Source: Gemmatimonas aurantiaca T-27 (GTDB lineage: Bacteria > Gemmatimonadota > Gemmatimonadetes > Gemmatimonadales > Gemmatimonadaceae). From it: a stretch of 64,000 bases of DNA. Position 1 is the stretch's first letter, and each line of letters opens with the position of its first letter. The position numbers and the translations under genes are program-made. Shown here piece after piece: positions 1 to 64,000 of the stretch. The notes beneath the pieces are model-generated. The model did no database searches, was not told the origin of the DNA, and saw only the letters and a program-made list of their open reading frames with translations. The stretch covers positions 3,107,646 through 3,171,645 of the forward strand of contig NC_012489.1 of the NCBI RefSeq assembly GCF_000010305.1. Reading direction: 5' to 3'.

Positions 1-1923
1 AACTGGGAAGACGTCGCGGCCCCTGCCCTCTCCCCCGATGGCAAACAGATTCTCTACACACGCACGTGGACCGATCAACTGAACGATCGACGTGAGTCAT
101 CGGTGTGGATCATGAACGCCGATGGCACCAAGAACCGGTTCCTGGTGAAGGGATCGAACGCCAAGTGGAGCCCGGAAGGCAGCCGCATCGCGTTCATCGC
201 CAATGGTGAACCCAGTGGCCAGCAGATCTGGGTGCGCTACATGGATGCCGAAGGCGCCACCACGCAGATCACACGCCTCACGGAGTCCCCCGGCGATGTG
301 GAATGGAGCCCCGACGGGACCACGCTGGCGTTTGGCATGCTGGTTCGTCAAAACGACGAATGGCGCATCGCGATGCCGGCGGCGCCAAAGGGCGCGAAGT
401 GGACTGAACCACCGCGTGTGGTCAGCAAGGTGAAGTACCGTGCCGACCGACAGGGCTTCCTCGAGAACGGTCTGCGTCAGCTCTTTACCGTGCCCGCTGA
501 TGGCGGCACGCCGCGCCAGATCACCACCGGCGACTGGGCTTCCAACGGCACCACCTGGATGCCCGATGGCAAGGCACTGCTCTTCACGTCCTTGCGCACA
601 GAGGACAGTGAGTACGCTTGGCGTGAAAGCGACATCTACAAGGTGGATATCGCCAGCGGCGACATCACCGCACTCACGAAGCGCAAAGGCCCCGACAACA
701 ATCCGGTGCCGAGCCCTGATGGCAAGTACATCGCCTACACCGGCTACGACAGCACGGACGCCACGTGGAAGGATGCGGCCATGTACATCATGGACGCCAA
801 CGGTGGCAACGTGCGGGTGCTCACGGAGAAACTCGATCGTTCGCCCAGCGGCATGATGTGGTCGCCCGATGGCCTTGGCGTGTACTTCAACGTGGAGAAC
901 GAAGGCTCACGCAACCTCTATCACGTTTCTCTCAAGGGTGACGTGCGGCAGGTGACCAAGGGAGCGCAAACACTCACCGTGAGCGACATCGGCAAGTCGT
1001 TCCTGGCCGTGGGTGTGAACAGCACCTCGATGAAGCCCACCGATATCGTGGCCTTCGATGTGCGCACCCCGGTGCTGAAGCAACTCACCGATGTGAACGC
1101 CGATGTGCTGGCGGGCAAGAAGCTCGCCACCACCGAAGAAGTGTGGTACACGTCGGTCGACGGCATGCGTATCCAGGGCTGGATCGTGAAGCCGGCCGAC
1201 TTCGATCCGTCGAAGAAGTACCCGCTCATGCTCGAAATTCACGGTGGGCCGCACAGCATGTACAACGTGGCCTTCAACTTTTCGCGCCAGGATCATGTGG
1301 CGCATGGCTACGTGCTGCTCTACACGAACCCACGCGGCTCCACGGGCTACGGCAGCGCGTTCGGCAATGCCATCAAGAACGCCTACCCGGGCAAGGACTA
1401 TGATGACCTGATGGCCGGCGTGGACACGGTCATTGGTCGCGGCTACGTCGACACCAACCGCCTGTATGTGTTCGGCTGCTCGGGCGGCGGGGTACTGACC
1501 AGTTGGATCGTGGGCCACACCGATCGGTTCTCGGCGGCGAGTGCCAATTGCCCGGTGACCAACTGGATCAGCTTCGTCGGAACGACCGACGGGTCGAACT
1601 GGTACTACAACTTTGCCAAGTACCCCTGGGACGATCCCAGCGAGCACCTGCGGCGGTCGCCGCTCATGTACGTGGGCAACGTGAAGACCCCCACCATGCT
1701 CATGACGGGTGTCAACGACCTCCGCACGCCGATGGCGCAGACCGAGGAGTACTACGAGGCGCTGAAGATCCGCAAAGTCCCCACGGCCATGGTGCGGTTC
1801 AACAACGAGTGGCACGGCACGAGCTCGACACCCTCCAACTTCCTGCGCACCCAGCTCTATCTGCGCAGTTGGTTCGACAAGTACCAACGGCCCCCCTCGG
1901 CCGCCAAGGTGACGCAGGAGTAG
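1..1923 (+). CDS. S9 family (prolyl-oligopeptidase-like) serine peptidase, 5' truncated
   Basis: The reading frame is open from the first base, so the N-terminus (signal peptide and first blades) lies outside the window; 640 residues are visible. The first about 370 residues carry repeated WSPDG/SPDGK motifs of a TolB/WD40-like propeller. The last about 260 are an alpha/beta hydrolase with the nucleophile in FGCSGGG (visible Ser494), the acid in GVNDLRTP (Asp573) and His605 in NEWHGTS, so the triad is complete. Probably an exported oligopeptidase or acylaminoacyl peptidase that trims peptides for uptake. Substrate cannot be read from sequence. One of several S9-type enzymes in the window. Confidence 0.92.
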   Translation, partial: NWEDVAAPALSPDGKQILYTRTWTDQLNDRRESSVWIMNADGTKNRFLVKGSNAKWSPEGSRIAFIANGEPSGQQIWVRYMDAEGATTQITRLTESPGDVEWSPDGTTLAFGMLVRQNDEWRIAMPAAPKGAKWTEPPRVVSKVKYRADRQGFLENGLRQLFTVPADGGTPRQITTGDWASNGTTWMPDGKALLFTSLRTEDSEYAWRESDIYKVDIASGDITALTKRKGPDNNPVPSPDGKYIAYTGYDSTDATWKDAAMYIMDANGGNVRVLTEKLDRSPSGMMWSPDGLGVYFNVENEGSRNLYHVSLKGDVRQVTKGAQTLTVSDIGKSFLAVGVNSTSMKPTDIVAFDVRTPVLKQLTDVNADVLAGKKLATTEEVWYTSVDGMRIQGWIVKPADFDPSKKYPLMLEIHGGPHSMYNVAFNFSRQDHVAHGYVLLYTNPRGSTGYGSAFGNAIKNAYPGKDYDDLMAGVDTVIGRGYVDTNRLYVFGCSGGGVLTSWIVGHTDRFSAASANCPVTNWISFVGTTDGSNWYYNFAKYPWDDPSEHLRRSPLMYVGNVKTPTMLMTGVNDLRTPMAQTEEYYEALKIRKVPTAMVRFNNEWHGTSSTPSNFLRTQLYLRSWFDKYQRPPSAAKVTQE

Positions 1924-2047
1924 TAGACGCAGGTCGTGCGGCAGGTCACCAAAGGCCGATCGGAATGTGATCCACGATACTTTCACCGGACGCCTGAGAC
2001 CGGTACGTTCCTGCCGCACATTCCTGTTTCCACTTACCCGCGATTCC

Positions 2048-2998
2048 ATGTCCCGCCTTCAGATCCGCCATAGCGCCGCAGCTGCCTCCCTGCTGCTGGC
2101 CGCGTTCGCGGTCTCCGCCTGCACGGACACGGCCTCCCGTGCCCGCGCAGATTCTCTCGCCGCGGCGCTCGCCTCGGCCAGCGCCGAGCGCGATTCCCTG
2201 CAGGGGCTCGCGCAGGGCGCCAGCGCAGACAAGGACCGCGCGCTTGCCCAGGTCGTCGAGGCCTCTCGTTTCGCCGATCAGGTAGACGCGGAACTCCGCC
2301 AGGTCCGTGGCCTGTCCTCCAAGGTCGGCGTCAACACCAGCGACGAATCGGGCAAGACCGAAGCCGCCGCGGCCCAAAAGGACATCCTCGACCGGCTGAA
2401 GCAGATGCGCCAGCGCCTCTCGGCTCGCCAGGCCGAAGTGGCCAAGCAGCTCGCTGAGCTCAAGCGCATGCAGGCCGATTCGTCCGCTGCCGCCACGTTG
2501 CTCGGCGATCTGAATGCCCGCCTGTCGCAGCGTGACAAGGAGATCTCGGTCTTCCAGGACGAGATCCGGCAATTGCGCACCGCCAATGAGACGCTCGTTG
2601 CCGAAAAGTCGGTCCTGACCGACACGGTCAAGGCAATGGACGTGCGTGAGAACCGCGTGTTCTACACGATCGGCTCACGCCGGCAGCTCCTGGCCGATGG
2701 GGTGGCGATCGAAGAGGGCGGCTCGCGTGGCCTGCTCATCGTCAAGCTGGGCAAGACGTTGGTGCCGGCCCGTACGCTCGACGAAACGCGCTTCACCCGG
2801 GCGGATCGTCGCGATGTGCTCACCATCCCACTGCCCCGCAGCGACCGGGCGTATCGCATCGTGTCGCGGCACGACGCGGAGTTGATCGAAGTGGCCAAGA
2901 AGGAAAAGGACGGTTCCTTCCGCGGTGAAAGCATCCGCGTGACCGATCCGGCGAAGTTCTGGGGCGTGTCGCGCTACCTGATCATCGCCGAGAAGTAA
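2048..2998 (+). CDS. Coiled-coil lipoprotein of unknown function
   Basis: 316 residues. The ATG at 2048 is preferred over the upstream in-frame ATG at 1967 because it begins a clean lipoprotein signal (MSRLQ, hydrophobic core, AVSAC with Cys25). Residues about 30-200 are Ala/Glu/Lys/Gln-rich heptads (for example RQAEVAKQLAELKRMQAD), predicting a long coiled coil. A compact C-terminal part of about 110 residues (VFYTIGSRRQLLADGV onward) resembles a C-terminal domain seen in other envelope coiled-coil proteins. No catalytic motif is visible. A membrane-anchored periplasmic spacer or scaffold is an inference. A strong hairpin follows the stop. Confidence 0.8.
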   Translation: MSRLQIRHSAAAASLLLAAFAVSACTDTASRARADSLAAALASASAERDSLQGLAQGASADKDRALAQVVEASRFADQVDAELRQVRGLSSKVGVNTSDESGKTEAAAAQKDILDRLKQMRQRLSARQAEVAKQLAELKRMQADSSAAATLLGDLNARLSQRDKEISVFQDEIRQLRTANETLVAEKSVLTDTVKAMDVRENRVFYTIGSRRQLLADGVAIEEGGSRGLLIVKLGKTLVPARTLDETRFTRADRRDVLTIPLPRSDRAYRIVSRHDAELIEVAKKEKDGSFRGESIRVTDPAKFWGVSRYLIIAEK

Positions 2999-3014
2999 GA
3001 CCTCATCGGCTCGG

Positions 3015-3061
3015 CAAACAAACGCGGCGCGCATCGTGATGATGCGCGCCGCGTTTGTTTG
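3015..3061. terminator. Bidirectional hairpin terminator
   Basis: Perfect 21-bp inverted repeat (3015-3035 and 3041-3061) around a 5-nt loop, between two convergent genes. T-rich tails (TTTGTTTG, and the reverse CAAACAAA) exist on both sides, so it can serve both strands. Confidence 0.9.
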
Positions 3062-3079
3062 TGTGATGCACGGACTATG

Positions 3080-3520
3080 TCAGACGTGTGGCAACTCACG
3101 ATCGCCGATGTCTCCACCTTCCCGGTGCCACAGCAACTCTTCGGCGCTCATCGGGCGAATGGCCAGATCCACGGCCAGCCAGGTGGTCTTGGAGAAGGGG
3201 TAACACAACACGCAGCCGGCCAGCATCAGGAAGCCCGTCACGTACGTGATGACATCCCAGGGTGGATTCGGCCAGGTGGCGATGACGAACGTGCCCACGC
3301 AAAACGCGAGGATCAGTTCGACCGCAATGAGGTTGAAGAGGTACGCGCCAACAAAGTAGTCCCCTTCCCCCCGCTCGAGCCGCAACCCACACGTGGGACA
3401 ATTGGGCTTGAGGGCGAAGAAGCTCTTGAAAATGCCACCGCCGCCGCAATGCGGGCAGCGCAGCCGGACAGCACGGGTAATGAGCTGCCAGGTGGTCGCA
3501 CGGGTCGTAGTTGGGCTCAT
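3080..3520 (-). CDS. DUF983 family membrane protein
   Basis: 146 residues. The N-terminus has two CxxC pairs (RCPHCGGGG and NCPTCGL), a zinc-ribbon-like head. Two hydrophobic segments follow (about residues 60-82, AYLFNLIAVELILAF, and 88-110, ITYVTGFLMLAGCVLC). This layout is diagnostic of DUF983. The role is unknown; the family is often found near cytochrome oxidase genes, which is not the case here. Its start overlaps the stop of the upstream hydrolase by 4 bp (ATGA, 3517-3520), implying translational coupling with that gene. Confidence 0.85.
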   Translation of the reverse strand: MSPTTTRATTWQLITRAVRLRCPHCGGGGIFKSFFALKPNCPTCGLRLERGEGDYFVGAYLFNLIAVELILAFCVGTFVIATWPNPPWDVITYVTGFLMLAGCVLCYPFSKTTWLAVDLAIRPMSAEELLWHREGGDIGDRELPHV

Positions 3521-4668
3521 CGTTCTGGAAGTGTGCCGAGGAACTCGGCGAGATACTTGCCCCAGATGCGCGGCTGCGAATGCGTACCGTGTCCACGCGT
3601 TTCCGGGGTGATGGGCAGCAGGATGAACCGGGTCCCCGGCATCTGCGCCGCGAATTTCTCGGCCATGCCCAGCTCAGGCGGGTTCACCTGATCATCGGCC
3701 GAGTTGATGAACAACGCCGGTGCCTTGATCTCTCCGAGACGGGCCGACGGGTCGTAGTCGCGCGACGCATCGAACTGGTAGAGAAAATCATTGGCATCGG
3801 TGGTACGCATCCGTGCATCGAGGTACGCGCGGATGACCGAGTCGGCCTTCTCGCGTGTGGGCGCCTGTGCCTGCTGCACGAGTGGCGCGCTCGACATCAT
3901 GTACAGCAGCATCTGCGCCGACTTGAGGCCGGGCGGCTGCATCTTGTATTCCCCGCCGAGCCACGCCGGATCGTCCCGGATGGCGTCCATGGCCATTGTG
4001 CGGATCATGCGATTGCGACCGGCGATCTGCGCGGGCACACAGGCGAGCGGGGCCAGCCCGTCCATGAAGGCCGGGTAGGTATATCCCCATACCCAGGCAT
4101 GCATGCAGCCCATGGAGGTGCCCATGATCAGGCGCAGGTGGTTCACCCCGAGGTGTTCCGTCAGCAGCCGATACTGGGCCGTCACCATGTCCGCATAGCC
4201 GTACTTGGGGAACCGGGCGTGCGGGCCGTCGCTGGGTTTGGAGGACCCGCCATGGCCGATGCCATCCGGCAGGATCACGTAGTAGCGGCTGCTGTCGAGC
4301 AACTGGCCAGGGCCGAACAGCTCCCCGGCATAGGTGGGGCTCAGGAATGACCGCCCGCTGCCTCCAGTCCCGTGCAGAATCATGACCGCATTCCGCACGA
4401 TTCCGCGCGTATCCTTTCGGGGGGTGCCCAGGGTCGTGTAGTGAATGCGCAGCTCAGGGAGCGAGCGGCCGTCCACGAACGTGACATTGCGGAGCACGGC
4501 ATCCCCCTGCTTGCCGGCCTGCGCCCACCCGGCGCCGGAACCGGCCGGCGGCTGCGCATTGGCAAGGGTCGGTCCGACCAACAGGAGGGAGAGCGCACAC
4601 CGCACTCCCTTGACGCCCCGGACATTTGTCCAGAACGAGCGAGACAGGAAGCGCGTCAGAATGTTCAT
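3517..4668 (-). CDS. Exported alpha/beta hydrolase, homoserine O-acetyltransferase (MetX)-like fold
   Basis: 383 residues with an N-terminal signal sequence ending near NAQ (residues 36-39). Oxyanion/HG motif ILHGTGGSG (98-106), nucleophile elbow MGTSMGC (Ser185), acid in NSADDQVNP (Asp325/326) and C-terminal His in RGHGTHS (His360 or 363). The order and the DGIGHGGSSKPSD segment resemble MetX-type hydrolases. However, a signal peptide and the absence of other methionine genes argue against homoserine acetylation in the cytoplasm. Better called a MetX-like secreted hydrolase. First gene of a two-gene unit with the DUF983 gene. Confidence 0.82.
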   Translation of the reverse strand: MNILTRFLSRSFWTNVRGVKGVRCALSLLLVGPTLANAQPPAGSGAGWAQAGKQGDAVLRNVTFVDGRSLPELRIHYTTLGTPRKDTRGIVRNAVMILHGTGGSGRSFLSPTYAGELFGPGQLLDSSRYYVILPDGIGHGGSSKPSDGPHARFPKYGYADMVTAQYRLLTEHLGVNHLRLIMGTSMGCMHAWVWGYTYPAFMDGLAPLACVPAQIAGRNRMIRTMAMDAIRDDPAWLGGEYKMQPPGLKSAQMLLYMMSSAPLVQQAQAPTREKADSVIRAYLDARMRTTDANDFLYQFDASRDYDPSARLGEIKAPALFINSADDQVNPPELGMAEKFAAQMPGTRFILLPITPETRGHGTHSQPRIWGKYLAEFLGTLPER

Positions 4669-4788
4669 ATATGCAACATACGCAGGTTCTCTGGAAAAAC
4701 AGCTAAGCGAACTCTACAGTACTGATATGGCGAATTCCGACCCCGAGGTGTGCTTGCCTTCAGCAGTGAGATTGATAGGTTCGCTGCT

Positions 4789-6270
4789 GTGAGCTATCGG
4801 CGAAGCTGCCCCAAGTGTGGCGAGACCTACGACGAGTCCGTCGCGTTCTGCGCGAAGGATGGGTCGTCGCTGACCATCGTGGACGAGAGTGACCTCGTCG
4901 GGAAGGTGGTGGGCGGGCGCTACCGTGTGATCTCGCGTATTGGCGAAGGCGGCATGGGCCAGGTGTATCTGGCCGAGCACATCCGCATGAAGCGCAAGAG
5001 TGCGATCAAGATCATGCGGCAGGCCCTGCTGCATGAGCCGGAAGCACTGCAGCGCTTCACGCGCGAAGCCGAGAACGCCAGCAAGATCAATCATCCGAAC
5101 GTCGCCGCGATCTTCGACTTCGGTGAGACCGACGAAGGCCTGGTGTACCTGGCGATGGAATTCGTCGACGGGGAGGCGCTCGCCGCCACGCTCAAGCGTG
5201 AAGTCGCGCTGCATCCAGTGGTGGGCGCAGACATCATTGCCCAGGCCGCCGATGCCCTCCAGTCGGCACACGATCTCGGTATCCTGCATCGCGATATCAA
5301 GCCCGACAATGTCATGGTGTCGAAGCGCACCGATGGCACGTTCGTGGTGAAGCTCGTGGATTTTGGCATCGCGCGTTCGACAGACCGCAGCGCGCAGCAG
5401 GTGACCCGCACCGGGTTTGCTGTTGGCACTCCCGAGTACATGTCACCGGAGCAACTCTCTGGCGACGTATTGGACCCCCGCTCCGATCAGTACTCGCTGG
5501 CCCTGGTGGCTTTCATGGCGCTCACCGGACACGATGCCTTCGTGAGTGCATCGTCGAAGGAATCGCTGATCGCTCGCCTGACGAGTCGTCCACGGCGTTT
5601 GGTGGAAGTGCGCAGCGATCTCGAATGGCCGCTGTCCCTGCAGGATGTGTTCGACAAGGCGCTTGCCCCCGATCCGGTGGATCGCTATCCGACGATATCG
5701 GAGTTCGGCAACACGCTGGCGGATTCCGTCTCGGAGATGACGCCCACGCAAACGGCCGAGATCTATCGACACGCGTTGGGGCAGCGTATGAGCAGCAATC
5801 CGGTGGTCCGCACACAGATGGACGCCGCATCGGTGCGTACGCCGGCCGCCGGGAACAACCCGCAGCGGCAACAACCTGCCGCGCCGCCGCCTGTCCGGCA
5901 CTCCCGGAAAGATCCGGTGCACATGGGCCGCCGCCGTTCGGTGTTTCCGTACATCGTGCTGCTGGGTGTGTTCACCTATGCGCTCTGGTGGTATGGCGCC
6001 AGCCGGCCTGAAGGCACCACCATGCACAACGTCTCCGATCGCATCGGCGATGTATCCAGCAAGGCGCGATCGACCATTGCGGGCTGGGTGGGATCGGACT
6101 CGACAGCGGCCGAGGCTCCGCCTTCCGAGACGGCGGCACCTGCGGCTGCCCCCAAGCGTACGCGTCGGCGCAACAGCGAAACCGAGAAGACCACGAAGCC
6201 CGACAGTGCCGTCAGCGCCGTGGTCGATTCGTCCGCCATCAAGCGCGACACCACCGTACCGCCCACATAG
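4789..6270 (+). CDS. Serine/threonine protein kinase (Hanks type), membrane-anchored
   Basis: About 493 residues from the GTG at 4789; an in-frame GTG at 4750 gives 506, and neither has a strong ribosome site. Begins with a zinc-ribbon-like CPKC...FCAKDG. The kinase domain (about residues 45-300) is complete: glycine loop GEGGMGQVY, lysine in AIKIM (Lys74), catalytic HRDIKPDN (Asp169), DFG at 191-193 and GTPEYMSPEQ activation segment. A Pro/Gln-rich linker leads to one membrane segment (SVFPYIVLLGVFTYALWWY). The tail is Ala/Thr/Lys-rich with no recognisable sensor domain (no PASTA). Divergent from the MetX-like hydrolase gene. Targets unknown. Confidence 0.92.
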   Translation: MSYRRSCPKCGETYDESVAFCAKDGSSLTIVDESDLVGKVVGGRYRVISRIGEGGMGQVYLAEHIRMKRKSAIKIMRQALLHEPEALQRFTREAENASKINHPNVAAIFDFGETDEGLVYLAMEFVDGEALAATLKREVALHPVVGADIIAQAADALQSAHDLGILHRDIKPDNVMVSKRTDGTFVVKLVDFGIARSTDRSAQQVTRTGFAVGTPEYMSPEQLSGDVLDPRSDQYSLALVAFMALTGHDAFVSASSKESLIARLTSRPRRLVEVRSDLEWPLSLQDVFDKALAPDPVDRYPTISEFGNTLADSVSEMTPTQTAEIYRHALGQRMSSNPVVRTQMDAASVRTPAAGNNPQRQQPAAPPPVRHSRKDPVHMGRRRSVFPYIVLLGVFTYALWWYGASRPEGTTMHNVSDRIGDVSSKARSTIAGWVGSDSTAAEAPPSETAAPAAAPKRTRRRNSETEKTTKPDSAVSAVVDSSAIKRDTTVPPT

Positions 6271-6332
6271 TCCCGGCGCACCCAATGAGGCGATGTTCGC
6301 AGACACGAACGTCGCTTCATCACACGAACAAC

Positions 6333-6367
6333 GAAGGGGCGGCTCCGGATGTCGGAGCAGCCCCTTC
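6333..6367. terminator. Bidirectional hairpin terminator
   Basis: Stem of 8 + 6 bp with one internal mismatch (GAAGGGGC...GCTCCG pairing with CGGAGC...GCCCCTTC) and a 5-nt loop. It lies between the convergent kinase and carboxypeptidase genes. Confidence 0.85.
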
Positions 6368-6395
6368 TGTTCACCTGCTGGTCTGCGCGATCGTC

Positions 6396-9323
6396 TTACT
6401 TGCCGACGTCGAGGTCATTCCAGTTCAAGAGCGCGTTGAAGCCGAGGAAGAACGTGCCCTGTGTCTGCCAGCGCCAGAACGGGCGGATGGCAAACATGAC
6501 CACGTGACCCTTGCCGACCGGCGCGTCAACGAGCTGTGCGCGGTTGGCGAGTGCTTCACCACCGGCGAGCGTGCCGGAGAGCAGCATGTCGCCCGCGTTG
6601 GCCGGGAACTGCAGGATCACGCGCGGACGCGTACCATCGATGCCCGTGGCGCCACCGAACATGCCACCACCACCGCCGCCGAACCCACCACCGCCCTGCG
6701 GGCCGCGGGCCGCACCGGCCGGCGCAGGTGCACCCACCGAATCCGGCTTGTTGAAGTTCCAGGTGGACAGACGCAACGGCGCCGCATTGGGCGTGACGTT
6801 CTGCGCGAGCGCCGCGCCCGCGCCACCCTGCACACCCGCAAACAGACCGGCCGAACCACCAACGCTGAGCACGGGGTCCTGATTGAAGTACACCGGCAAC
6901 TGGCTGTCGAAGCCGTACGCGAGCGGGCTCGCCTTGTCCGCCACCACACCACGCATGATCGAACCACGCGCGAAGAGTTGGCTCGGTGATTCAATCGTGA
7001 TGCCGCTCGTGAGGTTGTAGGCCGGGAAGATCGTCGAGGTCGAGCCTTCCACGATCAGCGTGCCACCGGCCTGCACGAACTTGTACAGCTCCGTCAGACC
7101 GTCGATACCAAGACCACCGCGGATGTCTTCGGCCGTTTCGAGCGCGCCGAGATTCGGCGTCTTGGCGGTCTTCTTGTACGGCAGCGGCGTATCACCGTTC
7201 TTGATGATACCGGCCACGTGCGACTGCGCGCTGCCACCGACGTGCGGATAGATGATCACGTCGTACTTCGCGCGCAGGTTGCCTTCACGCAGGCGAATGT
7301 CGCCGAAGTACGTGTAGGGCACGCCGTACGTATCGAGGGCAGCACGGACCCAGCCTTCGTCCTGCGTACGCTGCCAGGCGTGCACATAACCGATGCGCGG
7401 CAGATCCAGCTCGTGCTGCTTCACGGTCGGCGCCGACGCGACGGCCACCGCCGAAAGACCGAGTTCCTTGAGCGACGCTTCGATCTTGGCGCGGTCACCG
7501 GCCGGCACAATGAATGCACCCGGCTTGAACGTGCGACCACCCGCCTGGAACTCCGCATCGGCGGCGAACATCTTCGTCGTCGCAAACGTGGTGCGGAACT
7601 TCATCAGGTTGTTGTCCGACGTGTGCTCGAGGATGAGCACCGGGCCCGATCCTTCGATGCCACCGGCAGCCACCACCTTCGCGTTCACCGCATTCATCGG
7701 CTGCGTCAGGATGCTCTTGTCGGCAATCGGGAAGATTGCCACGTTGCGCATGAACTGGAACGTCCAGCCCGTGTCGTCATACGGACGCGGATTGGTCGGC
7801 GAGTAGTTCTGAATGCTGAGGTACATGTCGGCCAGCGTGCGATACGGCTGATCGCCGCGCACGATCCAGTCGCCGGGCTTCACATCGAGCGTGCCCACAC
7901 GAAACGCGCTGGTGGCCGTGTGCAGCTCGAGGCCCTGCTTGCGCAGCTCGTTCACCGCGTCGGCCGCATCGGCCTTGCGACGCTGCGTCGCGGGAATCAC
8001 CCACGCGAACGGTCCTTCACCGGTCGTCCCCTTCGCCACGGCCCGCTTGTTCTTCAGCCAGTAGTTCTCGAGGTACATCTTCTTGTTGTCGGCGAAGTGC
8101 TTGAGCGAAATCAGCACGCCCGACTGCTGGATGTTCACGTTGTTGCGCGGGCCCCACTTGATGTACGGGAGCGGCGGGTTCGGACGGAACCATTCCTTGC
8201 TGGTCGTCGTCGGTCCCGGACGCACTTCGTAGTTGTCCGGACCGTAGCTCTGCACTTCGTAGAAGCGGCCGATGGCATTCTTCGTGTGGGCCACGAAGAA
8301 CATGTAGTTCGGCGTCCAGCCGTCGTAGAAGCCGTACGTGAACACACCCGGCACGCCGCGCTTGGTCATTTCGCGCACGTCTTCGATGGCCAGCGTCCAC
8401 CACTCGTTCACCGTGATCGGGTCGACCGCGTCGTTGTACGGGCCCGTGCCGGTGGAGCTGTAGAGGTACGTCTGCGCTTCGTGCAGATCGTGCATGACCT
8501 GCGGCTTCCACGCGAGGAAGAAGTCGTTGACATGCTTCGTCAGCGCGAGGAACTGACCCATGCCGTCGCGGTTGTTGTCGTGCGCGACATACTTGCCCCA
8601 GTACATCAGGGGCAGACGGGCCAGGCCCGGCGCCAGCGTCTTGTTGTAGTAGTACGTGTCCACCTGCTTCTCACGACCGTCCACTTCGATGACGGGCGTG
8701 ATGAAGGTGATGATGTTGTCGCGGATGCTCTGGATATACGGCGTTTCCTGAACCACCAGACGATACGCCAGTTCCTGCAGCGTTTCCGGACCACCGGTCT
8801 CGGGCGAATGCATGCCCGACGTGATCCAGTAGATCGGCTTCGTGCTGCCGATCAGGCGCTGGGCTTCGGCCTCGCTCGTCTTGCGCGGATCGGTGAGGGC
8901 AGCCAGGTCGCCCTTGTACTTGTCGAGATTGGCGATGGTCGCTTCATCGGCAATCGCCAGCACGACCATGTCGCGGCCTTCTTCGGTCTTGCCGATGGTC
9001 CAGTACTTGGCGCGCTTCGACGAATTCGCGAGCGCCTCGAAGTACCGGTGGATGTCCTTCGCGTACGTGAGCTCGCCGGGCGTGCCCACAATGCGGCCGT
9101 GGAACTTGAGCGGCGTCGGCACGGTGCTCGACGCCGGCAGGTGGTCCACCAGCTCGGTCGTGATGCGAGAATCCTGGAGGAATTCCTTGATTTTCGCCGT
9201 GTATTCCTGGTCGATCTGCTGCGCGCCGCCCTGTGCCGCCAGAGGCGACGCAGTCAGTGCGAGCAGAGCAACCGCATGGCGAGGCAATCGCCATGTCCAA
9301 CGCCGGGGTGTGCCACGCAACAT
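6396..9323 (-). CDS. M14 family zinc carboxypeptidase, large exported form
   Basis: 975 residues from the ATG at 9323, which has GGAG 6-7 nt upstream and begins a signal peptide (MLRGTPRRW...SPLAAQGG); a longer frame to 9470 adds only low-complexity sequence. Peptidase domain about residues 75-330: zinc ligands in HSPE (His172, Glu175), NRDG (251-254) and a second HDLHEAQTY cluster. A middle segment near RIGYVHAWQRTQDEGW resembles the class-I-glutaminase-like domain often found behind such M14 domains. A run of glycines (GGGGFGGGGGG, about residue 890) forms a flexible loop near the C-terminus. Likely periplasmic or secreted peptide degradation. Confidence 0.9.
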   Translation of the reverse strand: MLRGTPRRWTWRLPRHAVALLALTASPLAAQGGAQQIDQEYTAKIKEFLQDSRITTELVDHLPASSTVPTPLKFHGRIVGTPGELTYAKDIHRYFEALANSSKRAKYWTIGKTEEGRDMVVLAIADEATIANLDKYKGDLAALTDPRKTSEAEAQRLIGSTKPIYWITSGMHSPETGGPETLQELAYRLVVQETPYIQSIRDNIITFITPVIEVDGREKQVDTYYYNKTLAPGLARLPLMYWGKYVAHDNNRDGMGQFLALTKHVNDFFLAWKPQVMHDLHEAQTYLYSSTGTGPYNDAVDPITVNEWWTLAIEDVREMTKRGVPGVFTYGFYDGWTPNYMFFVAHTKNAIGRFYEVQSYGPDNYEVRPGPTTTSKEWFRPNPPLPYIKWGPRNNVNIQQSGVLISLKHFADNKKMYLENYWLKNKRAVAKGTTGEGPFAWVIPATQRRKADAADAVNELRKQGLELHTATSAFRVGTLDVKPGDWIVRGDQPYRTLADMYLSIQNYSPTNPRPYDDTGWTFQFMRNVAIFPIADKSILTQPMNAVNAKVVAAGGIEGSGPVLILEHTSDNNLMKFRTTFATTKMFAADAEFQAGGRTFKPGAFIVPAGDRAKIEASLKELGLSAVAVASAPTVKQHELDLPRIGYVHAWQRTQDEGWVRAALDTYGVPYTYFGDIRLREGNLRAKYDVIIYPHVGGSAQSHVAGIIKNGDTPLPYKKTAKTPNLGALETAEDIRGGLGIDGLTELYKFVQAGGTLIVEGSTSTIFPAYNLTSGITIESPSQLFARGSIMRGVVADKASPLAYGFDSQLPVYFNQDPVLSVGGSAGLFAGVQGGAGAALAQNVTPNAAPLRLSTWNFNKPDSVGAPAPAGAARGPQGGGGFGGGGGGMFGGATGIDGTRPRVILQFPANAGDMLLSGTLAGGEALANRAQLVDAPVGKGHVVMFAIRPFWRWQTQGTFFLGFNALLNWNDLDVGK

Positions 9324-9534
9324 CGGGGACTCCGCAATGTGTGGGGGGAGGAGCGGGATTGATCGTATGATCGCACTCTTACGTTTGGTACGCACAAGAG
9401 GCGCCGCGCGCTCACGACCCGCTTTCGCCGCGGGACGTCGGGTTCCCCACGCCCGGCCCAGGATGGACATTCCGCCACCCCCTGATTCTCAGGGCAGAAT
9501 TCGCACCCCGACCTCCCGTAAAAAGGCCTGCTCC

Positions 9535-10374
9535 ATGCCCAGCTCCCACTACCCGGCGCGAACAGACATTCCGGGCATCGTGCAGCGAATCGCCCTGACC
9601 GGCGCGACCGCTCTCTTCGCCGTGATCTGCGCCCTGCCCGCCGCCGCACAGCCCACCGGTCCGCTCACGCGGGCCACGCCGTCCGCGGCCCAACCCGACG
9701 CCCCGTGGCCTCCGGTGGCGACGTTTTCCATCCTCGGCTACGACCCCGCCACGGGCGAGGTTGGCGGCGCGGTGCAGTCGCGTGTGTTCTCGGTAGGGAA
9801 TGGGGTGCTCTGGGCCGAGGCCGGGGTTGGCGCGGCGGCCACGCAGGCCATTGTGGACGTGAGCTATGGCCCCCAGGCCATCACACTGCTGCGTCAGGGG
9901 CTGCGTCCCACCGACATCGTGAAACAGATCTGGGAGCGCGATCCGGATCCGCGTCCCACCGACTGGACCAAGCAGGGGCGTCAGTTTGCGGTGATCGACG
10001 CACAGGGCAACGTGGCGGCCTACACCGGACCGCGTGCCTCCGAATGGGCAGGCGACAAACAGGGCAAGTTCTGCACGGCCCAGGGCAACATCCTGGCCAG
10101 CGAAGAGGTCGTGAATGCGATGGTGCGGGCGTTTGAAAACACCGATGGACACCTGTCGCTGCGATTGTTGGCCGCTCTCGAGGCAGGTCAACAGGCGGGC
10201 GGCGACAAGCGTGGCATGCAATCGGCGGCCATGCTGATCGTGAAAAAGGACGCCGGTGTGTGGCTGCACAACGACGTGGTGCTGCGCCTGCAGGTGGATG
10301 ACAATCCGGAGCCCATCCGCGAGTTGCGTCGACTCGTGGAGAAGGCCGCCACCCAGCGTCGGCCGCGTCGATGA
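9535..10374 (+). CDS. DUF1028 family protein, exported
   Basis: 279 residues from the ATG at 9535, which has AAGG about 8 nt upstream. The frame stays open far upstream, but that part is antisense to the M14 gene. Signal peptide (ALTGATALFAVICALPAAAQ) followed by a DUF1028 domain recognised from TFSILGYDPATGEVGGAVQS, GVGAAATQ and GRQFAVIDAQGNVAAYTG. DUF1028 has an Ntn-hydrolase-like fold and is linked to peptidoglycan or peptide metabolism; the reaction is not established. The stop overlaps the next start (ATGA, 10371-10374). Confidence 0.85.
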   Translation: MPSSHYPARTDIPGIVQRIALTGATALFAVICALPAAAQPTGPLTRATPSAAQPDAPWPPVATFSILGYDPATGEVGGAVQSRVFSVGNGVLWAEAGVGAAATQAIVDVSYGPQAITLLRQGLRPTDIVKQIWERDPDPRPTDWTKQGRQFAVIDAQGNVAAYTGPRASEWAGDKQGKFCTAQGNILASEEVVNAMVRAFENTDGHLSLRLLAALEAGQQAGGDKRGMQSAAMLIVKKDAGVWLHNDVVLRLQVDDNPEPIRELRRLVEKAATQRRPRR

Positions 10375-11519
10375 CCATGACCATGACCATGGCCGGGCGT
10401 CGCATGGCTTGTGGACTCGCGCTTGGTATGCTCGCGCTGTCCGGTGCTCCTCATACCGCATGGGCACAGAGCGCCGAGCAGACGCCATCGGCATCACTCA
10501 AGACCGAGTATGTGGTCCTCGTGATCACGGACGGCTTGCGTTGGCAGGAGGTGTTCCGTGGCGCGGAGCGCGCGCTGATCGGCAAGGCGGGGAACGTGGG
10601 CGATACCACGGCCATCCTGCGTGACTACTGGCGCGACACCCCGGAAGCCCGTCGTGCAGCACTGTTGCCCGTCATGTGGGGCACGATGGCCCGTGAAGGA
10701 CAGATCTTCGGTGACAGCATCGGTGGCAGCCGCGCCCGCACGCAGAACACCCTCAAGTTTTCCTATCCCGGATACAGCGAGACCTTCACGGGCCATGTGG
10801 ACCGTCGCATCGACAGCAACGGCTATCCCCCCAACCCCAACATCACGGTCTTCGAGTGGCTGAACCGGGATCCGGCATTTGCCGGCAGGGTGTCGGCCTT
10901 TGCCACCTGGAATGCCTTCCGTCGCATCATCAACGCCGAACGCAGCGGCGTCCCGGTGTACGACGGATGGGATCGCGCCGTGCCCGCCGGTAACGATGCA
11001 CGTCGCGTGCAACTGCGCGACTTGTATGCCAGCACCACGCGGCTGTGGGCCGACAACGCCGTGGACGCACTCATGCATCAGTCGATGTTGACGGCGCTCG
11101 ACGAACGCATGCCGCGTGTGTTGTTCATCGGATATGGCGAGACCGATGAATGGGCGCACGCCGGTGAATACGATCTGTACCTCCAGGCCGCCCGACAGGT
11201 CGATCGCTATCTCTCTCAACTGTGGACGCGATTCCAGTCCGATCCGCGCACGCGAGGCAAAGTCACGATGTTGGTGAGTACCGATCACGGACGTGGTGTC
11301 GGGCGCGCCTGGAGTGATCACGGGGAAGAGGTGATCGGGGCCGAATACATCTGGAGCGCGGTGATCGGGCCGGACACGCCGGCGCGGGGCGTGCGCATCG
11401 GCACCACCACCGAGCAGGCACAAATGGCCTCCACGATAGCCGCACTGCTGGGACGGAACTGGCGCGGGGCCGAACCGCGGGCCGCGATGCCACTTCCAAT
11501 TTTCGGTGTGACACGGTAA
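10371..11519 (+). CDS. Alkaline phosphatase superfamily protein, exported
   Basis: 382 residues. Signal peptide (GLALGMLALSGAPHTAWAQ), then YVVLVITDGLRWQEVF, where the Asp is the usual first metal ligand of the superfamily. A putative nucleophile region is YPGYSETFTG. Later metal ligands are in YGETDEWAHAG (Asp and His) and STDHGRGVG (Asp-His). This matches type I phosphodiesterase/sulfatase-like members rather than classic PhoA. The start is odd: (ATGACC)3 then ATG offers four in-frame ATG codons (10371, 10377, 10383, 10389), the first overlapping the DUF1028 stop. Substrate unknown. Confidence 0.8.
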   Translation: MTMTMTMAGRRMACGLALGMLALSGAPHTAWAQSAEQTPSASLKTEYVVLVITDGLRWQEVFRGAERALIGKAGNVGDTTAILRDYWRDTPEARRAALLPVMWGTMAREGQIFGDSIGGSRARTQNTLKFSYPGYSETFTGHVDRRIDSNGYPPNPNITVFEWLNRDPAFAGRVSAFATWNAFRRIINAERSGVPVYDGWDRAVPAGNDARRVQLRDLYASTTRLWADNAVDALMHQSMLTALDERMPRVLFIGYGETDEWAHAGEYDLYLQAARQVDRYLSQLWTRFQSDPRTRGKVTMLVSTDHGRGVGRAWSDHGEEVIGAEYIWSAVIGPDTPARGVRIGTTTEQAQMASTIAALLGRNWRGAEPRAAMPLPIFGVTR

Positions 11520-11595
11520 CACGGCGCGCAGTACAGCATGGCAGACCTGCGTGTGCACGCGACAGACGGCGCGGCACATCATCACCGGGAAAGCC

Positions 11596-12567
11596 ATGAC
11601 TGTGACACATAGATTTCGCGCACACCTGCTGGCGGTGGGATTCGCCGCCGCCATGCTGAATATCACCGCGTGCAACTACGACACGCCCATTGAACCATCG
11701 CCCGACGACGCGCCGGCGTGGGACCTGTTGTTCGAGTCCACACACACTCCGGCCACCGGCGGCGGTGTGCCCTCGCTTCGCCTGATGGTGTACCACACCG
11801 ACAGCGGCACCGTGGCGCCGCTGTTCGGTCGGGACATCGCGGGGGGCAGCCCGTCAGTGTCGGCCGATGGCCAGCGCGTGGTGTATGTCGGTGAGTCCAA
11901 CAGCACGGTGGACTACGACTTTCAGGATCTCTGGGTCGTGATGCGTGGCGCGGCTCCCCGTCGACTGGCCCTGTCCGATGGCTCCGAGCACGCCCCATCG
12001 ATGTCCCCCAATGGGGCGCTCATCGCCTATGCACGCCCCAACGCCATGATGCTCTCGCACATCTACGTGGCGGACATCGAGGGCAGAGCGGAATCGCCGC
12101 TGTCGCTGGCCATGGCACCGGGACTGCAGTACACCTTCGCCACGCCGGCCTGGTCACCAGATGGCACACGCCTGCTTTTTGCCGGCGGTGCGCCGGGCAT
12201 GCTGCACCTCTACACGATGCGTGTTGATGGCACACAAGTGCAGCAGATCACCAATGCGACGTACAGTGATTTTGACGGCACCTGGTCGCCCGACGGGCAG
12301 ACCATCGCGTTTGTGCGATACATCAGCCCGAACCACCAGATTCTCATGACGCGCAATCTCGTGACCGGCGCCGAACGCACATTCGAATACGCCAATCGCA
12401 GCCGTCATCCGGCCTGGTCACCGGATGGCACACGCATCGCGTTCGTGTCCAATATGAGCGACAACGCCGATCTCGAGCTCTACACCGTCAAGCCCGATGG
12501 TTCAGCGCTCACTCGCCTGACCAACGACAACCTCACCCAGCAGCATCCGAGCTGGATCAGGCGCTGA
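11596..12567 (+). CDS. TolB-like beta-propeller lipoprotein
   Basis: 323 residues from the ATG at 11596 (GGGAAA about 5 nt upstream); the upstream in-frame ATG at 11551 would precede the signal. Lipoprotein signal ends in NITAC. The rest is WD40/TolB repeats, visible as SVSADGQRVVYV, SMSPNGALIAYA, AWSPDGTRLLFAGG, TWSPDGQTIAFV and AWSPDGTRIAFVS: five to six blades. No enzymatic domain. Probably an outer-membrane- or inner-membrane-anchored binding propeller; it is last in a same-strand series with the DUF1028 and phosphatase genes (76 bp gap). Confidence 0.85.
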   Translation: MTVTHRFRAHLLAVGFAAAMLNITACNYDTPIEPSPDDAPAWDLLFESTHTPATGGGVPSLRLMVYHTDSGTVAPLFGRDIAGGSPSVSADGQRVVYVGESNSTVDYDFQDLWVVMRGAAPRRLALSDGSEHAPSMSPNGALIAYARPNAMMLSHIYVADIEGRAESPLSLAMAPGLQYTFATPAWSPDGTRLLFAGGAPGMLHLYTMRVDGTQVQQITNATYSDFDGTWSPDGQTIAFVRYISPNHQILMTRNLVTGAERTFEYANRSRHPAWSPDGTRIAFVSNMSDNADLELYTVKPDGSALTRLTNDNLTQQHPSWIRR

Positions 12568-12615
12568 GCCTGTACAGGCCAGCACGCAGGTACGGGTCCG
12601 ACGCAACGGACTCAT

Positions 12616-12656
12616 AGAGAACTTCTGCCAGAGAACTTCTGCTAAGAACTTCTGCG
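12616..12656. repeat. Three direct copies of GAACTTCTGC
   Basis: Two 14-bp units and one 13-bp unit (12616-12629, 12630-12643, 12644-12656), each containing AGAACTTCTGC. They fill the gap between two convergent genes. No hairpin is formed; a slippage product is the simplest explanation. Confidence 0.75.
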
Positions 12657-12664
12657 CGGTGCCG

Positions 12665-13252
12665 TCAGTGCCCGTGGCCGGCCATCGTGTCGCCGCGGGC
12701 CAGTGCGAGATGGTGTGCGCCGTGATGGTCGCCGCTCGTGAGAAAACCGATGAACCCCAAACCACGAATCCGAGCCACGGCGACAGCGTCGTTCACGTCG
12801 TGGGCCGTGACCACGAGGCGCACCCCGTCGACCAGCTCCGTGCGCTGTACGTTCGGGCCACCGGCTGCCGTCACCATGGTCACATGGGCACCGGTCATGC
12901 GCTTCACCGCCGCCGCCACATCACCGGTCCCGCGCACGACGAACTGGGCACCGCCCGGTACGACCGTCGAGGTCACCCGGGTACGCAGGGTGACCAGGTC
13001 CATGTCGGCCAGGTGAAGCCGCAACCGCTCGAGATTGACTTTGGTCCAATCCGTACGCGGGTCCGCTTCGAGGATCTGCACGATCTCGGCGAGCGCCGCA
13101 AAAGCGCTCTGCCCGGCCTGTGTTGGCAGAGCGGCCGCACCGGGATGCGTCATGCCTGGCGTATGGGCATGGGCCTGTGCCTCCACTTCGCGGGTCGCGA
13201 GTAGCGCCGCGATGCCCAGCACCGTGCAAGCGGTGCGTCGGATGGTGGTCAT
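12665..13252 (-). CDS. Small exported His-rich protein, function unknown
   Basis: 195 residues from the ATG at 13252, where a signal peptide begins (MTTIRRTACTVLGIAALLATREVEAQ). The mature protein starts with AHAHTPGMTHPG and ends GDHHGAHHLALARGDTMAGHGH, so both termini are histidine/methionine clusters typical of loose copper or zinc binding. The centre (TQAGQSAFAALAEIVQILEADP...DWTKVNLERLRLHLADMD) looks helical and conserved. Family not named here. A periplasmic metal-binding role is inferred from composition only. Confidence 0.7.
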   Translation of the reverse strand: MTTIRRTACTVLGIAALLATREVEAQAHAHTPGMTHPGAAALPTQAGQSAFAALAEIVQILEADPRTDWTKVNLERLRLHLADMDLVTLRTRVTSTVVPGGAQFVVRGTGDVAAAVKRMTGAHVTMVTAAGGPNVQRTELVDGVRLVVTAHDVNDAVAVARIRGLGFIGFLTSGDHHGAHHLALARGDTMAGHGH

Positions 13253-13431
13253 GACGGGAACCGGTGGTTGGGGGGACACGAGCGGTGGTGGCCACGGCCG
13301 CAGCGTCCGTGCTGGACGTGGAGTGTCAGCAAAGATAGCGTTGATGCGTTGTGTTGAGTGGTGTGATAGATCCGCCACCGGCGTCCGTCCCTTCACGGTC
13401 GCCCCGATCGTTCCCGCATCTTTCCCGTCCG

Positions 13432-14514
13432 ATGACCAAACTCCGCCCCTGGATTGCCGCCTCGCTGCTGGCAGCCGGACTCACCACGTCGCTGGATGCC
13501 CAGCAAGGTGCCCGTCCGCCCCGTCAGGTCGTCCCCGTCGATTCGGCGCGCGCCGCCCTGCTGTACGTCAGCAATCGGCACGAAGACCACCCCGTCGCCG
13601 ACTATGATCGGGCGATGAAAGAAAAGCAGGCGTTTGACAGCGCCTTCGCCGCTCGCAGCAAGGGCGTGATGAAGTACTCCAAGATCTCCTACAAGAGCTC
13701 GGCCGACGGGATGGAGATTCCCGCCTATCTGTTCGAGCCGCTCACGTCCAAGGGTGCCAAGGCGCATCCGGCGATGGTGTGGGTACACGGCGGTGTGCAC
13801 GGCAACTTCGACACCCAGTACCTGCCCTACATCATCGAAGCCACGAAAAAGGGCTACGCCATCGTGGCGCCGGAGTATCGTGGCAGCACCGGGTACGGGA
13901 AGGCCCACCACAACGCCATCGACTACGGCGGCTGGGAAGTGGACGATGTGCAGTCCGCGGCATCAGTGCTCAAGGGGTTGCCGTATGTGGATCCGGCCCG
14001 CATCGGCGTGATGGGGTGGAGCCATGGTGGGTACATCACCATGCTGCTGCTGACCCGTGAAGCGAAGGGTTCTCCGTTCAAGGCCGGCGTGGCCATGGTA
14101 CCGGTCACCAACCTGCTGTATCGCCTCGCCCACAAAGGCCCCAGCTACCAGCGTTCCTTCTCGACCCAGTCCCGCCTGAGCGGTCTGCCGTTCGAGCAGC
14201 GTGAAGAGTACATGCGCCGCTCGCCGTACTACTGGGTGGACAGCCTCAAGTATCCGGTGCTGGTGCACGTCGCCACGAACGACACCGACGTGACGTTCGA
14301 TGAAGCGCGGCCGCTCATCGACGCCCTACGTGCGCGTCAGCCGAAGCTCGCCGAGACGAAGGTGTACACAAATCCGACCCCGGGCCCGGTGAGCGTGGGA
14401 CACACGTTCAATCGTCGCACCAACCGCGAGACCCTGCTGCGCGATGATTCGCCGGAGCAGATCGATTCGTGGAACTTGACGTGGGCGTTCATCGAGAAGC
14501 ACCTCGGCAAGTAA
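13432..14514 (+). CDS. Alpha/beta hydrolase, S9 prolyl-oligopeptidase-like, exported
   Basis: 360 residues from the ATG at 13432, which begins a signal peptide (MTKLRPWIAASLLAAGLTTSLDAQQ). Unlike the other S9 proteins here it has no propeller, only a short N-terminal part and the hydrolase domain: WVHGGVHGNFD, EYRGSTGYGKAHH, nucleophile GWSHGGY, acid in ATNDTDVTF and His in VSVGHTFNRR. Triad complete. Likely a secreted peptidase or esterase. A GC-rich hairpin follows at 14571. Confidence 0.88.
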   Translation: MTKLRPWIAASLLAAGLTTSLDAQQGARPPRQVVPVDSARAALLYVSNRHEDHPVADYDRAMKEKQAFDSAFAARSKGVMKYSKISYKSSADGMEIPAYLFEPLTSKGAKAHPAMVWVHGGVHGNFDTQYLPYIIEATKKGYAIVAPEYRGSTGYGKAHHNAIDYGGWEVDDVQSAASVLKGLPYVDPARIGVMGWSHGGYITMLLLTREAKGSPFKAGVAMVPVTNLLYRLAHKGPSYQRSFSTQSRLSGLPFEQREEYMRRSPYYWVDSLKYPVLVHVATNDTDVTFDEARPLIDALRARQPKLAETKVYTNPTPGPVSVGHTFNRRTNRETLLRDDSPEQIDSWNLTWAFIEKHLGK

Positions 14515-14570
14515 GGAGCACCTGAATGGTATAGGCAGCAGGATCGCGGATACCATCCTCACGCCAAACA

Positions 14571-14598
14571 ACGGGCCCGCCCATCCGGTCGGGCCCGT
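14571..14598 (+). terminator. Hairpin terminator
   Basis: 9-bp perfect GC-rich stem (ACGGGCCCG / CGGGCCCGT) with a 10-nt loop, 57 bp after the S9-type hydrolase stop. The T-tract is poor. Confidence 0.6.
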
Positions 14599-14599
14599 C

Positions 14600-14639
14600 T
14601 TGACACTTATTATATGCACATTTAGTAATATGCTCATAT
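14600..14639 (+). promoter_or_regulatory. Promoter with ArsR-type operator palindrome over the efflux operon start
   Basis: TTGACA at 14600-14605 is a consensus -35; 17 nt later lies TAGTAA (14623-14628), a weak -10, with TAATAT overlapping it. An inverted repeat ATATGCACAT...ATGCTCATAT (14612-14621 and 14630-14639, 8 of 10 positions complementary, 8-nt spacer) overlaps the -10 and the ATG at 14638. Spacing and AT-richness fit ArsR/SmtB operators, and the operon ends beside an arsR gene. Binding is inferred. Confidence 0.5.
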
Positions 14640-16080
14640 GCGCGACTCGAGATTTCTCATGGTGATGACTGTGGCGCTGGCCCTCTCTTCAACCGACCTG
14701 ACCGCCCAACCCGCACGACCGTTCTCCTTGTCGGAGGCGCTCGCGGAAGCCGATCGCGCCGCGTTTCCCAATCGACGGGCCGTCGCCACCACAGAAGTCG
14801 AACGGTCTCGGACAGCGCCGTCGCTCAAGGGCATCCTCCCCTCCGCCCGCATCGAGGCCGGCTTCGTTCGCACCACCGACCCCATCGGGGCGTTCGGCAC
14901 CCTGCTCCGTCAACGGCGGGTCACGTCCGTCGCGTTCGACCCGACACGCCTCAACGATCCCCTGCCCGCCAACAACCTGCTGGGTGGAATCGTGCTCGAA
15001 CTGCCCGTGTTCAACGCCGACGCACTGACGGGATGGCAAGCAGCGCGAACCGCGACCCGGGCCAGCGAGGCCGCGGCAGACCGGGTCCAGCACGACGTGC
15101 GATTCTCCGTTGTCCGCGCCTACTACGGTGCGGTCCTGGCTCAGGAGAAGGTGACAGTGCTTCTCGACGCCGAGCGTGCGGCCCACAGTGCCGTTCAGCA
15201 GGTGGAGAGCATGATTCGCCAAGGCCTGGTCACCAGAGCCGACGCGCTGCAATCCCGTGTGCGCGCAGCCGACGTATCCATGCAACTCAGTATGGCGCGC
15301 CACGATGCCGTTACCGCCGCGCATCAACTGGCCTTGTTGCTCGGGCGCTCGTTCGATGCACGTCATGCGCAGGACGCACAAATCATCGTCCTGCCCCATG
15401 GCCTGCCGAGTGATTCGTCGATTCTGGCCTTGCTACCGGGTGTTGAAACACGTGCGGCCTCATCGACCACCATGCCAACAGTCAACCAACGCGACGATCT
15501 GCGGGCTGCAAAACTTGGGTTCGACGCTGCACGCCTCGATGTCCGCAGTGCCACGGCCACCTTGCTGCCCCGCGTGAACGGCTTTGCGCGCTACGACTGG
15601 CACTCGCCCACTACACTCTACGCCGGCCGCCCCAACTGGACGCTGGGCATCATGGCATCGTGGTCGGTCTTCGGTGGAGGCAATGAGTTGGTCGCTCTGG
15701 CCGGCGCCAGGGCGCGCGCGCGGCTGGCTGCGGCGGCGCATGAAGCGGCCACCGCGCAGGCGCAGCTCGAAGTCGCACAGGTGGAGCGTGGCTTGTCGGT
15801 GACACGCGAACATCTGGATCTCGCTGCGCAGGCGGCGGCACAGAGTCGTGAAGCCCTGCGACTGATAGACAAGCGCTATGCCAGTGGACTGGCAACGGTC
15901 GCGGAGTTGCTGGGTGCCGAAAACAGCGCCATGGCGGCCGCGCTGCGGCATGCCGCCGCGCGCTACGACCTCATCGTCGCCCTGGCTGCACATCGTCACG
16001 CGAACGGTGCCGATCCCGCTTCCCTTGCGCAACTCGATGCTGCGCCCATGGACACGTCTTCTACGATCGCTCGGGAGTAA
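14638..16080 (+). CDS. TolC family outer-membrane efflux protein
   Basis: 480 residues, signal peptide MRDSRFLMVMTVALALSSTDLTAQ. Contains the two similar alpha-helical-hairpin repeats of TolC proteins: FSLSEALAEADRAAFPNRRAVATTEVERSR at the start of the first and a later RDDLRAAKLGFDAARLDVRSATATLLPRVN, with long Ala/Gln/Glu-rich helices. It forms the outer-membrane channel of a tripartite pump with the next two genes. No ribosome site precedes the ATG; if the promoter at 14600 is used, the mRNA may be leaderless or nearly so. The next in-frame ATG codons are 14659 and 14665. Confidence 0.9.
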   Translation: MRDSRFLMVMTVALALSSTDLTAQPARPFSLSEALAEADRAAFPNRRAVATTEVERSRTAPSLKGILPSARIEAGFVRTTDPIGAFGTLLRQRRVTSVAFDPTRLNDPLPANNLLGGIVLELPVFNADALTGWQAARTATRASEAAADRVQHDVRFSVVRAYYGAVLAQEKVTVLLDAERAAHSAVQQVESMIRQGLVTRADALQSRVRAADVSMQLSMARHDAVTAAHQLALLLGRSFDARHAQDAQIIVLPHGLPSDSSILALLPGVETRAASSTTMPTVNQRDDLRAAKLGFDAARLDVRSATATLLPRVNGFARYDWHSPTTLYAGRPNWTLGIMASWSVFGGGNELVALAGARARARLAAAAHEAATAQAQLEVAQVERGLSVTREHLDLAAQAAAQSREALRLIDKRYASGLATVAELLGAENSAMAAALRHAAARYDLIVALAAHRHANGADPASLAQLDAAPMDTSSTIARE

Positions 16081-16084
16081 TCCG

Positions 16085-17164
16085 ATGCCTGCGCTTCACG
16101 TCTTACCGTCCATGTCGCCGCGCGTATTCACCGCCCTCGCCGCCGCCATCGTCTTCGCTACGTGCAGTCGCCATGACGCACCACACGACGCATCGGCATC
16201 CGTATCGGCGGAACCCGCGATGTCCGGAACACCCATGGTGGTGACCGATACCATCGTGACGACCACGTTCGATGCGGCCGGCGTGGCCGATCCGGTGCAA
16301 GAGGCCACGATGAGCACGAAACTCATGGGCGCGGTCACGGCCGTACATGTGACTGCAGGTCAGATGGTGAGGGTCGGCCAGCCGCTTGTCGAGATCGATG
16401 CCCGAGACCTCACGGCGAAGGCCGCGCAGGTCGCGGCCTCCGTGGCTGATGCGGAAGCCATGCAACGGGAAGCGGCCACGCAGGCGGCGCGCTTCACGGC
16501 GCTATATCAGGATTCCGCAGCCACACGTGCGCAGTACGACGCCGCCTTGACGGGCCTTGCCCGTGCGGACGCCGGTCTGCGGGCCGCGCGCGCGAGCGTG
16601 GGCGAGCTGGAGTCCGTGCGAAGCTACGCCACGGTGCGTGCGCCCTTCAGTGGCATGATCACCATGCGGACGGCCGACGTCGGCAGCTTTGCAGCCCCCG
16701 GTGCGCCACTGGTCACCATTCAGGACATCTCCTCCTTGCGGCTCAGCGCCAGCATCCCCGCCGAGGTGGCCCGCACGCTCCACCGGGGTTCCGCCCTGTT
16801 GGTACAAGTGGACGGTGACTCCGGCAGAGCCACGGTTGAAGGTGTGATGCCCACTCGCAGCGGCGGACTGTTCATCGTCAATGCGCGGCTGATCAACACA
16901 TCCAACCGCTATCGCGCCGGCAGTGTCGTCACGTTGCACGTGCCCATGGGAACGCGTGCCGCCATTGTCGTTCCTCACAACGCGCTCGTGCGCGAGGGGG
17001 ACTTGGTCGGCGTCATCGTGCGCCAGAATGGCCTCGATGCCCGTCGCTGGGTGCGAATCGGCATGCAGACCGTCACTCATGTCGAGATCGTCAGTGGCCT
17101 GCGCGTCGGCGAGACCATCGTGCGCCCCGCAGCGGCACCGAGTCCAGCACAGGGCGGGATCTGA
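16085..17164 (+). CDS. RND/HlyD-type periplasmic adaptor subunit (membrane fusion lipoprotein)
   Basis: 359 residues, starting 4 nt after the TolC stop. Lipobox VFATC near residue 20 suggests a lipid anchor (a second ATG at 16112 would also keep it). Biotinyl-lipoyl half-motifs are GAVTAVHVTAGQMVRVGQPL and SYATVRAPFSGMITMR, separated by the alpha-hairpin about residues 100-170; beta-barrel and membrane-proximal domains follow to VSGLRVGETIV. It bridges the TolC channel and the RND pump. Confidence 0.92.
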   Translation: MPALHVLPSMSPRVFTALAAAIVFATCSRHDAPHDASASVSAEPAMSGTPMVVTDTIVTTTFDAAGVADPVQEATMSTKLMGAVTAVHVTAGQMVRVGQPLVEIDARDLTAKAAQVAASVADAEAMQREAATQAARFTALYQDSAATRAQYDAALTGLARADAGLRAARASVGELESVRSYATVRAPFSGMITMRTADVGSFAAPGAPLVTIQDISSLRLSASIPAEVARTLHRGSALLVQVDGDSGRATVEGVMPTRSGGLFIVNARLINTSNRYRAGSVVTLHVPMGTRAAIVVPHNALVREGDLVGVIVRQNGLDARRWVRIGMQTVTHVEIVSGLRVGETIVRPAAAPSPAQGGI

Positions 17165-17166
17165 CG

Positions 17167-20100
17167 ATGAAGCGCTCATGGGGCATTTCCGGACGTGTGG
17201 CCAAGGTGTTCCTTCATTCCAAGCTCACGCCACTGCTCGCCATGGCGTCGCTCGCGATGGGCGTGCTGGGTATCCTCGCCACCCCGCGCGAAGAAGAGCC
17301 GCAGATCTCCGTTCCCATGATCGACGTGATCGTGGCCATGCCGGGAGCGACGCCCATCGAGGCGGAGAACCTGCTGGGACGACCAGTCGAACAGCGCATG
17401 CTGGAGATTTCCGGCGTCGATCACGTCTACACCGTGTCAGGTGATGGTTACGCCATGATCACGGTGCGCTTCAAGGTTGGCGAAGATCAGGAACGCAGTG
17501 TGACCAAGGTGCAAGCCAAACTGGCCAGCGCTTTGGACCGCGCCCCATTGGGTGCGCTCGCTCCCATCGTGAAGTCTCATTCGATCGACGATGTGCCGGT
17601 GCTGGCGCTCACGTTGCACGGCCAAGGCATGGACGCCAACACGCTCCGCCAGATTGGCGTCCACCTCGAAGACGAGATTCGCACAGTCCGGGAGGTGGCC
17701 GCGACCTTTGTCACCGGTGGTGCGCCGCGACAGATCTCGGTCATGCTCGACGCCGCGCGTCTGGCCGCGACGGGTGTGTCCCCCGGCGAAGTGGCGATGA
17801 CCCTGCACAACGCCAACGCGCGTCTCCTCGCGGGGGCCTTCACGACGGCTGACAGCGTCGTGCAGATCGCGGTTGGCGCGCCACTCACCGACGCACAGGA
17901 TGTCGGCAGTGTCGTAGTGGCCACCCGAGCCGGTCGGCCCGTGTACTTGCGCAGTGTCGCCGAAGTGCGTGACAACTTTGGTGACGTCACCTCGTATGTC
18001 TCACATCGTGCCGATGGCGCGCCGGCAGAAGCCGCCGTGACCGTGGCGGTATCCAAGCGGCAGGGAGCCAACGCCACCGAGGTCACACGAGCGGTACTCG
18101 CCCGCGTCGAGCAGGCCAAGGGTCGATTGCTGCCGGAAAATGTGCAGATCGAAGTCACGCGAGACTACGGTGAAACCGCTGGCGAGAAGGCGCAGGAACT
18201 CATCTTCCACCTCCTCATCGCCACGCTGTCCGTCACCACACTGATCGGGGTGTTCCTGGGCTGGCGCGAGGCGCTGGTGGTACTGGTCGCCGTACCGGTC
18301 ACGCTGGCGCTGACCTTGTTCGTGTACTACGCGCTGGGCTACACGCTCAATCGCATCACGCTGTTCGCGCTCATTTTCTCCATCGGCATTCTGGTGGATG
18401 ACGCCATCGTGGTGGTGGAGAACATCTACCGTCACCTCGCTATGGGAGACCGGCCAGCCGACGTGGCCGCCATCGATGCCGTGGATGAAGTGGGTAACCC
18501 CACGATTCTCGCCACGTTCACTGTGATCGCGGCTATCCTGCCCATGGCTTTCGTGAGCGGCATGATGGGACCGTACATGTTGCCCATTCCGGTGGGCGCA
18601 TCGGTGGCCATGCTGGCCTCACTGGCCGTGGCGTTCGTGATCACGCCCTACTTGGCCTATCGATTGCTCCGGGGGCACGTGCGAGCCCGCGGTACAGTGC
18701 ACGACGCCGATCCGGCCACGGTCGCAGACACGAGTCATGGCACGGGCGGATTCTATCAGCGGATCATGTCGTCGCTCATCGCTCACCGTGGCACACGCCT
18801 GGCGTTCTACGGAACGGTCGGCCTACTGCTCCTGGGCAGCGTGGGCCTGGTGGGCCTGCGGGTTGTGCAGGTCAAGATGCTGCCCTTCGACAACAAGAGT
18901 GAGTTCCAGGTGATCCTCGACCTCCCGGAGGGGACGTCACTCGAAACCACCGACCGGGTCGCATCCGACATCGCGGCGTATCTGGGCAAGGTGGACGAAG
19001 TGACAAGCACGCAGGTCTACGCTGGTACATCGGCGCCGTTCACTTTCAACGGATTGGTGCGTCACTACTTCATGCGCCGTGGCGCCAACGTCGCCGACGT
19101 ACAGGTCAATCTGACACCCAAACACGCGCGCGATCGACAGAGCCACGACATTGCCGCAGCGGTACGGCCGGCGGTGGATTCCATTGCGACTCGCTACGGT
19201 GCCTCAGCCAAAGTAGCGGAGATTCCCCCAGGTCCGCCGGTGCTATCCACGCTGGTGGCCGAAGTGTACGCGGCAGACGATGCTACGCGCCTCAAAGCGG
19301 CAACAGCCGTCAAAGCCATCTTCGAGCGCACATCCGGTGTGGTGGACGTGGACTGGACCGTGGAAGCCCCCCAGCACCGGAAGAGCTTCCGCGTCGACCG
19401 TGCGCGGGCCGCCGAAAGCGGTGCGAGTGTGGAGCAGCTCACGCAGACCGTGTATCTGGCACTCTCGGGCAGGACCAGCAGTCTCGTCGCCTTGCCCACC
19501 GCGCGCGACGCGGTACCCATCGTGCCACAATTGCCGGAAGCGCAGCGTACCAGTGTGGAAGCGCTGCTCGCATTGCCGGTGGCCACACTGACCGGTCCTC
19601 AGCCGCTGGGGCGCTTCGTGACGGTCGTGGACGGGATTCGCGAAAGTGCACGCATCCGCAAAGACCTGCGCCCTGCCATCTACGTCACCGGTGACGTGGC
19701 CGGTGAAATCGAAGCTCCGATCTACGCGATTCTCGACATGAATCGACAGATCGACGCCCTGAAGATCGTGGGCGCATCGGTTGGCATCTACAACGCCGTG
19801 GCACCAGCGTCGCTTTCGGAAACAGCCATCAAATGGGACGGCGAATGGCAGGTCACCATCGAGGTGTTCCGCGATCTCGGTCTCGCCTTCACCATCGTGT
19901 TGCTGCTCATCTACGTGCTGGTGGTGGGCTGGTTCCAGAGTTTCACCATTCCGCTGGTGATCATGGCGCCCATTCCGCTCACGCTCATCGGCATTTTGCC
20001 GGGGCACGCTCTGAGTGGGGCGTTCTTCACGGCCACCAGCATGATCGGTATGATTGCCCTGGCCGGCATTATCGTGCGCAACTCCATCCTGCTGGTGGAC

Positions 20101-20385
20101 TTCATCCAGCTCGAAGAGGCACGTGGTCGCCATCTGGTGGATGCCGTGCTGGAGGCGGGCGCCGTGCGCTTCCGCCCCATTGCCCTCACGGCCGCAGCCG
20201 TGGTGATCGGAGGAGCCGTAATGGTCCTGGATCCGATCTTTCAGGGCTTGGCGGTGGCCCTCATCAGTGGAGCCGTCGTGGCCACACTGCTCACCATGGT
20301 GGTAGTCCCCCTGCTGTACTGGGAACTGCGCAAATCCGCGCCTCCCACTGTCGGTTCCCCTCAGCATATGGAGCACAACCACTGA
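17167..20385 (+). CDS. RND family efflux permease (AcrB/CzcA superfamily)
   Basis: 1072 residues, full length for the family, 2 nt after the adaptor stop. Topology is one membrane helix (LTPLLAMASLAMGVLGILAT), a large periplasmic loop, a helix bundle, then the same again. The TM4 charged motif ILVDDAIVVVENIYRHL (about residues 410-427) supplies the proton-relay aspartates. The second half has IALAGIIVRNSILLVDFIQ. The sequence is closer to the short-signature efflux/hydrophobic-substrate or metal pumps than to E. coli AcrB; the DxxxD relay alone cannot tell drug from metal export. Confidence 0.93.
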   Translation: MKRSWGISGRVAKVFLHSKLTPLLAMASLAMGVLGILATPREEEPQISVPMIDVIVAMPGATPIEAENLLGRPVEQRMLEISGVDHVYTVSGDGYAMITVRFKVGEDQERSVTKVQAKLASALDRAPLGALAPIVKSHSIDDVPVLALTLHGQGMDANTLRQIGVHLEDEIRTVREVAATFVTGGAPRQISVMLDAARLAATGVSPGEVAMTLHNANARLLAGAFTTADSVVQIAVGAPLTDAQDVGSVVVATRAGRPVYLRSVAEVRDNFGDVTSYVSHRADGAPAEAAVTVAVSKRQGANATEVTRAVLARVEQAKGRLLPENVQIEVTRDYGETAGEKAQELIFHLLIATLSVTTLIGVFLGWREALVVLVAVPVTLALTLFVYYALGYTLNRITLFALIFSIGILVDDAIVVVENIYRHLAMGDRPADVAAIDAVDEVGNPTILATFTVIAAILPMAFVSGMMGPYMLPIPVGASVAMLASLAVAFVITPYLAYRLLRGHVRARGTVHDADPATVADTSHGTGGFYQRIMSSLIAHRGTRLAFYGTVGLLLLGSVGLVGLRVVQVKMLPFDNKSEFQVILDLPEGTSLETTDRVASDIAAYLGKVDEVTSTQVYAGTSAPFTFNGLVRHYFMRRGANVADVQVNLTPKHARDRQSHDIAAAVRPAVDSIATRYGASAKVAEIPPGPPVLSTLVAEVYAADDATRLKAATAVKAIFERTSGVVDVDWTVEAPQHRKSFRVDRARAAESGASVEQLTQTVYLALSGRTSSLVALPTARDAVPIVPQLPEAQRTSVEALLALPVATLTGPQPLGRFVTVVDGIRESARIRKDLRPAIYVTGDVAGEIEAPIYAILDMNRQIDALKIVGASVGIYNAVAPASLSETAIKWDGEWQVTIEVFRDLGLAFTIVLLLIYVLVVGWFQSFTIPLVIMAPIPLTLIGILPGHALSGAFFTATSMIGMIALAGIIVRNSILLVDFIQLEEARGRHLVDAVLEAGAVRFRPIALTAAAVVIGGAVMVLDPIFQGLAVALISGAVVATLLTMVVVPLLYWELRKSAPPTVGSPQHMEHNH

Positions 20386-20606
20386 TGTGCAACGACAAGA
20401 TTATCCGTCGCATGGCCGGCCTCCTCGTACTACTGTCGGTCTCTCTCGGCTTCGCCGTGTCCGAACGGTTCTTCTGGCTGGCCGGGTTCGTGGGAGTCAA
20501 CTTGCTCCAATCGAGCTTCACCAACTTTTGCCTGCCCGAGAAGCTGTTCGCCCGGCTTGGTTGGTTTGGTTGCTCGTCGACCACACGTTCGACTACCGCC
20601 CCGTGA
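20385..20606 (+). CDS. DUF2892 (YgaP transmembrane domain-like) small membrane protein
   Basis: 73 residues, start overlapping the pump stop by one base (TGATG). Two hydrophobic segments, RRMAGLLVLLSVSLGFAV and FFWLAGFVGVNLLQSSFTNF, followed by CLPEKLFARLGW. The NLLQS-FTNFCLPEKL signature is diagnostic of DUF2892. Such proteins sit in sulphur/persulfide and efflux operons run by ArsR-type thiol sensors. Biochemical role unknown. The last 14 bp overlap the convergent arsR gene. Confidence 0.85.
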   Translation: MCNDKIIRRMAGLLVLLSVSLGFAVSERFFWLAGFVGVNLLQSSFTNFCLPEKLFARLGWFGCSSTTRSTTAP

Positions 20607-20919
20607 CCACCTTGCGCCGTTCGGTGAGTTCGGACTCCAACCGTCCACACACCAGCTCGCACAGCTTGAGCACATCTTCGTCAGCGAGTTCGTAGCGCAC
20701 GAACACCCCATCCCGTTCACGCGCGACCAGCCCATTTGCAAACAGTTGCGCCAGGTGGCGGGACACGTTGGCCTGCCCCATGCCGGTGGCTTCCACGAGC
20801 TCGTTGACGGTCATCGGTCCACCGCGGAGTTCCTGCAGTAGGCTCAAACGCGCGCGGTCACTCAACGCCTTGAAGCGCTCGGCAACGAGGTCGAGCAGTT
20901 CGGGAGCCATCCGCTTCAT
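20593..20919 (-). CDS. ArsR/SmtB family transcriptional regulator
   Basis: 108 residues from the ATG at 20919. GGAGG 6 nt upstream decides this start; the longer TTG start at 20934 would translate through the ribosome site. Winged HTH: RFKALSDRARLSLLQELRGGP, then recognition helix MTVNELVEATGMGQANVSRHLAQL and wing FANGLVARERDGVFVRYEL. The C-terminal helix has LCELVCGR, two cysteines spaced C-x3-C, so thiol or soft-metal sensing is possible. Expected to repress the efflux operon that ends opposite it. AT-rich sequence (20937-20970) upstream may hold its own promoter. Confidence 0.9.
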   Translation of the reverse strand: MKRMAPELLDLVAERFKALSDRARLSLLQELRGGPMTVNELVEATGMGQANVSRHLAQLFANGLVARERDGVFVRYELADEDVLKLCELVCGRLESELTERRKVVTGR

Positions 20920-20977
20920 CGCGCTCCTCCGCAAGAGTTACACGAATACATACATAAGAATATAGCGAACAACAGCA

Positions 20978-21005
20978 ACCGGCGCATCCGCATGGATGCG
21001 CCGGT
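20978..21005 (-). terminator. Hairpin terminator after the OsmC gene
   Basis: Perfect 12-bp stem (ACCGGCGCATCC / GGATGCGCCGGT) with a 4-nt loop, 15 nt beyond the osmC-like stop on the minus strand. Confidence 0.8.
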
Positions 21006-21020
21006 CTCTGCACCCTGCGA

Positions 21021-21452
21021 CTACAACAGCGTCGCGTCGAGCGAGATTTCGGCGTTCAGCACCTTCGACACCGGGCAGTTTTCCTTGGCCGTCTTGGCCA
21101 GCGCCTGAAACTCCTCTTCGGCGATGCCCGGCACCGAGGCGGTCAACTGCAACTGGATCTTGGTGATGGTGAAACCAGTCGCCTGCTGCTCCAGGGTCAG
21201 CACCGCATTGGTCCGGAGTTCCTTGGCCGTGTGGCCCGCCTTTGTGAGCTGCCCGGACAGCGCCATGGTGAAGCAGCCCGCATGGGCGGCAGCGATCAGC
21301 TCCTCGGGGTTCGTGCCGCTGCGGCCGGATTCATCTTCAAAGCGCAGCTTGAACGAGTACGGCTGTGCATTGAGCACGCCACTCGGTGTGGTGAGGGTGC
21401 CGCTGCCTTCGCGGATGCTACCATTCCAGACGGCTGTCGCAGTGCGTTCCAT
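21021..21452 (-). CDS. OsmC family peroxiredoxin (OsmC/Ohr)
   Basis: 143 residues from the ATG at 21452 with GAGGA about 8 nt upstream; the frame continues upstream only as low-complexity sequence. Begins MERTATAVWNGSIREGSGTLTT as in OsmC. Catalytic cysteines are in AAHAGCFTMALS (about Cys60) and ENCPVSKVL (about Cys126), the pair that reduces organic hydroperoxides using a dihydrolipoamide-type donor. TNPEELIAAAHAGCF favours the OsmC over the Ohr subgroup. Confidence 0.92.
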   Translation of the reverse strand: MERTATAVWNGSIREGSGTLTTPSGVLNAQPYSFKLRFEDESGRSGTNPEELIAAAHAGCFTMALSGQLTKAGHTAKELRTNAVLTLEQQATGFTITKIQLQLTASVPGIAEEEFQALAKTAKENCPVSKVLNAEISLDATLL

Positions 21453-21580
21453 ATTGGTTCCTCGGCGGGGTGAACCCCCGCACATGCGGGGGCAGTACGA
21501 GGGATACGATACCCCCCGGCCCGACCCACGCCAACTGCGATCGTGCGTTGTGACGGCTGGGTGACCGCTGGGTGACGACG

Positions 21581-21946
21581 TCACCCCGTGGACAGCACGA
21601 ACTGATTGCCTTCGCTGTCCCTGAAAATGGCCGACGTGCCCCAGGACTCGACCTTGGCCTCCTGCACCAATTCCACCCCGGCGGCCTTGAGTGCGGCCGC
21701 GGTGGCCACCACGTCTTCGCACTCGAACGACAGGTTCATGAACTGGCCGATCCACTGCTCCTGGCCCGGCGCCGTGAACAGCACCACACCGGTTTCGGCA
21801 CGCGGGATGCGTAGCTCGATCCAGCGCATGCCAGGCCCCATGGGAGCGTCGGTCACGACCTTGAACCCGAGCTTTTCGGTGTAGAAGGCGAGGGCCCGGT
21901 CCTGATCGTGGACGGGAATGCTGATGAACTTCACGCGTTTGATCAT
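21581..21946 (-). CDS. VOC (glyoxalase/bleomycin resistance) family protein
   Basis: 121 residues, one VOC module pair: MIKRVKFISIPVHDQDRALAFYTEKLGFKV then FMNLSFECEDVVATAAALKAAGVE and FRDSEGNQFVLSTG. Acidic metal ligand positions (Glu near the C-terminal strand) are plausible but only partly obvious. Substrate unknown. Divergent from the small HTH gene at 22028. Confidence 0.88.
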   Translation of the reverse strand: MIKRVKFISIPVHDQDRALAFYTEKLGFKVVTDAPMGPGMRWIELRIPRAETGVVLFTAPGQEQWIGQFMNLSFECEDVVATAAALKAAGVELVQEAKVESWGTSAIFRDSEGNQFVLSTG

Positions 21947-22027
21947 GGGGCACCATCGCGTTTCCCCTGCTCGCGCGCAAGACGGGCAAGCTTTACTATG
22001 GCATTGGATTCCATAGGAGATCGTCCC

Positions 22028-22321
22028 ATGTCCGTCGCGCTCGACCCATACGTCCTCGACACGCTGATGGCCGATCTGGTCGGCCATGACCGCCAGCCGT
22101 CGGCGTTTCTCGTGTACCTCCATTTTGTCCGGCACACCAGCGGCGCAGGCCGACAAACGGTCACCGTCGCACTGCTCGATATCGCGGAGGGCACGGGGCT
22201 GTCGAAGCGGACCGTGCAGAATGCCATCGCCTGGCTGGTGCATCGGAAGCTGGTGGCCGTCACACGGTCGACCCCTACCGCGGTGCCGACCTACCGCCCG
22301 CTCCGTCCCTGGCGTCGCTGA
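22028..22321 (+). CDS. Small helix-turn-helix (winged) regulator-like protein
   Basis: 97 residues from the ATG at 22028, chosen because AGGAGA lies 8 nt upstream; an in-frame ATG at 21998 has none. HTH signature VTVALLDIAEGTGLSKRTVQNAIAWLVHRKLVAV is like the replication/GntR-type winged helix: sensing helix, TGLSKRTVQNAI recognition helix, wing. It has no effector domain. It faces away from the VOC gene and could regulate it; that is inference. Confidence 0.7.
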   Translation: MSVALDPYVLDTLMADLVGHDRQPSAFLVYLHFVRHTSGAGRQTVTVALLDIAEGTGLSKRTVQNAIAWLVHRKLVAVTRSTPTAVPTYRPLRPWRR

Positions 22322-22429
22322 TCGTCCCAGCACTGAGCCAATAGCGTGTGCAGGCCTCGTGCTCGGGCATTCCCTGCATCTGCGGTTCGCGGCAACTTTC
22401 TGCGAACGTTTCCCCCACCCCTTTTGCCG

Positions 22430-24634
22430 ATGCGTCGTTCTATCCCCCTGACGGTCGCCCACACCGCCTTCACTGCCGCGGTGGTTGCTGCGGCCCCGCT
22501 GGTGTCTCTCGGTGCGCAGGCGCGGGTCGTCACCGCTGACGACTATGCCCGGGCCGAGAAGTTCCTGGGCTTCAATACGTCGCTGCTCGTCTCCAATACG
22601 GGTGTTCAGCCCACCTGGCTCCCCGACGGACGCTTCACCTACCGCGTGCGACAGCCGGACGGATCACAACCGATGATCCTGGTCGACGCCAAGGGTGCCA
22701 AGACCAACTGCACCGCGGCCGGCACCGTGTGCCCGCCAGCGCCAGCGCCGATGGGCCCTGGGGCGCCGCGCCCGACGGGCCGCGCTCCCGAGGTCCTGTC
22801 GCCCGACGGAACCAAAGCGGCGTTCATTCGTGATTGGAACCTGTGGGTGCGCGATGTGTCGACGAACCAGGAGACGCCGCTCACCACCGACGGCATCAAG
22901 GACTTCGGCTACGCCACGGACAACGCCGGCTGGGTGCATTCGAACCGCGCCCTGCTGATGTGGTCGCCCGACTCGAAGAAGATCGCCACGTTCCAGCAGG
23001 ACCAGCGGAACGTGGGTGAGATGTACCTCGTGCGCACCAAGGTGGGGCACCCCGAGCTGATGGCCTGGAAGTATCCGCTGCCGGGCGACAGCGTGGTGTC
23101 GATGATTCACCGCGTGGTGATCGATCTGAGCGCAGCGCCCAAGGTGGTGCGCTTCCGCATGGGGCCCGATGAACATCGCAGCTCGGTGTGCGACCACATT
23201 GCGTGCGGCGGCAAGCTCGCCGACGTGGAGTGGTTCCCGGATGCCTCGAAGGTCGCGTTCCTCTCCAACTCGCGCGATCACAAGATCGCCACGTTGCGGG
23301 TGGCCGACGCCGCCTCGGGTGAGGTGCGCGATGTGCTGCGCGAAGCCGTGGCCACACAGTTCGAAAGCGGCGACGGCGATCAGAACTGGCGCGTGCTGCC
23401 GGCCACCAATGAAGTGATCTGGTTCTCCGAGCGCGATGACTGGGGTCAGCTCTACCTGTACGACCTCAATACCGGCACACTCAAGAACAAGATCACGACC
23501 GGTGAAGGTGGTGTGCTGTCCATCGAGCGCATCGATGCAAAGGCGCGCACGATCTGGTTCACCGCGTCGGGCAAGGAAAAGGGACGCGATCCGTACTTCC
23601 GTCATCTCTATCGCATCGGGATGGACGGCAAGGCGCTGACGCTGCTCACACCGGAAGACGGTGACCACAACATCTCCCTGTCGCCCGATGGTGCACGATT
23701 CGTGGATAGCTGGTCACGCCCGGACCTGCCGCACACGGCGCTGCTGCGCGATGCACGCACTGGCAAGCAGATCGCACTGCTCGAAACGGGCGACATCAGC
23801 AAGCTCACCGCCACGGGGTGGAAGCCGCCCACGCGCATCACGGTGAAGGATCGTGCGGGCAAGTGGGACCTGTATGGGTTGATGTGGACCCCCACCAAGC
23901 TCGACTCCGCGCGCAAGTATCCGATCATCAACTACATCTACCCGGGTCCGCAGGGTGGATCCGTGGGCAGCCGTCAGTTCTCGGCCGCCACGCGCGACAA
24001 CCAGGCGTTGGCCGAACTCGGCTTCATCGTCGTGGCGATCGACGGCACCGGCAACCCGATGCGCTCCAAGTCCTTCCATGATGCCTACTACGGCCGCATG
24101 GGTGACAACACCTTGCCCGACCAGATCGCGGGCATGAAGGAGCTCGCATCGCGGTATCGCTTCATCGATCTCGATCGTGTGGGCATGTGGGGACACTCCG
24201 GCGGCGGCTTTGCCACGGCCGGCGCACTGTTCCGCTACCCGGACTTCTTCAAGGTGGGCATCGCGGAGTCGGGCAATCACGACAACCGCAACTACGAAGA
24301 CGACTGGGGCGAGCGCTATCATGGTCTGCTCACCCGCAACGGCGCATCGGACAACTACGAGGCTGAAGCCAACCAGACGCTGGCCAAGAACCTCAAAGGC
24401 AAACTGATGCTCGCACATGGCACGATGGACGACAACGTGCCGCCCGACAACACGCTCCTGGTCGTCGATGCACTGATCAAGGCCGGCAAGGACTTTGATC
24501 TCATCATGATTCCGAACGCCGCGCACGGTTTTGGTGCCGCGTCGAACTACATGATGCGCCGTCGGTGGGACTATTTCGTGCAACACCTCATGGGTGCCAC
24601 GCCGCCCAAGGAATTCCAGATCGGACCGAAGTAA
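22430..24634 (+). CDS. S9 family peptidase, dipeptidyl peptidase IV-like
   Basis: 734 residues from the ATG at 22430, signal peptide MRRSIPLTVAHTAFTAAVV...LGAQ. DPP IV N-terminal propeller (about residues 90-470; LMWSPDSKKIATFQQDQRNVGEMYLV is characteristic) and peptidase domain from about 500: YPGPQGG, nucleophile GMWGHSGGGFATA, acid in MDDNVPPDNT, His in NAAHGFG. All three catalytic residues are present. Likely removes N-terminal dipeptides in the periplasm. Confidence 0.92.
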   Translation: MRRSIPLTVAHTAFTAAVVAAAPLVSLGAQARVVTADDYARAEKFLGFNTSLLVSNTGVQPTWLPDGRFTYRVRQPDGSQPMILVDAKGAKTNCTAAGTVCPPAPAPMGPGAPRPTGRAPEVLSPDGTKAAFIRDWNLWVRDVSTNQETPLTTDGIKDFGYATDNAGWVHSNRALLMWSPDSKKIATFQQDQRNVGEMYLVRTKVGHPELMAWKYPLPGDSVVSMIHRVVIDLSAAPKVVRFRMGPDEHRSSVCDHIACGGKLADVEWFPDASKVAFLSNSRDHKIATLRVADAASGEVRDVLREAVATQFESGDGDQNWRVLPATNEVIWFSERDDWGQLYLYDLNTGTLKNKITTGEGGVLSIERIDAKARTIWFTASGKEKGRDPYFRHLYRIGMDGKALTLLTPEDGDHNISLSPDGARFVDSWSRPDLPHTALLRDARTGKQIALLETGDISKLTATGWKPPTRITVKDRAGKWDLYGLMWTPTKLDSARKYPIINYIYPGPQGGSVGSRQFSAATRDNQALAELGFIVVAIDGTGNPMRSKSFHDAYYGRMGDNTLPDQIAGMKELASRYRFIDLDRVGMWGHSGGGFATAGALFRYPDFFKVGIAESGNHDNRNYEDDWGERYHGLLTRNGASDNYEAEANQTLAKNLKGKLMLAHGTMDDNVPPDNTLLVVDALIKAGKDFDLIMIPNAAHGFGAASNYMMRRRWDYFVQHLMGATPPKEFQIGPK

Positions 24635-24665
24635 GCGCCCGAGGCATTTCGCAGTGGCTGCAACG

Positions 24666-24703
24666 ACATGGGGCCTGCCGTCAGTTGACGGCAGGCCCCA
24701 TGT
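24666..24703. terminator. Bidirectional hairpin terminator
   Basis: Near-continuous 17-18-bp perfect inverted repeat (CATGGGGCCTGCCGTCA and its complement) between two convergent genes. No long T-tract. Confidence 0.85.
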
Positions 24704-24727
24704 GCATGTCCTCTCTCGCGTGTCGCC

Positions 24728-27700
24728 TTACGGCTTCACACCCGCTGCCGCACTCGGCGCCGTGTACGTCCACGGCTGACGGGTGAGCGGCTTCTGCCGC
24801 GGATACACCTCGTCGAGCGTGTTGCCGTCGAACAGGCGGCCGTTCACCATCACCATGTTGATGGTGTTGCTGTTGCGGATGTTCTCGAGCGGATCCTTGT
24901 CGAGCACCAGCAGGTCGGCAAACTTGCCGACTTCCAGTGATCCGATTTCGGAGCCCAGACCGATGGCCTCTGCGCCCACGATGGTCGCCGAACGCAAGGC
25001 TTCGTGCGTGCTCATACCCCCCGATTGAATGAGCCACAGCTCCCAGTGCATGCCGAGTCCCTGCAACTGGCCGTGACTGCCCACGCCGATACGTCCGCCA
25101 CGCTCCACCGTGGTCTTGAGGTCTTCGGCATGCTGCCACATGGCGTACTCCTCCTTCACCGCAAAGCCGGCCGGGCCAGGTGCATTGCCCGTACCGCGGC
25201 GGCGAACCTTGGTGTCGAAGTCCACCGGGTGCGTGAAGCGGCGCAGCTTCGTGTCGTTCATCAGGTCTTCGCTCTGGTAGAACCAGCCCTCGCCAAACGG
25301 GCCACCGTATTCCACGATCAGCGTCGGTGAGTTCACGACCTGCGTACCCTTGTACCACTCGAAGATGTCATCGAACTTCGGCGTGATGGGCAGCGTGTGT
25401 TCGATGCCGGGATAGCCATCGATACCATGCGTGATGTTGAGCTTCTGATCGAGACCGCCTTCGGTGGTGGGCATGATCCCCAACTCCTTGGCCGCCATGA
25501 TGATCCACTGCCGCTGCTGGCGATTGCCGCTCATGTACATCTTGAGCGTCTTGGTGTCGTAGTACTTCGCGTAGCGCGCCAGGACATCACGTGCATGATC
25601 GAGATCCCGCACCTGTTCGCCGGCAAAGACACCGGGGCCGGTGGTGTAGATACGTGGGCCAATCATGTCACCGTTCTCCACGCGGTCGGCATACGACAGG
25701 AAGTCCGTCGTGGCCGTCTGCGGATCACGCGTGGTGGTCGTGCCATACGCCAGCGTGGTGAGATACTGCCACGTCTGTGTGCTGTGCACGTTCGGGGTGA
25801 GCCACTGCGGGTGATAGTGGGTGTCCACCATACCGGGCATGATCACCTTGCCTGCCACATCGATGATCTTCGCGCCGGCGGGCACCGTCACGCTGCCACG
25901 TGCGCCCACTGCCACGATGCGCTGATCACGCACCACGATATCGGCGTTCTCGATGATCTCCTTCCCCTTCATCGTGATCGCCTTCGCCCCCCGGAACACC
26001 ACCACACCACGCGGAATGTCCCGTGTCGCCGAGACGGCGATACGTGTTTCGGTGGGCTTGTAACCCGGCGGGGTCTTCTTGGTGGTATCGGCCTTGGCGA
26101 TGGAATCGGCGCGCGTGATGCTGTCCTTCACCGCCTTGGTGGTGTCGGCGCGCAGGCGAGCCTTGCGGCGATCTTCCTGCTTGAGCGAATCCTCGACGAC
26201 CTTGGCGCGATCGAGATCGTAGGTGAAGAGCGCATTGCCCAACGCCCAATGGATCTTCTTGCCATCGGCCGACCAGGTGCCGAACTCACCGCCTACGGTG
26301 TTGAGCTTCTTCACCGGCACGGCCGCGCTGCGCGGATCGACAATGCTCACGGTGGGTGCCGTCGCACCGATTTGTGGCACGGTGATGGTGTAGAAGTCCA
26401 TACCAACCACCGCGAGCGCCTGATCACCACTCGGCGCCATGAGGATCATGGCGGCTGGCGGTGCCTGCGGCGGTGCGGGCTCGGCATCATCAAGGTGTGT
26501 ACCGGCACCAACCGGTCGTGCGGCACGACCACCGAAGTTGAACTGTGCTTCCTTCGCCACCAGTGCCGCGTCGAGGTTGGCACCCGCGCCCGGCGGTAGT
26601 GGTCCGGTGACACGCAGGTGGGTCTTGAGGTCAGTACCATCCCAGCGGAATGACTGCAGACCGCCACCGCCGCTGTAGGCGAAGATGCGGGTGCTGTCCT
26701 TCGTGAAGTGTGGCGTGTTGATACCACCCGCCGGCATGATCAGCGTGGAGGCACCACCCGTCGCCGGAATCCATACGAGATCCGCGGCTGCGGGGCCGAA
26801 GAATGCGGCGCCCGCTTCCTGCACTTCGCGCGCGGCGGCCCGTGTGGCCACGATACGATTGCCCGTCGGGGCCCAGGCGAGATCGGTGTACAATCCGCCG
26901 ATCGTCGACAAGGTACGCGTGCGCCACCCGCGCGTGCCATCCACATCGGCGCGCATGATCTGGCCACCGCGGCTGTCTTCCCACGTCACATACGCGAGGG
27001 ACTTGCCGTCGGGCGACCACACCGGACTGAACTCACCCACCGTGGCATTCGACACACGCGCCGGCTTGTTGTCGGCCACGTTCATCGTCCACACACGATC
27101 GAGCGCCACGAAGGCGAGCTGCTTGCCATCGGGTGACGGCTGCACGTCGCGGATCTGCCGCGAGGTGAAGGTCGTGGCCGTGTCGATCTTGTAGGCGAAC
27201 TTCACTTCGGGTCCCATTTCGAGCTTCACTTCCGCTTCGAACGGAATCTTGGTGGGGTTCGTGCGATCGACTGGCACGCGCCACAACTCACCACCATACG
27301 ACACCACAATGGCCTTGGAGTCAGGCGTGAAGCTGTAGCCGGGATAGGCATCCATCGGCGCGCGCGATTCCATGTCGTCACGCTGCACCGGGAACGCCAA
27401 CCACTCTTCCTGCTGCGTCTGCAGGTTGCGGATGCGCAGCCCCGTCTTGGTCTCGAAACGGGTGGCATATACCAACCACGTGCCGTCGGGCGACAGCGCC
27501 GGACGGGCGCCCGAGCCAAAGCGTGTGGTCATCTGCGACGCGCGGCCTGTCTCACGATCCCACACGGCCAGTTGATACTGCGGTCCGATGGCGTTGTACT
27601 GCCAGTCGCCGGTGCGCGTGGCGTACCACAGATAGCGTCCGCCCGCGCCAAACGCCGCGCCGAGTTGCTTCTGCGTGGCGGCCGGTGCCGGCAGGATGGA

Positions 27701-28291
27701 CAGCGGCACACCGTTGCCACCATCCACATGGTACATCCACAGTTTCGCAGCGCCACCGAGGCCGCCTCCACGCGACACAATCACGTACTTGCCGTCGGGA
27801 TCGAACTCCGGCGAGACGTACATGTTGTTGTTGCCACGGGTGAGCTGCGTGGTGTCCTTCTGATCGAGCGACATGAGCCACACGTTCTCGCCACCGGAAC
27901 GGTCGGAGACGAACACCACCTTCTTGCCATCAGGCGAGAACCGTGGCTGCGCGTCGTAAGCCATCCCGCTGGTCAGGCGGGTCGCCTTGCCGCCGCCAAT
28001 GGGCAGCGTGTAGAGGTCGCCGAGCAGATCAAAAATGAGCTGCTGGCCATCGGGCGACACGTCCACCGACATCCACGTGCCTTTGGTCGTGGTGAAGGTG
28101 TGTGTCCGGGCCGTTTTGAGGGGCAGCGTGGTGGCCGCCGGTGCTGCGGGCGTGCCTTGTGCGGTCAGTGCCGCCGCGGGCGCCATGAGGCCTGCGGCAA
28201 TGAGCGCCGCGACCACCGTGGTGGCCGCGAGCGGACTCCGAACCGCTGCCATGTTAGGCCAAGCGGTACGGAAAGGGACGGGAACGGTCAT
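24728..28291 (-). CDS. TolB-propeller / amidohydrolase fusion protein, exported
   Basis: 1187 residues from the ATG at 28291, which has TGGAG 5 nt upstream. Signal peptide about residues 14-46 (MAAVRSPLAATTVVAALIAAGLM...LTAQG). Residues about 60-700 are TolB/WD40 repeats (SPDGQQLIFDLLGDLYTLP, FSPDGKKVVFVSDRSGG). A Lys/Asp/Arg linker (DSLKQEDRRKARLRADTTKA) leads to an amidohydrolase domain: metal motif MVDTHYHPQW, TLKMYMSG with the bridging lysine, IEHTLP and GVGSHGQLQGLGMHWE, ending GSLEVGKFADLLVLDKDP. The usual terminal metal Asp is replaced by the GSHGQ motif. Substrate unknown. Confidence 0.9.
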   Translation of the reverse strand: MTVPVPFRTAWPNMAAVRSPLAATTVVAALIAAGLMAPAAALTAQGTPAAPAATTLPLKTARTHTFTTTKGTWMSVDVSPDGQQLIFDLLGDLYTLPIGGGKATRLTSGMAYDAQPRFSPDGKKVVFVSDRSGGENVWLMSLDQKDTTQLTRGNNNMYVSPEFDPDGKYVIVSRGGGLGGAAKLWMYHVDGGNGVPLSILPAPAATQKQLGAAFGAGGRYLWYATRTGDWQYNAIGPQYQLAVWDRETGRASQMTTRFGSGARPALSPDGTWLVYATRFETKTGLRIRNLQTQQEEWLAFPVQRDDMESRAPMDAYPGYSFTPDSKAIVVSYGGELWRVPVDRTNPTKIPFEAEVKLEMGPEVKFAYKIDTATTFTSRQIRDVQPSPDGKQLAFVALDRVWTMNVADNKPARVSNATVGEFSPVWSPDGKSLAYVTWEDSRGGQIMRADVDGTRGWRTRTLSTIGGLYTDLAWAPTGNRIVATRAAAREVQEAGAAFFGPAAADLVWIPATGGASTLIMPAGGINTPHFTKDSTRIFAYSGGGGLQSFRWDGTDLKTHLRVTGPLPPGAGANLDAALVAKEAQFNFGGRAARPVGAGTHLDDAEPAPPQAPPAAMILMAPSGDQALAVVGMDFYTITVPQIGATAPTVSIVDPRSAAVPVKKLNTVGGEFGTWSADGKKIHWALGNALFTYDLDRAKVVEDSLKQEDRRKARLRADTTKAVKDSITRADSIAKADTTKKTPPGYKPTETRIAVSATRDIPRGVVVFRGAKAITMKGKEIIENADIVVRDQRIVAVGARGSVTVPAGAKIIDVAGKVIMPGMVDTHYHPQWLTPNVHSTQTWQYLTTLAYGTTTTRDPQTATTDFLSYADRVENGDMIGPRIYTTGPGVFAGEQVRDLDHARDVLARYAKYYDTKTLKMYMSGNRQQRQWIIMAAKELGIMPTTEGGLDQKLNITHGIDGYPGIEHTLPITPKFDDIFEWYKGTQVVNSPTLIVEYGGPFGEGWFYQSEDLMNDTKLRRFTHPVDFDTKVRRRGTGNAPGPAGFAVKEEYAMWQHAEDLKTTVERGGRIGVGSHGQLQGLGMHWELWLIQSGGMSTHEALRSATIVGAEAIGLGSEIGSLEVGKFADLLVLDKDPLENIRNSNTINMVMVNGRLFDGNTLDEVYPRQKPLTRQPWTYTAPSAAAGVKP

Positions 28292-28365
28292 GCATTCTCC
28301 AGGGAAGTGGCCAACACCCAATTCTACGATGGGACACCTTCATTCGTGTCCTTAGATTATCTGGA

Positions 28366-28734
28366 ATGGACAGACTTTTCCTGATGATCGGGGCGCTCTC
28401 GGGCGCCATCAGCGTCGCGGCCGGTGCCTTCGGATCACACGGCCTTCGGGCGCGACTCGAACCGCGCCTGCTCGAGGTCTTCGAGACCGCGGCCCGCTAC
28501 CAGATGTACCACGCCCTCGCACTGGTCGCCGTGGCCTGGGCGGCGAGCCGCTGGCCTGGTTCGCTGACCAACGCCAGCGGTTGGCTTTTTGTGGCCGGCA
28601 CGGTGCTGTTCTCCGGATCCCTGTACGGATACACCCTGACCGGGGTGCGCACGCTCGCCATGATCACCCCCATCGGTGGGGTGTGCTTCATTTTGGGCTG
28701 GATCTGCCTGGCCTTCGCCGTACGCAGCACCTGA
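28366..28734 (+). CDS. DUF423 family small membrane protein (YgdD-like)
   Basis: 122 residues, four hydrophobic segments. Signature LIGALSGAISVAAGAFGSHGLR at the N-terminus and ETAARYQMYHALALV, then LFSGSLYGYTLTGVR and ITPIGGVCFILGW, identify DUF423. Function unknown in any organism. A TAGATTAT box sits about 7-13 nt before the ATG, so transcription may start close to the start codon. Confidence 0.9.
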   Translation: MDRLFLMIGALSGAISVAAGAFGSHGLRARLEPRLLEVFETAARYQMYHALALVAVAWAASRWPGSLTNASGWLFVAGTVLFSGSLYGYTLTGVRTLAMITPIGGVCFILGWICLAFAVRST

Positions 28735-28779
28735 GCACCCCACACATGCCGCACCAGCACCGCTCATGATCATCGACGA

Positions 28780-29571
28780 ATGAGCGGCAGCGTTTCCGTC
28801 AGCGCGCTGCAACTTGGCGCGATCGCGGCAATCTCTGCTGTGAGTGGCGCTGCCAACTCCATCGCCGGTGGAGGCACGCTGCTCACCTTCCCCGCGCTGC
28901 TGGGCATGGGTATTCCCGCTGTGTCCGCCAACGCGACCAGCACGGTGGCCCTCTGGCCTGGCTCGCTGGCCAGTATGGTCGGCTATCGCCGCGAATTGGT
29001 GGGCGCAGAACGATGGGCACTTCGGCTGGCCATTCCGAGTGTGCTTGGCGGTGGCCTTGGTGCGTGGCTCCTGCTCGTCACCAGTGAAGAGCGCTTCAGA
29101 GCCATCGTACCATGGCTCGTACTGAGTGCCACGGTGCTGTTTGCTGTGCAGGGACCGGTGATGCGGTGGCTGCGCGGGCGCATGACTGCGGCCCCGCTCG
29201 CCAGTCGCCCGATTGATCCCACCATCGGCATGTTGCTCGCCCAGTTTGGCGTCGGCATCTACGGTGGCTACTTCGGCGCGGGAGCCGGCATTGTCATGCT
29301 GGCAGTGTTTGGCTTGATGGGACTCACCAACATTCACCAGATGAATGGGCTCAAGAACTTCAATGGCATCTGCTTCAATGGTGTGGCGGCGATCACATTT
29401 GCGGTGATGGGACTGGTGCATTGGCCCATCGGATTGGTGATGGCCATTGGTTCGAGCATTGGTGGTTACCTCATGTCCGGACTCGCACAGCGTGTGCCGC
29501 AATCATGGGTGCGCGCGGCGGTGTCGTGTATCGGATTCGCCAGCGCATTGTGGCTGTTTCTCACGCGTTAG
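28780..29571 (+). CDS. TSUP (TauE/SafE) family permease
   Basis: 263 residues, about eight membrane helices in two similar halves. Half-signatures are SGAANSIAGGGTLLTFPALLGMG and FGVGIYGGYFGAGAGIVML, typical of sulphite/sulphur-compound exporters and related carriers. Starts 45 nt after DUF423. Substrate not determinable. Confidence 0.9.
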   Translation: MSGSVSVSALQLGAIAAISAVSGAANSIAGGGTLLTFPALLGMGIPAVSANATSTVALWPGSLASMVGYRRELVGAERWALRLAIPSVLGGGLGAWLLLVTSEERFRAIVPWLVLSATVLFAVQGPVMRWLRGRMTAAPLASRPIDPTIGMLLAQFGVGIYGGYFGAGAGIVMLAVFGLMGLTNIHQMNGLKNFNGICFNGVAAITFAVMGLVHWPIGLVMAIGSSIGGYLMSGLAQRVPQSWVRAAVSCIGFASALWLFLTR

Positions 29572-29644
29572 TGCCCATCGCGTGCCTGTGATGCTCCCAA
29601 TGGCCCACTGGCGCGACTGAGAACACGCGCCTTTCTTAGACGCC

Positions 29645-31825
29645 ATGAGTCCCGTGCAATCCCTGTGGCGACGTGTGTTTGGAAAAGAGATGCAACGTCC
29701 CGATTGGCTCTCCAGTCCGGGATTGATTGCCGCCATGAGCATTGGCGTCCTTTCCATCGCACTCAATGTCGTCGTGGCGCGGCAGTTGGTGCGCATCGGC
29801 AGTGATGCGCGGGCCCTCACCGATTCCTGGATTGCACGAACCGCCAGCCTGAGTGCGCTGCAGGATGGCCTGCGTGATTTCCGCCAACAGGAAGCGCAAC
29901 TCGCGCTGAACGCCGAGTCGTCACCGCAGCGTGTGTACGTGGATTCCCTGGAGAAGCTGCGCGAACACTGTGAGTCGGCGCTCGTGCGCGTGGCCGCGCT
30001 GTCCGCCACGCCAGCCGACGCGCAGCAGTCCGGCTCTCTGCTCCGCTTGTGGAATGTGTATGGTCGCCAACATTACACGGCGCGTGGACTGCCCACGGGA
30101 GAAGGGAGTGCCGCCCTCCAGGCCTTTCGTGAACGAGAGTCCACGTATGTCGCACTGACCAATCTCACACGCGTCACGCGCGATGCGATGACGGTGAGCG
30201 CGGACCGACTCACCGCGCGCAGCCGCCGCTCCACGGAAACGTCCGCCGTTTTGCTGATCGGTAGCATCCTGCTCACCATTCTGGCGGTTGTGGTGGCAGC
30301 GGCGCTGCGTCGTTCGACGAGAGCGCGCGAAAGGGCGGAACGACGCTTGCGCGGCCTGACCGACCACTCGCTCGGCATCGTGTGGGAGATCGACTCGCGG
30401 GGGCGGCTGCGCTTCTGCTCGAACTCGGGCTTCGACATGTTGGCTCGTGACCGGGAGTCCGTGATTGGCCGACGCGCCCTCTCGCTGCTGCTGCGTGAAG
30501 ATCGCGAAACCGCGCTCGTGGCCGCCTATCGAGCGGCGGAGTCCGGGAAGCCACTGGGCGATCTCGAAGTGCGTGTCCAGGCCGGTGATGGCTCCATTCA
30601 CTGGCTCGCGATCAGCGGGGAAGTCCTCACCCGGCGCGACGGTGACGGCGACGCGCCCCGATTGGCCGGCGGTCGTGGTCTCGCAGTGGATGTGACCCGA
30701 CGACATCTCGCCGAGCAGGCATTGGCGCAGAATCGCCGTCTCGAGTCACTGGGCACACTGGCCGGTGGTGTGGCGCATGATCTCAACAATGTGTTCGCCG
30801 CCGTCAGCAGCTACGCGCAACTTGCCCGACAGCAGGCGCACGGTCAGGTGACGCTCGAAGAAGATCTCACCGCGATCGAGACGGCGGCGCAACGCGGCAC
30901 CTCGCTGGTGCGGCGTGTGCTGCAGTTTGCCCGTCGGCAGACCCGTGAGCCCCGTGTCGTATCGATGGTGGAAACCGTGCGCGAGGTCGTGCAGTTGTTG
31001 CGCCCCCAGACCCCGCCGCATGTGCATATCGTGGTGGAGCTGCCACGTGGCGACAGCCATGTGATGGCCGATCCCACCGAACTGCACCAATTGGTTGTGA
31101 ACATCGCCAGCAACGGTCTGCATGCGATGGCCTCACTGGGCAGCGAATTGCTGGTTCGAGTGGCGCGCGACGATTCGCACATCACGCTGACCATCACCGA
31201 TGACGGTTCCGGCATGGCACCGGATGTTCTCGAACGTGCCATCGAGCCTTTCTTCACCACGCGCGCGGTGGGTGAAGGCACCGGCATGGGACTCTCGGTG
31301 GTGCACGGGATCGTGGAGGCCCTGAACGGCACTCTCACCATGACCTCACGCCAGGGTGTCGGCACGACGGTCACGGTGACCCTGCCGCGCGCGCAGACCG
31401 CACAGCAGCTATTCATCGAGGGGACCAGCACCGTGGGTACGCGCAGCGGTGGTGTGCGGGTGTTGCTCGTGGACGATGATGAACATGTGCGCGACGCGGT
31501 GAGCCGCATCCTGCGTCACGCCGACTGCGAGGTGGAAGCACACCCCTCCGGGACATCCGCCCTCAACGTGCTGCGCACGGATCCCACCCGCTACGATGTG
31601 GTGATCACCGACTTCACCATGCCGGGCATGAGCGGATTGGAGTTGGCAGAAGCCATTCAGGCGCTGCCGTATGCACCACCGCTGATCATGGTCAGTGGCT
31701 ATCTCGATGATGCCACAACGGCACGAGCACATGCGCTGGGCATCGCGCATGTGCTCGACAAACCGGTACCGCGTCAGTTGCTGATGAACACCATCGCCGA
31801 CGTTACTTCACCGACACCTGCTTGA
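29645..31825 (+). CDS. Hybrid histidine kinase / response regulator with PAS domain
   Basis: 726 residues. TM1 about 24-45 (PGLIAAMSIGVLSIALNVVV), an extracytoplasmic helical domain about 45-195, TM2 about 198-218, PAS about 235-350, HisKA with phospho-His378 in GGVAHDLNNVFAAV, HATPase (NIASNGLHAM, DDGSGMAPD, GTGMGLSVVHGIVEA) and a C-terminal receiver with Asp656 in VVITDFTMPGMSG, switch Ser in IMVSGYL and Lys in VLDKPV. No DNA-binding partner is adjacent. Its 3' end overlaps the convergent cupredoxin gene by 23 bp. Confidence 0.92.
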   Translation: MSPVQSLWRRVFGKEMQRPDWLSSPGLIAAMSIGVLSIALNVVVARQLVRIGSDARALTDSWIARTASLSALQDGLRDFRQQEAQLALNAESSPQRVYVDSLEKLREHCESALVRVAALSATPADAQQSGSLLRLWNVYGRQHYTARGLPTGEGSAALQAFRERESTYVALTNLTRVTRDAMTVSADRLTARSRRSTETSAVLLIGSILLTILAVVVAAALRRSTRARERAERRLRGLTDHSLGIVWEIDSRGRLRFCSNSGFDMLARDRESVIGRRALSLLLREDRETALVAAYRAAESGKPLGDLEVRVQAGDGSIHWLAISGEVLTRRDGDGDAPRLAGGRGLAVDVTRRHLAEQALAQNRRLESLGTLAGGVAHDLNNVFAAVSSYAQLARQQAHGQVTLEEDLTAIETAAQRGTSLVRRVLQFARRQTREPRVVSMVETVREVVQLLRPQTPPHVHIVVELPRGDSHVMADPTELHQLVVNIASNGLHAMASLGSELLVRVARDDSHITLTITDDGSGMAPDVLERAIEPFFTTRAVGEGTGMGLSVVHGIVEALNGTLTMTSRQGVGTTVTVTLPRAQTAQQLFIEGTSTVGTRSGGVRVLLVDDDEHVRDAVSRILRHADCEVEAHPSGTSALNVLRTDPTRYDVVITDFTMPGMSGLELAEAIQALPYAPPLIMVSGYLDDATTARAHALGIAHVLDKPVPRQLLMNTIADVTSPTPA

Positions 31826-32678
31826 TCATGCCATGTGCGAGGTGCGGCTTGCCGTCCTTGCCATCCGGTGTGAAGCACATGAGGGCGTACTCACCCACCG
31901 GCACGTCCACCGAAAGGTAGACCGTCGCACCGGGCAGAATGTCGGTGATACCACCAAACGGGATGCCCGGCGGCGCGCCCTCCGGCTTCTCGGCGAACTG
32001 CGCCATCTGCATCGGCGTCTTGCCCGGCAGGAGTTTGGCGAGGAAGAACTCGTGCGGCTGCTTGCCCGTGTTCTTGACCGCAATGACATGTTTGCCCGGC
32101 GAGAGCGGCTTCGAGAAACCAAAATCGTAGTCGGACAAGGTCAGCGTGACATCGGCTGTGGGCGCCGGCGCCTTGTTGCTGGACGGCGTGACCGTGAGCG
32201 CCTTGATCATGCCCTTCATGACATGCGGCGGGCCGCCTGGGCTGGGAATGACACAGAGGGCCACATACTCACCCGCCTCGAGCGTGCTGGTGAAAACCGT
32301 CTCGGTGGCCGATGCATTGGGGCCACCCACCGGCTTCATCCAAGCGGGCGGCGGACCACCGGCTTTGAACCACGCGAGCACATCATCCGGCTTCTTGCCC
32401 TTCTCGACCTTCACGAGATAGAGGTGATGCAACTCCTTGCCCTTGTTCACGAACCGAATGGTCGTGAGTCCGGACGGGATGCTGGCCGGCATGTCGAACG
32501 CATAGTCATTGGCGACCACCGATACGACATTGGCACCGGCCACGGCCGGGATGGCGGCGACTGCGGCCGTGCGCGGTACGGCCGCTTGCGCCGCCGTGCG
32601 CGGCACCTGCGCGGTCAAGGAAGTGGAAAAGACTGCCACGCTGATCGACGCAGTGGCGAGACGCAAGGAATTCAACAT
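31803..32678 (-). CDS. Exported double-cupredoxin (blue-copper-like) protein
   Basis: 291 residues from the ATG at 32678 (GAGG 5 nt upstream); signal peptide MLNSLRLATASISVAVFSTSLTAQ. Two cupredoxin-like domains, each with a potential type-1 copper set: first KELHHLYL His, then ALCVIPSPGGPPHVMKGM (Cys, His, Met); second KQPHEFFL His, then ALMCFTPDGKDGKPHLAHGM (Cys, His, Met). Probably periplasmic electron carrier or copper binder. Both ligand sets appear intact. Confidence 0.8.
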   Translation of the reverse strand: MLNSLRLATASISVAVFSTSLTAQVPRTAAQAAVPRTAAVAAIPAVAGANVVSVVANDYAFDMPASIPSGLTTIRFVNKGKELHHLYLVKVEKGKKPDDVLAWFKAGGPPPAWMKPVGGPNASATETVFTSTLEAGEYVALCVIPSPGGPPHVMKGMIKALTVTPSSNKAPAPTADVTLTLSDYDFGFSKPLSPGKHVIAVKNTGKQPHEFFLAKLLPGKTPMQMAQFAEKPEGAPPGIPFGGITDILPGATVYLSVDVPVGEYALMCFTPDGKDGKPHLAHGMIKQVSVK

Positions 32679-32885
32679 CGAAACCTCAAGACAAGAGTTC
32701 AGCCGCGCACCAGCACACACGCCTACCCGACATTCGCCGGCGCTGCGGCACGATTGATTCATGGAGTCCGTCTGTACGTGCGACACCCGGGTGTGGGTTT
32801 CACAAACGGCACCGAACGGTACATCGTCGAGAGGTACTCGGCATGCGACGCTTTCGTCACATCTGCGGCGAGGTGAGATTGCAGC

Positions 32886-33176
32886 ATGTCACGCGCGTTC
32901 GTCAACGAAGATGCGGGCCCACCGGAGCAGCGGCCAGACTATGATCTGCCGCCGCGCGATGCGGTGGAGTTTCCGGCTGCGGCCGCCAAGGCGCTGCTCA
33001 ATGGTGCACGCGCGGGAGACACCGTGGGCGCGGAAGACGCGACGGGGCTCCCGTGGGGAACGCCTGAGCTTGTACCGCAGGTGCGAGCGATCCTTGCCCA
33101 GGCACGGGTGGACGGCGACGATCGCCTCGAGCAACTGGCCGAGCGCTACCTGCGGGCCGCCGGCACGGAGGAGTAG
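32886..33176 (+). CDS. Small soluble protein of unknown function
   Basis: 96 residues, acidic and charged, GAGGTGAG 8-12 nt upstream of the ATG. Starts MSRAFVNEDAGPPEQRPDYDLPPRD, a start resembling N-terminal segments seen in front of GreA/GreB-type transcription factors; the GreA domain itself is absent. The second half (PELVPQVRAILAQARVDGDDRLEQLAERYLR) is helical. No signal peptide. Function not assigned. Confidence 0.6.
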   Translation: MSRAFVNEDAGPPEQRPDYDLPPRDAVEFPAAAAKALLNGARAGDTVGAEDATGLPWGTPELVPQVRAILAQARVDGDDRLEQLAERYLRAAGTEE

Positions 33177-33215
33177 TCTGTTCCAATAGAAGGGGCGGCA
33201 GACCACTAATTCCGA

Positions 33216-33244
33216 TTGATTGTATCTGCTATCTAGACTAGACT
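33216..33244 (+). promoter_or_regulatory. Candidate promoter of the HmuY-type operon
   Basis: TTGATT (33216-33221) and TAGACT (33239-33244) with a 17-nt spacer. It lies just upstream of the Fur-like palindrome, which would then fall near +10 to +28. Confidence 0.45.
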
Positions 33245-33259
33245 TCTCGTGTTGCACTA

Positions 33260-33278
33260 AACGAGAACGATTCTCATC
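33260..33278 (+). promoter_or_regulatory. Fur-like operator
   Basis: GAGAA-CGA-TTCTC perfect inverted repeat (33263-33275) within AACGAGAACGATTCTCATC. The GAGAA..TTCTC core is common in Fur boxes. It is 12 nt upstream of the hmuY-like ATG. Repression by iron-loaded Fur is an inference. Confidence 0.6.
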
Positions 33279-33289
33279 TAGATCGAGCG

Positions 33290-34351
33290 ATGTCTACTTC
33301 TGCGATTTTCCCGCGAGCCTGGCGCCCCATCGGCCGCCTGCTCGCCGTAGCGACGACTGCCGTCGCGGTGACCGCCTGCTCCACCAGCGACGTCACCGCG
33401 CCCCCGGCCCCCTCGGCCGGTGCGTTCACCGTCGATGCCACCACCCAGTGGGTGTACGTCAGCCTCGCGGACAGCGCCGTGGTGACGCCGACGCCCAGCA
33501 GCGGACAGTCGTCGGCGTGGGACATTGCCTTCAATGCCACGAACGTCATGCTGAATGGCGGTCAGGCCGGCCCCGGTGGTGTGATGGGCTTCTGCGTCTG
33601 CCAGAACGCGTCGCGCAATCCGACCAACGCGGAATGGCTGGCGATGACCCCGGCTGGCGAGAAGGCGGACTTCGATTCGCTGACACGCACGCCCAGCGGC
33701 GCCACGTTCGTGACCGACCAGCTCACTCCCGCCATCGGTGGGTTCTATCGCGGCAGTGGCACCACCGCGACGGCGAACCCCGACTCGGTGTATTTCGTGC
33801 GCTATGCCGACAGCACCGGCTTCGCCAAGGTGCGTGTCACGGCGCTCACCACGCCGTCGGCCACGACGCCGGGTCAGGTGACGATCGAGTACGCGCTGGC
33901 TGGCAATGCCGACGCCGCGTTCGGCACGACGCGCACGGCGCAGATCGATGTGTCCACGGGGGCCAAAAACTTCGACCTGAATTCGGGTCAGGTGAGCACC
34001 AGTGCCACCGACTGGGAACTGCGCTTCGACGGCTACACCGTGCGTGTGAACGGTGGCGCGAGCGGCCCGAGCAAGTCGGCTGCCGCGAAGATCACCGATG
34101 CCACCTTTGCGGCGGCGACGCCGGCCAGCACCGTGGCCAATGCGTACCGCGCCGATGTGTACGCCGGGATCTTCAATACCGCGCGCTACTACCGGTACAA
34201 TCTTGCCGGCGACAACCGCATCTCGCCGTCCTTCGATGTGTACCTGATCCGCCGCGGCACACGCACCTACAAGCTGCAGATCATCAACTACTACAACTCG
34301 ACCGGCAGTTCGCGATACATCACCTTCCGGTATGCGCAGCTCGCCGAATGA
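33290..34351 (+). CDS. HmuY-like haem-binding lipoprotein
   Basis: 353 residues. Lipoprotein signal ends AVTAC (Cys30). HmuY signature: SSAWDIAFNATNVMLNGG, GGVMGFC, and repeats of a beta-rich fold with DWELRFDGYTVRVNGG, ending YRYNLAGDNRISPSFDVYLI. In Porphyromonas HmuY takes haem from host proteins and passes it to a TonB receptor. First gene of a three-gene unit; the stop overlaps the receptor start (ATGA, 34348-34351). Ligand-binding histidines were not verified; in other bacteria family members differ in ligands. Confidence 0.82.
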   Translation: MSTSAIFPRAWRPIGRLLAVATTAVAVTACSTSDVTAPPAPSAGAFTVDATTQWVYVSLADSAVVTPTPSSGQSSAWDIAFNATNVMLNGGQAGPGGVMGFCVCQNASRNPTNAEWLAMTPAGEKADFDSLTRTPSGATFVTDQLTPAIGGFYRGSGTTATANPDSVYFVRYADSTGFAKVRVTALTTPSATTPGQVTIEYALAGNADAAFGTTRTAQIDVSTGAKNFDLNSGQVSTSATDWELRFDGYTVRVNGGASGPSKSAAAKITDATFAAATPASTVANAYRADVYAGIFNTARYYRYNLAGDNRISPSFDVYLIRRGTRTYKLQIINYYNSTGSSRYITFRYAQLAE

Positions 34352-36534
34352 AGTCCCCTGCATGGTTGACGTGTCTCGTTGCCGGTGGTGCGTGTCTGCT
34401 CGCGCCATCGGCACCGGTGTTTGCCCTGATGCCGATTCCGGGTCCGGGCACCGTGTCGGGGCGCGTGGTGGATGCGTCCGATCGCCATGCCATCGTTGGC
34501 GCAGAAGTGCAGTTCCTTGGCCCCGACACACTCACCCTGCGTACCGACGCCCAGGGCACCTGGCGCGCGCAGCGGGTGACACCGGGCCGCTATACGGTAC
34601 GCACACGGGTGCTCGGATATGCGGCATCCACGGTCACGGTGGTGGTGGCCGATGATCAGCAGGTGGAGCGCACCATTGCGCTCGACGCCACACCGCTCGC
34701 GCTCGACCAGGTGGTGGTCACCGCTGCGCGTCGTGAACAGCGTCTCAAGGATGCGGTGGTCACGACCGAATTGATCAGCCGAGCGGATATCGAGCGCACG
34801 GGCGCCACGGATATCGCATCCGTGTTGCTCGAACAGACGGGCATCGAACTGCAGGGCGGCCATCCGGCTGGCACGGGTGTGATGCTGCAAGGCATCGGCT
34901 CCGAGCGAGTGCTCGTGTTGCTCGATGGTCAGCCGATGGCGGGTCGCATTTCTGGGGTGTTCGATATCTCGCGCATTCCCGTGACGATGATCGAACGCGT
35001 GGAAGTGGTGCGCGGTCCGCAGTCGACGCTGTATGGCACCGACGCGATGGGTGGGGTGGTGAACATCATCACACGCACGGCGCCCAAGTCGGCCGGTCCG
35101 CTGTACGGGCTCGGGGTGCGTGGCACGTTCGGCACGCAGGCGCGCACCGATGGTGCCGCCAGTCTCACCTACTCGCAGGGTGCACTGAGCGCGACCACCG
35201 ATCTGTCGCGTCGTCAGACCGCAATGACGCCTGGTATGTCTGGCACCGTGGGTGCGCAGACCGCCCGCAGCGATGTGGCCGCAAAAATCCGCTACGCTCC
35301 AGACAGCAGCAAGGCGCTCGAAGCCAGCGTGCTGGGCCTCGATGAGCGTCAGCGCTGGCTGGCCGGTTCGCTCTACAACTTCGGTGACAACCGGCAGTGG
35401 AGTGGGCGCCTCAACGGCACAATCACTCCCGACGTCGCGCGCCGGCACCGCGTCAGTCTCACACTGTCGGGATCGAACTACGATCACCTGCAGCGCGCCA
35501 GCACCGAAACGCGACCCATTGCCGGTGACACGGGATCACGTCAGATCCAGCGCGTCTACCAACTCGATGCCATCTACAACGCCCGCCTCACCAACGCGGT
35601 CGCGCTCGATCTTGGCACGCAGGTACGTCGTGATAAAGTGGAAACCGAGCGGGTGCTTGGTGGACGTCGCGATATCACGCTGTATGAACCGTATGCGCAG
35701 GTGGAAGCTGCGCTCACGCCAACACTGTCGGTGGTGCCCGGCCTGCGCCTCACACAAAACTCGCAGTGGGGTACACACCTCACCCCGCGGGTCGCGGCAC
35801 GTCAGCGTCTGGGCGAGCATCTGACGCTGCGCGCATCGTATGGCACCGGCTTCCGCGCGCCGGACTTCAAGGAGCTCTACATGCGCTTCGTGAACTCCAG
35901 CGCCGGCTATGCGGTCAACGGCAATCCGGATCTGCGTCCGGAATCGTCACGCAACGTGATGGGTGGCGCCGAATGGGCCACGCCTCGCAGCTATGTGCGT
36001 GTGCAGGCGTTCCGCAACGATTTCGTGGACTTCATCGAAACGCGTGCCGTGAGTGCCCCCGGTGCACCGGCCATCTACGAGTATGGCAACATCTCCGATG
36101 GCTCCACACAAGGATTGGATCTCGAGAGTGGTTTTGCGCTCGCCGGATTCCGCGGCGAAGGCAGTATCTCCACGCTCTCCACGCGCGACGACAACACCGG
36201 CCGCTCCCTGCTCAGCCGCCCGGACTTCTCGGCACGGGCCACGGTGGGTCTGCCGGCCATCTTCGATGTGCGCGTGAGTTTCACCGGTGTGTATACCGGC
36301 CGCACGCCGATGGAGCGCGACGAGACCACGGGCGCCATCATCAGTTGGCGCGAAGCGTATCCGCGCCTCGATCTCCGCGTGGCACGCCGCATCGGCCTGC
36401 TCACGGGAACCCCCGAGCTCGTGTTCGGCATGGACAACGCCTTCGACACGCAGCCCGCACAGTGGGCCGGCTTCAACCGGCGCCACATCTACACCTCATT
36501 CTCCTGGACCTTCAACCGCACGCCCACGCGATGA
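34348..36534 (+). CDS. TonB-dependent outer-membrane receptor (HmuR-like)
   Basis: 728 residues from the ATG at 34348. Signal peptide to about residue 27, then a carboxypeptidase-regulatory-like domain (GTVSGRVVDASDRHAIVGAEVQF), plug domain (LDQVVVTAARREQRLKDAVVTTELISR, VRGPQSTLYGTDAMGGVVNI) and a 22-strand barrel with the haem/vitamin B12-receptor FRAPDFKELY and NPDLRPESS motifs, ending in an aromatic-rich strand FSWTFNRTPTR. Stop overlaps the next start by 4 bp. Confidence 0.92.
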   Translation: MKSPAWLTCLVAGGACLLAPSAPVFALMPIPGPGTVSGRVVDASDRHAIVGAEVQFLGPDTLTLRTDAQGTWRAQRVTPGRYTVRTRVLGYAASTVTVVVADDQQVERTIALDATPLALDQVVVTAARREQRLKDAVVTTELISRADIERTGATDIASVLLEQTGIELQGGHPAGTGVMLQGIGSERVLVLLDGQPMAGRISGVFDISRIPVTMIERVEVVRGPQSTLYGTDAMGGVVNIITRTAPKSAGPLYGLGVRGTFGTQARTDGAASLTYSQGALSATTDLSRRQTAMTPGMSGTVGAQTARSDVAAKIRYAPDSSKALEASVLGLDERQRWLAGSLYNFGDNRQWSGRLNGTITPDVARRHRVSLTLSGSNYDHLQRASTETRPIAGDTGSRQIQRVYQLDAIYNARLTNAVALDLGTQVRRDKVETERVLGGRRDITLYEPYAQVEAALTPTLSVVPGLRLTQNSQWGTHLTPRVAARQRLGEHLTLRASYGTGFRAPDFKELYMRFVNSSAGYAVNGNPDLRPESSRNVMGGAEWATPRSYVRVQAFRNDFVDFIETRAVSAPGAPAIYEYGNISDGSTQGLDLESGFALAGFRGEGSISTLSTRDDNTGRSLLSRPDFSARATVGLPAIFDVRVSFTGVYTGRTPMERDETTGAIISWREAYPRLDLRVARRIGLLTGTPELVFGMDNAFDTQPAQWAGFNRRHIYTSFSWTFNRTPTR

Positions 36535-37508
36535 ACGCCGTGAATACTTTTTCCCCGACGCTCCGCCGCCTTTCGGCGGCCGCCGCTGTGGCCCTCGCGG
36601 TCGTGGCACCTTCCGCTACCCCTCTCGCTGCGCAGGCAGCCGGCAAGACCGGCGTGGTCGTGGTGGCGCACGGCGGTGATTCGCTGTGGAACGCCCTCGT
36701 GCGTGAAGCCGCCATGAAGGCGAAGACCGAGGTGCCGGTCGAAGTCAGCTTCCTCATGAGCTTCGGCGCCACGCAGGCCCGCTTCCAGGACGCGGTCGCC
36801 AAGCTCGAGTCGAAGGGTGTGTCCCGCATCGTGGTGGTGCCGATGTTGGTGTCGAGCCACAGCGGCCACTACGACCAGATTCGCTATCTGGCCGGCGAAC
36901 CGATCGAACTCGACAAGGACATGGCGCATCACCTGCACATGGCCGGTATCGAGAAGCCCAAGACGTCGCTGCCGATCATCGTCACGCCGGCCATGGACAA
37001 CGCGCCGCAGGTCGCTCAGGTCCTCGCGGATCGTGCCAAGGCGCTCGCTCCCAACCCGAAGGAACGGGCACTGCTCATCGTCGGCCATGGTCCGAACTCG
37101 GCGGAAGACTACGCGTCATGGATGGAAAACCTTCGCTCCGTCGCCGACTCGGTGAAGGCCATGACGGGTTTCCGTGATGTGCGTGTCGAGCTGGTGCGCG
37201 ACGACGCCCCGGCGCCGGTCCGCGCGGAGGCGGTGAAGCGCGTGCGTGAGCTCATCGACCTGCAACAAATGGCCACGGGCAAGGACGTGATCGTGGTGCC
37301 GGTACTGGTCTCCAAGGGCAGCGTGAGCCGCGACAAGGTGCCGGCCGACATCAAGGGTACCCCGTCGGTCTACTCGGGCGAGCCGCTGCTGCCGCACGAG
37401 GCCATGTCGCGCTGGGTCGAACTGCGTGTGCGTGATGCGGGCAAGACGCCGGCGAAGACGGCCGAGAAGAAGGCCGCTGCCGCTCCGGCGCATCCGCACG
37501 ATCGCTGA
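36531..37508 (+). CDS. Exported CbiX/CbiK-like sirohydrochlorin chelatase-type protein
   Basis: 325 residues. Signal peptide to about residue 37 (PLAAQAAG). Two CbiX-type halves: first VVVAHGGDSLW (His47) and PMLVSSHSGHYDQ (His110, His113); second LLIVGHGPNSAEDY (His186) and VLVSKGSVSRDKVP, where a Lys-Gly replaces the catalytic His. A His-rich insert MAHHLHMAG (133-136) and tail PAHPHDR add metal ligands. Cytoplasmic CbiX inserts Co or Fe into sirohydrochlorin; an exported version beside haem uptake genes could remove or insert metal in the periplasm (periplasmic CbiK is the closest known parallel). Reaction is inference. Confidence 0.75.
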   Translation: MNAVNTFSPTLRRLSAAAAVALAVVAPSATPLAAQAAGKTGVVVVAHGGDSLWNALVREAAMKAKTEVPVEVSFLMSFGATQARFQDAVAKLESKGVSRIVVVPMLVSSHSGHYDQIRYLAGEPIELDKDMAHHLHMAGIEKPKTSLPIIVTPAMDNAPQVAQVLADRAKALAPNPKERALLIVGHGPNSAEDYASWMENLRSVADSVKAMTGFRDVRVELVRDDAPAPVRAEAVKRVRELIDLQQMATGKDVIVVPVLVSKGSVSRDKVPADIKGTPSVYSGEPLLPHEAMSRWVELRVRDAGKTPAKTAEKKAAAAPAHPHDR

Positions 37509-37594
37509 ACGGTGAGTGGCAGAGCGCGGTGAGCAGCGTGTGACGAGCGATCCGCATTGCAGAACGCCGCATCGGATGTCACGTCCCTGATACC

Positions 37595-37628
37595 ACGAAG
37601 GCCCCGAGCATCTGCCCGGGGCCTTCGT
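37595..37628. terminator. Bidirectional hairpin terminator
   Basis: 12-bp stem (ACGAAGGCCCCG / CGGGGCCTTCGT) with a 10-nt loop between convergent genes. Confidence 0.75.
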
Positions 37629-37648
37629 ACATCGAGCAGGTTGATCGC

Positions 37649-38980
37649 TCAGCGATACAGGCGGTACTTGTCCGCACGCTGATGGAAGCGCGTGAGCTCG
37701 GGGGTCCATGCATTGAAGATCTGCTGCGGGGTGTTGCCCGCGACGAGCATGGTCTTGAGACGCGGCGTGGCGGCGAGACGATCCATCACCGCGTCTTTCC
37801 ATTCGAGCTTGTCGGCGTGCAGCGCGTTCACCGCCCACATGAGGGCCACACCGGCACGATAGGGCTTGAAGGCCGCGCGATCCGTGACATGCAGGCGAAT
37901 GCCCGGCAATGACTGCCCGGAGAACGCGGGCGGGCGACCATGGAACGAGCGCTGGGTGGGCGTGAATGACTCCGCCGTGAAACGCGTCCCTGGCAGATTG
38001 AGTCCGTTGAGCATGGCAACGGCCCGATTGTTGTCGAGCCAGGGCGCACCAATCAGCTCGAACGGATAGTCACTGCCACGCCCTTCGGACAGGTTGATCG
38101 ACTCGAAGAGGCACGTGCCGGCGTACGCCACCAGCGACGAGAACGCGACCAGGTTGGGCGATGGCTTGTGCCACGGCAGGCCGGTGTCGTCGAACCACAT
38201 GTCACGCGTCCATCCCTTCATCGGCACCACATGCACGGTGCCCTTCACGCCCCCGCGCAGCAGGCGCTCACCGTCGTAGAAGCGCGCGAGTTCGCCCGGC
38301 GTCATGCCGTGCAACGCCGGAATGGCCGTGTACGAACCAAAGCGGTAGAACGACGCACTGTCGGCGACAAAACCGTCCGCTCCGCGTCCCCCCAGCGGAT
38401 TGGGGCGATCGAGCACCACCACCGGAATCTTCTTCTCTGCCGCAGCTTCCATCACGAAGCCCAGGATGTTGACGTGCTCGTAAAAGCGCGCGCCCACTTC
38501 CTGAATGTCGTAGATGATGACGTCCACCCCGTCGAGCATCTGCGGCGTCGGCTTGTGCACCTCGCCATAGAGACTGTACTTCGGGACCCCGGTCGCACTA
38601 TCCACCGCATGTTCGGGATCGCGCTGGAGCGAGTAGTCGTTGCTGCGAATGTTGTATTCCATGCCGAACAGCGCCTTCAGACGCACGTTCAGGCGCTTCC
38701 CCGCCCCTGAGTGCAGCGCATCGGCGAGATGGGTGCCATCAGCGAGTCGGCCGCTGTGATTCGACACCAGCGCCACCGATTTCCCGCGGATGAGCTGGCC
38801 GTATTCGGTGAAGAGCCGATCGGCTCCCATGACGAGCGGAGCGCGGGCGGGGGTGCGGGCGGCGGCTGTCCCCTGCGCAGTGACCGGTTGCAGGGCGGGC
38901 GTCGACAGCGCGAGCACGGCCAGCGCCATGCGGGACAGTCGAACGACGGATGCGGATCGGGAGAGAGCGGGACGGTGCAC
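37649..38980 (-). CDS. namZ: DUF1343 protein, NamZ-type exo-beta-N-acetylmuramidase
   Basis: 443 residues from a GTG at 38980 (an ATG at 38929 is possible); exported (ALAVLALSTPALQPVTAQ). DUF1343 signatures: SVALVSNHSGRLADGTHLAD, LKALFGMEYNIR, GVPKYSLYGEVHKPTPQMLDGVDVIIYDIQEVGARFYEHV, VLDRPNPLGG and GLPWHKPSPNL. NamZ releases N-acetylmuramic acid from non-reducing ends of peptidoglycan. No murQ-like genes are visible in the window. Confidence 0.88.
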   Translation of the reverse strand: MHRPALSRSASVVRLSRMALAVLALSTPALQPVTAQGTAAARTPARAPLVMGADRLFTEYGQLIRGKSVALVSNHSGRLADGTHLADALHSGAGKRLNVRLKALFGMEYNIRSNDYSLQRDPEHAVDSATGVPKYSLYGEVHKPTPQMLDGVDVIIYDIQEVGARFYEHVNILGFVMEAAAEKKIPVVVLDRPNPLGGRGADGFVADSASFYRFGSYTAIPALHGMTPGELARFYDGERLLRGGVKGTVHVVPMKGWTRDMWFDDTGLPWHKPSPNLVAFSSLVAYAGTCLFESINLSEGRGSDYPFELIGAPWLDNNRAVAMLNGLNLPGTRFTAESFTPTQRSFHGRPPAFSGQSLPGIRLHVTDRAAFKPYRAGVALMWAVNALHADKLEWKDAVMDRLAATPRLKTMLVAGNTPQQIFNAWTPELTRFHQRADKYRLYR

Positions 38981-39062
38981 GGCAGGGCGGGTGGAGGCGT
39001 GGGACTGAAGGATCTTTATGGCTAGTGTGGGGGGAGACGGGGCACCAGTGCCGAGGGGGGAT

Positions 39063-39227
39063 GGGAGCTGGGGCTACGGGAGCTGGGGCTGCGGGAGCTG
39101 GGGCTGCGGGAGCTGGGGCTACGGGAGCTGGGGCTACGGGAGCTGGGACTACGGGAGCTGGGACTACGGGAGCTGGGACTACGGGAGCTGGGACTACGGG
39201 AGCTGGGACTACGGGAGCTGGGACTAC
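39063..39227 (+). repeat. 15-bp minisatellite, 11 copies, G-quadruplex-prone
   Basis: Eleven head-to-tail 15-bp units, GGGAGCTGGGG/ACTAC. The first five read GGGGCT and the last six GGGACT, with TGC for TAC in units 2 and 3. Every unit has two G-runs of three or more, separated by 4-5 nt, on the + strand. Lies between the namZ-like and phytase genes; the 5-codon period keeps all frames open but no gene is credible. Confidence 0.95.
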
Positions 39228-39261
39228 GGGGAAAGGCGGGAAACGACGGAGACTACGGCTC

Positions 39262-40377
39262 TCAGTTTCCCGAGCAGTCTCCCTGTGCTCCGGTGGCCTG
39301 TGCAATCCTGTCCCATGAGAACGCCGCGATCGCGGCATCGGCGTGTGCGGTGAAGAATGCGCCTCGCGGGAATTTCCCAAAACCACGCTGGGTGAGGGCA
39401 ACACCATCCGTCGTGTTCGTCACCGGGCCAGCGAAACTCGCCACGTGCGCGAAGGTGTTGCGGTCGAACAGGTGGAACGTGTTCACCGTGGCCCCCTGAT
39501 CGGTGGTCACCCAGTAGCCTGCATCGGCTCCACAGCGATACAGCGCAATGCCCTCCGCCTGCTGCGGGAAGTAGCCGCGCCCAAATACCGTGCCGGTGAA
39601 TCGCCCATCGCGCGAATACACCTTGATATGTGAATCGGTCTCCAGCTCCTCGGCCAACAACAGGCGGTCGTGATCCGGATCCGCCAGGATCGATTCCGTC
39701 ACACGAATGGCGCCGGCGGATGTGGTGTCGCCAAAATCACGTACGTGCGTGGCGACCAGACGGCCGTTGCGTAGGGCCACACGATACTGCTTCACACGTG
39801 CGCCCAGGTCGTGCAATGCCGGAACCTGCTCGTCGGCCGTTTCGTAATTGTCGGTGACGTAGACCATCCAGCCACCCGCCGTGTCTGGTAGCGCGGTGAG
39901 GCCATATGGCTTGCGCAGGCGATCCACACCGAACACACCCGCTGGCGTGAAAGAGGGCAACACAAAACCCTGTACACGGTGATTGTCGCGCTCCACCACC
40001 AGCAACAACGAATCCCCCACAACCAACACGCCATTCGGGCGCGCCAACTGGCCCTCACCGGAGCCGGGGCCGCTCACGCGACGCAGCTCCTTGCCGGTAT
40101 TGGCATCGAGTACGATCAGCACATTGGCCGTCTTTGCCGAGGCGATGATCCACGACGCGCTGTCCGCGCCGAAATACACGGCGGGGCCATCCACATTGGC
40201 CGCCGTATCGAGCGCACTGATCCACGTCTCGACCACACGCGCCGTATCCGTGCGCGCTGTGGGAGCGTGCGTGAGTGCCTTGGTGGAGTCGACGGCCGTC
40301 TTGCCGGTGTCGCCCATGCAGGCGACAAGACCGGTCACTCCACCGACCATCGCGATCCTACGTAGAACACTGTTCAC
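39262..40377 (-). CDS. Beta-propeller phytase (3-phytase) lipoprotein
   Basis: 371 residues; lipoprotein signal ends LVAC (Cys20). Propeller phytase pattern: LDTAANVDGPAVYFGADSASW, PYGLTALPDTAGGWMVYVTDN, VKQYRVALRNGRLVATHVRDF, ADPDHDRLLLAEELETDSHIKVYSRDG, AEGIALYRCGADAGYWVTTDQG, and TDGVALTQRGFGKFPRGAFF. These calcium-dependent enzymes cut phosphate from phytate. Start overlaps the TonB receptor stop by 4 bp; BPP genes are commonly paired with TonB receptors. Confidence 0.78.
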   Translation of the reverse strand: MNSVLRRIAMVGGVTGLVACMGDTGKTAVDSTKALTHAPTARTDTARVVETWISALDTAANVDGPAVYFGADSASWIIASAKTANVLIVLDANTGKELRRVSGPGSGEGQLARPNGVLVVGDSLLLVVERDNHRVQGFVLPSFTPAGVFGVDRLRKPYGLTALPDTAGGWMVYVTDNYETADEQVPALHDLGARVKQYRVALRNGRLVATHVRDFGDTTSAGAIRVTESILADPDHDRLLLAEELETDSHIKVYSRDGRFTGTVFGRGYFPQQAEGIALYRCGADAGYWVTTDQGATVNTFHLFDRNTFAHVASFAGPVTNTTDGVALTQRGFGKFPRGAFFTAHADAAIAAFSWDRIAQATGAQGDCSGN

Positions 40378-43100
40378 GGACGGAACCGGAGACCGAGCTG
40401 CAGCGACGGCCGATAGAACTCGCGCTGACGCATGCGATCCGGTGCACCCTGGAACGTGCGGTACGGGGCATTGGTCAGGTTGATCGCTTCGGCGTACACC
40501 TGTGTGCTCGACGTGAAGAAGTAGGACATCGAGAGATCGAGCTGACTGCGGCTGTTGGCAAAAAGGTCGTCACCTTCTTCCTCACCCAGCTCGTCGATGA
40601 AGTCACCCACATGATTGAGACTGACCTGCCCAGAGAAACCGTACTTTTCGTAGCTCACCGCAATGTTGTACGCCCGTGAGGACTGCCCCGCCAGTCGAGT
40701 GACCCGACCGTTCGGCTGGGTGGCCCGGGAGTCGGTGTACGTGAAGTTCGAATACAACCCGAGTCCGCTCAACACACCGGGCAACGAGGTGAAGCGCTGT
40801 TGCCATGCCAGCTCGACTCCGCGAATCTCGCCATCTTGCGCGTTCACCGGTGTCGTGGTTTCGCCACCGAGTTCGTTGTCGAGCGTTTGTGAGAACACCG
40901 GATTGGTGAGCTGCTTGAAAAACACGCCCGCCGAAATCACACCGACACGCTGGTCATAACGTTCGATCATGAGATCGTAGTTCCGCGCCAGCATCGGCTT
41001 GAGCTGCGGATTGCCCGTCTCCACGTCCTCCCCATCCACAATACGATATGGGACCAGGTCGAAAAAGTTCGGGCGGAAAATCGTCTGGGTATACGCGGCT
41101 CGCACATTGGTCTGGTCGGCAATGCGGTAACGCAGGTGCGCCATCGGAAAGAGATTCGTGTAGTTGTTCTTCGCCGACATCGGTGACAGCGTCTCCTCTT
41201 CGGCGTCGAACACATTGCCGTCCGACTCGAGCTGCGTCTGCTCAACACGCACGCCCGGCAGGAACAGCAGGCGAGGCGTGAGATTCAGCTCGGCGGACAC
41301 ATAGCCGGCCAGTACCCGCTCGCGCAGATCGAAGGCTTCGCTCTGGGCTTCCAGGTCGGCTTCTGGCGACGACAGCATGGAGTGAAAGCGCGTCGTGAAA
41401 TCGGACACGTCGGACGCGCTCGTGCGGAACGGCATGGCATAGCGACCGGCCGAGAAGGCAGCGTTGTCGAAACGGCTGCCGATGTCGCGACCCAGCACGA
41501 GATCACCATCTTCGAGTTCCGTGGCGAAGGCATCCAGCACCTGATCCTTATGCCGATCTCGCGCCTTCGCCCCGACACGCAGGCGACCTGTGGTGCTCGT
41601 GCCCAGGCGCAGTGGGAACGACAGGTTGAACGCACCCACCAGGTCCCGGTTGCGTGTGAGCGACGAACCATACTCCATCTCGTCGAACGCGTAGGTGCCA
41701 GCCAGCGCCGCGGCGGAGGGATTGGGCTGCGGACGGTTCACATCGGCACGCGATGGCGAGAACGCCACGTCCTCCTGCAAAAAGCCGAATTCCCTATCGA
41801 ACGGCGTGTCTTCCTGTGATCGCGTGGCTCCGGCGCGATAATCGAGTTGAATGCCACGCGGCAACTGATGCTCCGCGCCGGCCAGCACATTCAACGTACT
41901 GATCTTTTCCAGGCGATTCTTGTGCAGGTACGCCAGTTCGCCGTCTTCGATAAGATGCGCCTGCACGCGTCGCTGTTCCTGGTCCTGCAGTTCGGACCAC
42001 AACCCGTTCACATAGAAGGTCGTGCGCGCATTCGGACGGAAGTCGAGCGAGGCGGTGGACCCGGTGCGCTGTCGCCAGAGTGAATAGTGCCGCACTTCGA
42101 GCTCGTTGAGCGCATCGTCGTCATAGTCTGGCTCCACACCATCCGACCCGAAGTTGCGGCGTCCGTACGAACCCGACAGCAGCCAACCGAAACGCCCGTC
42201 GGCACTGCGATCGCCATAGGTTACGGCGCCTAGCCCCGATCCCTGTTCGCGAATGGCCGCGTAACCGCCAGAGAGCTCTGCCGTCACGGTGCGACCAATT
42301 CCGGGACGCTTCGTGATGAGATTCACCGAACCACCCACCGCATCGGCGTCCATGTCCGGCGTGATAGCTTTCGACACCTCGACAGCGGCCAATACCCCCA
42401 CCGGCACCGCGTCGAGCGCAATCTGCCGCGAGCTCGCTTCCGGTGAACCGATCTGCTCTCCATTCACGGTCACCTGTGTGGTTGCCGCCGATGATCCGCG
42501 CAACTGCACATAGCGCCCTTCACCCTGATCACGCTGCAAGGCCACACCGGGAAGTCGCTGCACCGCTTCGGGAGCCGACGCATCGGGGAAGCGCCCCATC
42601 TGGTCGGCCGCCACCACATTCTTGATGTTGGCGGCATTCTGTTGGCGTGACAGGGCTTCCGCCTGCCCACTCGCGCGCACGGTGACGGCACTGAGCACGA
42701 CACTTTCGAGATCGGCCGTCAGTGTGGTGGTTCCGCCCGTCGTCACACTCACCGTGATCGTTCGTGGTGTCCGCCCGAGATAACTGATGCGCACCCGCAG
42801 TTCGCCAGCAACCACTGGGGCGAGCACAAAGCGCCCTTCGTTGTTGGTGGTCACGGTGAGGGTGGAACCCACCAACGTGACCTGGGCGCCGGGCAACGGG
42901 ACCTTCGATTCCGAGCCACGCACCACGCCGGCCACTCGACCTGTGCCCTGCGCGGAGAGCAGCGTCGGAGCCGCGACCGCCAACAACAGCGCCGCGAGAG
43001 CCAGAAGCGTGAGCGTCTGCGTGAACGCTTGCGCGCAGGCTTCGACAACACGACGAACCACGGCACGGCCAGACCATGCCCATGTGGGACCAACGACCAT
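40374..43100 (-). CDS. TonB-dependent outer-membrane receptor (phytase-linked)
   Basis: 908 residues from the ATG at 43100, which has TGGAG 5 nt upstream; a start at 43124 is less likely. Signal about residues 20-51, regulatory-like domain GRVAGVVRGSESKVPLPGAQVTL, plug with PEAVQRLPGVALQRDQGEGRYVQLRG and VNGEQIGSPEASS, then a barrel ending in ASLQLGLRFRP-type sequence. The QGEGRYV...RG block is typical of the TonB receptors linked to phytases and other polysaccharide/phosphate scavenging. Divergent from the iorA-like gene at 43390. Confidence 0.9.
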   Translation of the reverse strand: MVVGPTWAWSGRAVVRRVVEACAQAFTQTLTLLALAALLLAVAAPTLLSAQGTGRVAGVVRGSESKVPLPGAQVTLVGSTLTVTTNNEGRFVLAPVVAGELRVRISYLGRTPRTITVSVTTGGTTTLTADLESVVLSAVTVRASGQAEALSRQQNAANIKNVVAADQMGRFPDASAPEAVQRLPGVALQRDQGEGRYVQLRGSSAATTQVTVNGEQIGSPEASSRQIALDAVPVGVLAAVEVSKAITPDMDADAVGGSVNLITKRPGIGRTVTAELSGGYAAIREQGSGLGAVTYGDRSADGRFGWLLSGSYGRRNFGSDGVEPDYDDDALNELEVRHYSLWRQRTGSTASLDFRPNARTTFYVNGLWSELQDQEQRRVQAHLIEDGELAYLHKNRLEKISTLNVLAGAEHQLPRGIQLDYRAGATRSQEDTPFDREFGFLQEDVAFSPSRADVNRPQPNPSAAALAGTYAFDEMEYGSSLTRNRDLVGAFNLSFPLRLGTSTTGRLRVGAKARDRHKDQVLDAFATELEDGDLVLGRDIGSRFDNAAFSAGRYAMPFRTSASDVSDFTTRFHSMLSSPEADLEAQSEAFDLRERVLAGYVSAELNLTPRLLFLPGVRVEQTQLESDGNVFDAEEETLSPMSAKNNYTNLFPMAHLRYRIADQTNVRAAYTQTIFRPNFFDLVPYRIVDGEDVETGNPQLKPMLARNYDLMIERYDQRVGVISAGVFFKQLTNPVFSQTLDNELGGETTTPVNAQDGEIRGVELAWQQRFTSLPGVLSGLGLYSNFTYTDSRATQPNGRVTRLAGQSSRAYNIAVSYEKYGFSGQVSLNHVGDFIDELGEEEGDDLFANSRSQLDLSMSYFFTSSTQVYAEAINLTNAPYRTFQGAPDRMRQREFYRPSLQLGLRFRP

Positions 43101-43389
43101 GAGGTCTCCAATACCGGAAGCCAACCAAGAGTCCTGCCAGGCAGGTCAGAACGCTCAAAGGTTGGATCTCATGTTCCCTGACTCTGTGAAGACCGCGTAA
43201 CACCCTCGTCAACGTTCCCGGATCGAGCGGTTCGCCTGCACTCCTGAGCCATTCACCACATTCGTCCGGCAATCCCCCATGTCGCCGCTGCCCGGTTGTC
43301 GGCATGGCATTCATGCTTGAGGAGGCCCCGGATCGTGGAGGACATCGCCTTCGCATCGGGTCGTCAGCCTGTAGCCGGGAGATCGCACG
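43101..43389. promoter_or_regulatory. Divergent intergenic region
   Basis: 289 bp between the TonB receptor and the iorA-like gene, so promoters for both should lie here. I see GGGAGA about 8 nt before the ATG at 43390, and a short palindrome CCTGCC-A-GGCAGG (43133-43145). No clear PhoB box or -35/-10 pair was found. Confidence 0.4.
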
Positions 43390-43899
43390 ATGGCCGTATC
43401 GTTGACCGTCAATGGCAAGATCGTCCGCCTCGATCTGCCACCAGAGACGCCGCTGCTGTGGGCGCTGCGTGACGACCTGGATCTGGTGGGCGCCAAGTTC
43501 GGCTGCGGTCGCGGACAGTGCGGAGCCTGCACCGTTCAGGTGAATGGTTCCATCGCACGATCGTGTACCACGCTCCTCGGCCGTCTCGAGGGCGCGCGCG
43601 TCACGACGATCGAAGGCTTGTCGGTTGATGGATCGCACCCACTGCAACGGGCGTGGTGCGAGCTCGACGTGGCGCAGTGTGGCTACTGCCAGGCAGGCCA
43701 GATCATGGCCGCCTCGGTGTTGCTGTCCCGCACGCCGCAACCCACAGACGCCGAGATTGATGCCGCGATGTCCGGGAATCTGTGCCGATGCGCCACCTAC
43801 CATCGCATCAGGGCCGCCATACATCGGGTGACTTCGTCCGGAGCCACCACGGGATCGCCGTCCACATCGCCTTCCACGTCACGACGCGAGGACGTGTGA
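43390..43899 (+). CDS. Molybdenum hydroxylase small (2Fe-2S) subunit, IorA-like
   Basis: 169 residues. First [2Fe-2S] cluster: FGCGRGQCGACTVQ (Cys39, 44, 47) and Cys59; second: QCGYCQAG (Cys97, 100) and LCRCATY (Cys132, 134). This is the electron-transfer subunit of the isoquinoline 1-oxidoreductase subgroup. The low-complexity tail (GSPSTSPSTSRREDV) is unusual. Stop overlaps the large-subunit start by 1 bp (TGATG). Confidence 0.9.
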   Translation: MAVSLTVNGKIVRLDLPPETPLLWALRDDLDLVGAKFGCGRGQCGACTVQVNGSIARSCTTLLGRLEGARVTTIEGLSVDGSHPLQRAWCELDVAQCGYCQAGQIMAASVLLSRTPQPTDAEIDAAMSGNLCRCATYHRIRAAIHRVTSSGATTGSPSTSPSTSRREDV

Positions 43900-46124
43900 T
43901 GCGCAACGTCCCCGACACCACAATCGACCGACGTGATTTCCTGCGCGTGAGTACGGCCACCGGCGGCGGATTGCTGCTTGGCCTCTACCCCACCCTGCCC
44001 CACGGCGAGCCCACTTTCACCGGTGATTCGCATGAAAGCCCCGACCACACGGGCCGCATAGCAGACTTCCGCCCCAGCGCCTTCATCACCATCGCCTCCA
44101 CAGGCCTGATCACCCTCACCGTGCGTAATCCGGAAGGTGGTCAGGGGATGAAGACCATGGTGCCCATGCTGATCGCCGAAGAACTCGAAGTGGCACTTGC
44201 CGATGTGGTGGTGCAACACGCTCCGGCCGATGCCAAACGGTATGGACGGCAGTTCTTCGGAGGCAGTTCAGGTATACCAAGCAACTGGGAAGAAATGCGT
44301 CAGGTGGGGGCCGTGGCGCGCGAGCTGCTCATCACGGCGGCGGCGCAGCAATGGAACGTGCCCGCCAGCGAATGTGAGGCACGTTCCGCTCAGGTGCACC
44401 ATCGTCCGTCCGGTCGCTCACTGCGTTACGCGCAGCTTGCCGACCGCGCCGCCACACTGCCCGTGCCGGAGTTGCGTACGATACGCCTCAAGGCACCCGA
44501 TCAATACCGCATCATCGGCAAACCGGTTGCCAATGTCGATGGCCCGGCCATCGTGACCGGCAAGCCACTCTTTGGCATCGATGTCAAGTTGCCCGGCATG
44601 CAGTATGCCGTTTTTGCCAAGTGCCCTGTTCGCGCCGGCAAAGTGCGCACCGCCAATATCGACGAAATTCGCACCATGCCTGGGGTACGACGCGCATTTG
44701 TGGTGGAAGGCCAAGACGAACTGTCCGGACTGCTGGGTGGTGTGGCCATCGTAGCCGACCGATGGTGGCAGGCGCGTGCCGCTCAGCAAGCGTTGCGCGT
44801 GGAATGGAACGAAGGGCCGACCGCCCAGCAAAGCAGCGCGAACTTCGTGACGCGCGCGGCGGAGCTTGCCGCCGGTGAATGGGGGGCCGTGCTCCGTCGT
44901 GATGGCAATGTCGAGCAGGCATTTGCCGAAGCACGTCGCACGGTGGAGGCCCGATACGAATATCCATTTCTCTATCACGCCACCATGGAGCCCATGAACT
45001 GCACCGCGCACTACCGCGATGGGGCATTGGAGATCTGGGCGCCGTCACAGCATCCGGAAGGGGCTCGTCAGCTCGTCGCCCAAACACTGGCCATGAGCGA
45101 AGACCGCATCACCATCCATCAAGTCCGCATGGGCGGGGCCTTCGGCCGGCGGTACTTCCATGACTTCGTGGTGGAAGCGGCGTGGATTGCGCGGGAGACT
45201 GGTGTGCCCGTCAAGTTGTTGTGGCCTCGCGAAGACGATGTACAACAGGGCTTCTATCGCCCTGGAGGCTTTCATCATCTGCGCGGTGCCGTGGATGCAG
45301 CAGGGCATGTCACGGCGTGGCAGAATCACTTTGTCACGTTCGGTGACAACGGGAGACCGATGTTCGATGCGGGTTTGAACGGCACCGAGTTCCCCGCGCG
45401 TTTCATACCGAACTTTGCAGCCGGCATGTCCATGATGCCGTTGGGCATTCCCACGGGGCCGCTGCGTGCGCCCTTCGGCAATGCCATGGCCTTTGTCATG
45501 CAGTCGTTCATCGATGAACTGGCTCACGCCGCAGACCGGGATCCGCTCGAGTTCCGGCGCGACCTTCTGGCGCAACCGCCGATTGCGGCGGTGCCGGACT
45601 ACAATGTGGCACGCATTCGCACGGTGCTCGACCTGGTGGCCGAGAAATCCGGATGGGCCACACGAAAGAAGGAACCCGGGCGTGGCATGGGCATCGCGTT
45701 CCACTACAGCCATCGCGGTTACTTCGCTGAGGTGGTCGATGCCTCGGTCAGCGCCAACCGGGCGGTGAAGGTACACCAGGTATGGGTGGCGGGTGACGTC
45801 GGACGTCCCATCATCAATCCCAGCGGTGCCTTGGGTCAGGTACAGGGCTCGGTGCTCGAAGGACTGGCCCAGGCCATGGAACAAGCCATCACCTTCGACC
45901 GAGGCCGTGTGACGCAGACCGGATTCCGGGACTATCCGGTATTGCGACTGCGCAACGCGCCACCCGTAGACGTGCACTTTCTAAAGAGCGCGAACGCGCC
46001 AAGCGGTATGGGCGAACCGTCCCTCCCGCCGGTCATCCCCGCACTCTGCAATGCGATCTTCGCCGCGACTGGCGAGCGGGTGCGTACGCTGCCGCTGGCA
46101 AAGAGTGGCTTCCGCTGGGCCTGA
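43899..46124 (+). CDS. Molybdopterin-dependent oxidoreductase large subunit, IorB-like, Tat-exported
   Basis: 741 residues from the ATG at 43899. N-terminus DRRDFLRVSTATGGGLLLGLYP carries a twin-arginine signal, so the complex works outside the cytoplasm. Family motifs: TVRNPEGGQGMKTMVPMLIAEEL, GGSSGIPSNWEEMR, KPVANVDGPAIVTGKPLFGID, MEPMNCTAHYRDG and GAFGRRYFHDFVVEA. It should hold molybdopterin cytosine dinucleotide. Substrate (aldehyde or N-heterocycle) cannot be told. No maturation factor (XdhC/CoxI) adjacent. Confidence 0.92.
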   Translation: MRNVPDTTIDRRDFLRVSTATGGGLLLGLYPTLPHGEPTFTGDSHESPDHTGRIADFRPSAFITIASTGLITLTVRNPEGGQGMKTMVPMLIAEELEVALADVVVQHAPADAKRYGRQFFGGSSGIPSNWEEMRQVGAVARELLITAAAQQWNVPASECEARSAQVHHRPSGRSLRYAQLADRAATLPVPELRTIRLKAPDQYRIIGKPVANVDGPAIVTGKPLFGIDVKLPGMQYAVFAKCPVRAGKVRTANIDEIRTMPGVRRAFVVEGQDELSGLLGGVAIVADRWWQARAAQQALRVEWNEGPTAQQSSANFVTRAAELAAGEWGAVLRRDGNVEQAFAEARRTVEARYEYPFLYHATMEPMNCTAHYRDGALEIWAPSQHPEGARQLVAQTLAMSEDRITIHQVRMGGAFGRRYFHDFVVEAAWIARETGVPVKLLWPREDDVQQGFYRPGGFHHLRGAVDAAGHVTAWQNHFVTFGDNGRPMFDAGLNGTEFPARFIPNFAAGMSMMPLGIPTGPLRAPFGNAMAFVMQSFIDELAHAADRDPLEFRRDLLAQPPIAAVPDYNVARIRTVLDLVAEKSGWATRKKEPGRGMGIAFHYSHRGYFAEVVDASVSANRAVKVHQVWVAGDVGRPIINPSGALGQVQGSVLEGLAQAMEQAITFDRGRVTQTGFRDYPVLRLRNAPPVDVHFLKSANAPSGMGEPSLPPVIPALCNAIFAATGERVRTLPLAKSGFRWA

Positions 46125-46133
46125 TGGTCGCCT

Positions 46134-47453
46134 GTGACGAACGGAGCCCGTCACGCAGATTGGATGTCCATGGAATCGCCTGACGTGTCGACGCCACTGG
46201 CTGACGATCGGATCGATCGACGCCCCCTCTCGTTCATCATCGGCGCGTGGGTGCTGTTCGCCATTCTGCAGGCGTCCAACTGGCTGCTGTCACCAGCCAT
46301 ATCCAGCCGCTATCCCTATCCCGAACGATTGATCGCCAGTGCGGCGTTCAATGCGTTGGTCTGGATCGCACTCACTCCGCCGGTGCTGCGATTTGCGGCC
46401 GCCGTGCACCGGCGCGAAGGCAGTCGAATCCGGCAGGCATTGCTGGTGATGGCGGTGGGCGCGGCGGTCAGTATCACCGCAGCCTTGTTGAGTGGCAGCG
46501 TGCACGCCCTCCTGTTGCCTGCTCCAGCCACCACTGCAGCAACGGTGGCGCCGACCGAAACGATACCGGCCGGCACGACAGCGAGCATTGCGCGCTTGTG
46601 GATGATGCTGCGTTGGCTCGCCCAGGAACTGGTCACGTTTCTCGTGGTCTTTCTCATCGGGTTTGCCAGTCAGGCCGCCGTCCGTCACCGAATGCAGGAA
46701 CAGTTGGCGGTCTCCCTGCAGGCACGAGCCAGCACCCTGCAGGCCGAACAGGCCGAACTCCGGGCGCATGCGGCCGAACTGCAATCACAACTCAGCGAAG
46801 CGCGCCTGGCCATGCTGCGTGCACGCCTGAATCCGCACTTTCTCTTCAACACGCTCAACGCCATGTCGGCGCTCGCCGACAGCGACCCACGCGGTGTTCG
46901 CACCATGATCGCGCTGCTCAGCGACCTGCTGCGGCAGGCACTCACGGACTCGAATGAGCAGGAGATTCCACTGCGCCAGGAACTGCACCTGATTGGACGA
47001 TATCTCGAGATCCTCGAGATCCGCTATCGGGATCAACTGCAGACCAAAGTGAGCGCGGGGCCGGAACTGCTCGACGCCCTGGTGCCGAATCTCATCCTGC
47101 AGCCACTGGTGGAAAATGCCATGAAACACGGCATCGAACCCGCGGGTGGACATGGGCACATCGACATCACGGTCACGCGCGAGCAGGAACAGCTACTGCT
47201 CACCGTGCGTAACACCGGCAGCCCGGAGCACCACACGATCGCCCCGGGTGGTCAGTCGACAGCAGGCTCCGGCCTTGGCCTCGAGCTCACGCGTGATCGA
47301 TTGCTGGAGCACTATGGCGAAGCCGGCGGACTGGTGCTGCACCCACTCGATGGGGGCGGTATGATCGCCGAGATCGCGATTCCGTATCACACACGCGCGG
47401 AAACCCGAGCCGGTGTCTCTGATCCCGACACCCGCCGAGTGCCACATGCCTAG
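46134..47453 (+). CDS. LytS-type sensor histidine kinase
   Basis: 439 residues from the GTG at 46134; an ATG at 46164 is also possible. Four to five membrane helices to about residue 190 (IIGAWVLFAILQASNWLL, RLIASAAFNALVWIALTPPV, ALLVMAVGAAVSITAALL, LVTFLVVFLIGFAS), then a coiled linker. The phospho-His is in the LNPHFLFNTLN box and ATP-binding motifs are ILQPLVENAMKHGI and GSGLGLELTRDRL. Pairs with the response regulator overlapping it by 8 bp. Confidence 0.9.
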   Translation: MTNGARHADWMSMESPDVSTPLADDRIDRRPLSFIIGAWVLFAILQASNWLLSPAISSRYPYPERLIASAAFNALVWIALTPPVLRFAAAVHRREGSRIRQALLVMAVGAAVSITAALLSGSVHALLLPAPATTAATVAPTETIPAGTTASIARLWMMLRWLAQELVTFLVVFLIGFASQAAVRHRMQEQLAVSLQARASTLQAEQAELRAHAAELQSQLSEARLAMLRARLNPHFLFNTLNAMSALADSDPRGVRTMIALLSDLLRQALTDSNEQEIPLRQELHLIGRYLEILEIRYRDQLQTKVSAGPELLDALVPNLILQPLVENAMKHGIEPAGGHGHIDITVTREQEQLLLTVRNTGSPEHHTIAPGGQSTAGSGLGLELTRDRLLEHYGEAGGLVLHPLDGGGMIAEIAIPYHTRAETRAGVSDPDTRRVPHA

Positions 47454-48252
47454 GCTGATCCGCGCGCTGATCGTCGACGATGAGCCGCTCGGACGACGTC
47501 GACTGCGCGACCTGCTCGCCGCATCACCAGACATCGAGATCGTTGGTGAAAGTGTCGACGGTACGGCCGCGATGGCGGACATCACGGCACTGGCTCCGGA
47601 TCTGGTGTTTCTGGATATCCAGATGCCACGTGGCAGCGGTCTGGATGTCGTGCGTGCCATGGGCCCGGATCGAATGCCCATCACGATCTTTGTCACGGCG
47701 CATGATGCGTTTGCGCTGCAGGCATTCGATGCGGCCGCCGTGGACTATCTGCTCAAACCGTTCAGCGACGAGCGATTTGCCGATGCGCTGAAGCGGGCGC
47801 GTCGCCTCATCGCACTCGAGGACCGTGAGCAACTGCACGCGCAACTGCGCTCGCTGCTCGACATGCCGTCCCCACCGGCCGACAACCTGCCGGTGCCCAA
47901 CGCACCAGCCTATCTGGAGCGCATCGCCGTGCAGATGCGCGGACGCATGCGCGTCGTGCCCGTTGGTCAGATCGACTACATCGTGGCCAACGAACCCTAC
48001 GCGGAACTCCACGTCGGTACGGAGCGCTATCTCATTCGGGATTCACTGCAGCGGCTCGAAGAGCGGCTCGATCCGGCGCGGTTCATCCGTGTTCATCGCG
48101 CCACGATCGTTCGCATCGACGTTATCGATACGCTGTTGCGTGGCGAAGGCAGCGACTATCAGCTCGTCCTGCGCAATGGCGTGCGCCTGCGCGTGGGCCG
48201 ATCCCGCCGCGAAGCCCTCGAGGCGCTGCTCGGACGGGTACGGGCACGGTAG
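47446..48252 (+). CDS. LytTR-family response regulator
   Basis: 268 residues. Receiver domain with Asp11/12 acidic pair and phospho-Asp57 in DLVFLDIQMPRGSG, switch Thr in FVTAHDAFAL and Lys in DYLLKPF. C-terminal LytTR DNA-binding domain about 160-265 (VPVGQIDYIVANEPYAELHVG, RFIRVHRATIVRIDVI). Starts within the kinase gene. Confidence 0.92.
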   Translation: MPRLIRALIVDDEPLGRRRLRDLLAASPDIEIVGESVDGTAAMADITALAPDLVFLDIQMPRGSGLDVVRAMGPDRMPITIFVTAHDAFALQAFDAAAVDYLLKPFSDERFADALKRARRLIALEDREQLHAQLRSLLDMPSPPADNLPVPNAPAYLERIAVQMRGRMRVVPVGQIDYIVANEPYAELHVGTERYLIRDSLQRLEERLDPARFIRVHRATIVRIDVIDTLLRGEGSDYQLVLRNGVRLRVGRSRREALEALLGRVRAR

Positions 48253-48295
48253 CCCCGCCCGCAGCGGTCCCCATTGGTACGCACCGCCTCGCGGC

Positions 48296-48985
48296 CTATT
48301 CCGTCCGCACCGTCCATCGTAACCACGCAACACCCGTCGGCAGCGTCTCGACGGCCTGCAATACCAACGGCACCGGTGATTGTGACATGCCATCGAACAC
48401 CGATGGCGCCCCGGCACGTCCGTCGACGACCGGAGCAATCAGCAGGCTGATTTCATCGACCAGACCACGCTCCAGCATGGCACGATTCACCTGACCGCCC
48501 CCTTCCAGCATCAGCGTCTTCACCGCAAAGTGCGCGGCCAGCTTTTCCAGCGCCAATGAAAAGTCGACGGCCAGTGCACCGGCCACAATGAAAGAAATGC
48601 CCTGCGCCTGCAGGGCCTGCAGATGTGACACATGCGCCAGACCGCTGACCACAACCACGAGGTGATCATCACCGATATCGTTCGACGCCCAGAGCAACTC
48701 TCCCCGCGTGTCCACCGCCACGGCATAACTCGCATGGTGTCCCGGCGCAACGTACAGGTCGCCCAGACCCGAGCCGGCGTTTCCCTCGTCTTCGCGGGCA
48801 GCGGTTCTGACGCCGGCCGCAAAGGCCTCCATGGTCACTCGACCACACATCCAGGCGTCGGCGTCGTACTGCGCATGAATGACTTCATACTCGCTCCGGT
48901 ACGGCGCATCGGCCGGCCAATCCACTACATCGATACGACCGTCGATGGAGGAGACCATATGACAAATGACACGAGGGCGATTCAT
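48296..48985 (-). CDS. Dihydrofolate reductase / RibD C-terminal family reductase
   Basis: 229 residues from the ATG at 48985. RibD_C fold: MNRPRVICHMVSSIDGRIDVVDW, ADAWMCGRVTMEAFA, and KTLMLEGGGQVNRAMLERGLVDEISLLIAPVVDG. Binds NAD(P)H like the reductase domain of RibD, but the deaminase half is missing and no riboflavin genes are near, so the reaction is unknown. Same strand and 22 bp after the aldo/keto reductase gene. Confidence 0.85.
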   Translation of the reverse strand: MNRPRVICHMVSSIDGRIDVVDWPADAPYRSEYEVIHAQYDADAWMCGRVTMEAFAAGVRTAAREDEGNAGSGLGDLYVAPGHHASYAVAVDTRGELLWASNDIGDDHLVVVVSGLAHVSHLQALQAQGISFIVAGALAVDFSLALEKLAAHFAVKTLMLEGGGQVNRAMLERGLVDEISLLIAPVVDGRAGAPSVFDGMSQSPVPLVLQAVETLPTGVAWLRWTVRTE

Positions 48986-49007
48986 GCGCGGAAAGCAGTT
49001 GGAGTGA

Positions 49008-51013
<2,006 letters not shown>

Positions 51014-51056
51014 CCATCGCATCGTGTCGCGACGAATGCGCCTCCTGTAGCGGCGG

Positions 51057-51290
51057 TCACGGTGTGCCGGAGATGACCTCGGTCATGTGGCACTTCGGGC
51101 ACATCACCACAGCACTGCTGCCATTCACCGCCAACCAGCGGTTCATCGACGAGGCCGTGAACGGATAGTCGCAGCTCCGACATTCGGCTTCCACACTCGT
51201 CATCTGTCGAGCGCCATTGCCACCGGCCGTACCACTGCGCGGGTCGGCATCGGACCAACGCACGTCGGAAATGCGGAACAGGTGGGCCAT
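51057..51290 (-). CDS. Small zinc-ribbon-like protein, unknown
   Basis: 77 residues from the ATG at 51290. Two CxxC pairs, ECRSCDYPF and MCPKCHMTEV, form a probable zinc ribbon. No membrane segment. Function not assigned. No clear ribosome site. Confidence 0.55.
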   Translation of the reverse strand: MAHLFRISDVRWSDADPRSGTAGGNGARQMTSVEAECRSCDYPFTASSMNRWLAVNGSSAVVMCPKCHMTEVISGTP

Positions 51291-51470
51291 GAACGTGGTG
51301 CGGTGGCGGGACCGGGGAACCGATGGACAATCCTGATCATCAAGATATCAGACAACTCAGCCGACGGTGTCATCGGGGCCTGGCCTCCTGACACACTGGC
51401 CGACGTCGCGGGTATGGAACAGCATCCCCATGTGATACACGGAATACCGCCCGCTTCTGGAGTGTGCCGG

Positions 51471-51665
51471 ATGCGCTATGTACTGGATCTGCAGGACGAT
51501 GGCCCGGTCCTCCATTGCCAGGACGCCGAGCAGGCGGCGTGGCTTGGCTCGTTGTGGCTCACCGCGAAGCAGACCTGGGAGCGTCCATTTCTCGACCAGG
51601 TGGCCATGGGCATTCGCAATATGATCGGCCAGGCCCCCCCGCAAGTTCCGCGGGATATGCCCTGA
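51471..51665 (+). CDS. Small hypothetical protein
   Basis: 64 residues from the ATG at 51471, chosen because GGAG lies 8 nt upstream; the frame opens further upstream (51087) without a better start. Sequence MRYVLDLQDDGPVLHCQDAEQ then a helical WLGSLWLTAKQTWERPFLDQ. No known domain. May be a real small gene or noise; codon use is consistent with coding. Confidence 0.4.
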   Translation: MRYVLDLQDDGPVLHCQDAEQAAWLGSLWLTAKQTWERPFLDQVAMGIRNMIGQAPPQVPRDMP

Positions 51666-51933
51666 GCGATCACGCGGACCACCAACAAACGATTCGTCGA
51701 ACCATTGTCAGGTCAGGCGCCCGGTGTGCGCAGCGGCCCCACGTGTAGCCCTGACTCGCTTGTCAGGGAACGTCTTATTGGCGTGCCCCACAGGCCAATG
51801 CCATTCATGCCATGGCACACGGCACACCCTCGAATTCGTGTCCGACCGGACCTCACATCCAGTCGACCGAGTGCACCGTCGCGACGGGTGGAGCCAAGAC
51901 GCCATCATCCAACGCACAGAGATGGGAGTTTCC

Positions 51934-52488
51934 ATGCATGAGTTTCGTATGATGTCCTGTGGTATCCTCGTGGCGCTTGCCGCGTGCGGAGCCTCCGCTG
52001 ACAACGCCGGTTCCGCAGCCGCCTCGGACGCGAGCCCCTCTGCCGCTGGTCAGGCGCTGGTGGACGACAGCACCTCCGTCCCCAACATCGTACGCGTGGC
52101 GGTGGGTTCACCGGACCACAGCACGCTGGTGGCAGCCCTCAAGGCAGCAAATCTGGTGGATCCGCTGGCCAATCCCGGTCCGTTCACGGTCTTTGCGCCG
52201 GTCAATGCGGCCTTCGACAAACTGCCTCCGGGAACGGTCGACAATCTGCTCAAGCCGGAGAACAAGAGTCAGCTCGTCGCCATTCTTCACCACCACGTCA
52301 CGACATCGGCACTGGATGTCGAATCGCTGAGCGATGGCCAGGAACTCGGCATGGTGGCCGGCGGCGCCGAGAAGATCAGCAAGCGGGACGGCGCCACCTA
52401 TATCGGCAGCGCAAAGATCGTGGCGTCGGTCCATGCGTCCAATGGCTGGGTGCATGTGGTGGACGGTGTCCTCGTGCCGCCGAAGTAA
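51934..52488 (+). CDS. Fasciclin (FAS1) domain lipoprotein
   Basis: 184 residues from the ATG at 51934 (GGGAG 6 nt upstream, favoured over 51922). Lipobox VALAAC. One FAS1 domain about residues 55-182: HSTLVAALKAANLVDPL, GPFTVFAPVNAAFDKLPPG, VAILHHHVT, and the C-terminal WVHVVDGVLVPPK. FAS1 domains mediate adhesion or surface interactions. The preceding 269 bp (51666-51933) hold no convincing gene. Confidence 0.9.
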   Translation: MHEFRMMSCGILVALAACGASADNAGSAAASDASPSAAGQALVDDSTSVPNIVRVAVGSPDHSTLVAALKAANLVDPLANPGPFTVFAPVNAAFDKLPPGTVDNLLKPENKSQLVAILHHHVTTSALDVESLSDGQELGMVAGGAEKISKRDGATYIGSAKIVASVHASNGWVHVVDGVLVPPK

Positions 52489-52519
52489 GCGTATCCGCGA
52501 ATGCCCGATGGGGACACCA

Positions 52520-52554
52520 GGTGTTGCACGTCCGGCCCGCAGACGTGCAACACC
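52520..52554. terminator. Bidirectional hairpin terminator
   Basis: Perfect 13-bp stem (GGTGTTGCACGTC / GACGTGCAACACC) with a 9-nt loop, between convergent fasciclin and alcohol dehydrogenase genes. Confidence 0.85.
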
Positions 52555-52573
52555 ATGAACGTCCCGACTCGCG

Positions 52574-53599
52574 TCAACGCAGGTCGAGTACGACCCGGCC
52601 TTCGATATCACCGGCGCGCATGCGTGCGAAAATATCGTTGACCTGCTCCAGCTTTCCGGTTTGCACCGTCGCATGGACTTTGCCTTCCCCGGCGAAGGCG
52701 AGCGCCTCCTGGAGATCCAGACGCGTGCCCACGATCGACCCACGGATCGTGATGCCGTTCAGCACCGTGTCGAAGATCGAGATCGGGAAATCACCAGGCG
52801 GCAGTCCATTGAGCGCGACGACCCCGCCTCGACGAACCATGCCCAGCGCCTGTTGAAAGGCCTTCGGGGAAACCGCCGTCACGAGCACGCCCCGCGCTCC
52901 ACCAATTTCCTTGCGGATGCGGGCACCGGGATCCTCGTTCCGCGCATTGACCGTGAAGGTCGCCCCGAGGGTGGACGCCAGCGCCAGCTTGCGGTCGTCG
53001 ATGTCGACTGCGGCGACGTTCAACCCCATCGCCTTGGCATACTGGACCGCCATGTGCCCCAATCCACCGATACCAGAGATGACCACCCAGTCGCCCGGCT
53101 TGGTGTCGGTCACCTTGAGCGCCTTGTAGACCGTCACACCGGCGCACAGCACCGGCGCGATCTCGACAAAGCCGACGTTGTCCGGCAAGACGCCCACGTA
53201 GTTGGCGTCGGCCACGACGTACTCGGCGAACCCGCCGTTGACGGAATAACCAGTGTTGTGCTGCTGCTCACACAGCGTTTCCCATCCTCCAAGACAGTGG
53301 ACGCAGTGCCCACAAGCGCTGTAGAGCCACGGCACGCCCACCCGATCACCTTCGCGCAGATGAGTGACACCAGCACCAAGGGCGACAACATGTCCGACCC
53401 CTTCATGCCCGGGAATGAACGGCGGCGTGGGTTTGATGGGCCAATCGCCTTCGGCCGCATGCAGATCGGTATGACAGACACCGGACGCCGCGATCTTCAC
53501 GAGAATCTGTCCACGTCCCACATCTGGCACGGGCGCTTCTTCGATGACCAGCGGCTCGCCAAAGGCGCGGACCACTGCCGCCTTCATGGTTTTTTGCAT
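52574..53599 (-). CDS. adhP: Zinc-dependent alcohol dehydrogenase (AdhP type)
   Basis: 341 residues. Catalytic zinc: Cys in [17 protein letters not shown], His in [12 protein letters not shown], later Cys in [14 protein letters not shown]. Structural zinc Cys cluster [15 protein letters not shown]. Rossmann motif [20 protein letters not shown]. Oxidises primary alcohols to aldehydes with NAD. The N-terminus has in-frame ATG codons at 53599 and 53587. Confidence 0.93.
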
Positions 53600-53924
53600 G
53601 ATGTTTCACCCCACGTTGTTCTGTGATGGTCGAAAGAGGCGATCAAGCGAGTCTCGATCGCCGCACGGAGACGCGGGAGACGCCTCACGTGAGTCACGAG
53701 TCTCAGCTTACCGGCGGGGATGACAGGCCTCAGTCGGGAACATGCCCGACGATTTCCGGCTATTCCCGACGCCAATGGCATGGAAACCACCACACCCCAC
53801 TACGGGCCAACGCCGATCGACAGCACTCCATCGCATTCACACGTTCCGGCCACGTGCCCATGGCACACGACATGGGACAAAAGCAAAAGCCCGCCACCGA
53901 CCTAAGTCGTTGACGGGCTTCTAA
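53600..53924. promoter_or_regulatory. Upstream region of the alcohol dehydrogenase with GTCGGGAA repeats
   Basis: 325 bp without a gene. GTCGGG-N6-CCCGAC (53733-53750) and a further CCCGAC copy (53765-53770) give three half-sites of GTCGGGAA-like sequence upstream of the minus-strand adh gene. They could be regulator sites. Near the far end lies the terminator of the tRNA. I see no other open gene here. Confidence 0.3.
53881..53919 (-). terminator. Rho-independent terminator after tRNA-Gln
   Basis: On the minus strand, AGCCCGTCAACGA pairs with TCGGTGGCGGGCT (one mismatch, one wobble) over a 6-nt loop, followed by TTTTGCTTTTG. Starts 6 nt past the tRNA 3' end. Confidence 0.85.
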
Positions 53925-53997
53925 TTGCCCCTCCTGGGATCGAACCAGGAACCTTCTGATCCAGAGTCAGACGCTCTGCCAGTTGAGCTAAGGGGCA
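53925..53997 (-). tRNA. tRNA-Gln (anticodon CTG)
   Basis: 73-nt cloverleaf: acceptor TGCCCCT pairs with AGGGGCA (U1-A72, a glutamine identity feature), D arm with GCTCAACTGGCAGAGC, anticodon stem TCTGA/TCAGA around the 7-nt loop CTCTGGA, so anticodon CTG reads CAG. T-arm has GGTTCGATCC. CCA is not encoded. Confidence 0.95.
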
Positions 53998-54098
53998 GCT
54001 GGCTTCCCGCACCAAAGAGGTGGGGGAGCCCACAAATATAGAGCGTACCCGACTGGATGGTAGTGGGGCAGGCAATCGGTCTCCAACGACCGGGCGGC

Positions 54099-54662
54099 CT
54101 ACCCCGCGGTCTCCGCCCAGATCGGCAAAAGCTCCACGGTCAGCCGCCGGCCGAGCCCCATCGGCTCCCAGAGCACATGCTCCACGCAGATCTCCGGGCG
54201 CTCCGCGTCCGGCGTCCATCGCTCCACCAACTGCGAGTCGATGTCCACCAACCAGCATTCGACTCCAGCCCGCTGATAGCGTTGCCGTTTCAGCAGGCGA
54301 TCGTTTCGCGCCGTGGTTGGCGACAACACCTCGACGACCAGCAATGGCGTGGGGGCAGGTACCTCACCCCGCATCACGTCCTGCCCTGTCGGCGGCAGCA
54401 CGAGCACATCGGGCTGCACCAGGGTGCGCGCATCGAGAATCACATCGACGGGCGCAAACAATGTGAGCCCCACGCGATGCGCACGCACGACTTCGAACAG
54501 CGCGCGATAGACCGCCGCCACCACGGCTTGATGCGGGATCCGAGGCGCCGGTGTCACCAACAACTCCCCGTCCACCGCCTCATACCGGTTTCGCGGGTCT
54601 TCGGGCAGCGCCTGCACATCTTCGGCGCTCCAGCGACGTTCCTGAATGACAGGCATACCCAT
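54099..54662 (-). CDS. Uma2 family endonuclease (DUF820)
   Basis: 187 residues from the ATG at 54662 (54656 also in frame). Uma2 pattern: RNRYEAVDGELLVTPAP, TLFAPVDVILDARTLVQPDVLVLPP, LLVVEVLSPTTARNDRLLKRQRYQRAGVECWLVD, matching the restriction-endonuclease-like fold with catalytic D...E.K-type residues. Many genomes carry numerous copies; biological role unclear. Confidence 0.88.
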   Translation of the reverse strand: MGMPVIQERRWSAEDVQALPEDPRNRYEAVDGELLVTPAPRIPHQAVVAAVYRALFEVVRAHRVGLTLFAPVDVILDARTLVQPDVLVLPPTGQDVMRGEVPAPTPLLVVEVLSPTTARNDRLLKRQRYQRAGVECWLVDIDSQLVERWTPDAERPEICVEHVLWEPMGLGRRLTVELLPIWAETAG

Positions 54663-54774
54663 ATTCTGCTCGGCCCTCGGCGCATTCCGCAACTCGGCGA
54701 CATCATGCGCCAACATGCAAAAGGGGTGACGGATCACCGTCACCCCCGCTACGCCCGCATCATCAGAATGATGC

Positions 54775-56481
54775 TCAGCCCTTCTTCACTTCCTTGGCCC
54801 AACTGTCACGCAATCCAACGATCCGGTTGAACACCCGCTTTTCTGCGGTGCTCCCCTCCGGTTCGGCGTAGAAGTAGCCCACGCGCTCGAACTGATACCG
54901 CGAACCCACCGGGTCAGCGAGCACGCTGGGCTCCACCTTCGCATCGGCAATCACCACCAGCGAATCGGGGTTGAGCGTCGACAGGAAGTCCTGCCCCTCC
55001 GGCACATCGTCGGGATCGGCCTGCGAGAACAGGCGATCGTACAAGCGCACTTCGCACGACACGGCCTGCGCGGCGCTCACCCAGTGGATCGTGCCCTGCA
55101 CCTTCCGACCATCAGGCGCCAAACCGCTGCGCGTGGCCGGATCGTACGTGCAACGCAGCTCGATCACTTCACCGGCCTCGTTCTTCACCACCTCGGTGCA
55201 CGTGATGAGATAGCCAAATCGCAGACGCACCTCACGGCCCGGCGACAACCGATAGAACTTCTTCGGCGGGTCTTCCATGAAATCGTCGCGATCGACGTAC
55301 AGCTCGCGCGAGAATGGGACCGTGCGACTCCCAGTCTTCGGCACGTCGTGCGGGTAATCCTGCGCCTCGAGCTCTTCCACCTGCCCTTCCGGGTAGTTGG
55401 TGAGCACGACCTTGAGCGGGTTGAGCACCCCCATGCGACGCGGCACTTCCATGTTCAGGTCGTTGCGCACCGCATGCTCGTACGTCGCGTATTCCACCCG
55501 CGCATCCTTGCGTGCCACACCGATCGTTTCGGCAAACGCACGAATGGCCTCCGGACGCACGCCACGCCGACGCAGCCCGGCAATCGTGGGCATGCGGGGG
55601 TCATCCCATCCACTCACATGCCCTTCGTTCACCAGACGCAGCAGCTTGCGCTTGCTGAGTACCGTGTAGTCGAGCTCGAGGCGTGCAAACTCGATCTGCG
55701 TAGGCGGATTCACGAATCCGGCTTCGTGTACCAGCCAGTCGTAGATCTCCCGCGCGTCCTTGAACTCCAGCGTGCACAACGAGCGCGTGATGCCTTCGAT
55801 GGCATCACTCAACCCATGGGCGAAGTCATACAGCGGATAAATGCACCAGTCGTTGCCGCGACGATAATGATGCGCATGACGGATGCGCAGCAGCAGCGGA
55901 TCACGCATGACCATGTTGACATGACCCATGTCGATCTTCGCGCGCAGGACCCGTGATCCATCGGGGAATTCACCCGCCTTCATCCGACGCAACAGATCGA
56001 GGTTTTCTTCCACCGAACGATCACGCCACGGACTCGGCGTGCCCGCCGATGTCACCGTGCCACGATTGGTGCGAATCTGCTCTTCGTTCTGATCGTCGAC
56101 GTACGCCTTCCCCTTCTGCACGAGCTGTTCGGCGATCTCGTACAGCTTTTCGAAGTAGTCCGACGCGTAATACTCTCCATCCCACTGGAAACCCAGCCAC
56201 TGCACGTCGCGCTTGATCGACTCCACATAGCGCACGTCTTCGGTGGCCGGGTTGGTGTCGTCGAAACGCAGGTTGCAGGTGCCGCCGAACTCGGTCGCGA
56301 TGCCGAAGTTCAGACAGATCGACTTCGCATGCCCCATGTGCAGGAAGCCGTTCGGTTCGGGCGGAAAGCGCGTGGCCGGGCCCCGGCCGAAGCGGCCGGT
56401 CGCCACGTCATCCGCCACCATTTCGCGAATGAAGTCGCGACGTGGAGACGGTGTTGTATCGGAGAGCACGGAATCGGACAC
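54775..56481 (-). CDS. glnS: Glutaminyl-tRNA synthetase
   Basis: About 568 residues from the GTG at 56481; TTG at 56508 is the longest start, and the start is uncertain. Class I synthetase: HIGH-type motif PNGFLHMGHAKSICLNFG, RFDDTNP, and KMSKS-type VLSKRKLLRLV. GlnRS-specific insertions AGLRRRGVRPEAI, and GSRTVPFSRELYVDRDDF before the anticodon-binding beta barrels. Charges tRNA-Gln directly, whose gene sits on the same strand downstream at 53925. Confidence 0.95.
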   Translation of the reverse strand: MSDSVLSDTTPSPRRDFIREMVADDVATGRFGRGPATRFPPEPNGFLHMGHAKSICLNFGIATEFGGTCNLRFDDTNPATEDVRYVESIKRDVQWLGFQWDGEYYASDYFEKLYEIAEQLVQKGKAYVDDQNEEQIRTNRGTVTSAGTPSPWRDRSVEENLDLLRRMKAGEFPDGSRVLRAKIDMGHVNMVMRDPLLLRIRHAHHYRRGNDWCIYPLYDFAHGLSDAIEGITRSLCTLEFKDAREIYDWLVHEAGFVNPPTQIEFARLELDYTVLSKRKLLRLVNEGHVSGWDDPRMPTIAGLRRRGVRPEAIRAFAETIGVARKDARVEYATYEHAVRNDLNMEVPRRMGVLNPLKVVLTNYPEGQVEELEAQDYPHDVPKTGSRTVPFSRELYVDRDDFMEDPPKKFYRLSPGREVRLRFGYLITCTEVVKNEAGEVIELRCTYDPATRSGLAPDGRKVQGTIHWVSAAQAVSCEVRLYDRLFSQADPDDVPEGQDFLSTLNPDSLVVIADAKVEPSVLADPVGSRYQFERVGYFYAEPEGSTAEKRVFNRIVGLRDSWAKEVKKG

Positions 56482-56624
56482 AGATGTACGGGTAAGGAGG
56501 ACCCTCAATCTAACCAGGCGGGGTATACATCAGTGTGGTCCGTGGCGCGTCCAGTGAGCCGCTCCGTCAGGGACCCGGTCCCGATACCTGCCCTCGACAT
56601 CCCCAGTCCTCATATTCCCCGATT

Positions 56625-57935
56625 GTGCTTCGTTCCGTTGTGACGTCCAGGCGTGCGGTCCCCGTCCTTGCGATGCTGCTCCTGCCCCTCGGATTCGGCT
56701 GTCGCGCCGCCGTGTTGGGGGCCGGTGCGGATGCCGCGGCGGCGCGTGCACACCTCGACGGCGTCACCTCGGCTTTCGAGGCCCGATTCACCAACGTCAC
56801 GCGCACGCCCAAGTTTGCCCACGCCCGCATGCGGCTTGGCCGCTATGCGTTTTCGCCGTCCAAGCTGGTCAACGACACGGCCCTCTGGACGACCATGCAG
56901 TCGACCACGCGGGGCGCCGATCGGGAGCTCTCCGTGCAGGCGCTCACGGCAGGCAATGAGTATCGGTTCGATGCCCGCACCAATACCGCGTCGCCTTCGC
57001 AACTCGGTGAACAGCACCATCAGATCCGCCTGACGCAGCAGGGTGAAGCAGACTGGCTGTGGCACACCACCGTCCAGCATCACGTGGGCACCATGCCGCC
57101 GCGCGCATTGAACGGCATCGTACGCGGACTGCTGATATCCGCCGAACGGCCAGCGACAGTGCTGCGCACCGACTACCGCACCACGATGCCGCGCACGACG
57201 GCCGCGTTTGGCCGGGTGGTTTCCCTCGACTCCATCGCCACCACCGCGCAGAGCGATGGGTCCACGCTGGTCAGTCTGCAGTTCCGGGTGGACGCCAATC
57301 GCATCAAGGAGACGTTTCCCGCCTACGCGAAGTTCCTGCGCAAATACGTGGAGTCGTCGAAGTGGCGCTATCGCCTCACCGATCGCAGCGGCGCGGAGTG
57401 GTTCGACGTGCAGTCAGCCAACAAGCTGGTGACGATGCGGTTTCGCGCTCACGACGGACGACTGCAACCCATCCTCGGTGCCGCGCGTGCAATGCCCGAC
57501 ACATTGCAGATCACCGTCGATGCCCTCGCCAAGTTTGGCCTGTTCACCGTAGGCGCGACCAATGTGCGGGGGGAGTTCATCCACATCGACACCCCGCAGG
57601 AACGGGCCTGGCAACTGCGCTTCACGCAAGAACCGGAGTGGCACCTGCCGTTGATCAGTGAGCGGCTGATGCGTTCGCCGCTCAAGTACCTGTTCGCGGG
57701 TCAGGGCGTGATGTTCAAGCTGGGTTTTCGCACGGGGCCGAATGGCCAGACGCTCAGCGAACGTGTGCTCGACATCCCCGTGCGGGAGAGCGCCATCATG
57801 CGATTCCTCGGCAATCTGGGCTTCACCGCGATGAGTGATTTTGCCGGCGCCGTAGAGGAAGAGGAAAATCGCTTCCTGGCCGAGACGTTCCGGGCAATGC
57901 GGGCCGACCTGGCCGCGTTGCCGGTCATGCCCTGA
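56625..57935 (+). CDS. Large lipoprotein of unknown function
   Basis: 436 residues from the GTG at 56625 (another GTG at 56640). Lipobox LPLGFGC. The body is beta-rich with regular repeats and no recognised domain; it has several Trp/Tyr-containing blocks (WRYRLTDRSGAEWFDVQ, AWQLRFTQEPEWHLPLISERL). Exported envelope protein; function not assigned. Confidence 0.75.
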   Translation: MLRSVVTSRRAVPVLAMLLLPLGFGCRAAVLGAGADAAAARAHLDGVTSAFEARFTNVTRTPKFAHARMRLGRYAFSPSKLVNDTALWTTMQSTTRGADRELSVQALTAGNEYRFDARTNTASPSQLGEQHHQIRLTQQGEADWLWHTTVQHHVGTMPPRALNGIVRGLLISAERPATVLRTDYRTTMPRTTAAFGRVVSLDSIATTAQSDGSTLVSLQFRVDANRIKETFPAYAKFLRKYVESSKWRYRLTDRSGAEWFDVQSANKLVTMRFRAHDGRLQPILGAARAMPDTLQITVDALAKFGLFTVGATNVRGEFIHIDTPQERAWQLRFTQEPEWHLPLISERLMRSPLKYLFAGQGVMFKLGFRTGPNGQTLSERVLDIPVRESAIMRFLGNLGFTAMSDFAGAVEEEENRFLAETFRAMRADLAALPVMP

Positions 57936-58201
57936 GCGAAACCGGCCAGCCGGGAATACCGGGCAAGGCTTCAGAGGGGGCGGGGGACAAAAGTGAGCCC
58001 CCGCACCGCTTTTCAGCAGCCGGGGGCTCTCAGATGTGCCGCGCTCGCCGTCATTGGAACTCTCCGTCCTACCGATCGGCGGCGGGCTCAGCGTCTTCAT
58101 ACACTGGACGATGCAGCAGGTTCCTGCGTCACACCAGCGTCGGATCTGTCACGATCCGATTTCGAATTGATACACGGGTTCCCACGAAGGGTTCCCGAAA
58201 G

Positions 58202-58274
58202 TGGAGCTGAGGGGGCTCGAACCCCTGACCTCTGCAATGCGAATGCAGCGCTCTCCCAGCTGAGCTACAGCCCC
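58202..58274 (-). tRNA. tRNA-Ala (anticodon CGC)
   Basis: 73 nt. Acceptor GGGGCTG / CAGCTCC shows the G3-U70 wobble that identifies alanine tRNA. Anticodon stem CTGCA/TGCAG with loop TTCGCAT, anticodon CGC for GCG. T-arm GGTTCGAGCC. CCA not encoded. Confidence 0.96.
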
Positions 58275-58391
58275 AAGTTGTGTTGACCCGACAAAAATGG
58301 CCCCGCTCCGGTAGCGCGGGGCCGATCGGGTAACGAACGGGAAGCTAGCCGCCATCCCCTTGCTGTCAAGCCACATGAACCGTTCTGGCCC

Positions 58392-59957
58392 GTGCCGCAG
58401 GCCCTGGTGCAGCCCGCTCTCCTCTCCTTTGCCCTCCTGCTTCCAGGCGCAATCCGCCAGACTTCACCCGTGCCCCGTCTCCCAACACACGCCCTCTCCG
58501 ACGACTACGTCCGCGACCAGCTCGTGCCGCGTACGGTCGACCTGAACGGCAAGACCTATCGGCCAGACGGCGAGTATGTGCTGTACTGGATGCAATCGAC
58601 GCATCGCCTCGACGACAACTGGGGACTGCGGGCCGCCATTCGCACGGCCGACCGCCTGAAGCTGCCGGTGGTGGTGCACCAGGGACTCGACCCAACCTAC
58701 CCCCACGCGTCGGCGCGGCATCACACATTCATCCTGCAGGGAGCGCGGGATACCGCGCGTCAGGCGGAGGCGTTGGGCATCCACTACCAGTTCGTGCTGC
58801 GCCCACAGCGCACCGACGATGCCCGCGTCGTGGACCGACTCGCAGCCCGCGCGTATGTGGTGTTCACCGATCTCTTTCCAACGGCCGGTGTGCGGGAACG
58901 GGTGGCACGCTTCGCCCAGCGCGTGACATGCCGCGTGTTGGCGGTGGACAGTGTGTGCACGGTGCCCAGTGGTCTGTTCGAAAAGGCCGAATACGCCGCG
59001 CGCACCATTCGCCCGAAACTCGCGCGCCTGTTGGCCCATGCGATCGAGCCGGTCGAGGATCACACACCTCGCAGCGACGTGTCGACATCACTCGCCACGT
59101 CGCTGCGCGCCACGGTAGCCGAAGGCGGCGGACTCGTGCCGCTCGACATCGCGCAGATGGATGACGCGGCCATCGCACGCACCGTGGCGGGGTGTGCAAT
59201 CGATCACGACGTGTGCGCGGTGCCGATGCCCGGCGGCAGCAGCGCCGCGAATGCCCGATGGACCCGCTTCCTGGAGCATGGGCTTCCGCAGTATGACGAA
59301 CGCCGCAACGAAGCCAGCGATGGTGAAGGCACGTCCCGCCTGTCGCCTTACCTGCACTTCGGACAGATCTCATCGGCGCGCGTGGTACGCGAGGCACAAC
59401 AGGCCGGCGTTGGTGCGGCCAATCTCGATGCGTTTGTCCAGCAGATCACCACATGGCGCGAGCTGTCGTACAACTGGTGTGTGCGCACCCCCGCCTTCGA
59501 CCAGCTCTCGGCGCTACCGGCATGGGTGCAGCGCACCATGCAGGAGCACGTGAACGACCCGCGCCCGGAACTGTACACACGCGATCAACTCGAACGCGCG
59601 CAGACGGGTGATCGGCTCTGGAATGCCGCACAGACGGAGCTCGTGCAGGAAGGCATCATCCACAACTATCCACGCATGTTGTGGGGCAAGACCGTGCTGC
59701 TGTGGACACGCGACTACGAAGACGCCCGCACGTGGCTGTTCCACCTCAACGACAAGTACGCGCTCGACGGGCGGGACGCGAACAGCGTGGGCGGCATCAT
59801 GTGGTGCCTCGGGCTGTGGGACCGTCCCTGGGGGAATCGTCCGGTGTGGGGTGGCTTGCGTCCGATGGCCACGGCACGCGCGAAGACCAAGTTCGATGTG
59901 GAAGGGTACATTGCGCGCGTACACGCCGACCACGACTCGCCACCACGCCTGCTCTGA
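58392..59957 (+). CDS. phr: Class II CPD photolyase
   Basis: 521 residues from the GTG at 58392; a GTG at 58470 is another candidate. N-terminal chromophore/antenna domain (YVLYWMQSTHRL), then FAD domain with class II signatures SRLSPYLHFGQISSARVV, TTWRELSYNWCV, IIHNYPRMLWGKTVLLWT and HLNDKYALDGRD, ending MWCLGLWDRPWGNRPVWGG. Repairs UV-made cyclobutane pyrimidine dimers using light. Confidence 0.95.
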   Translation: MPQALVQPALLSFALLLPGAIRQTSPVPRLPTHALSDDYVRDQLVPRTVDLNGKTYRPDGEYVLYWMQSTHRLDDNWGLRAAIRTADRLKLPVVVHQGLDPTYPHASARHHTFILQGARDTARQAEALGIHYQFVLRPQRTDDARVVDRLAARAYVVFTDLFPTAGVRERVARFAQRVTCRVLAVDSVCTVPSGLFEKAEYAARTIRPKLARLLAHAIEPVEDHTPRSDVSTSLATSLRATVAEGGGLVPLDIAQMDDAAIARTVAGCAIDHDVCAVPMPGGSSAANARWTRFLEHGLPQYDERRNEASDGEGTSRLSPYLHFGQISSARVVREAQQAGVGAANLDAFVQQITTWRELSYNWCVRTPAFDQLSALPAWVQRTMQEHVNDPRPELYTRDQLERAQTGDRLWNAAQTELVQEGIIHNYPRMLWGKTVLLWTRDYEDARTWLFHLNDKYALDGRDANSVGGIMWCLGLWDRPWGNRPVWGGLRPMATARAKTKFDVEGYIARVHADHDSPPRLL

Positions 59958-59987
59958 AGATCGGCGACTTTTCAACTCCGGTGACAT

Positions 59988-60965
59988 ATGCCCACGCTTG
60001 ATCCTGCCATCGTTCCCAGTGTCGACGCCGTGCGCGAGGCCGCGACACATGTGCGCACCTTCATGCCGCCGAGTCGCCTCGAGCGCAGTGATGCACTGTC
60101 GACGGAGACGGGGGTCGATGTGTGGCTCAAGTTGGAGCTGGAGAACCCCACAGGCTCCTTCAAGGTGCGTGGCGCCTACAATGTGCTGGCCGGTTTGTCG
60201 GCCGCAGAGCGACGAGCCGGTGTCGTCGCGTCGAGCGCCGGCAACCACGGGCTCGGCGTTGCCTACGCGGCCAAGGCGTTCGACACACCAGCCATGTTGT
60301 ACGTGCCGCGGACGGCCCCGCAGGTGAAGAAGGATGGCATTCGCATGCTGGGCGCCGTGGTGAACGATGAAGCGCTCGACTACGACGCGGCCATGGTGCT
60401 CGCCAAAGCCCACGCCGTGCAGCAAGGCATTCGGTTCATCAATCCCTGTCTGGGCCTCGACCTGCTGGCCGGACAGGGGACCGTGGCCTTGGAAGTACTG
60501 GAGCAGTTGCCATCCGCGAAGACCGTGCTGATCTGCACCGGCGGTGGTGGGCTGCTGGGCGGCATGGGGGCCGTCCTGCGCGCGCTCGCCCCGCACGTAC
60601 GCATCATTGGTGTGCAAAGCGAAGAGACCGCCGCCATGACCAAATCGGTGCACGCCGGACATGTCGTGGACTCACCCGTCACACCCACCTTGGCGGATGG
60701 ACTGGCCGGGCAGATCGATGCGGACGCGTTGCACATCGGTCAGCAGTGTGCCGATGACATGGTGCTGGTTACAGAGGCGGAACTGGGCGAGACCATCGCC
60801 TGGCTCCATCGCACGCTGGACCTCAAGGTCGAAGGCGCAGGCGCCGTGACGGTGGCGGCGCTGCGTCACGGCCGCGTGGCATCGCTCGAAGGACCGGTGG
60901 TGGCGGTGGTGAGTGGGCGCAACATCGACGATTCCCGCCTCGGTGCGCTGTTGGCGACCTATTGA
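59988..60965 (+). CDS. PLP-dependent threonine/serine dehydratase-like
   Basis: 325 residues, 30 nt after phr. PLP lysine in PTGSFKVRGAYN (about residue 58), phosphate loop CTGGGGLLGGMG and SSAGNHGLGVAYAA. No regulatory ACT domain, so it is a short dehydratase or a related serine-racemase-type enzyme; cannot choose between them. Confidence 0.85.
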   Translation: MPTLDPAIVPSVDAVREAATHVRTFMPPSRLERSDALSTETGVDVWLKLELENPTGSFKVRGAYNVLAGLSAAERRAGVVASSAGNHGLGVAYAAKAFDTPAMLYVPRTAPQVKKDGIRMLGAVVNDEALDYDAAMVLAKAHAVQQGIRFINPCLGLDLLAGQGTVALEVLEQLPSAKTVLICTGGGGLLGGMGAVLRALAPHVRIIGVQSEETAAMTKSVHAGHVVDSPVTPTLADGLAGQIDADALHIGQQCADDMVLVTEAELGETIAWLHRTLDLKVEGAGAVTVAALRHGRVASLEGPVVAVVSGRNIDDSRLGALLATY

Positions 60966-60985
60966 TCGACCGGGCTGAAATGACA

Positions 60986-61018
60986 ACCGGCGGAGCGCCC
61001 TGAAGGCACTCCGCCGGT
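60986..61018. terminator. Bidirectional hairpin terminator
   Basis: 10-bp stem (ACCGGCGGAG / CTCCGCCGGT) with a 13-nt loop, between the dehydratase gene and the convergent KGG gene. Confidence 0.7.
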
Positions 61019-61046
61019 GTGAAAATGTTCACGTGCTGAGGATGCG

Positions 61047-61409
61047 TCAGCGCAGCGAGCTTTCGTCGCTCCGCATGGGCATCGCGCGTGGCCGATCCAT
61101 GGGCATGACACGCCCCTGCTCGAGGTCTCGGGTGATGTGCATCGGCACCTCACGATCGCCCATGCCGGACACGCGGGCCTGGCGAGCCGCAGCACTGCGC
61201 GACTCCCCTCCCTCTCGTCCGATGGCGGCCATGTGCGCACGATCTCGGCTGACGGTCACCCCGCCCTTTCGACCTGCTTCACGCGCTTCGTCAGAAGACC
61301 ATTCATGTGCAGTACCCTTTTCATGGGCAGCGCGCCCACCCTTACTGGCAATCTCACGCTGGCGATTAGGGTCCATCGACGCAAAACCACGTCGGCTCTT
61401 TCCGGTCAT
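61047..61409 (-). CDS. KGG-repeat stress-associated protein
   Basis: 120 residues from the ATG at 61409. KGG motif units: SRRGFASMDPNRQREIASKGG, AREAGRKGG, and GREGGESRSAAA. This matches the general-stress KGG/Con-10 family. Charged, soluble, no domain beyond the repeats. A Met/Arg-rich tail is unusual (RVMPMDRPRAMPMRSD). Confidence 0.88.
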   Translation of the reverse strand: MTGKSRRGFASMDPNRQREIASKGGRAAHEKGTAHEWSSDEAREAGRKGGVTVSRDRAHMAAIGREGGESRSAAARQARVSGMGDREVPMHITRDLEQGRVMPMDRPRAMPMRSDESSLR

Positions 61410-61656
61410 ACGCCCCCCGGCCGTCCGGAAGTCCTTGATGAGTGCGACGAGCTGTTGGTGAGCGGGTCCGTCAACGGACCCGTTACAGCGACAGCACACC
61501 GCGCGAAACTGGCATACCCTACTGCAAGGGGCGGGCCGCGCATGTGTCCGGTTTGGCAACACGTCACAATCCTTCTCCCTCTGCGCTGAGACGTCGTCCG
61601 TTACCATGGCGGCACCCGCGTCAAAACGGCGGCTCACTGAGGTGATGGAATTTCCG

Positions 61657-61683
61657 TTGACCGGTTCATATCCGGTCTATATT
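61657..61683 (+). promoter_or_regulatory. Promoter of the RNase Z gene
   Basis: TTGACC (61657-61662) and TATATT (61678-61683), 15-nt spacer, with GACCGG...CCGGTC inverted repeat (61659-61664 / 61672-61677) inside it. The ATG is only 8 nt beyond the -10, so transcripts would begin at or next to the start codon. Confidence 0.5.
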
Positions 61684-61690
61684 CGGAGCC

Positions 61691-62635
61691 ATGCCGCTTC
61701 TCGTTCGATTCCTTGGTACCGCTGCCTCCCGTCCTACGGTCGAGCGCGGTGTGAGCGCGATTTCTCTCACCCGGGAGGGAGAGACGCTGCTCTTCGATTG
61801 CGGCGAGGGGACACAGCGTCAAATGATGCGGTACGGGGTCTCCTTTGCCCTGAGCGATGTGTTTTTCACCCATGTGCATTCCGATCACCTGTTGGGGATT
61901 ACCGGACTGCTCCGTACCATGGCTTTGCAAGGGCGAACTGAGCCGTTACGCCTGTGGACACCTCGCAGCACGGCAAAAACGTTGCGCCAGTGCATCAACA
62001 TTGGTGGCGAGCGTACCACGTTTCCTGTCGAGATCTGTGAGCTAGAAGCGGGCTCGAGCGTTAAACGGGGTGAGGACTATCGCATCGACACGTTTGCCGT
62101 TGATCACCGCGGCACGGCGTCGTTGGGCTACGCGATCGTGGAAGAAGAACGACGTGGCCGTTTCAATCCGGATCTCGCGCGGGAGTTGGGTATTCCCGAG
62201 GGCCCGTTGTGGGGCCGCATTCACCGGGGCGAGCCGATTATGCTCGACGACGGGCGTGTGATCGAATCATCGGTGCTGGTGGGGGAACGCCGACGCGGCC
62301 GACGCATTGTCATCACGGGCGACACACGCCCCTGCGATGGCACACTGGCCGCGGCCCAGGATGCGGACCTGTTGATTCACGAGTCCACGTTCGCCGACGA
62401 AGAAGGTGCGCGGGCGCAGGAGACCGGGCATTCCACCGCGCGGGAAGCGGCCGAGATTGCTCTCAAGGCTGGTGTCCGACGCCTCGTGCTCACGCACATC
62501 TCCGCGCGGTATTCGCGCGACACCCGCGACCTCGAGCAGGAAGCGCGTTCCGTGTTTCCGAATACGCTCATTGCCCGCGATGGCACGGAAATCGAGCTCG
62601 CGCTGACCGAAGAATTGGCGGACACACCGTCGTAG
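61691..62635 (+). CDS. rnz: Ribonuclease Z
   Basis: 314 residues. Metallo-beta-lactamase fold: HVHSDHLLG (His61, His63, Asp65, His66), VDHRG, ITGDTRPC (Asp ligand), HESTF and LTHISARY for the other metal ligands. Cuts the 3' trailer from tRNA precursors, consistent with tRNA genes lacking an encoded CCA in this window. May be leaderless: GGAG lies only 2 nt before ATG. Confidence 0.93.
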   Translation: MPLLVRFLGTAASRPTVERGVSAISLTREGETLLFDCGEGTQRQMMRYGVSFALSDVFFTHVHSDHLLGITGLLRTMALQGRTEPLRLWTPRSTAKTLRQCINIGGERTTFPVEICELEAGSSVKRGEDYRIDTFAVDHRGTASLGYAIVEEERRGRFNPDLARELGIPEGPLWGRIHRGEPIMLDDGRVIESSVLVGERRRGRRIVITGDTRPCDGTLAAAQDADLLIHESTFADEEGARAQETGHSTAREAAEIALKAGVRRLVLTHISARYSRDTRDLEQEARSVFPNTLIARDGTEIELALTEELADTPS

Positions 62636-62642
62636 GGAGACG

Positions 62643-62665
62643 GCCGCGGGGAACTTCCCCGCGGC
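62643..62665 (+). terminator. Hairpin terminator after rnz
   Basis: 9-bp GC stem GCCGCGGGG / CCCCGCGGC, loop 5 nt, 8 nt past the RNase Z stop. No T-tract. Confidence 0.6.
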
Positions 62666-62737
62666 GCCGTAGGGCTGCGTGTTGATCGCGTGTTGCGCTG
62701 ACAGAACGTCTTCATCAGCACCACACGAGGAGCACGC

Positions 62738-64000
62738 ATGACACAGCCATCTCCCCTCGCGTCGACGCCGGTTCGGCGTCCGCATTGTCCCACCATTCTT
62801 CGCGCCACACGTCGCTCTTCGATGTGGACACTGCTGGCCGGCCTCTTCGTCGGAGCCTGTGGCACGGATGGCAGTGAACTGACATCACCCACCGACGGCG
62901 ATGGCTCCACCAGTGGCACGGGCACCACGTTCGCCGTGGCCAGTCCAAGCTGCAGTGAAGAGGCGAAGCTCACGAATGCCTACACGGTGGCGTCGGCGAT
63001 GGCGAAGAACACCGTCGATCATGAAGTCACGAGCGACTACACCATCGATGGTGTGACCGCGACGACGATCGCGTTGAGCGGTACGACGGCCACCATCACC
63101 GGCAATGGCGCCTCGATCAGCGGCAACACGGTCACCATCGGTGCAGCGGGCACCTATCGTCTGAGTGGCACCATGACCGATGGTCAGGTGTTTGTGAGTA
63201 CGGCGGACACGGGCCTCGTGCGTCTGGTGCTCGACGGAGCATCCATCACACGCAGCACCGACACACCGTTGTATGTGTCGAGGGCGAAACGTGCAGCCAT
63301 CGTGCTGGTGAACGGCACCACCAATACGCTGCAGGACGGCACATCGTATCCGACAGGCGCCGAGCAGAACGCGCCGCTTTACAGCAAGGTGAATCTGTCC
63401 ATCGGCGGTGAAGGCGCGCTCACGGTGACCGGCAAGATCGCGCATGGCATTCATTCGAAGGACGGCCTCGTGATCCGCTCGGGGCGCGTCACGGTCACGG
63501 CCGCCGAAGACGGCATCCGCGGCAAAGACTATCTCGTGGTCCGCGGCGGCACGATCGGTGTGACCGCCGGTGGGGATGCGCTCAAGTCCAACGAGGATGG
63601 TGATGCGGCCCTGGGGTATGTGCTCATCGCGGGTGGCACACTCACGCTGACGGCAGGCAACGATGCCGTGCAGGCCGAGACAGATCTGCTCATGACCGGT
63701 GGCACCATCACCGCCGTAACACGCGGTGGCAGCTCCACGGTCATTCCCGACACGCTGTCGGCCAAGGGACTCAAGGCCGGCGTGATGTTCGTGGCGGATG
63801 GTGGCACGGCCACGCTCAACACGGCCGATGATGGACTGCACTCCAATGCCAACCTCGTGGTGAATGGTGGCACCTTCACCATCAGCACCGGCGACGATGG
63901 GGTGCACGCCGACTCCGCCGTGACAATCAATGGCGGCAGTATCGACGTCACGAAGAGTTATGAAGGCATCGAAGCCGGCACGGCCGACATGACCTTCAAC
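62738..64000 (+). CDS. Carbohydrate-binding beta-helix lipoprotein (Cthe_2159-like), 3' truncated
   Basis: 421 codons seen, open at the window edge. ATG at 62738 with GAGGAG 6 nt upstream. Lipobox-like LFVGACGTD (Cys about 42). A beta-helix with a repeated D-G-[LIV]-x-[AS]-x pattern: HGIHSKDGL, DGIRGKDYL, DALKSNEDG, DAVQAETDL, DGLHSNANL, DGVHADSAV. This fits the PF14262 carbohydrate-binding beta-helix family, which can bind calcium and polysaccharides. Substrate unknown. Confidence 0.85.
   Translation, partial: MTQPSPLASTPVRRPHCPTILRATRRSSMWTLLAGLFVGACGTDGSELTSPTDGDGSTSGTGTTFAVASPSCSEEAKLTNAYTVASAMAKNTVDHEVTSDYTIDGVTATTIALSGTTATITGNGASISGNTVTIGAAGTYRLSGTMTDGQVFVSTADTGLVRLVLDGASITRSTDTPLYVSRAKRAAIVLVNGTTNTLQDGTSYPTGAEQNAPLYSKVNLSIGGEGALTVTGKIAHGIHSKDGLVIRSGRVTVTAAEDGIRGKDYLVVRGGTIGVTAGGDALKSNEDGDAALGYVLIAGGTLTLTAGNDAVQAETDLLMTGGTITAVTRGGSSTVIPDTLSAKGLKAGVMFVADGGTATLNTADDGLHSNANLVVNGGTFTISTGDDGVHADSAVTINGGSIDVTKSYEGIEAGTADMTFN

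Follow-up and report, generated by a model that had tools for sequence, protein, structure and literature searches.

Several classes of short repeat are scattered between the genes of bacteria. BOX elements of streptococci (boxA-(boxB)n-boxC) are dispersed, modular and capable of forming stem-loops, and carry a tandem module of variable number within an ordered framework (PMC3049150). REP/BIME and RPE sequences are short, dispersed intergenic palindromes, often present as inverted pairs, for which roles as terminators or at mRNA ends have been proposed; REPs are single hairpins of 20-40 bp tagged GTAG or CGTC, the GTAG type being tied to RAYT transposases (PMC3733652). The quadruplex-forming GGGNATC repeats of Xanthomonas and Nostoc are tandem G-rich heptamers with uniform G-runs, distributed genome-wide, mostly intergenic and often between aligned genes, with the G-rich strand antisense upstream of an ORF or sense after a stop codon (PMC4692102). 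Bidirectional intrinsic terminators between convergent genes consist of an A-run, a GC hairpin and a T-run. The repeats described below resemble each of these in part, and the array from which the analysis started was best explained, with a probability of about 0.7, as the solitary, slippage-expanded arm of a modular intergenic inverted-repeat family of Gemmatimonas that would be terminator-like when complete. No description of these repeats was found in the open-access literature.

The window, which is the whole stretch of 64,000 nucleotides of the Gemmatimonas aurantiaca genome that was analysed, carries at 39063..39227 (+ strand) a G-rich array of 11 contiguous 15-bp units, GGGAGCTGGGRCTRC, with its outer end to the left (namZ side) and its inner end to the right (phytase side). 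Direct reading of the sequence confirmed the array and its 22 GGG(G) runs as listed in an earlier note, as well as the loops of 4 nt (AGCT) and 4-5 nt (CTAC/ACTAC). Direct reading and pattern searches likewise recovered the two blocks from which local expansion had been concluded: five outer units with GGGGCT (slot GGCT, 39063..39137) are followed by six identical inner units with GGGACT (slot GACT, 39138..39227). In units 2 and 3 the final AC is replaced by GC. Using Tandem Repeats Finder, the array was scored at 287 (period 15, 11.2 copies, 98% matches), by far the strongest of three tandem arrays in the window. Allowing at most one mismatch, GGGAGCTGGGRCTRC matched 11 times in the window, each time in the array, while 0.05 matches were expected from dinucleotide shuffles. 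As both blocks are homogeneous, the array therefore appears to have grown by duplication of a few founder units, and it is the longest perfect array of its family. The source genome (G000) is a single contig of 4,636,964 bases and is 99.97% complete; an assembly artefact is unlikely because more arrays of the same family are present elsewhere in it.

Gene borders were taken from open reading frames and codon composition. The array was located, as noted before, between a minus-strand phytase-like gene (PF02333, 39262..40377), whose stop at 39262 adjoins the inner end, and the start side (38980) of minus-strand namZ, encoding an exo-beta-N-acetylmuramidase with NamZ_N and NamZ_C domains (37649..38980). 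The distance between the array end and the chosen namZ start is 82 bp. A TonB-dependent receptor gene (40374..43124, minus strand) overlaps the start of the phytase gene and is likely to form one transcript with it. The inner end, GGGGAAAGGCGGGAAACGACGGAGACTACGGCTC (39228..39261, +), can be aligned with its counterpart in the one-armed 204 kb copy. The phytase stop codon is spanned by an inverted repeat, GGGAAAC/GTTTCCC (39238-39244/39265-39271), in which a T tract is absent and which was not called by terminator scoring (39238..39271). Between phytase and namZ, scoring gave neither a terminator-like nor a sigma-70-like site; promoters of this phylum may differ. A coding origin of the array was rejected, the through-ORFs on both strands being without a Pfam match and the neighbouring genes ending or starting outside.

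Using pattern searches and reading of the loci, 20 arms with 140 in-phase units were counted at 12 loci of the source genome, at 204, 528, 589, 616, 627, 881, 2336, 2605, 3147 (window), 3243, 3414 and 3664 kb; the unit counts depend on the score threshold, and single degenerate units or strongly decayed copies would escape this census. A degenerate pattern of two units in tandem matched 103 times (reversed control, 6), and a stricter 37-mer pattern with one mismatch 47 times (control, 0). Eight of the 12 loci have two inverted arms, a G-rich arm on the + strand and one on the - strand being separated by 49-134 bp; the other four, the window copy among them, have a single arm. Arms contain 3 to 11 units. 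The window-array unit GGGAGCTGGGACTAC was found in tandem again at 880.8 kb.

A typical unit, GGrAGCTGG-NNNN-AC, combines a constant core of 11 bp with a hypervariable 4-base slot, at ∼1.3-1.8 bits per core position and 0.14-0.52 bits per slot position (140 units, 20 arms), and 80 distinct units are present when degenerate end units are included. This 11-bp constant part and 4-bp slot exclude a CRISPR array, in which repeats of 24-48 bp alternate with unique spacers of similar length. From the gene side to the centre, unit types follow each other as GGGGGCTGG, GGAAGCTGG and GGGAGCTGG (GGGGG->GGAAG->GGGAG), with 107 concordant and 15 discordant pairs (observed +92; maximum of 5000 permutations, +54). 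In the congener G021 the unit has drifted (GGAAGCCyGTACnGC, GGAAGCTGGrACTGC, GGGAGCTGGGACTGC and GGGAAC) and the order GGAAGCC->GGAAGCT->GGGAGCT runs in the same sense (44 against 4 pairs; 0/5000 permutations). The family thus has ordered modules together with a tandem module of variable number (3-11 units) and, by analogy of layout, appears to work like BOX, no sequence kinship being claimed. Unlike in BOX, the tandem part lies in both inverted arms, is G-rich and has a variable slot in every unit. The boxB module is also much longer than the 15-bp unit. GACT is the innermost slot both of the window array and of two further one-armed copies, at 204 and 880 kb, and the inner ends of the window and 204 kb copies can be aligned; the left-arm-only copies therefore look like one subfamily and not like three separate truncations.

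In two-armed copies, CGGGGAAAAACGGGAGCyGGACC tends to sit just inside the last unit, with GGTCCrGCTCCCGTTTTTCCCCG as its mirror. Within the mismatch limit used, the centre ACGGGGAAAAACGGGAGCYGGACC matched 8 times in the source genome, always inside elements, and the control 0 times. For whole elements, a single long stem was predicted (-149 to -213 kcal/mol). A hairpin with compensatory slots was ruled out: slot agreement between facing arms was 0.321, compared with 0.342 after permutation, and covariation was not found. As the agreement of opposite slots does not exceed that of permuted ones, the slots are not maintained for pairing. The cores are intact in one-armed copies too, where a partner arm is missing, which counts against the preferred reading.

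At 589, 616, 2336 and 3243 kb the centre is flanked by an A4-5 run on one side or both, and clear A/T-runs are present only at some centres. The complete succession of A-run, GC hairpin and T-run is clear in G021 and at 589 kb and one-sided or weak in other copies; in the window copy the A5-hairpin-T5 centre of two-armed copies is absent. Between convergent genes of G021, one copy has GGGCAAAAAACG, a perfect 16-bp hairpin and CGCGTTTTGCCCG. At locus L122 of this genome, the centre of one copy reads GGGCAAAAAACG, 16-bp perfect hairpin, GCGTTTTGCCCG, and has the layout of a candidate bidirectional intrinsic terminator. The elements depart from such terminators in the long ordered 15-mer arms that extend the stem, and some are located between codirectional or apparently divergent genes. 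Counting against a terminator role, a strong terminator distinct from the element precedes the one at 528 kb, and for one copy or more the flanking genes are apparently divergent, an arrangement in which termination would make little sense. Locus L122 (G021:C23) contains two two-armed elements ∼0.9 kb apart (1407-1515 and 2308-2460), each between gene ends, one of which has the perfect terminator hairpin. Scanning the family loci with Rfam gave no RNA family on the elements; the sole match was a SAM_alpha riboswitch (RF00521, 43.2 bits, above the gathering score) at L083:7836-7911 (+), ∼2,608.8 kb in the source genome, a family named for Alphaproteobacteria and here present in a Gemmatimonas genome.

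Among congeners, the 37-base pattern with one mismatch matched 30 times in G021, 10 in G003, 7 in G044 and 4 in G001, with few or no matches in the others; the control matched once in 30 genomes. In G021, G003 and G001, arms were also found within reading frames, apparently as in-frame linkers (15 bp being 5 codons), as judged by eye without a gene caller. Occurrence within genes is an RPE-like trait (PMC3733652), and since arms lie within coding linkers of congeners, a spreading repeat fits these copies better than a terminator. Beyond the genus, an order-level scan gave sporadic tracts in 3 of ∼187 genomes. A scan of 85k genomes of all phyla, own genome excluded, gave 13 scattered loci. Their tracts are short, with few units, and many resemble coding linkers; neither order nor inverted arms were present at any of the 13. 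One match to the family pattern was obtained in viral contigs. The family is thus nearly restricted to Gemmatimonas, outside which no comparable ordered or two-armed array was found.

At the purE site of the source genome, an element fills the gap between the upstream gene and purE. In 26 congeners, the 260 bp preceding purE showed no element. In six of them the same upstream gene lies ∼1.0-1.15 kb from purE with other coding sequence between, and a gene found at this site in the six is missing from the source genome. The purE-site copy was most likely acquired once the congeners had diverged, its loss in all relatives being less likely, and it appears to sit at a gene-loss junction. Shortly upstream of purE, many congeners (L136-L153) share GGGTTGG, ∼17-20 nt and GTAACTT(T), which resembles a Bacteroidota-type promoter (TTG/TAnnTTTG) more than a sigma-70 one; in the source genome the repeat element lies just upstream of this promoter-like motif. 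A close phytase homologue was not found in 29 congeners (best, 31% identity), for which reason no orthologous comparison of the window locus is possible.

According to the preferred reading, a complete element would run from a gene end through an arm, A-run, hairpin, T-run and inverse arm to the next gene, the arms being built of 15-bp units with core GGrAGCTGG....AC, a free 4-base slot and a fixed outer-to-inner order. Complete copies would be bidirectional intrinsic terminators, ending transcription from both sides. Since all cores are alike, each unit could pair with whichever unit it faces in the opposite arm, so that slippage or unequal recombination could add or remove units and leave the stem intact, with the slots free to vary. 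A slot mismatch at 15-bp intervals would keep the palindrome imperfect. This may be an advantage, as SbcCD removes long-stemmed hairpins (discussed in PMC3733652). In the window copy a single arm would remain, without hairpin and T-run, its eleven units having arisen from two or three founders. This copy most probably has little or no specific function; if it has one, its C-rich sense RNA between phytase and namZ may promote termination or reduce read-through.

A lone 'G4 minisatellite' in this way becomes part of a repeat system at the level of the genus, in which modules are ordered, cores constant and slots variable, and the function of a single G-rich array should not be read without checking its relatives. 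Within one strain the loci form a natural series: arms vary from 3 to 11 units, elements have one arm or two, the second run is GGG or GG, and the flanking genes are convergent, tandem or divergent. Comparing these loci could separate termination, G4 formation and slippage.

That the family exists through spread and not through termination is possible rather than probable. The elements would then be non-autonomous and mobile (MITE- or BOX-like), their core being a putative protein-binding site repeated in the arms. This is suggested by the dispersed copies with common order and centre, the relatives without an element at purE, the related arms apparently inside coding linkers, and the constant core with free spacer, which has the look of binding-site arrays. 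The terminal inverted repeats of MITEs are present at 8 of the 12 loci and lacking in the window copy. Against mobility, no convincing target-site duplication was found: at 7 of 8 two-armed loci there was no flanking direct repeat beyond chance, and the eighth gave p=0.03, uncorrected; the outer borders of the elements are fuzzy. Y1/REP transposases (PF01797), the one family searched for an autonomous partner, had no match in the source genome. Lacking both target-site duplication and Y1/REP transposase, the family has no known route of spread. The missing PF01797 match also spoke against identity with REP/BIME, which was rejected; single units are not hairpins, and GTAG occurs at unit junctions of the C strand. 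The family further differs from REPs in its arms of tandem 15-mers and its ∼12 copies. Confidence in mobility overlaps with that in the preferred reading because spread concerns origin and termination concerns role, and the two are not mutually exclusive. It is unlikely that the repeats form a previously undescribed class of spreading elements, in which inverted, binding-site-like 15-bp arms of an order conserved between species surround a terminator hairpin and a dedicated putative protein moves them into gene ends and in-frame linkers.

Rather unlikely, too, is a role of the window array as a rut-like spacer, in which ∼165 nt of C-rich, G-poor and weakly folded RNA would load Rho and uncouple namZ from the TonB receptor-phytase transcript. 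C-rich, weakly folded RNA is what Rho prefers. On either strand, no 78-nt or 165-nt stretch of the window is more C-over-G-skewed than two minus-strand ones that begin inside the array, at 39133 and 39118, respectively, and reach beyond its outer end in the direction of namZ; by itself, the array falls in the top 0.08% of minus-strand 78-nt positions for this skew. Each unit has 6 YC steps, folding was predicted at -23 kcal/mol for the C strand and -63 kcal/mol for the G strand, and the one-armed 204 kb copy likewise has the C-rich strand as sense, behind an upstream gene. However, the C-rich composition follows from the family unit, so that site-specific selection cannot be shown. Rho-dependent termination between phytase and namZ would be at least as plausible as G4 control: termination or insulation is rated a little above G4 control of namZ, and the absence of any specific function of the window array above either.

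Modulation of namZ transcription by G-quadruplexes in the upstream template strand, tuned by copy number, is quite improbable. The + strand of the array did match the canonical G4 pattern in a motif search, as had been noted, with 22 consecutive G-runs and short loops. G4Hunter gave a mean of 1.29 and a best 25-nt value of 1.84 inside the array, and only one G3+N1-7 motif was present in the window outside it (18834-18862). The strand rule of the Xanthomonas and Nostoc repeats also applies (PMC4692102). Those repeats, though, have no described inverted arms or ordered unit types, and their runs of at least 3 G with loops of at most 7 nt are found in the window array and not across the family: the second run is GGG in every window-array unit compared with 25 of 110 units at the other 11 loci, where only about half of the arms contain a G3N1-7 motif. 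The near-invariant element, AGCT, is a loop in the G4 reading, and the slot is variable. Related genomes went against the suggested link to namZ, as its three closest orthologues (63-70% identity) have different upstream sequence without a G-run array; no sigma-70 promoter was recognised in front of namZ, the chosen start of which is 82 bp away. G4 capacity is local to the window array and not conserved by the family, and is best explained as a by-product of slots that happen to start with G.

A plain neutral minisatellite grown by slippage and unrelated to other arrays, for which the two homogeneous blocks speak, is very improbable and contradicted as a whole account, since the exact unit GGGAGCTGGGACTAC is again in tandem at 880 kb, core and inner end are common to copies elsewhere and the family pattern exceeds its control (103 against 6). 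Of the label 'minisatellite', the tandem array with local expansion stands, and being one arm of a dispersed family, the array deserves it for its last expansion step only.

Other short tandem repeats were observed. Two weak 14-bp repeats of 2.9 and 2.6 copies are present in the window (12616-12655 and 50163-50201). Arrays of a related 9-mer (CGGGNACNR) were absent from the source genome and sporadic in G013, G022 and G044, mostly at or below control counts; examples are CGGGAACGG (G013:C41:143406-143475) and CGGGTACYA (G044:C7:1020013-1020055), from congeners in which 15-mer copies are few or absent, and this shorter unit may be related to the 15-mer. In G013 (C1, ∼46.7-46.9 kb; L120:1425-1600), a long degenerate array of ∼11 units, GCGAGCTGGAACGGC, directly follows a gene end. 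Near the one-armed 3664 kb copy, an open frame with (LLA)n repeats (L076; 3,662,620-3,663,033, minus strand) adds a further short tandem repeat, located within a gene or on the strand opposite to one. At 2336 kb, a 9-bp repeat of ∼7 copies, GTGAACGGC (L080 ∼3583-3646; 2,336,082-2,336,145), directly adjoins the right arm of the element at its outer end.
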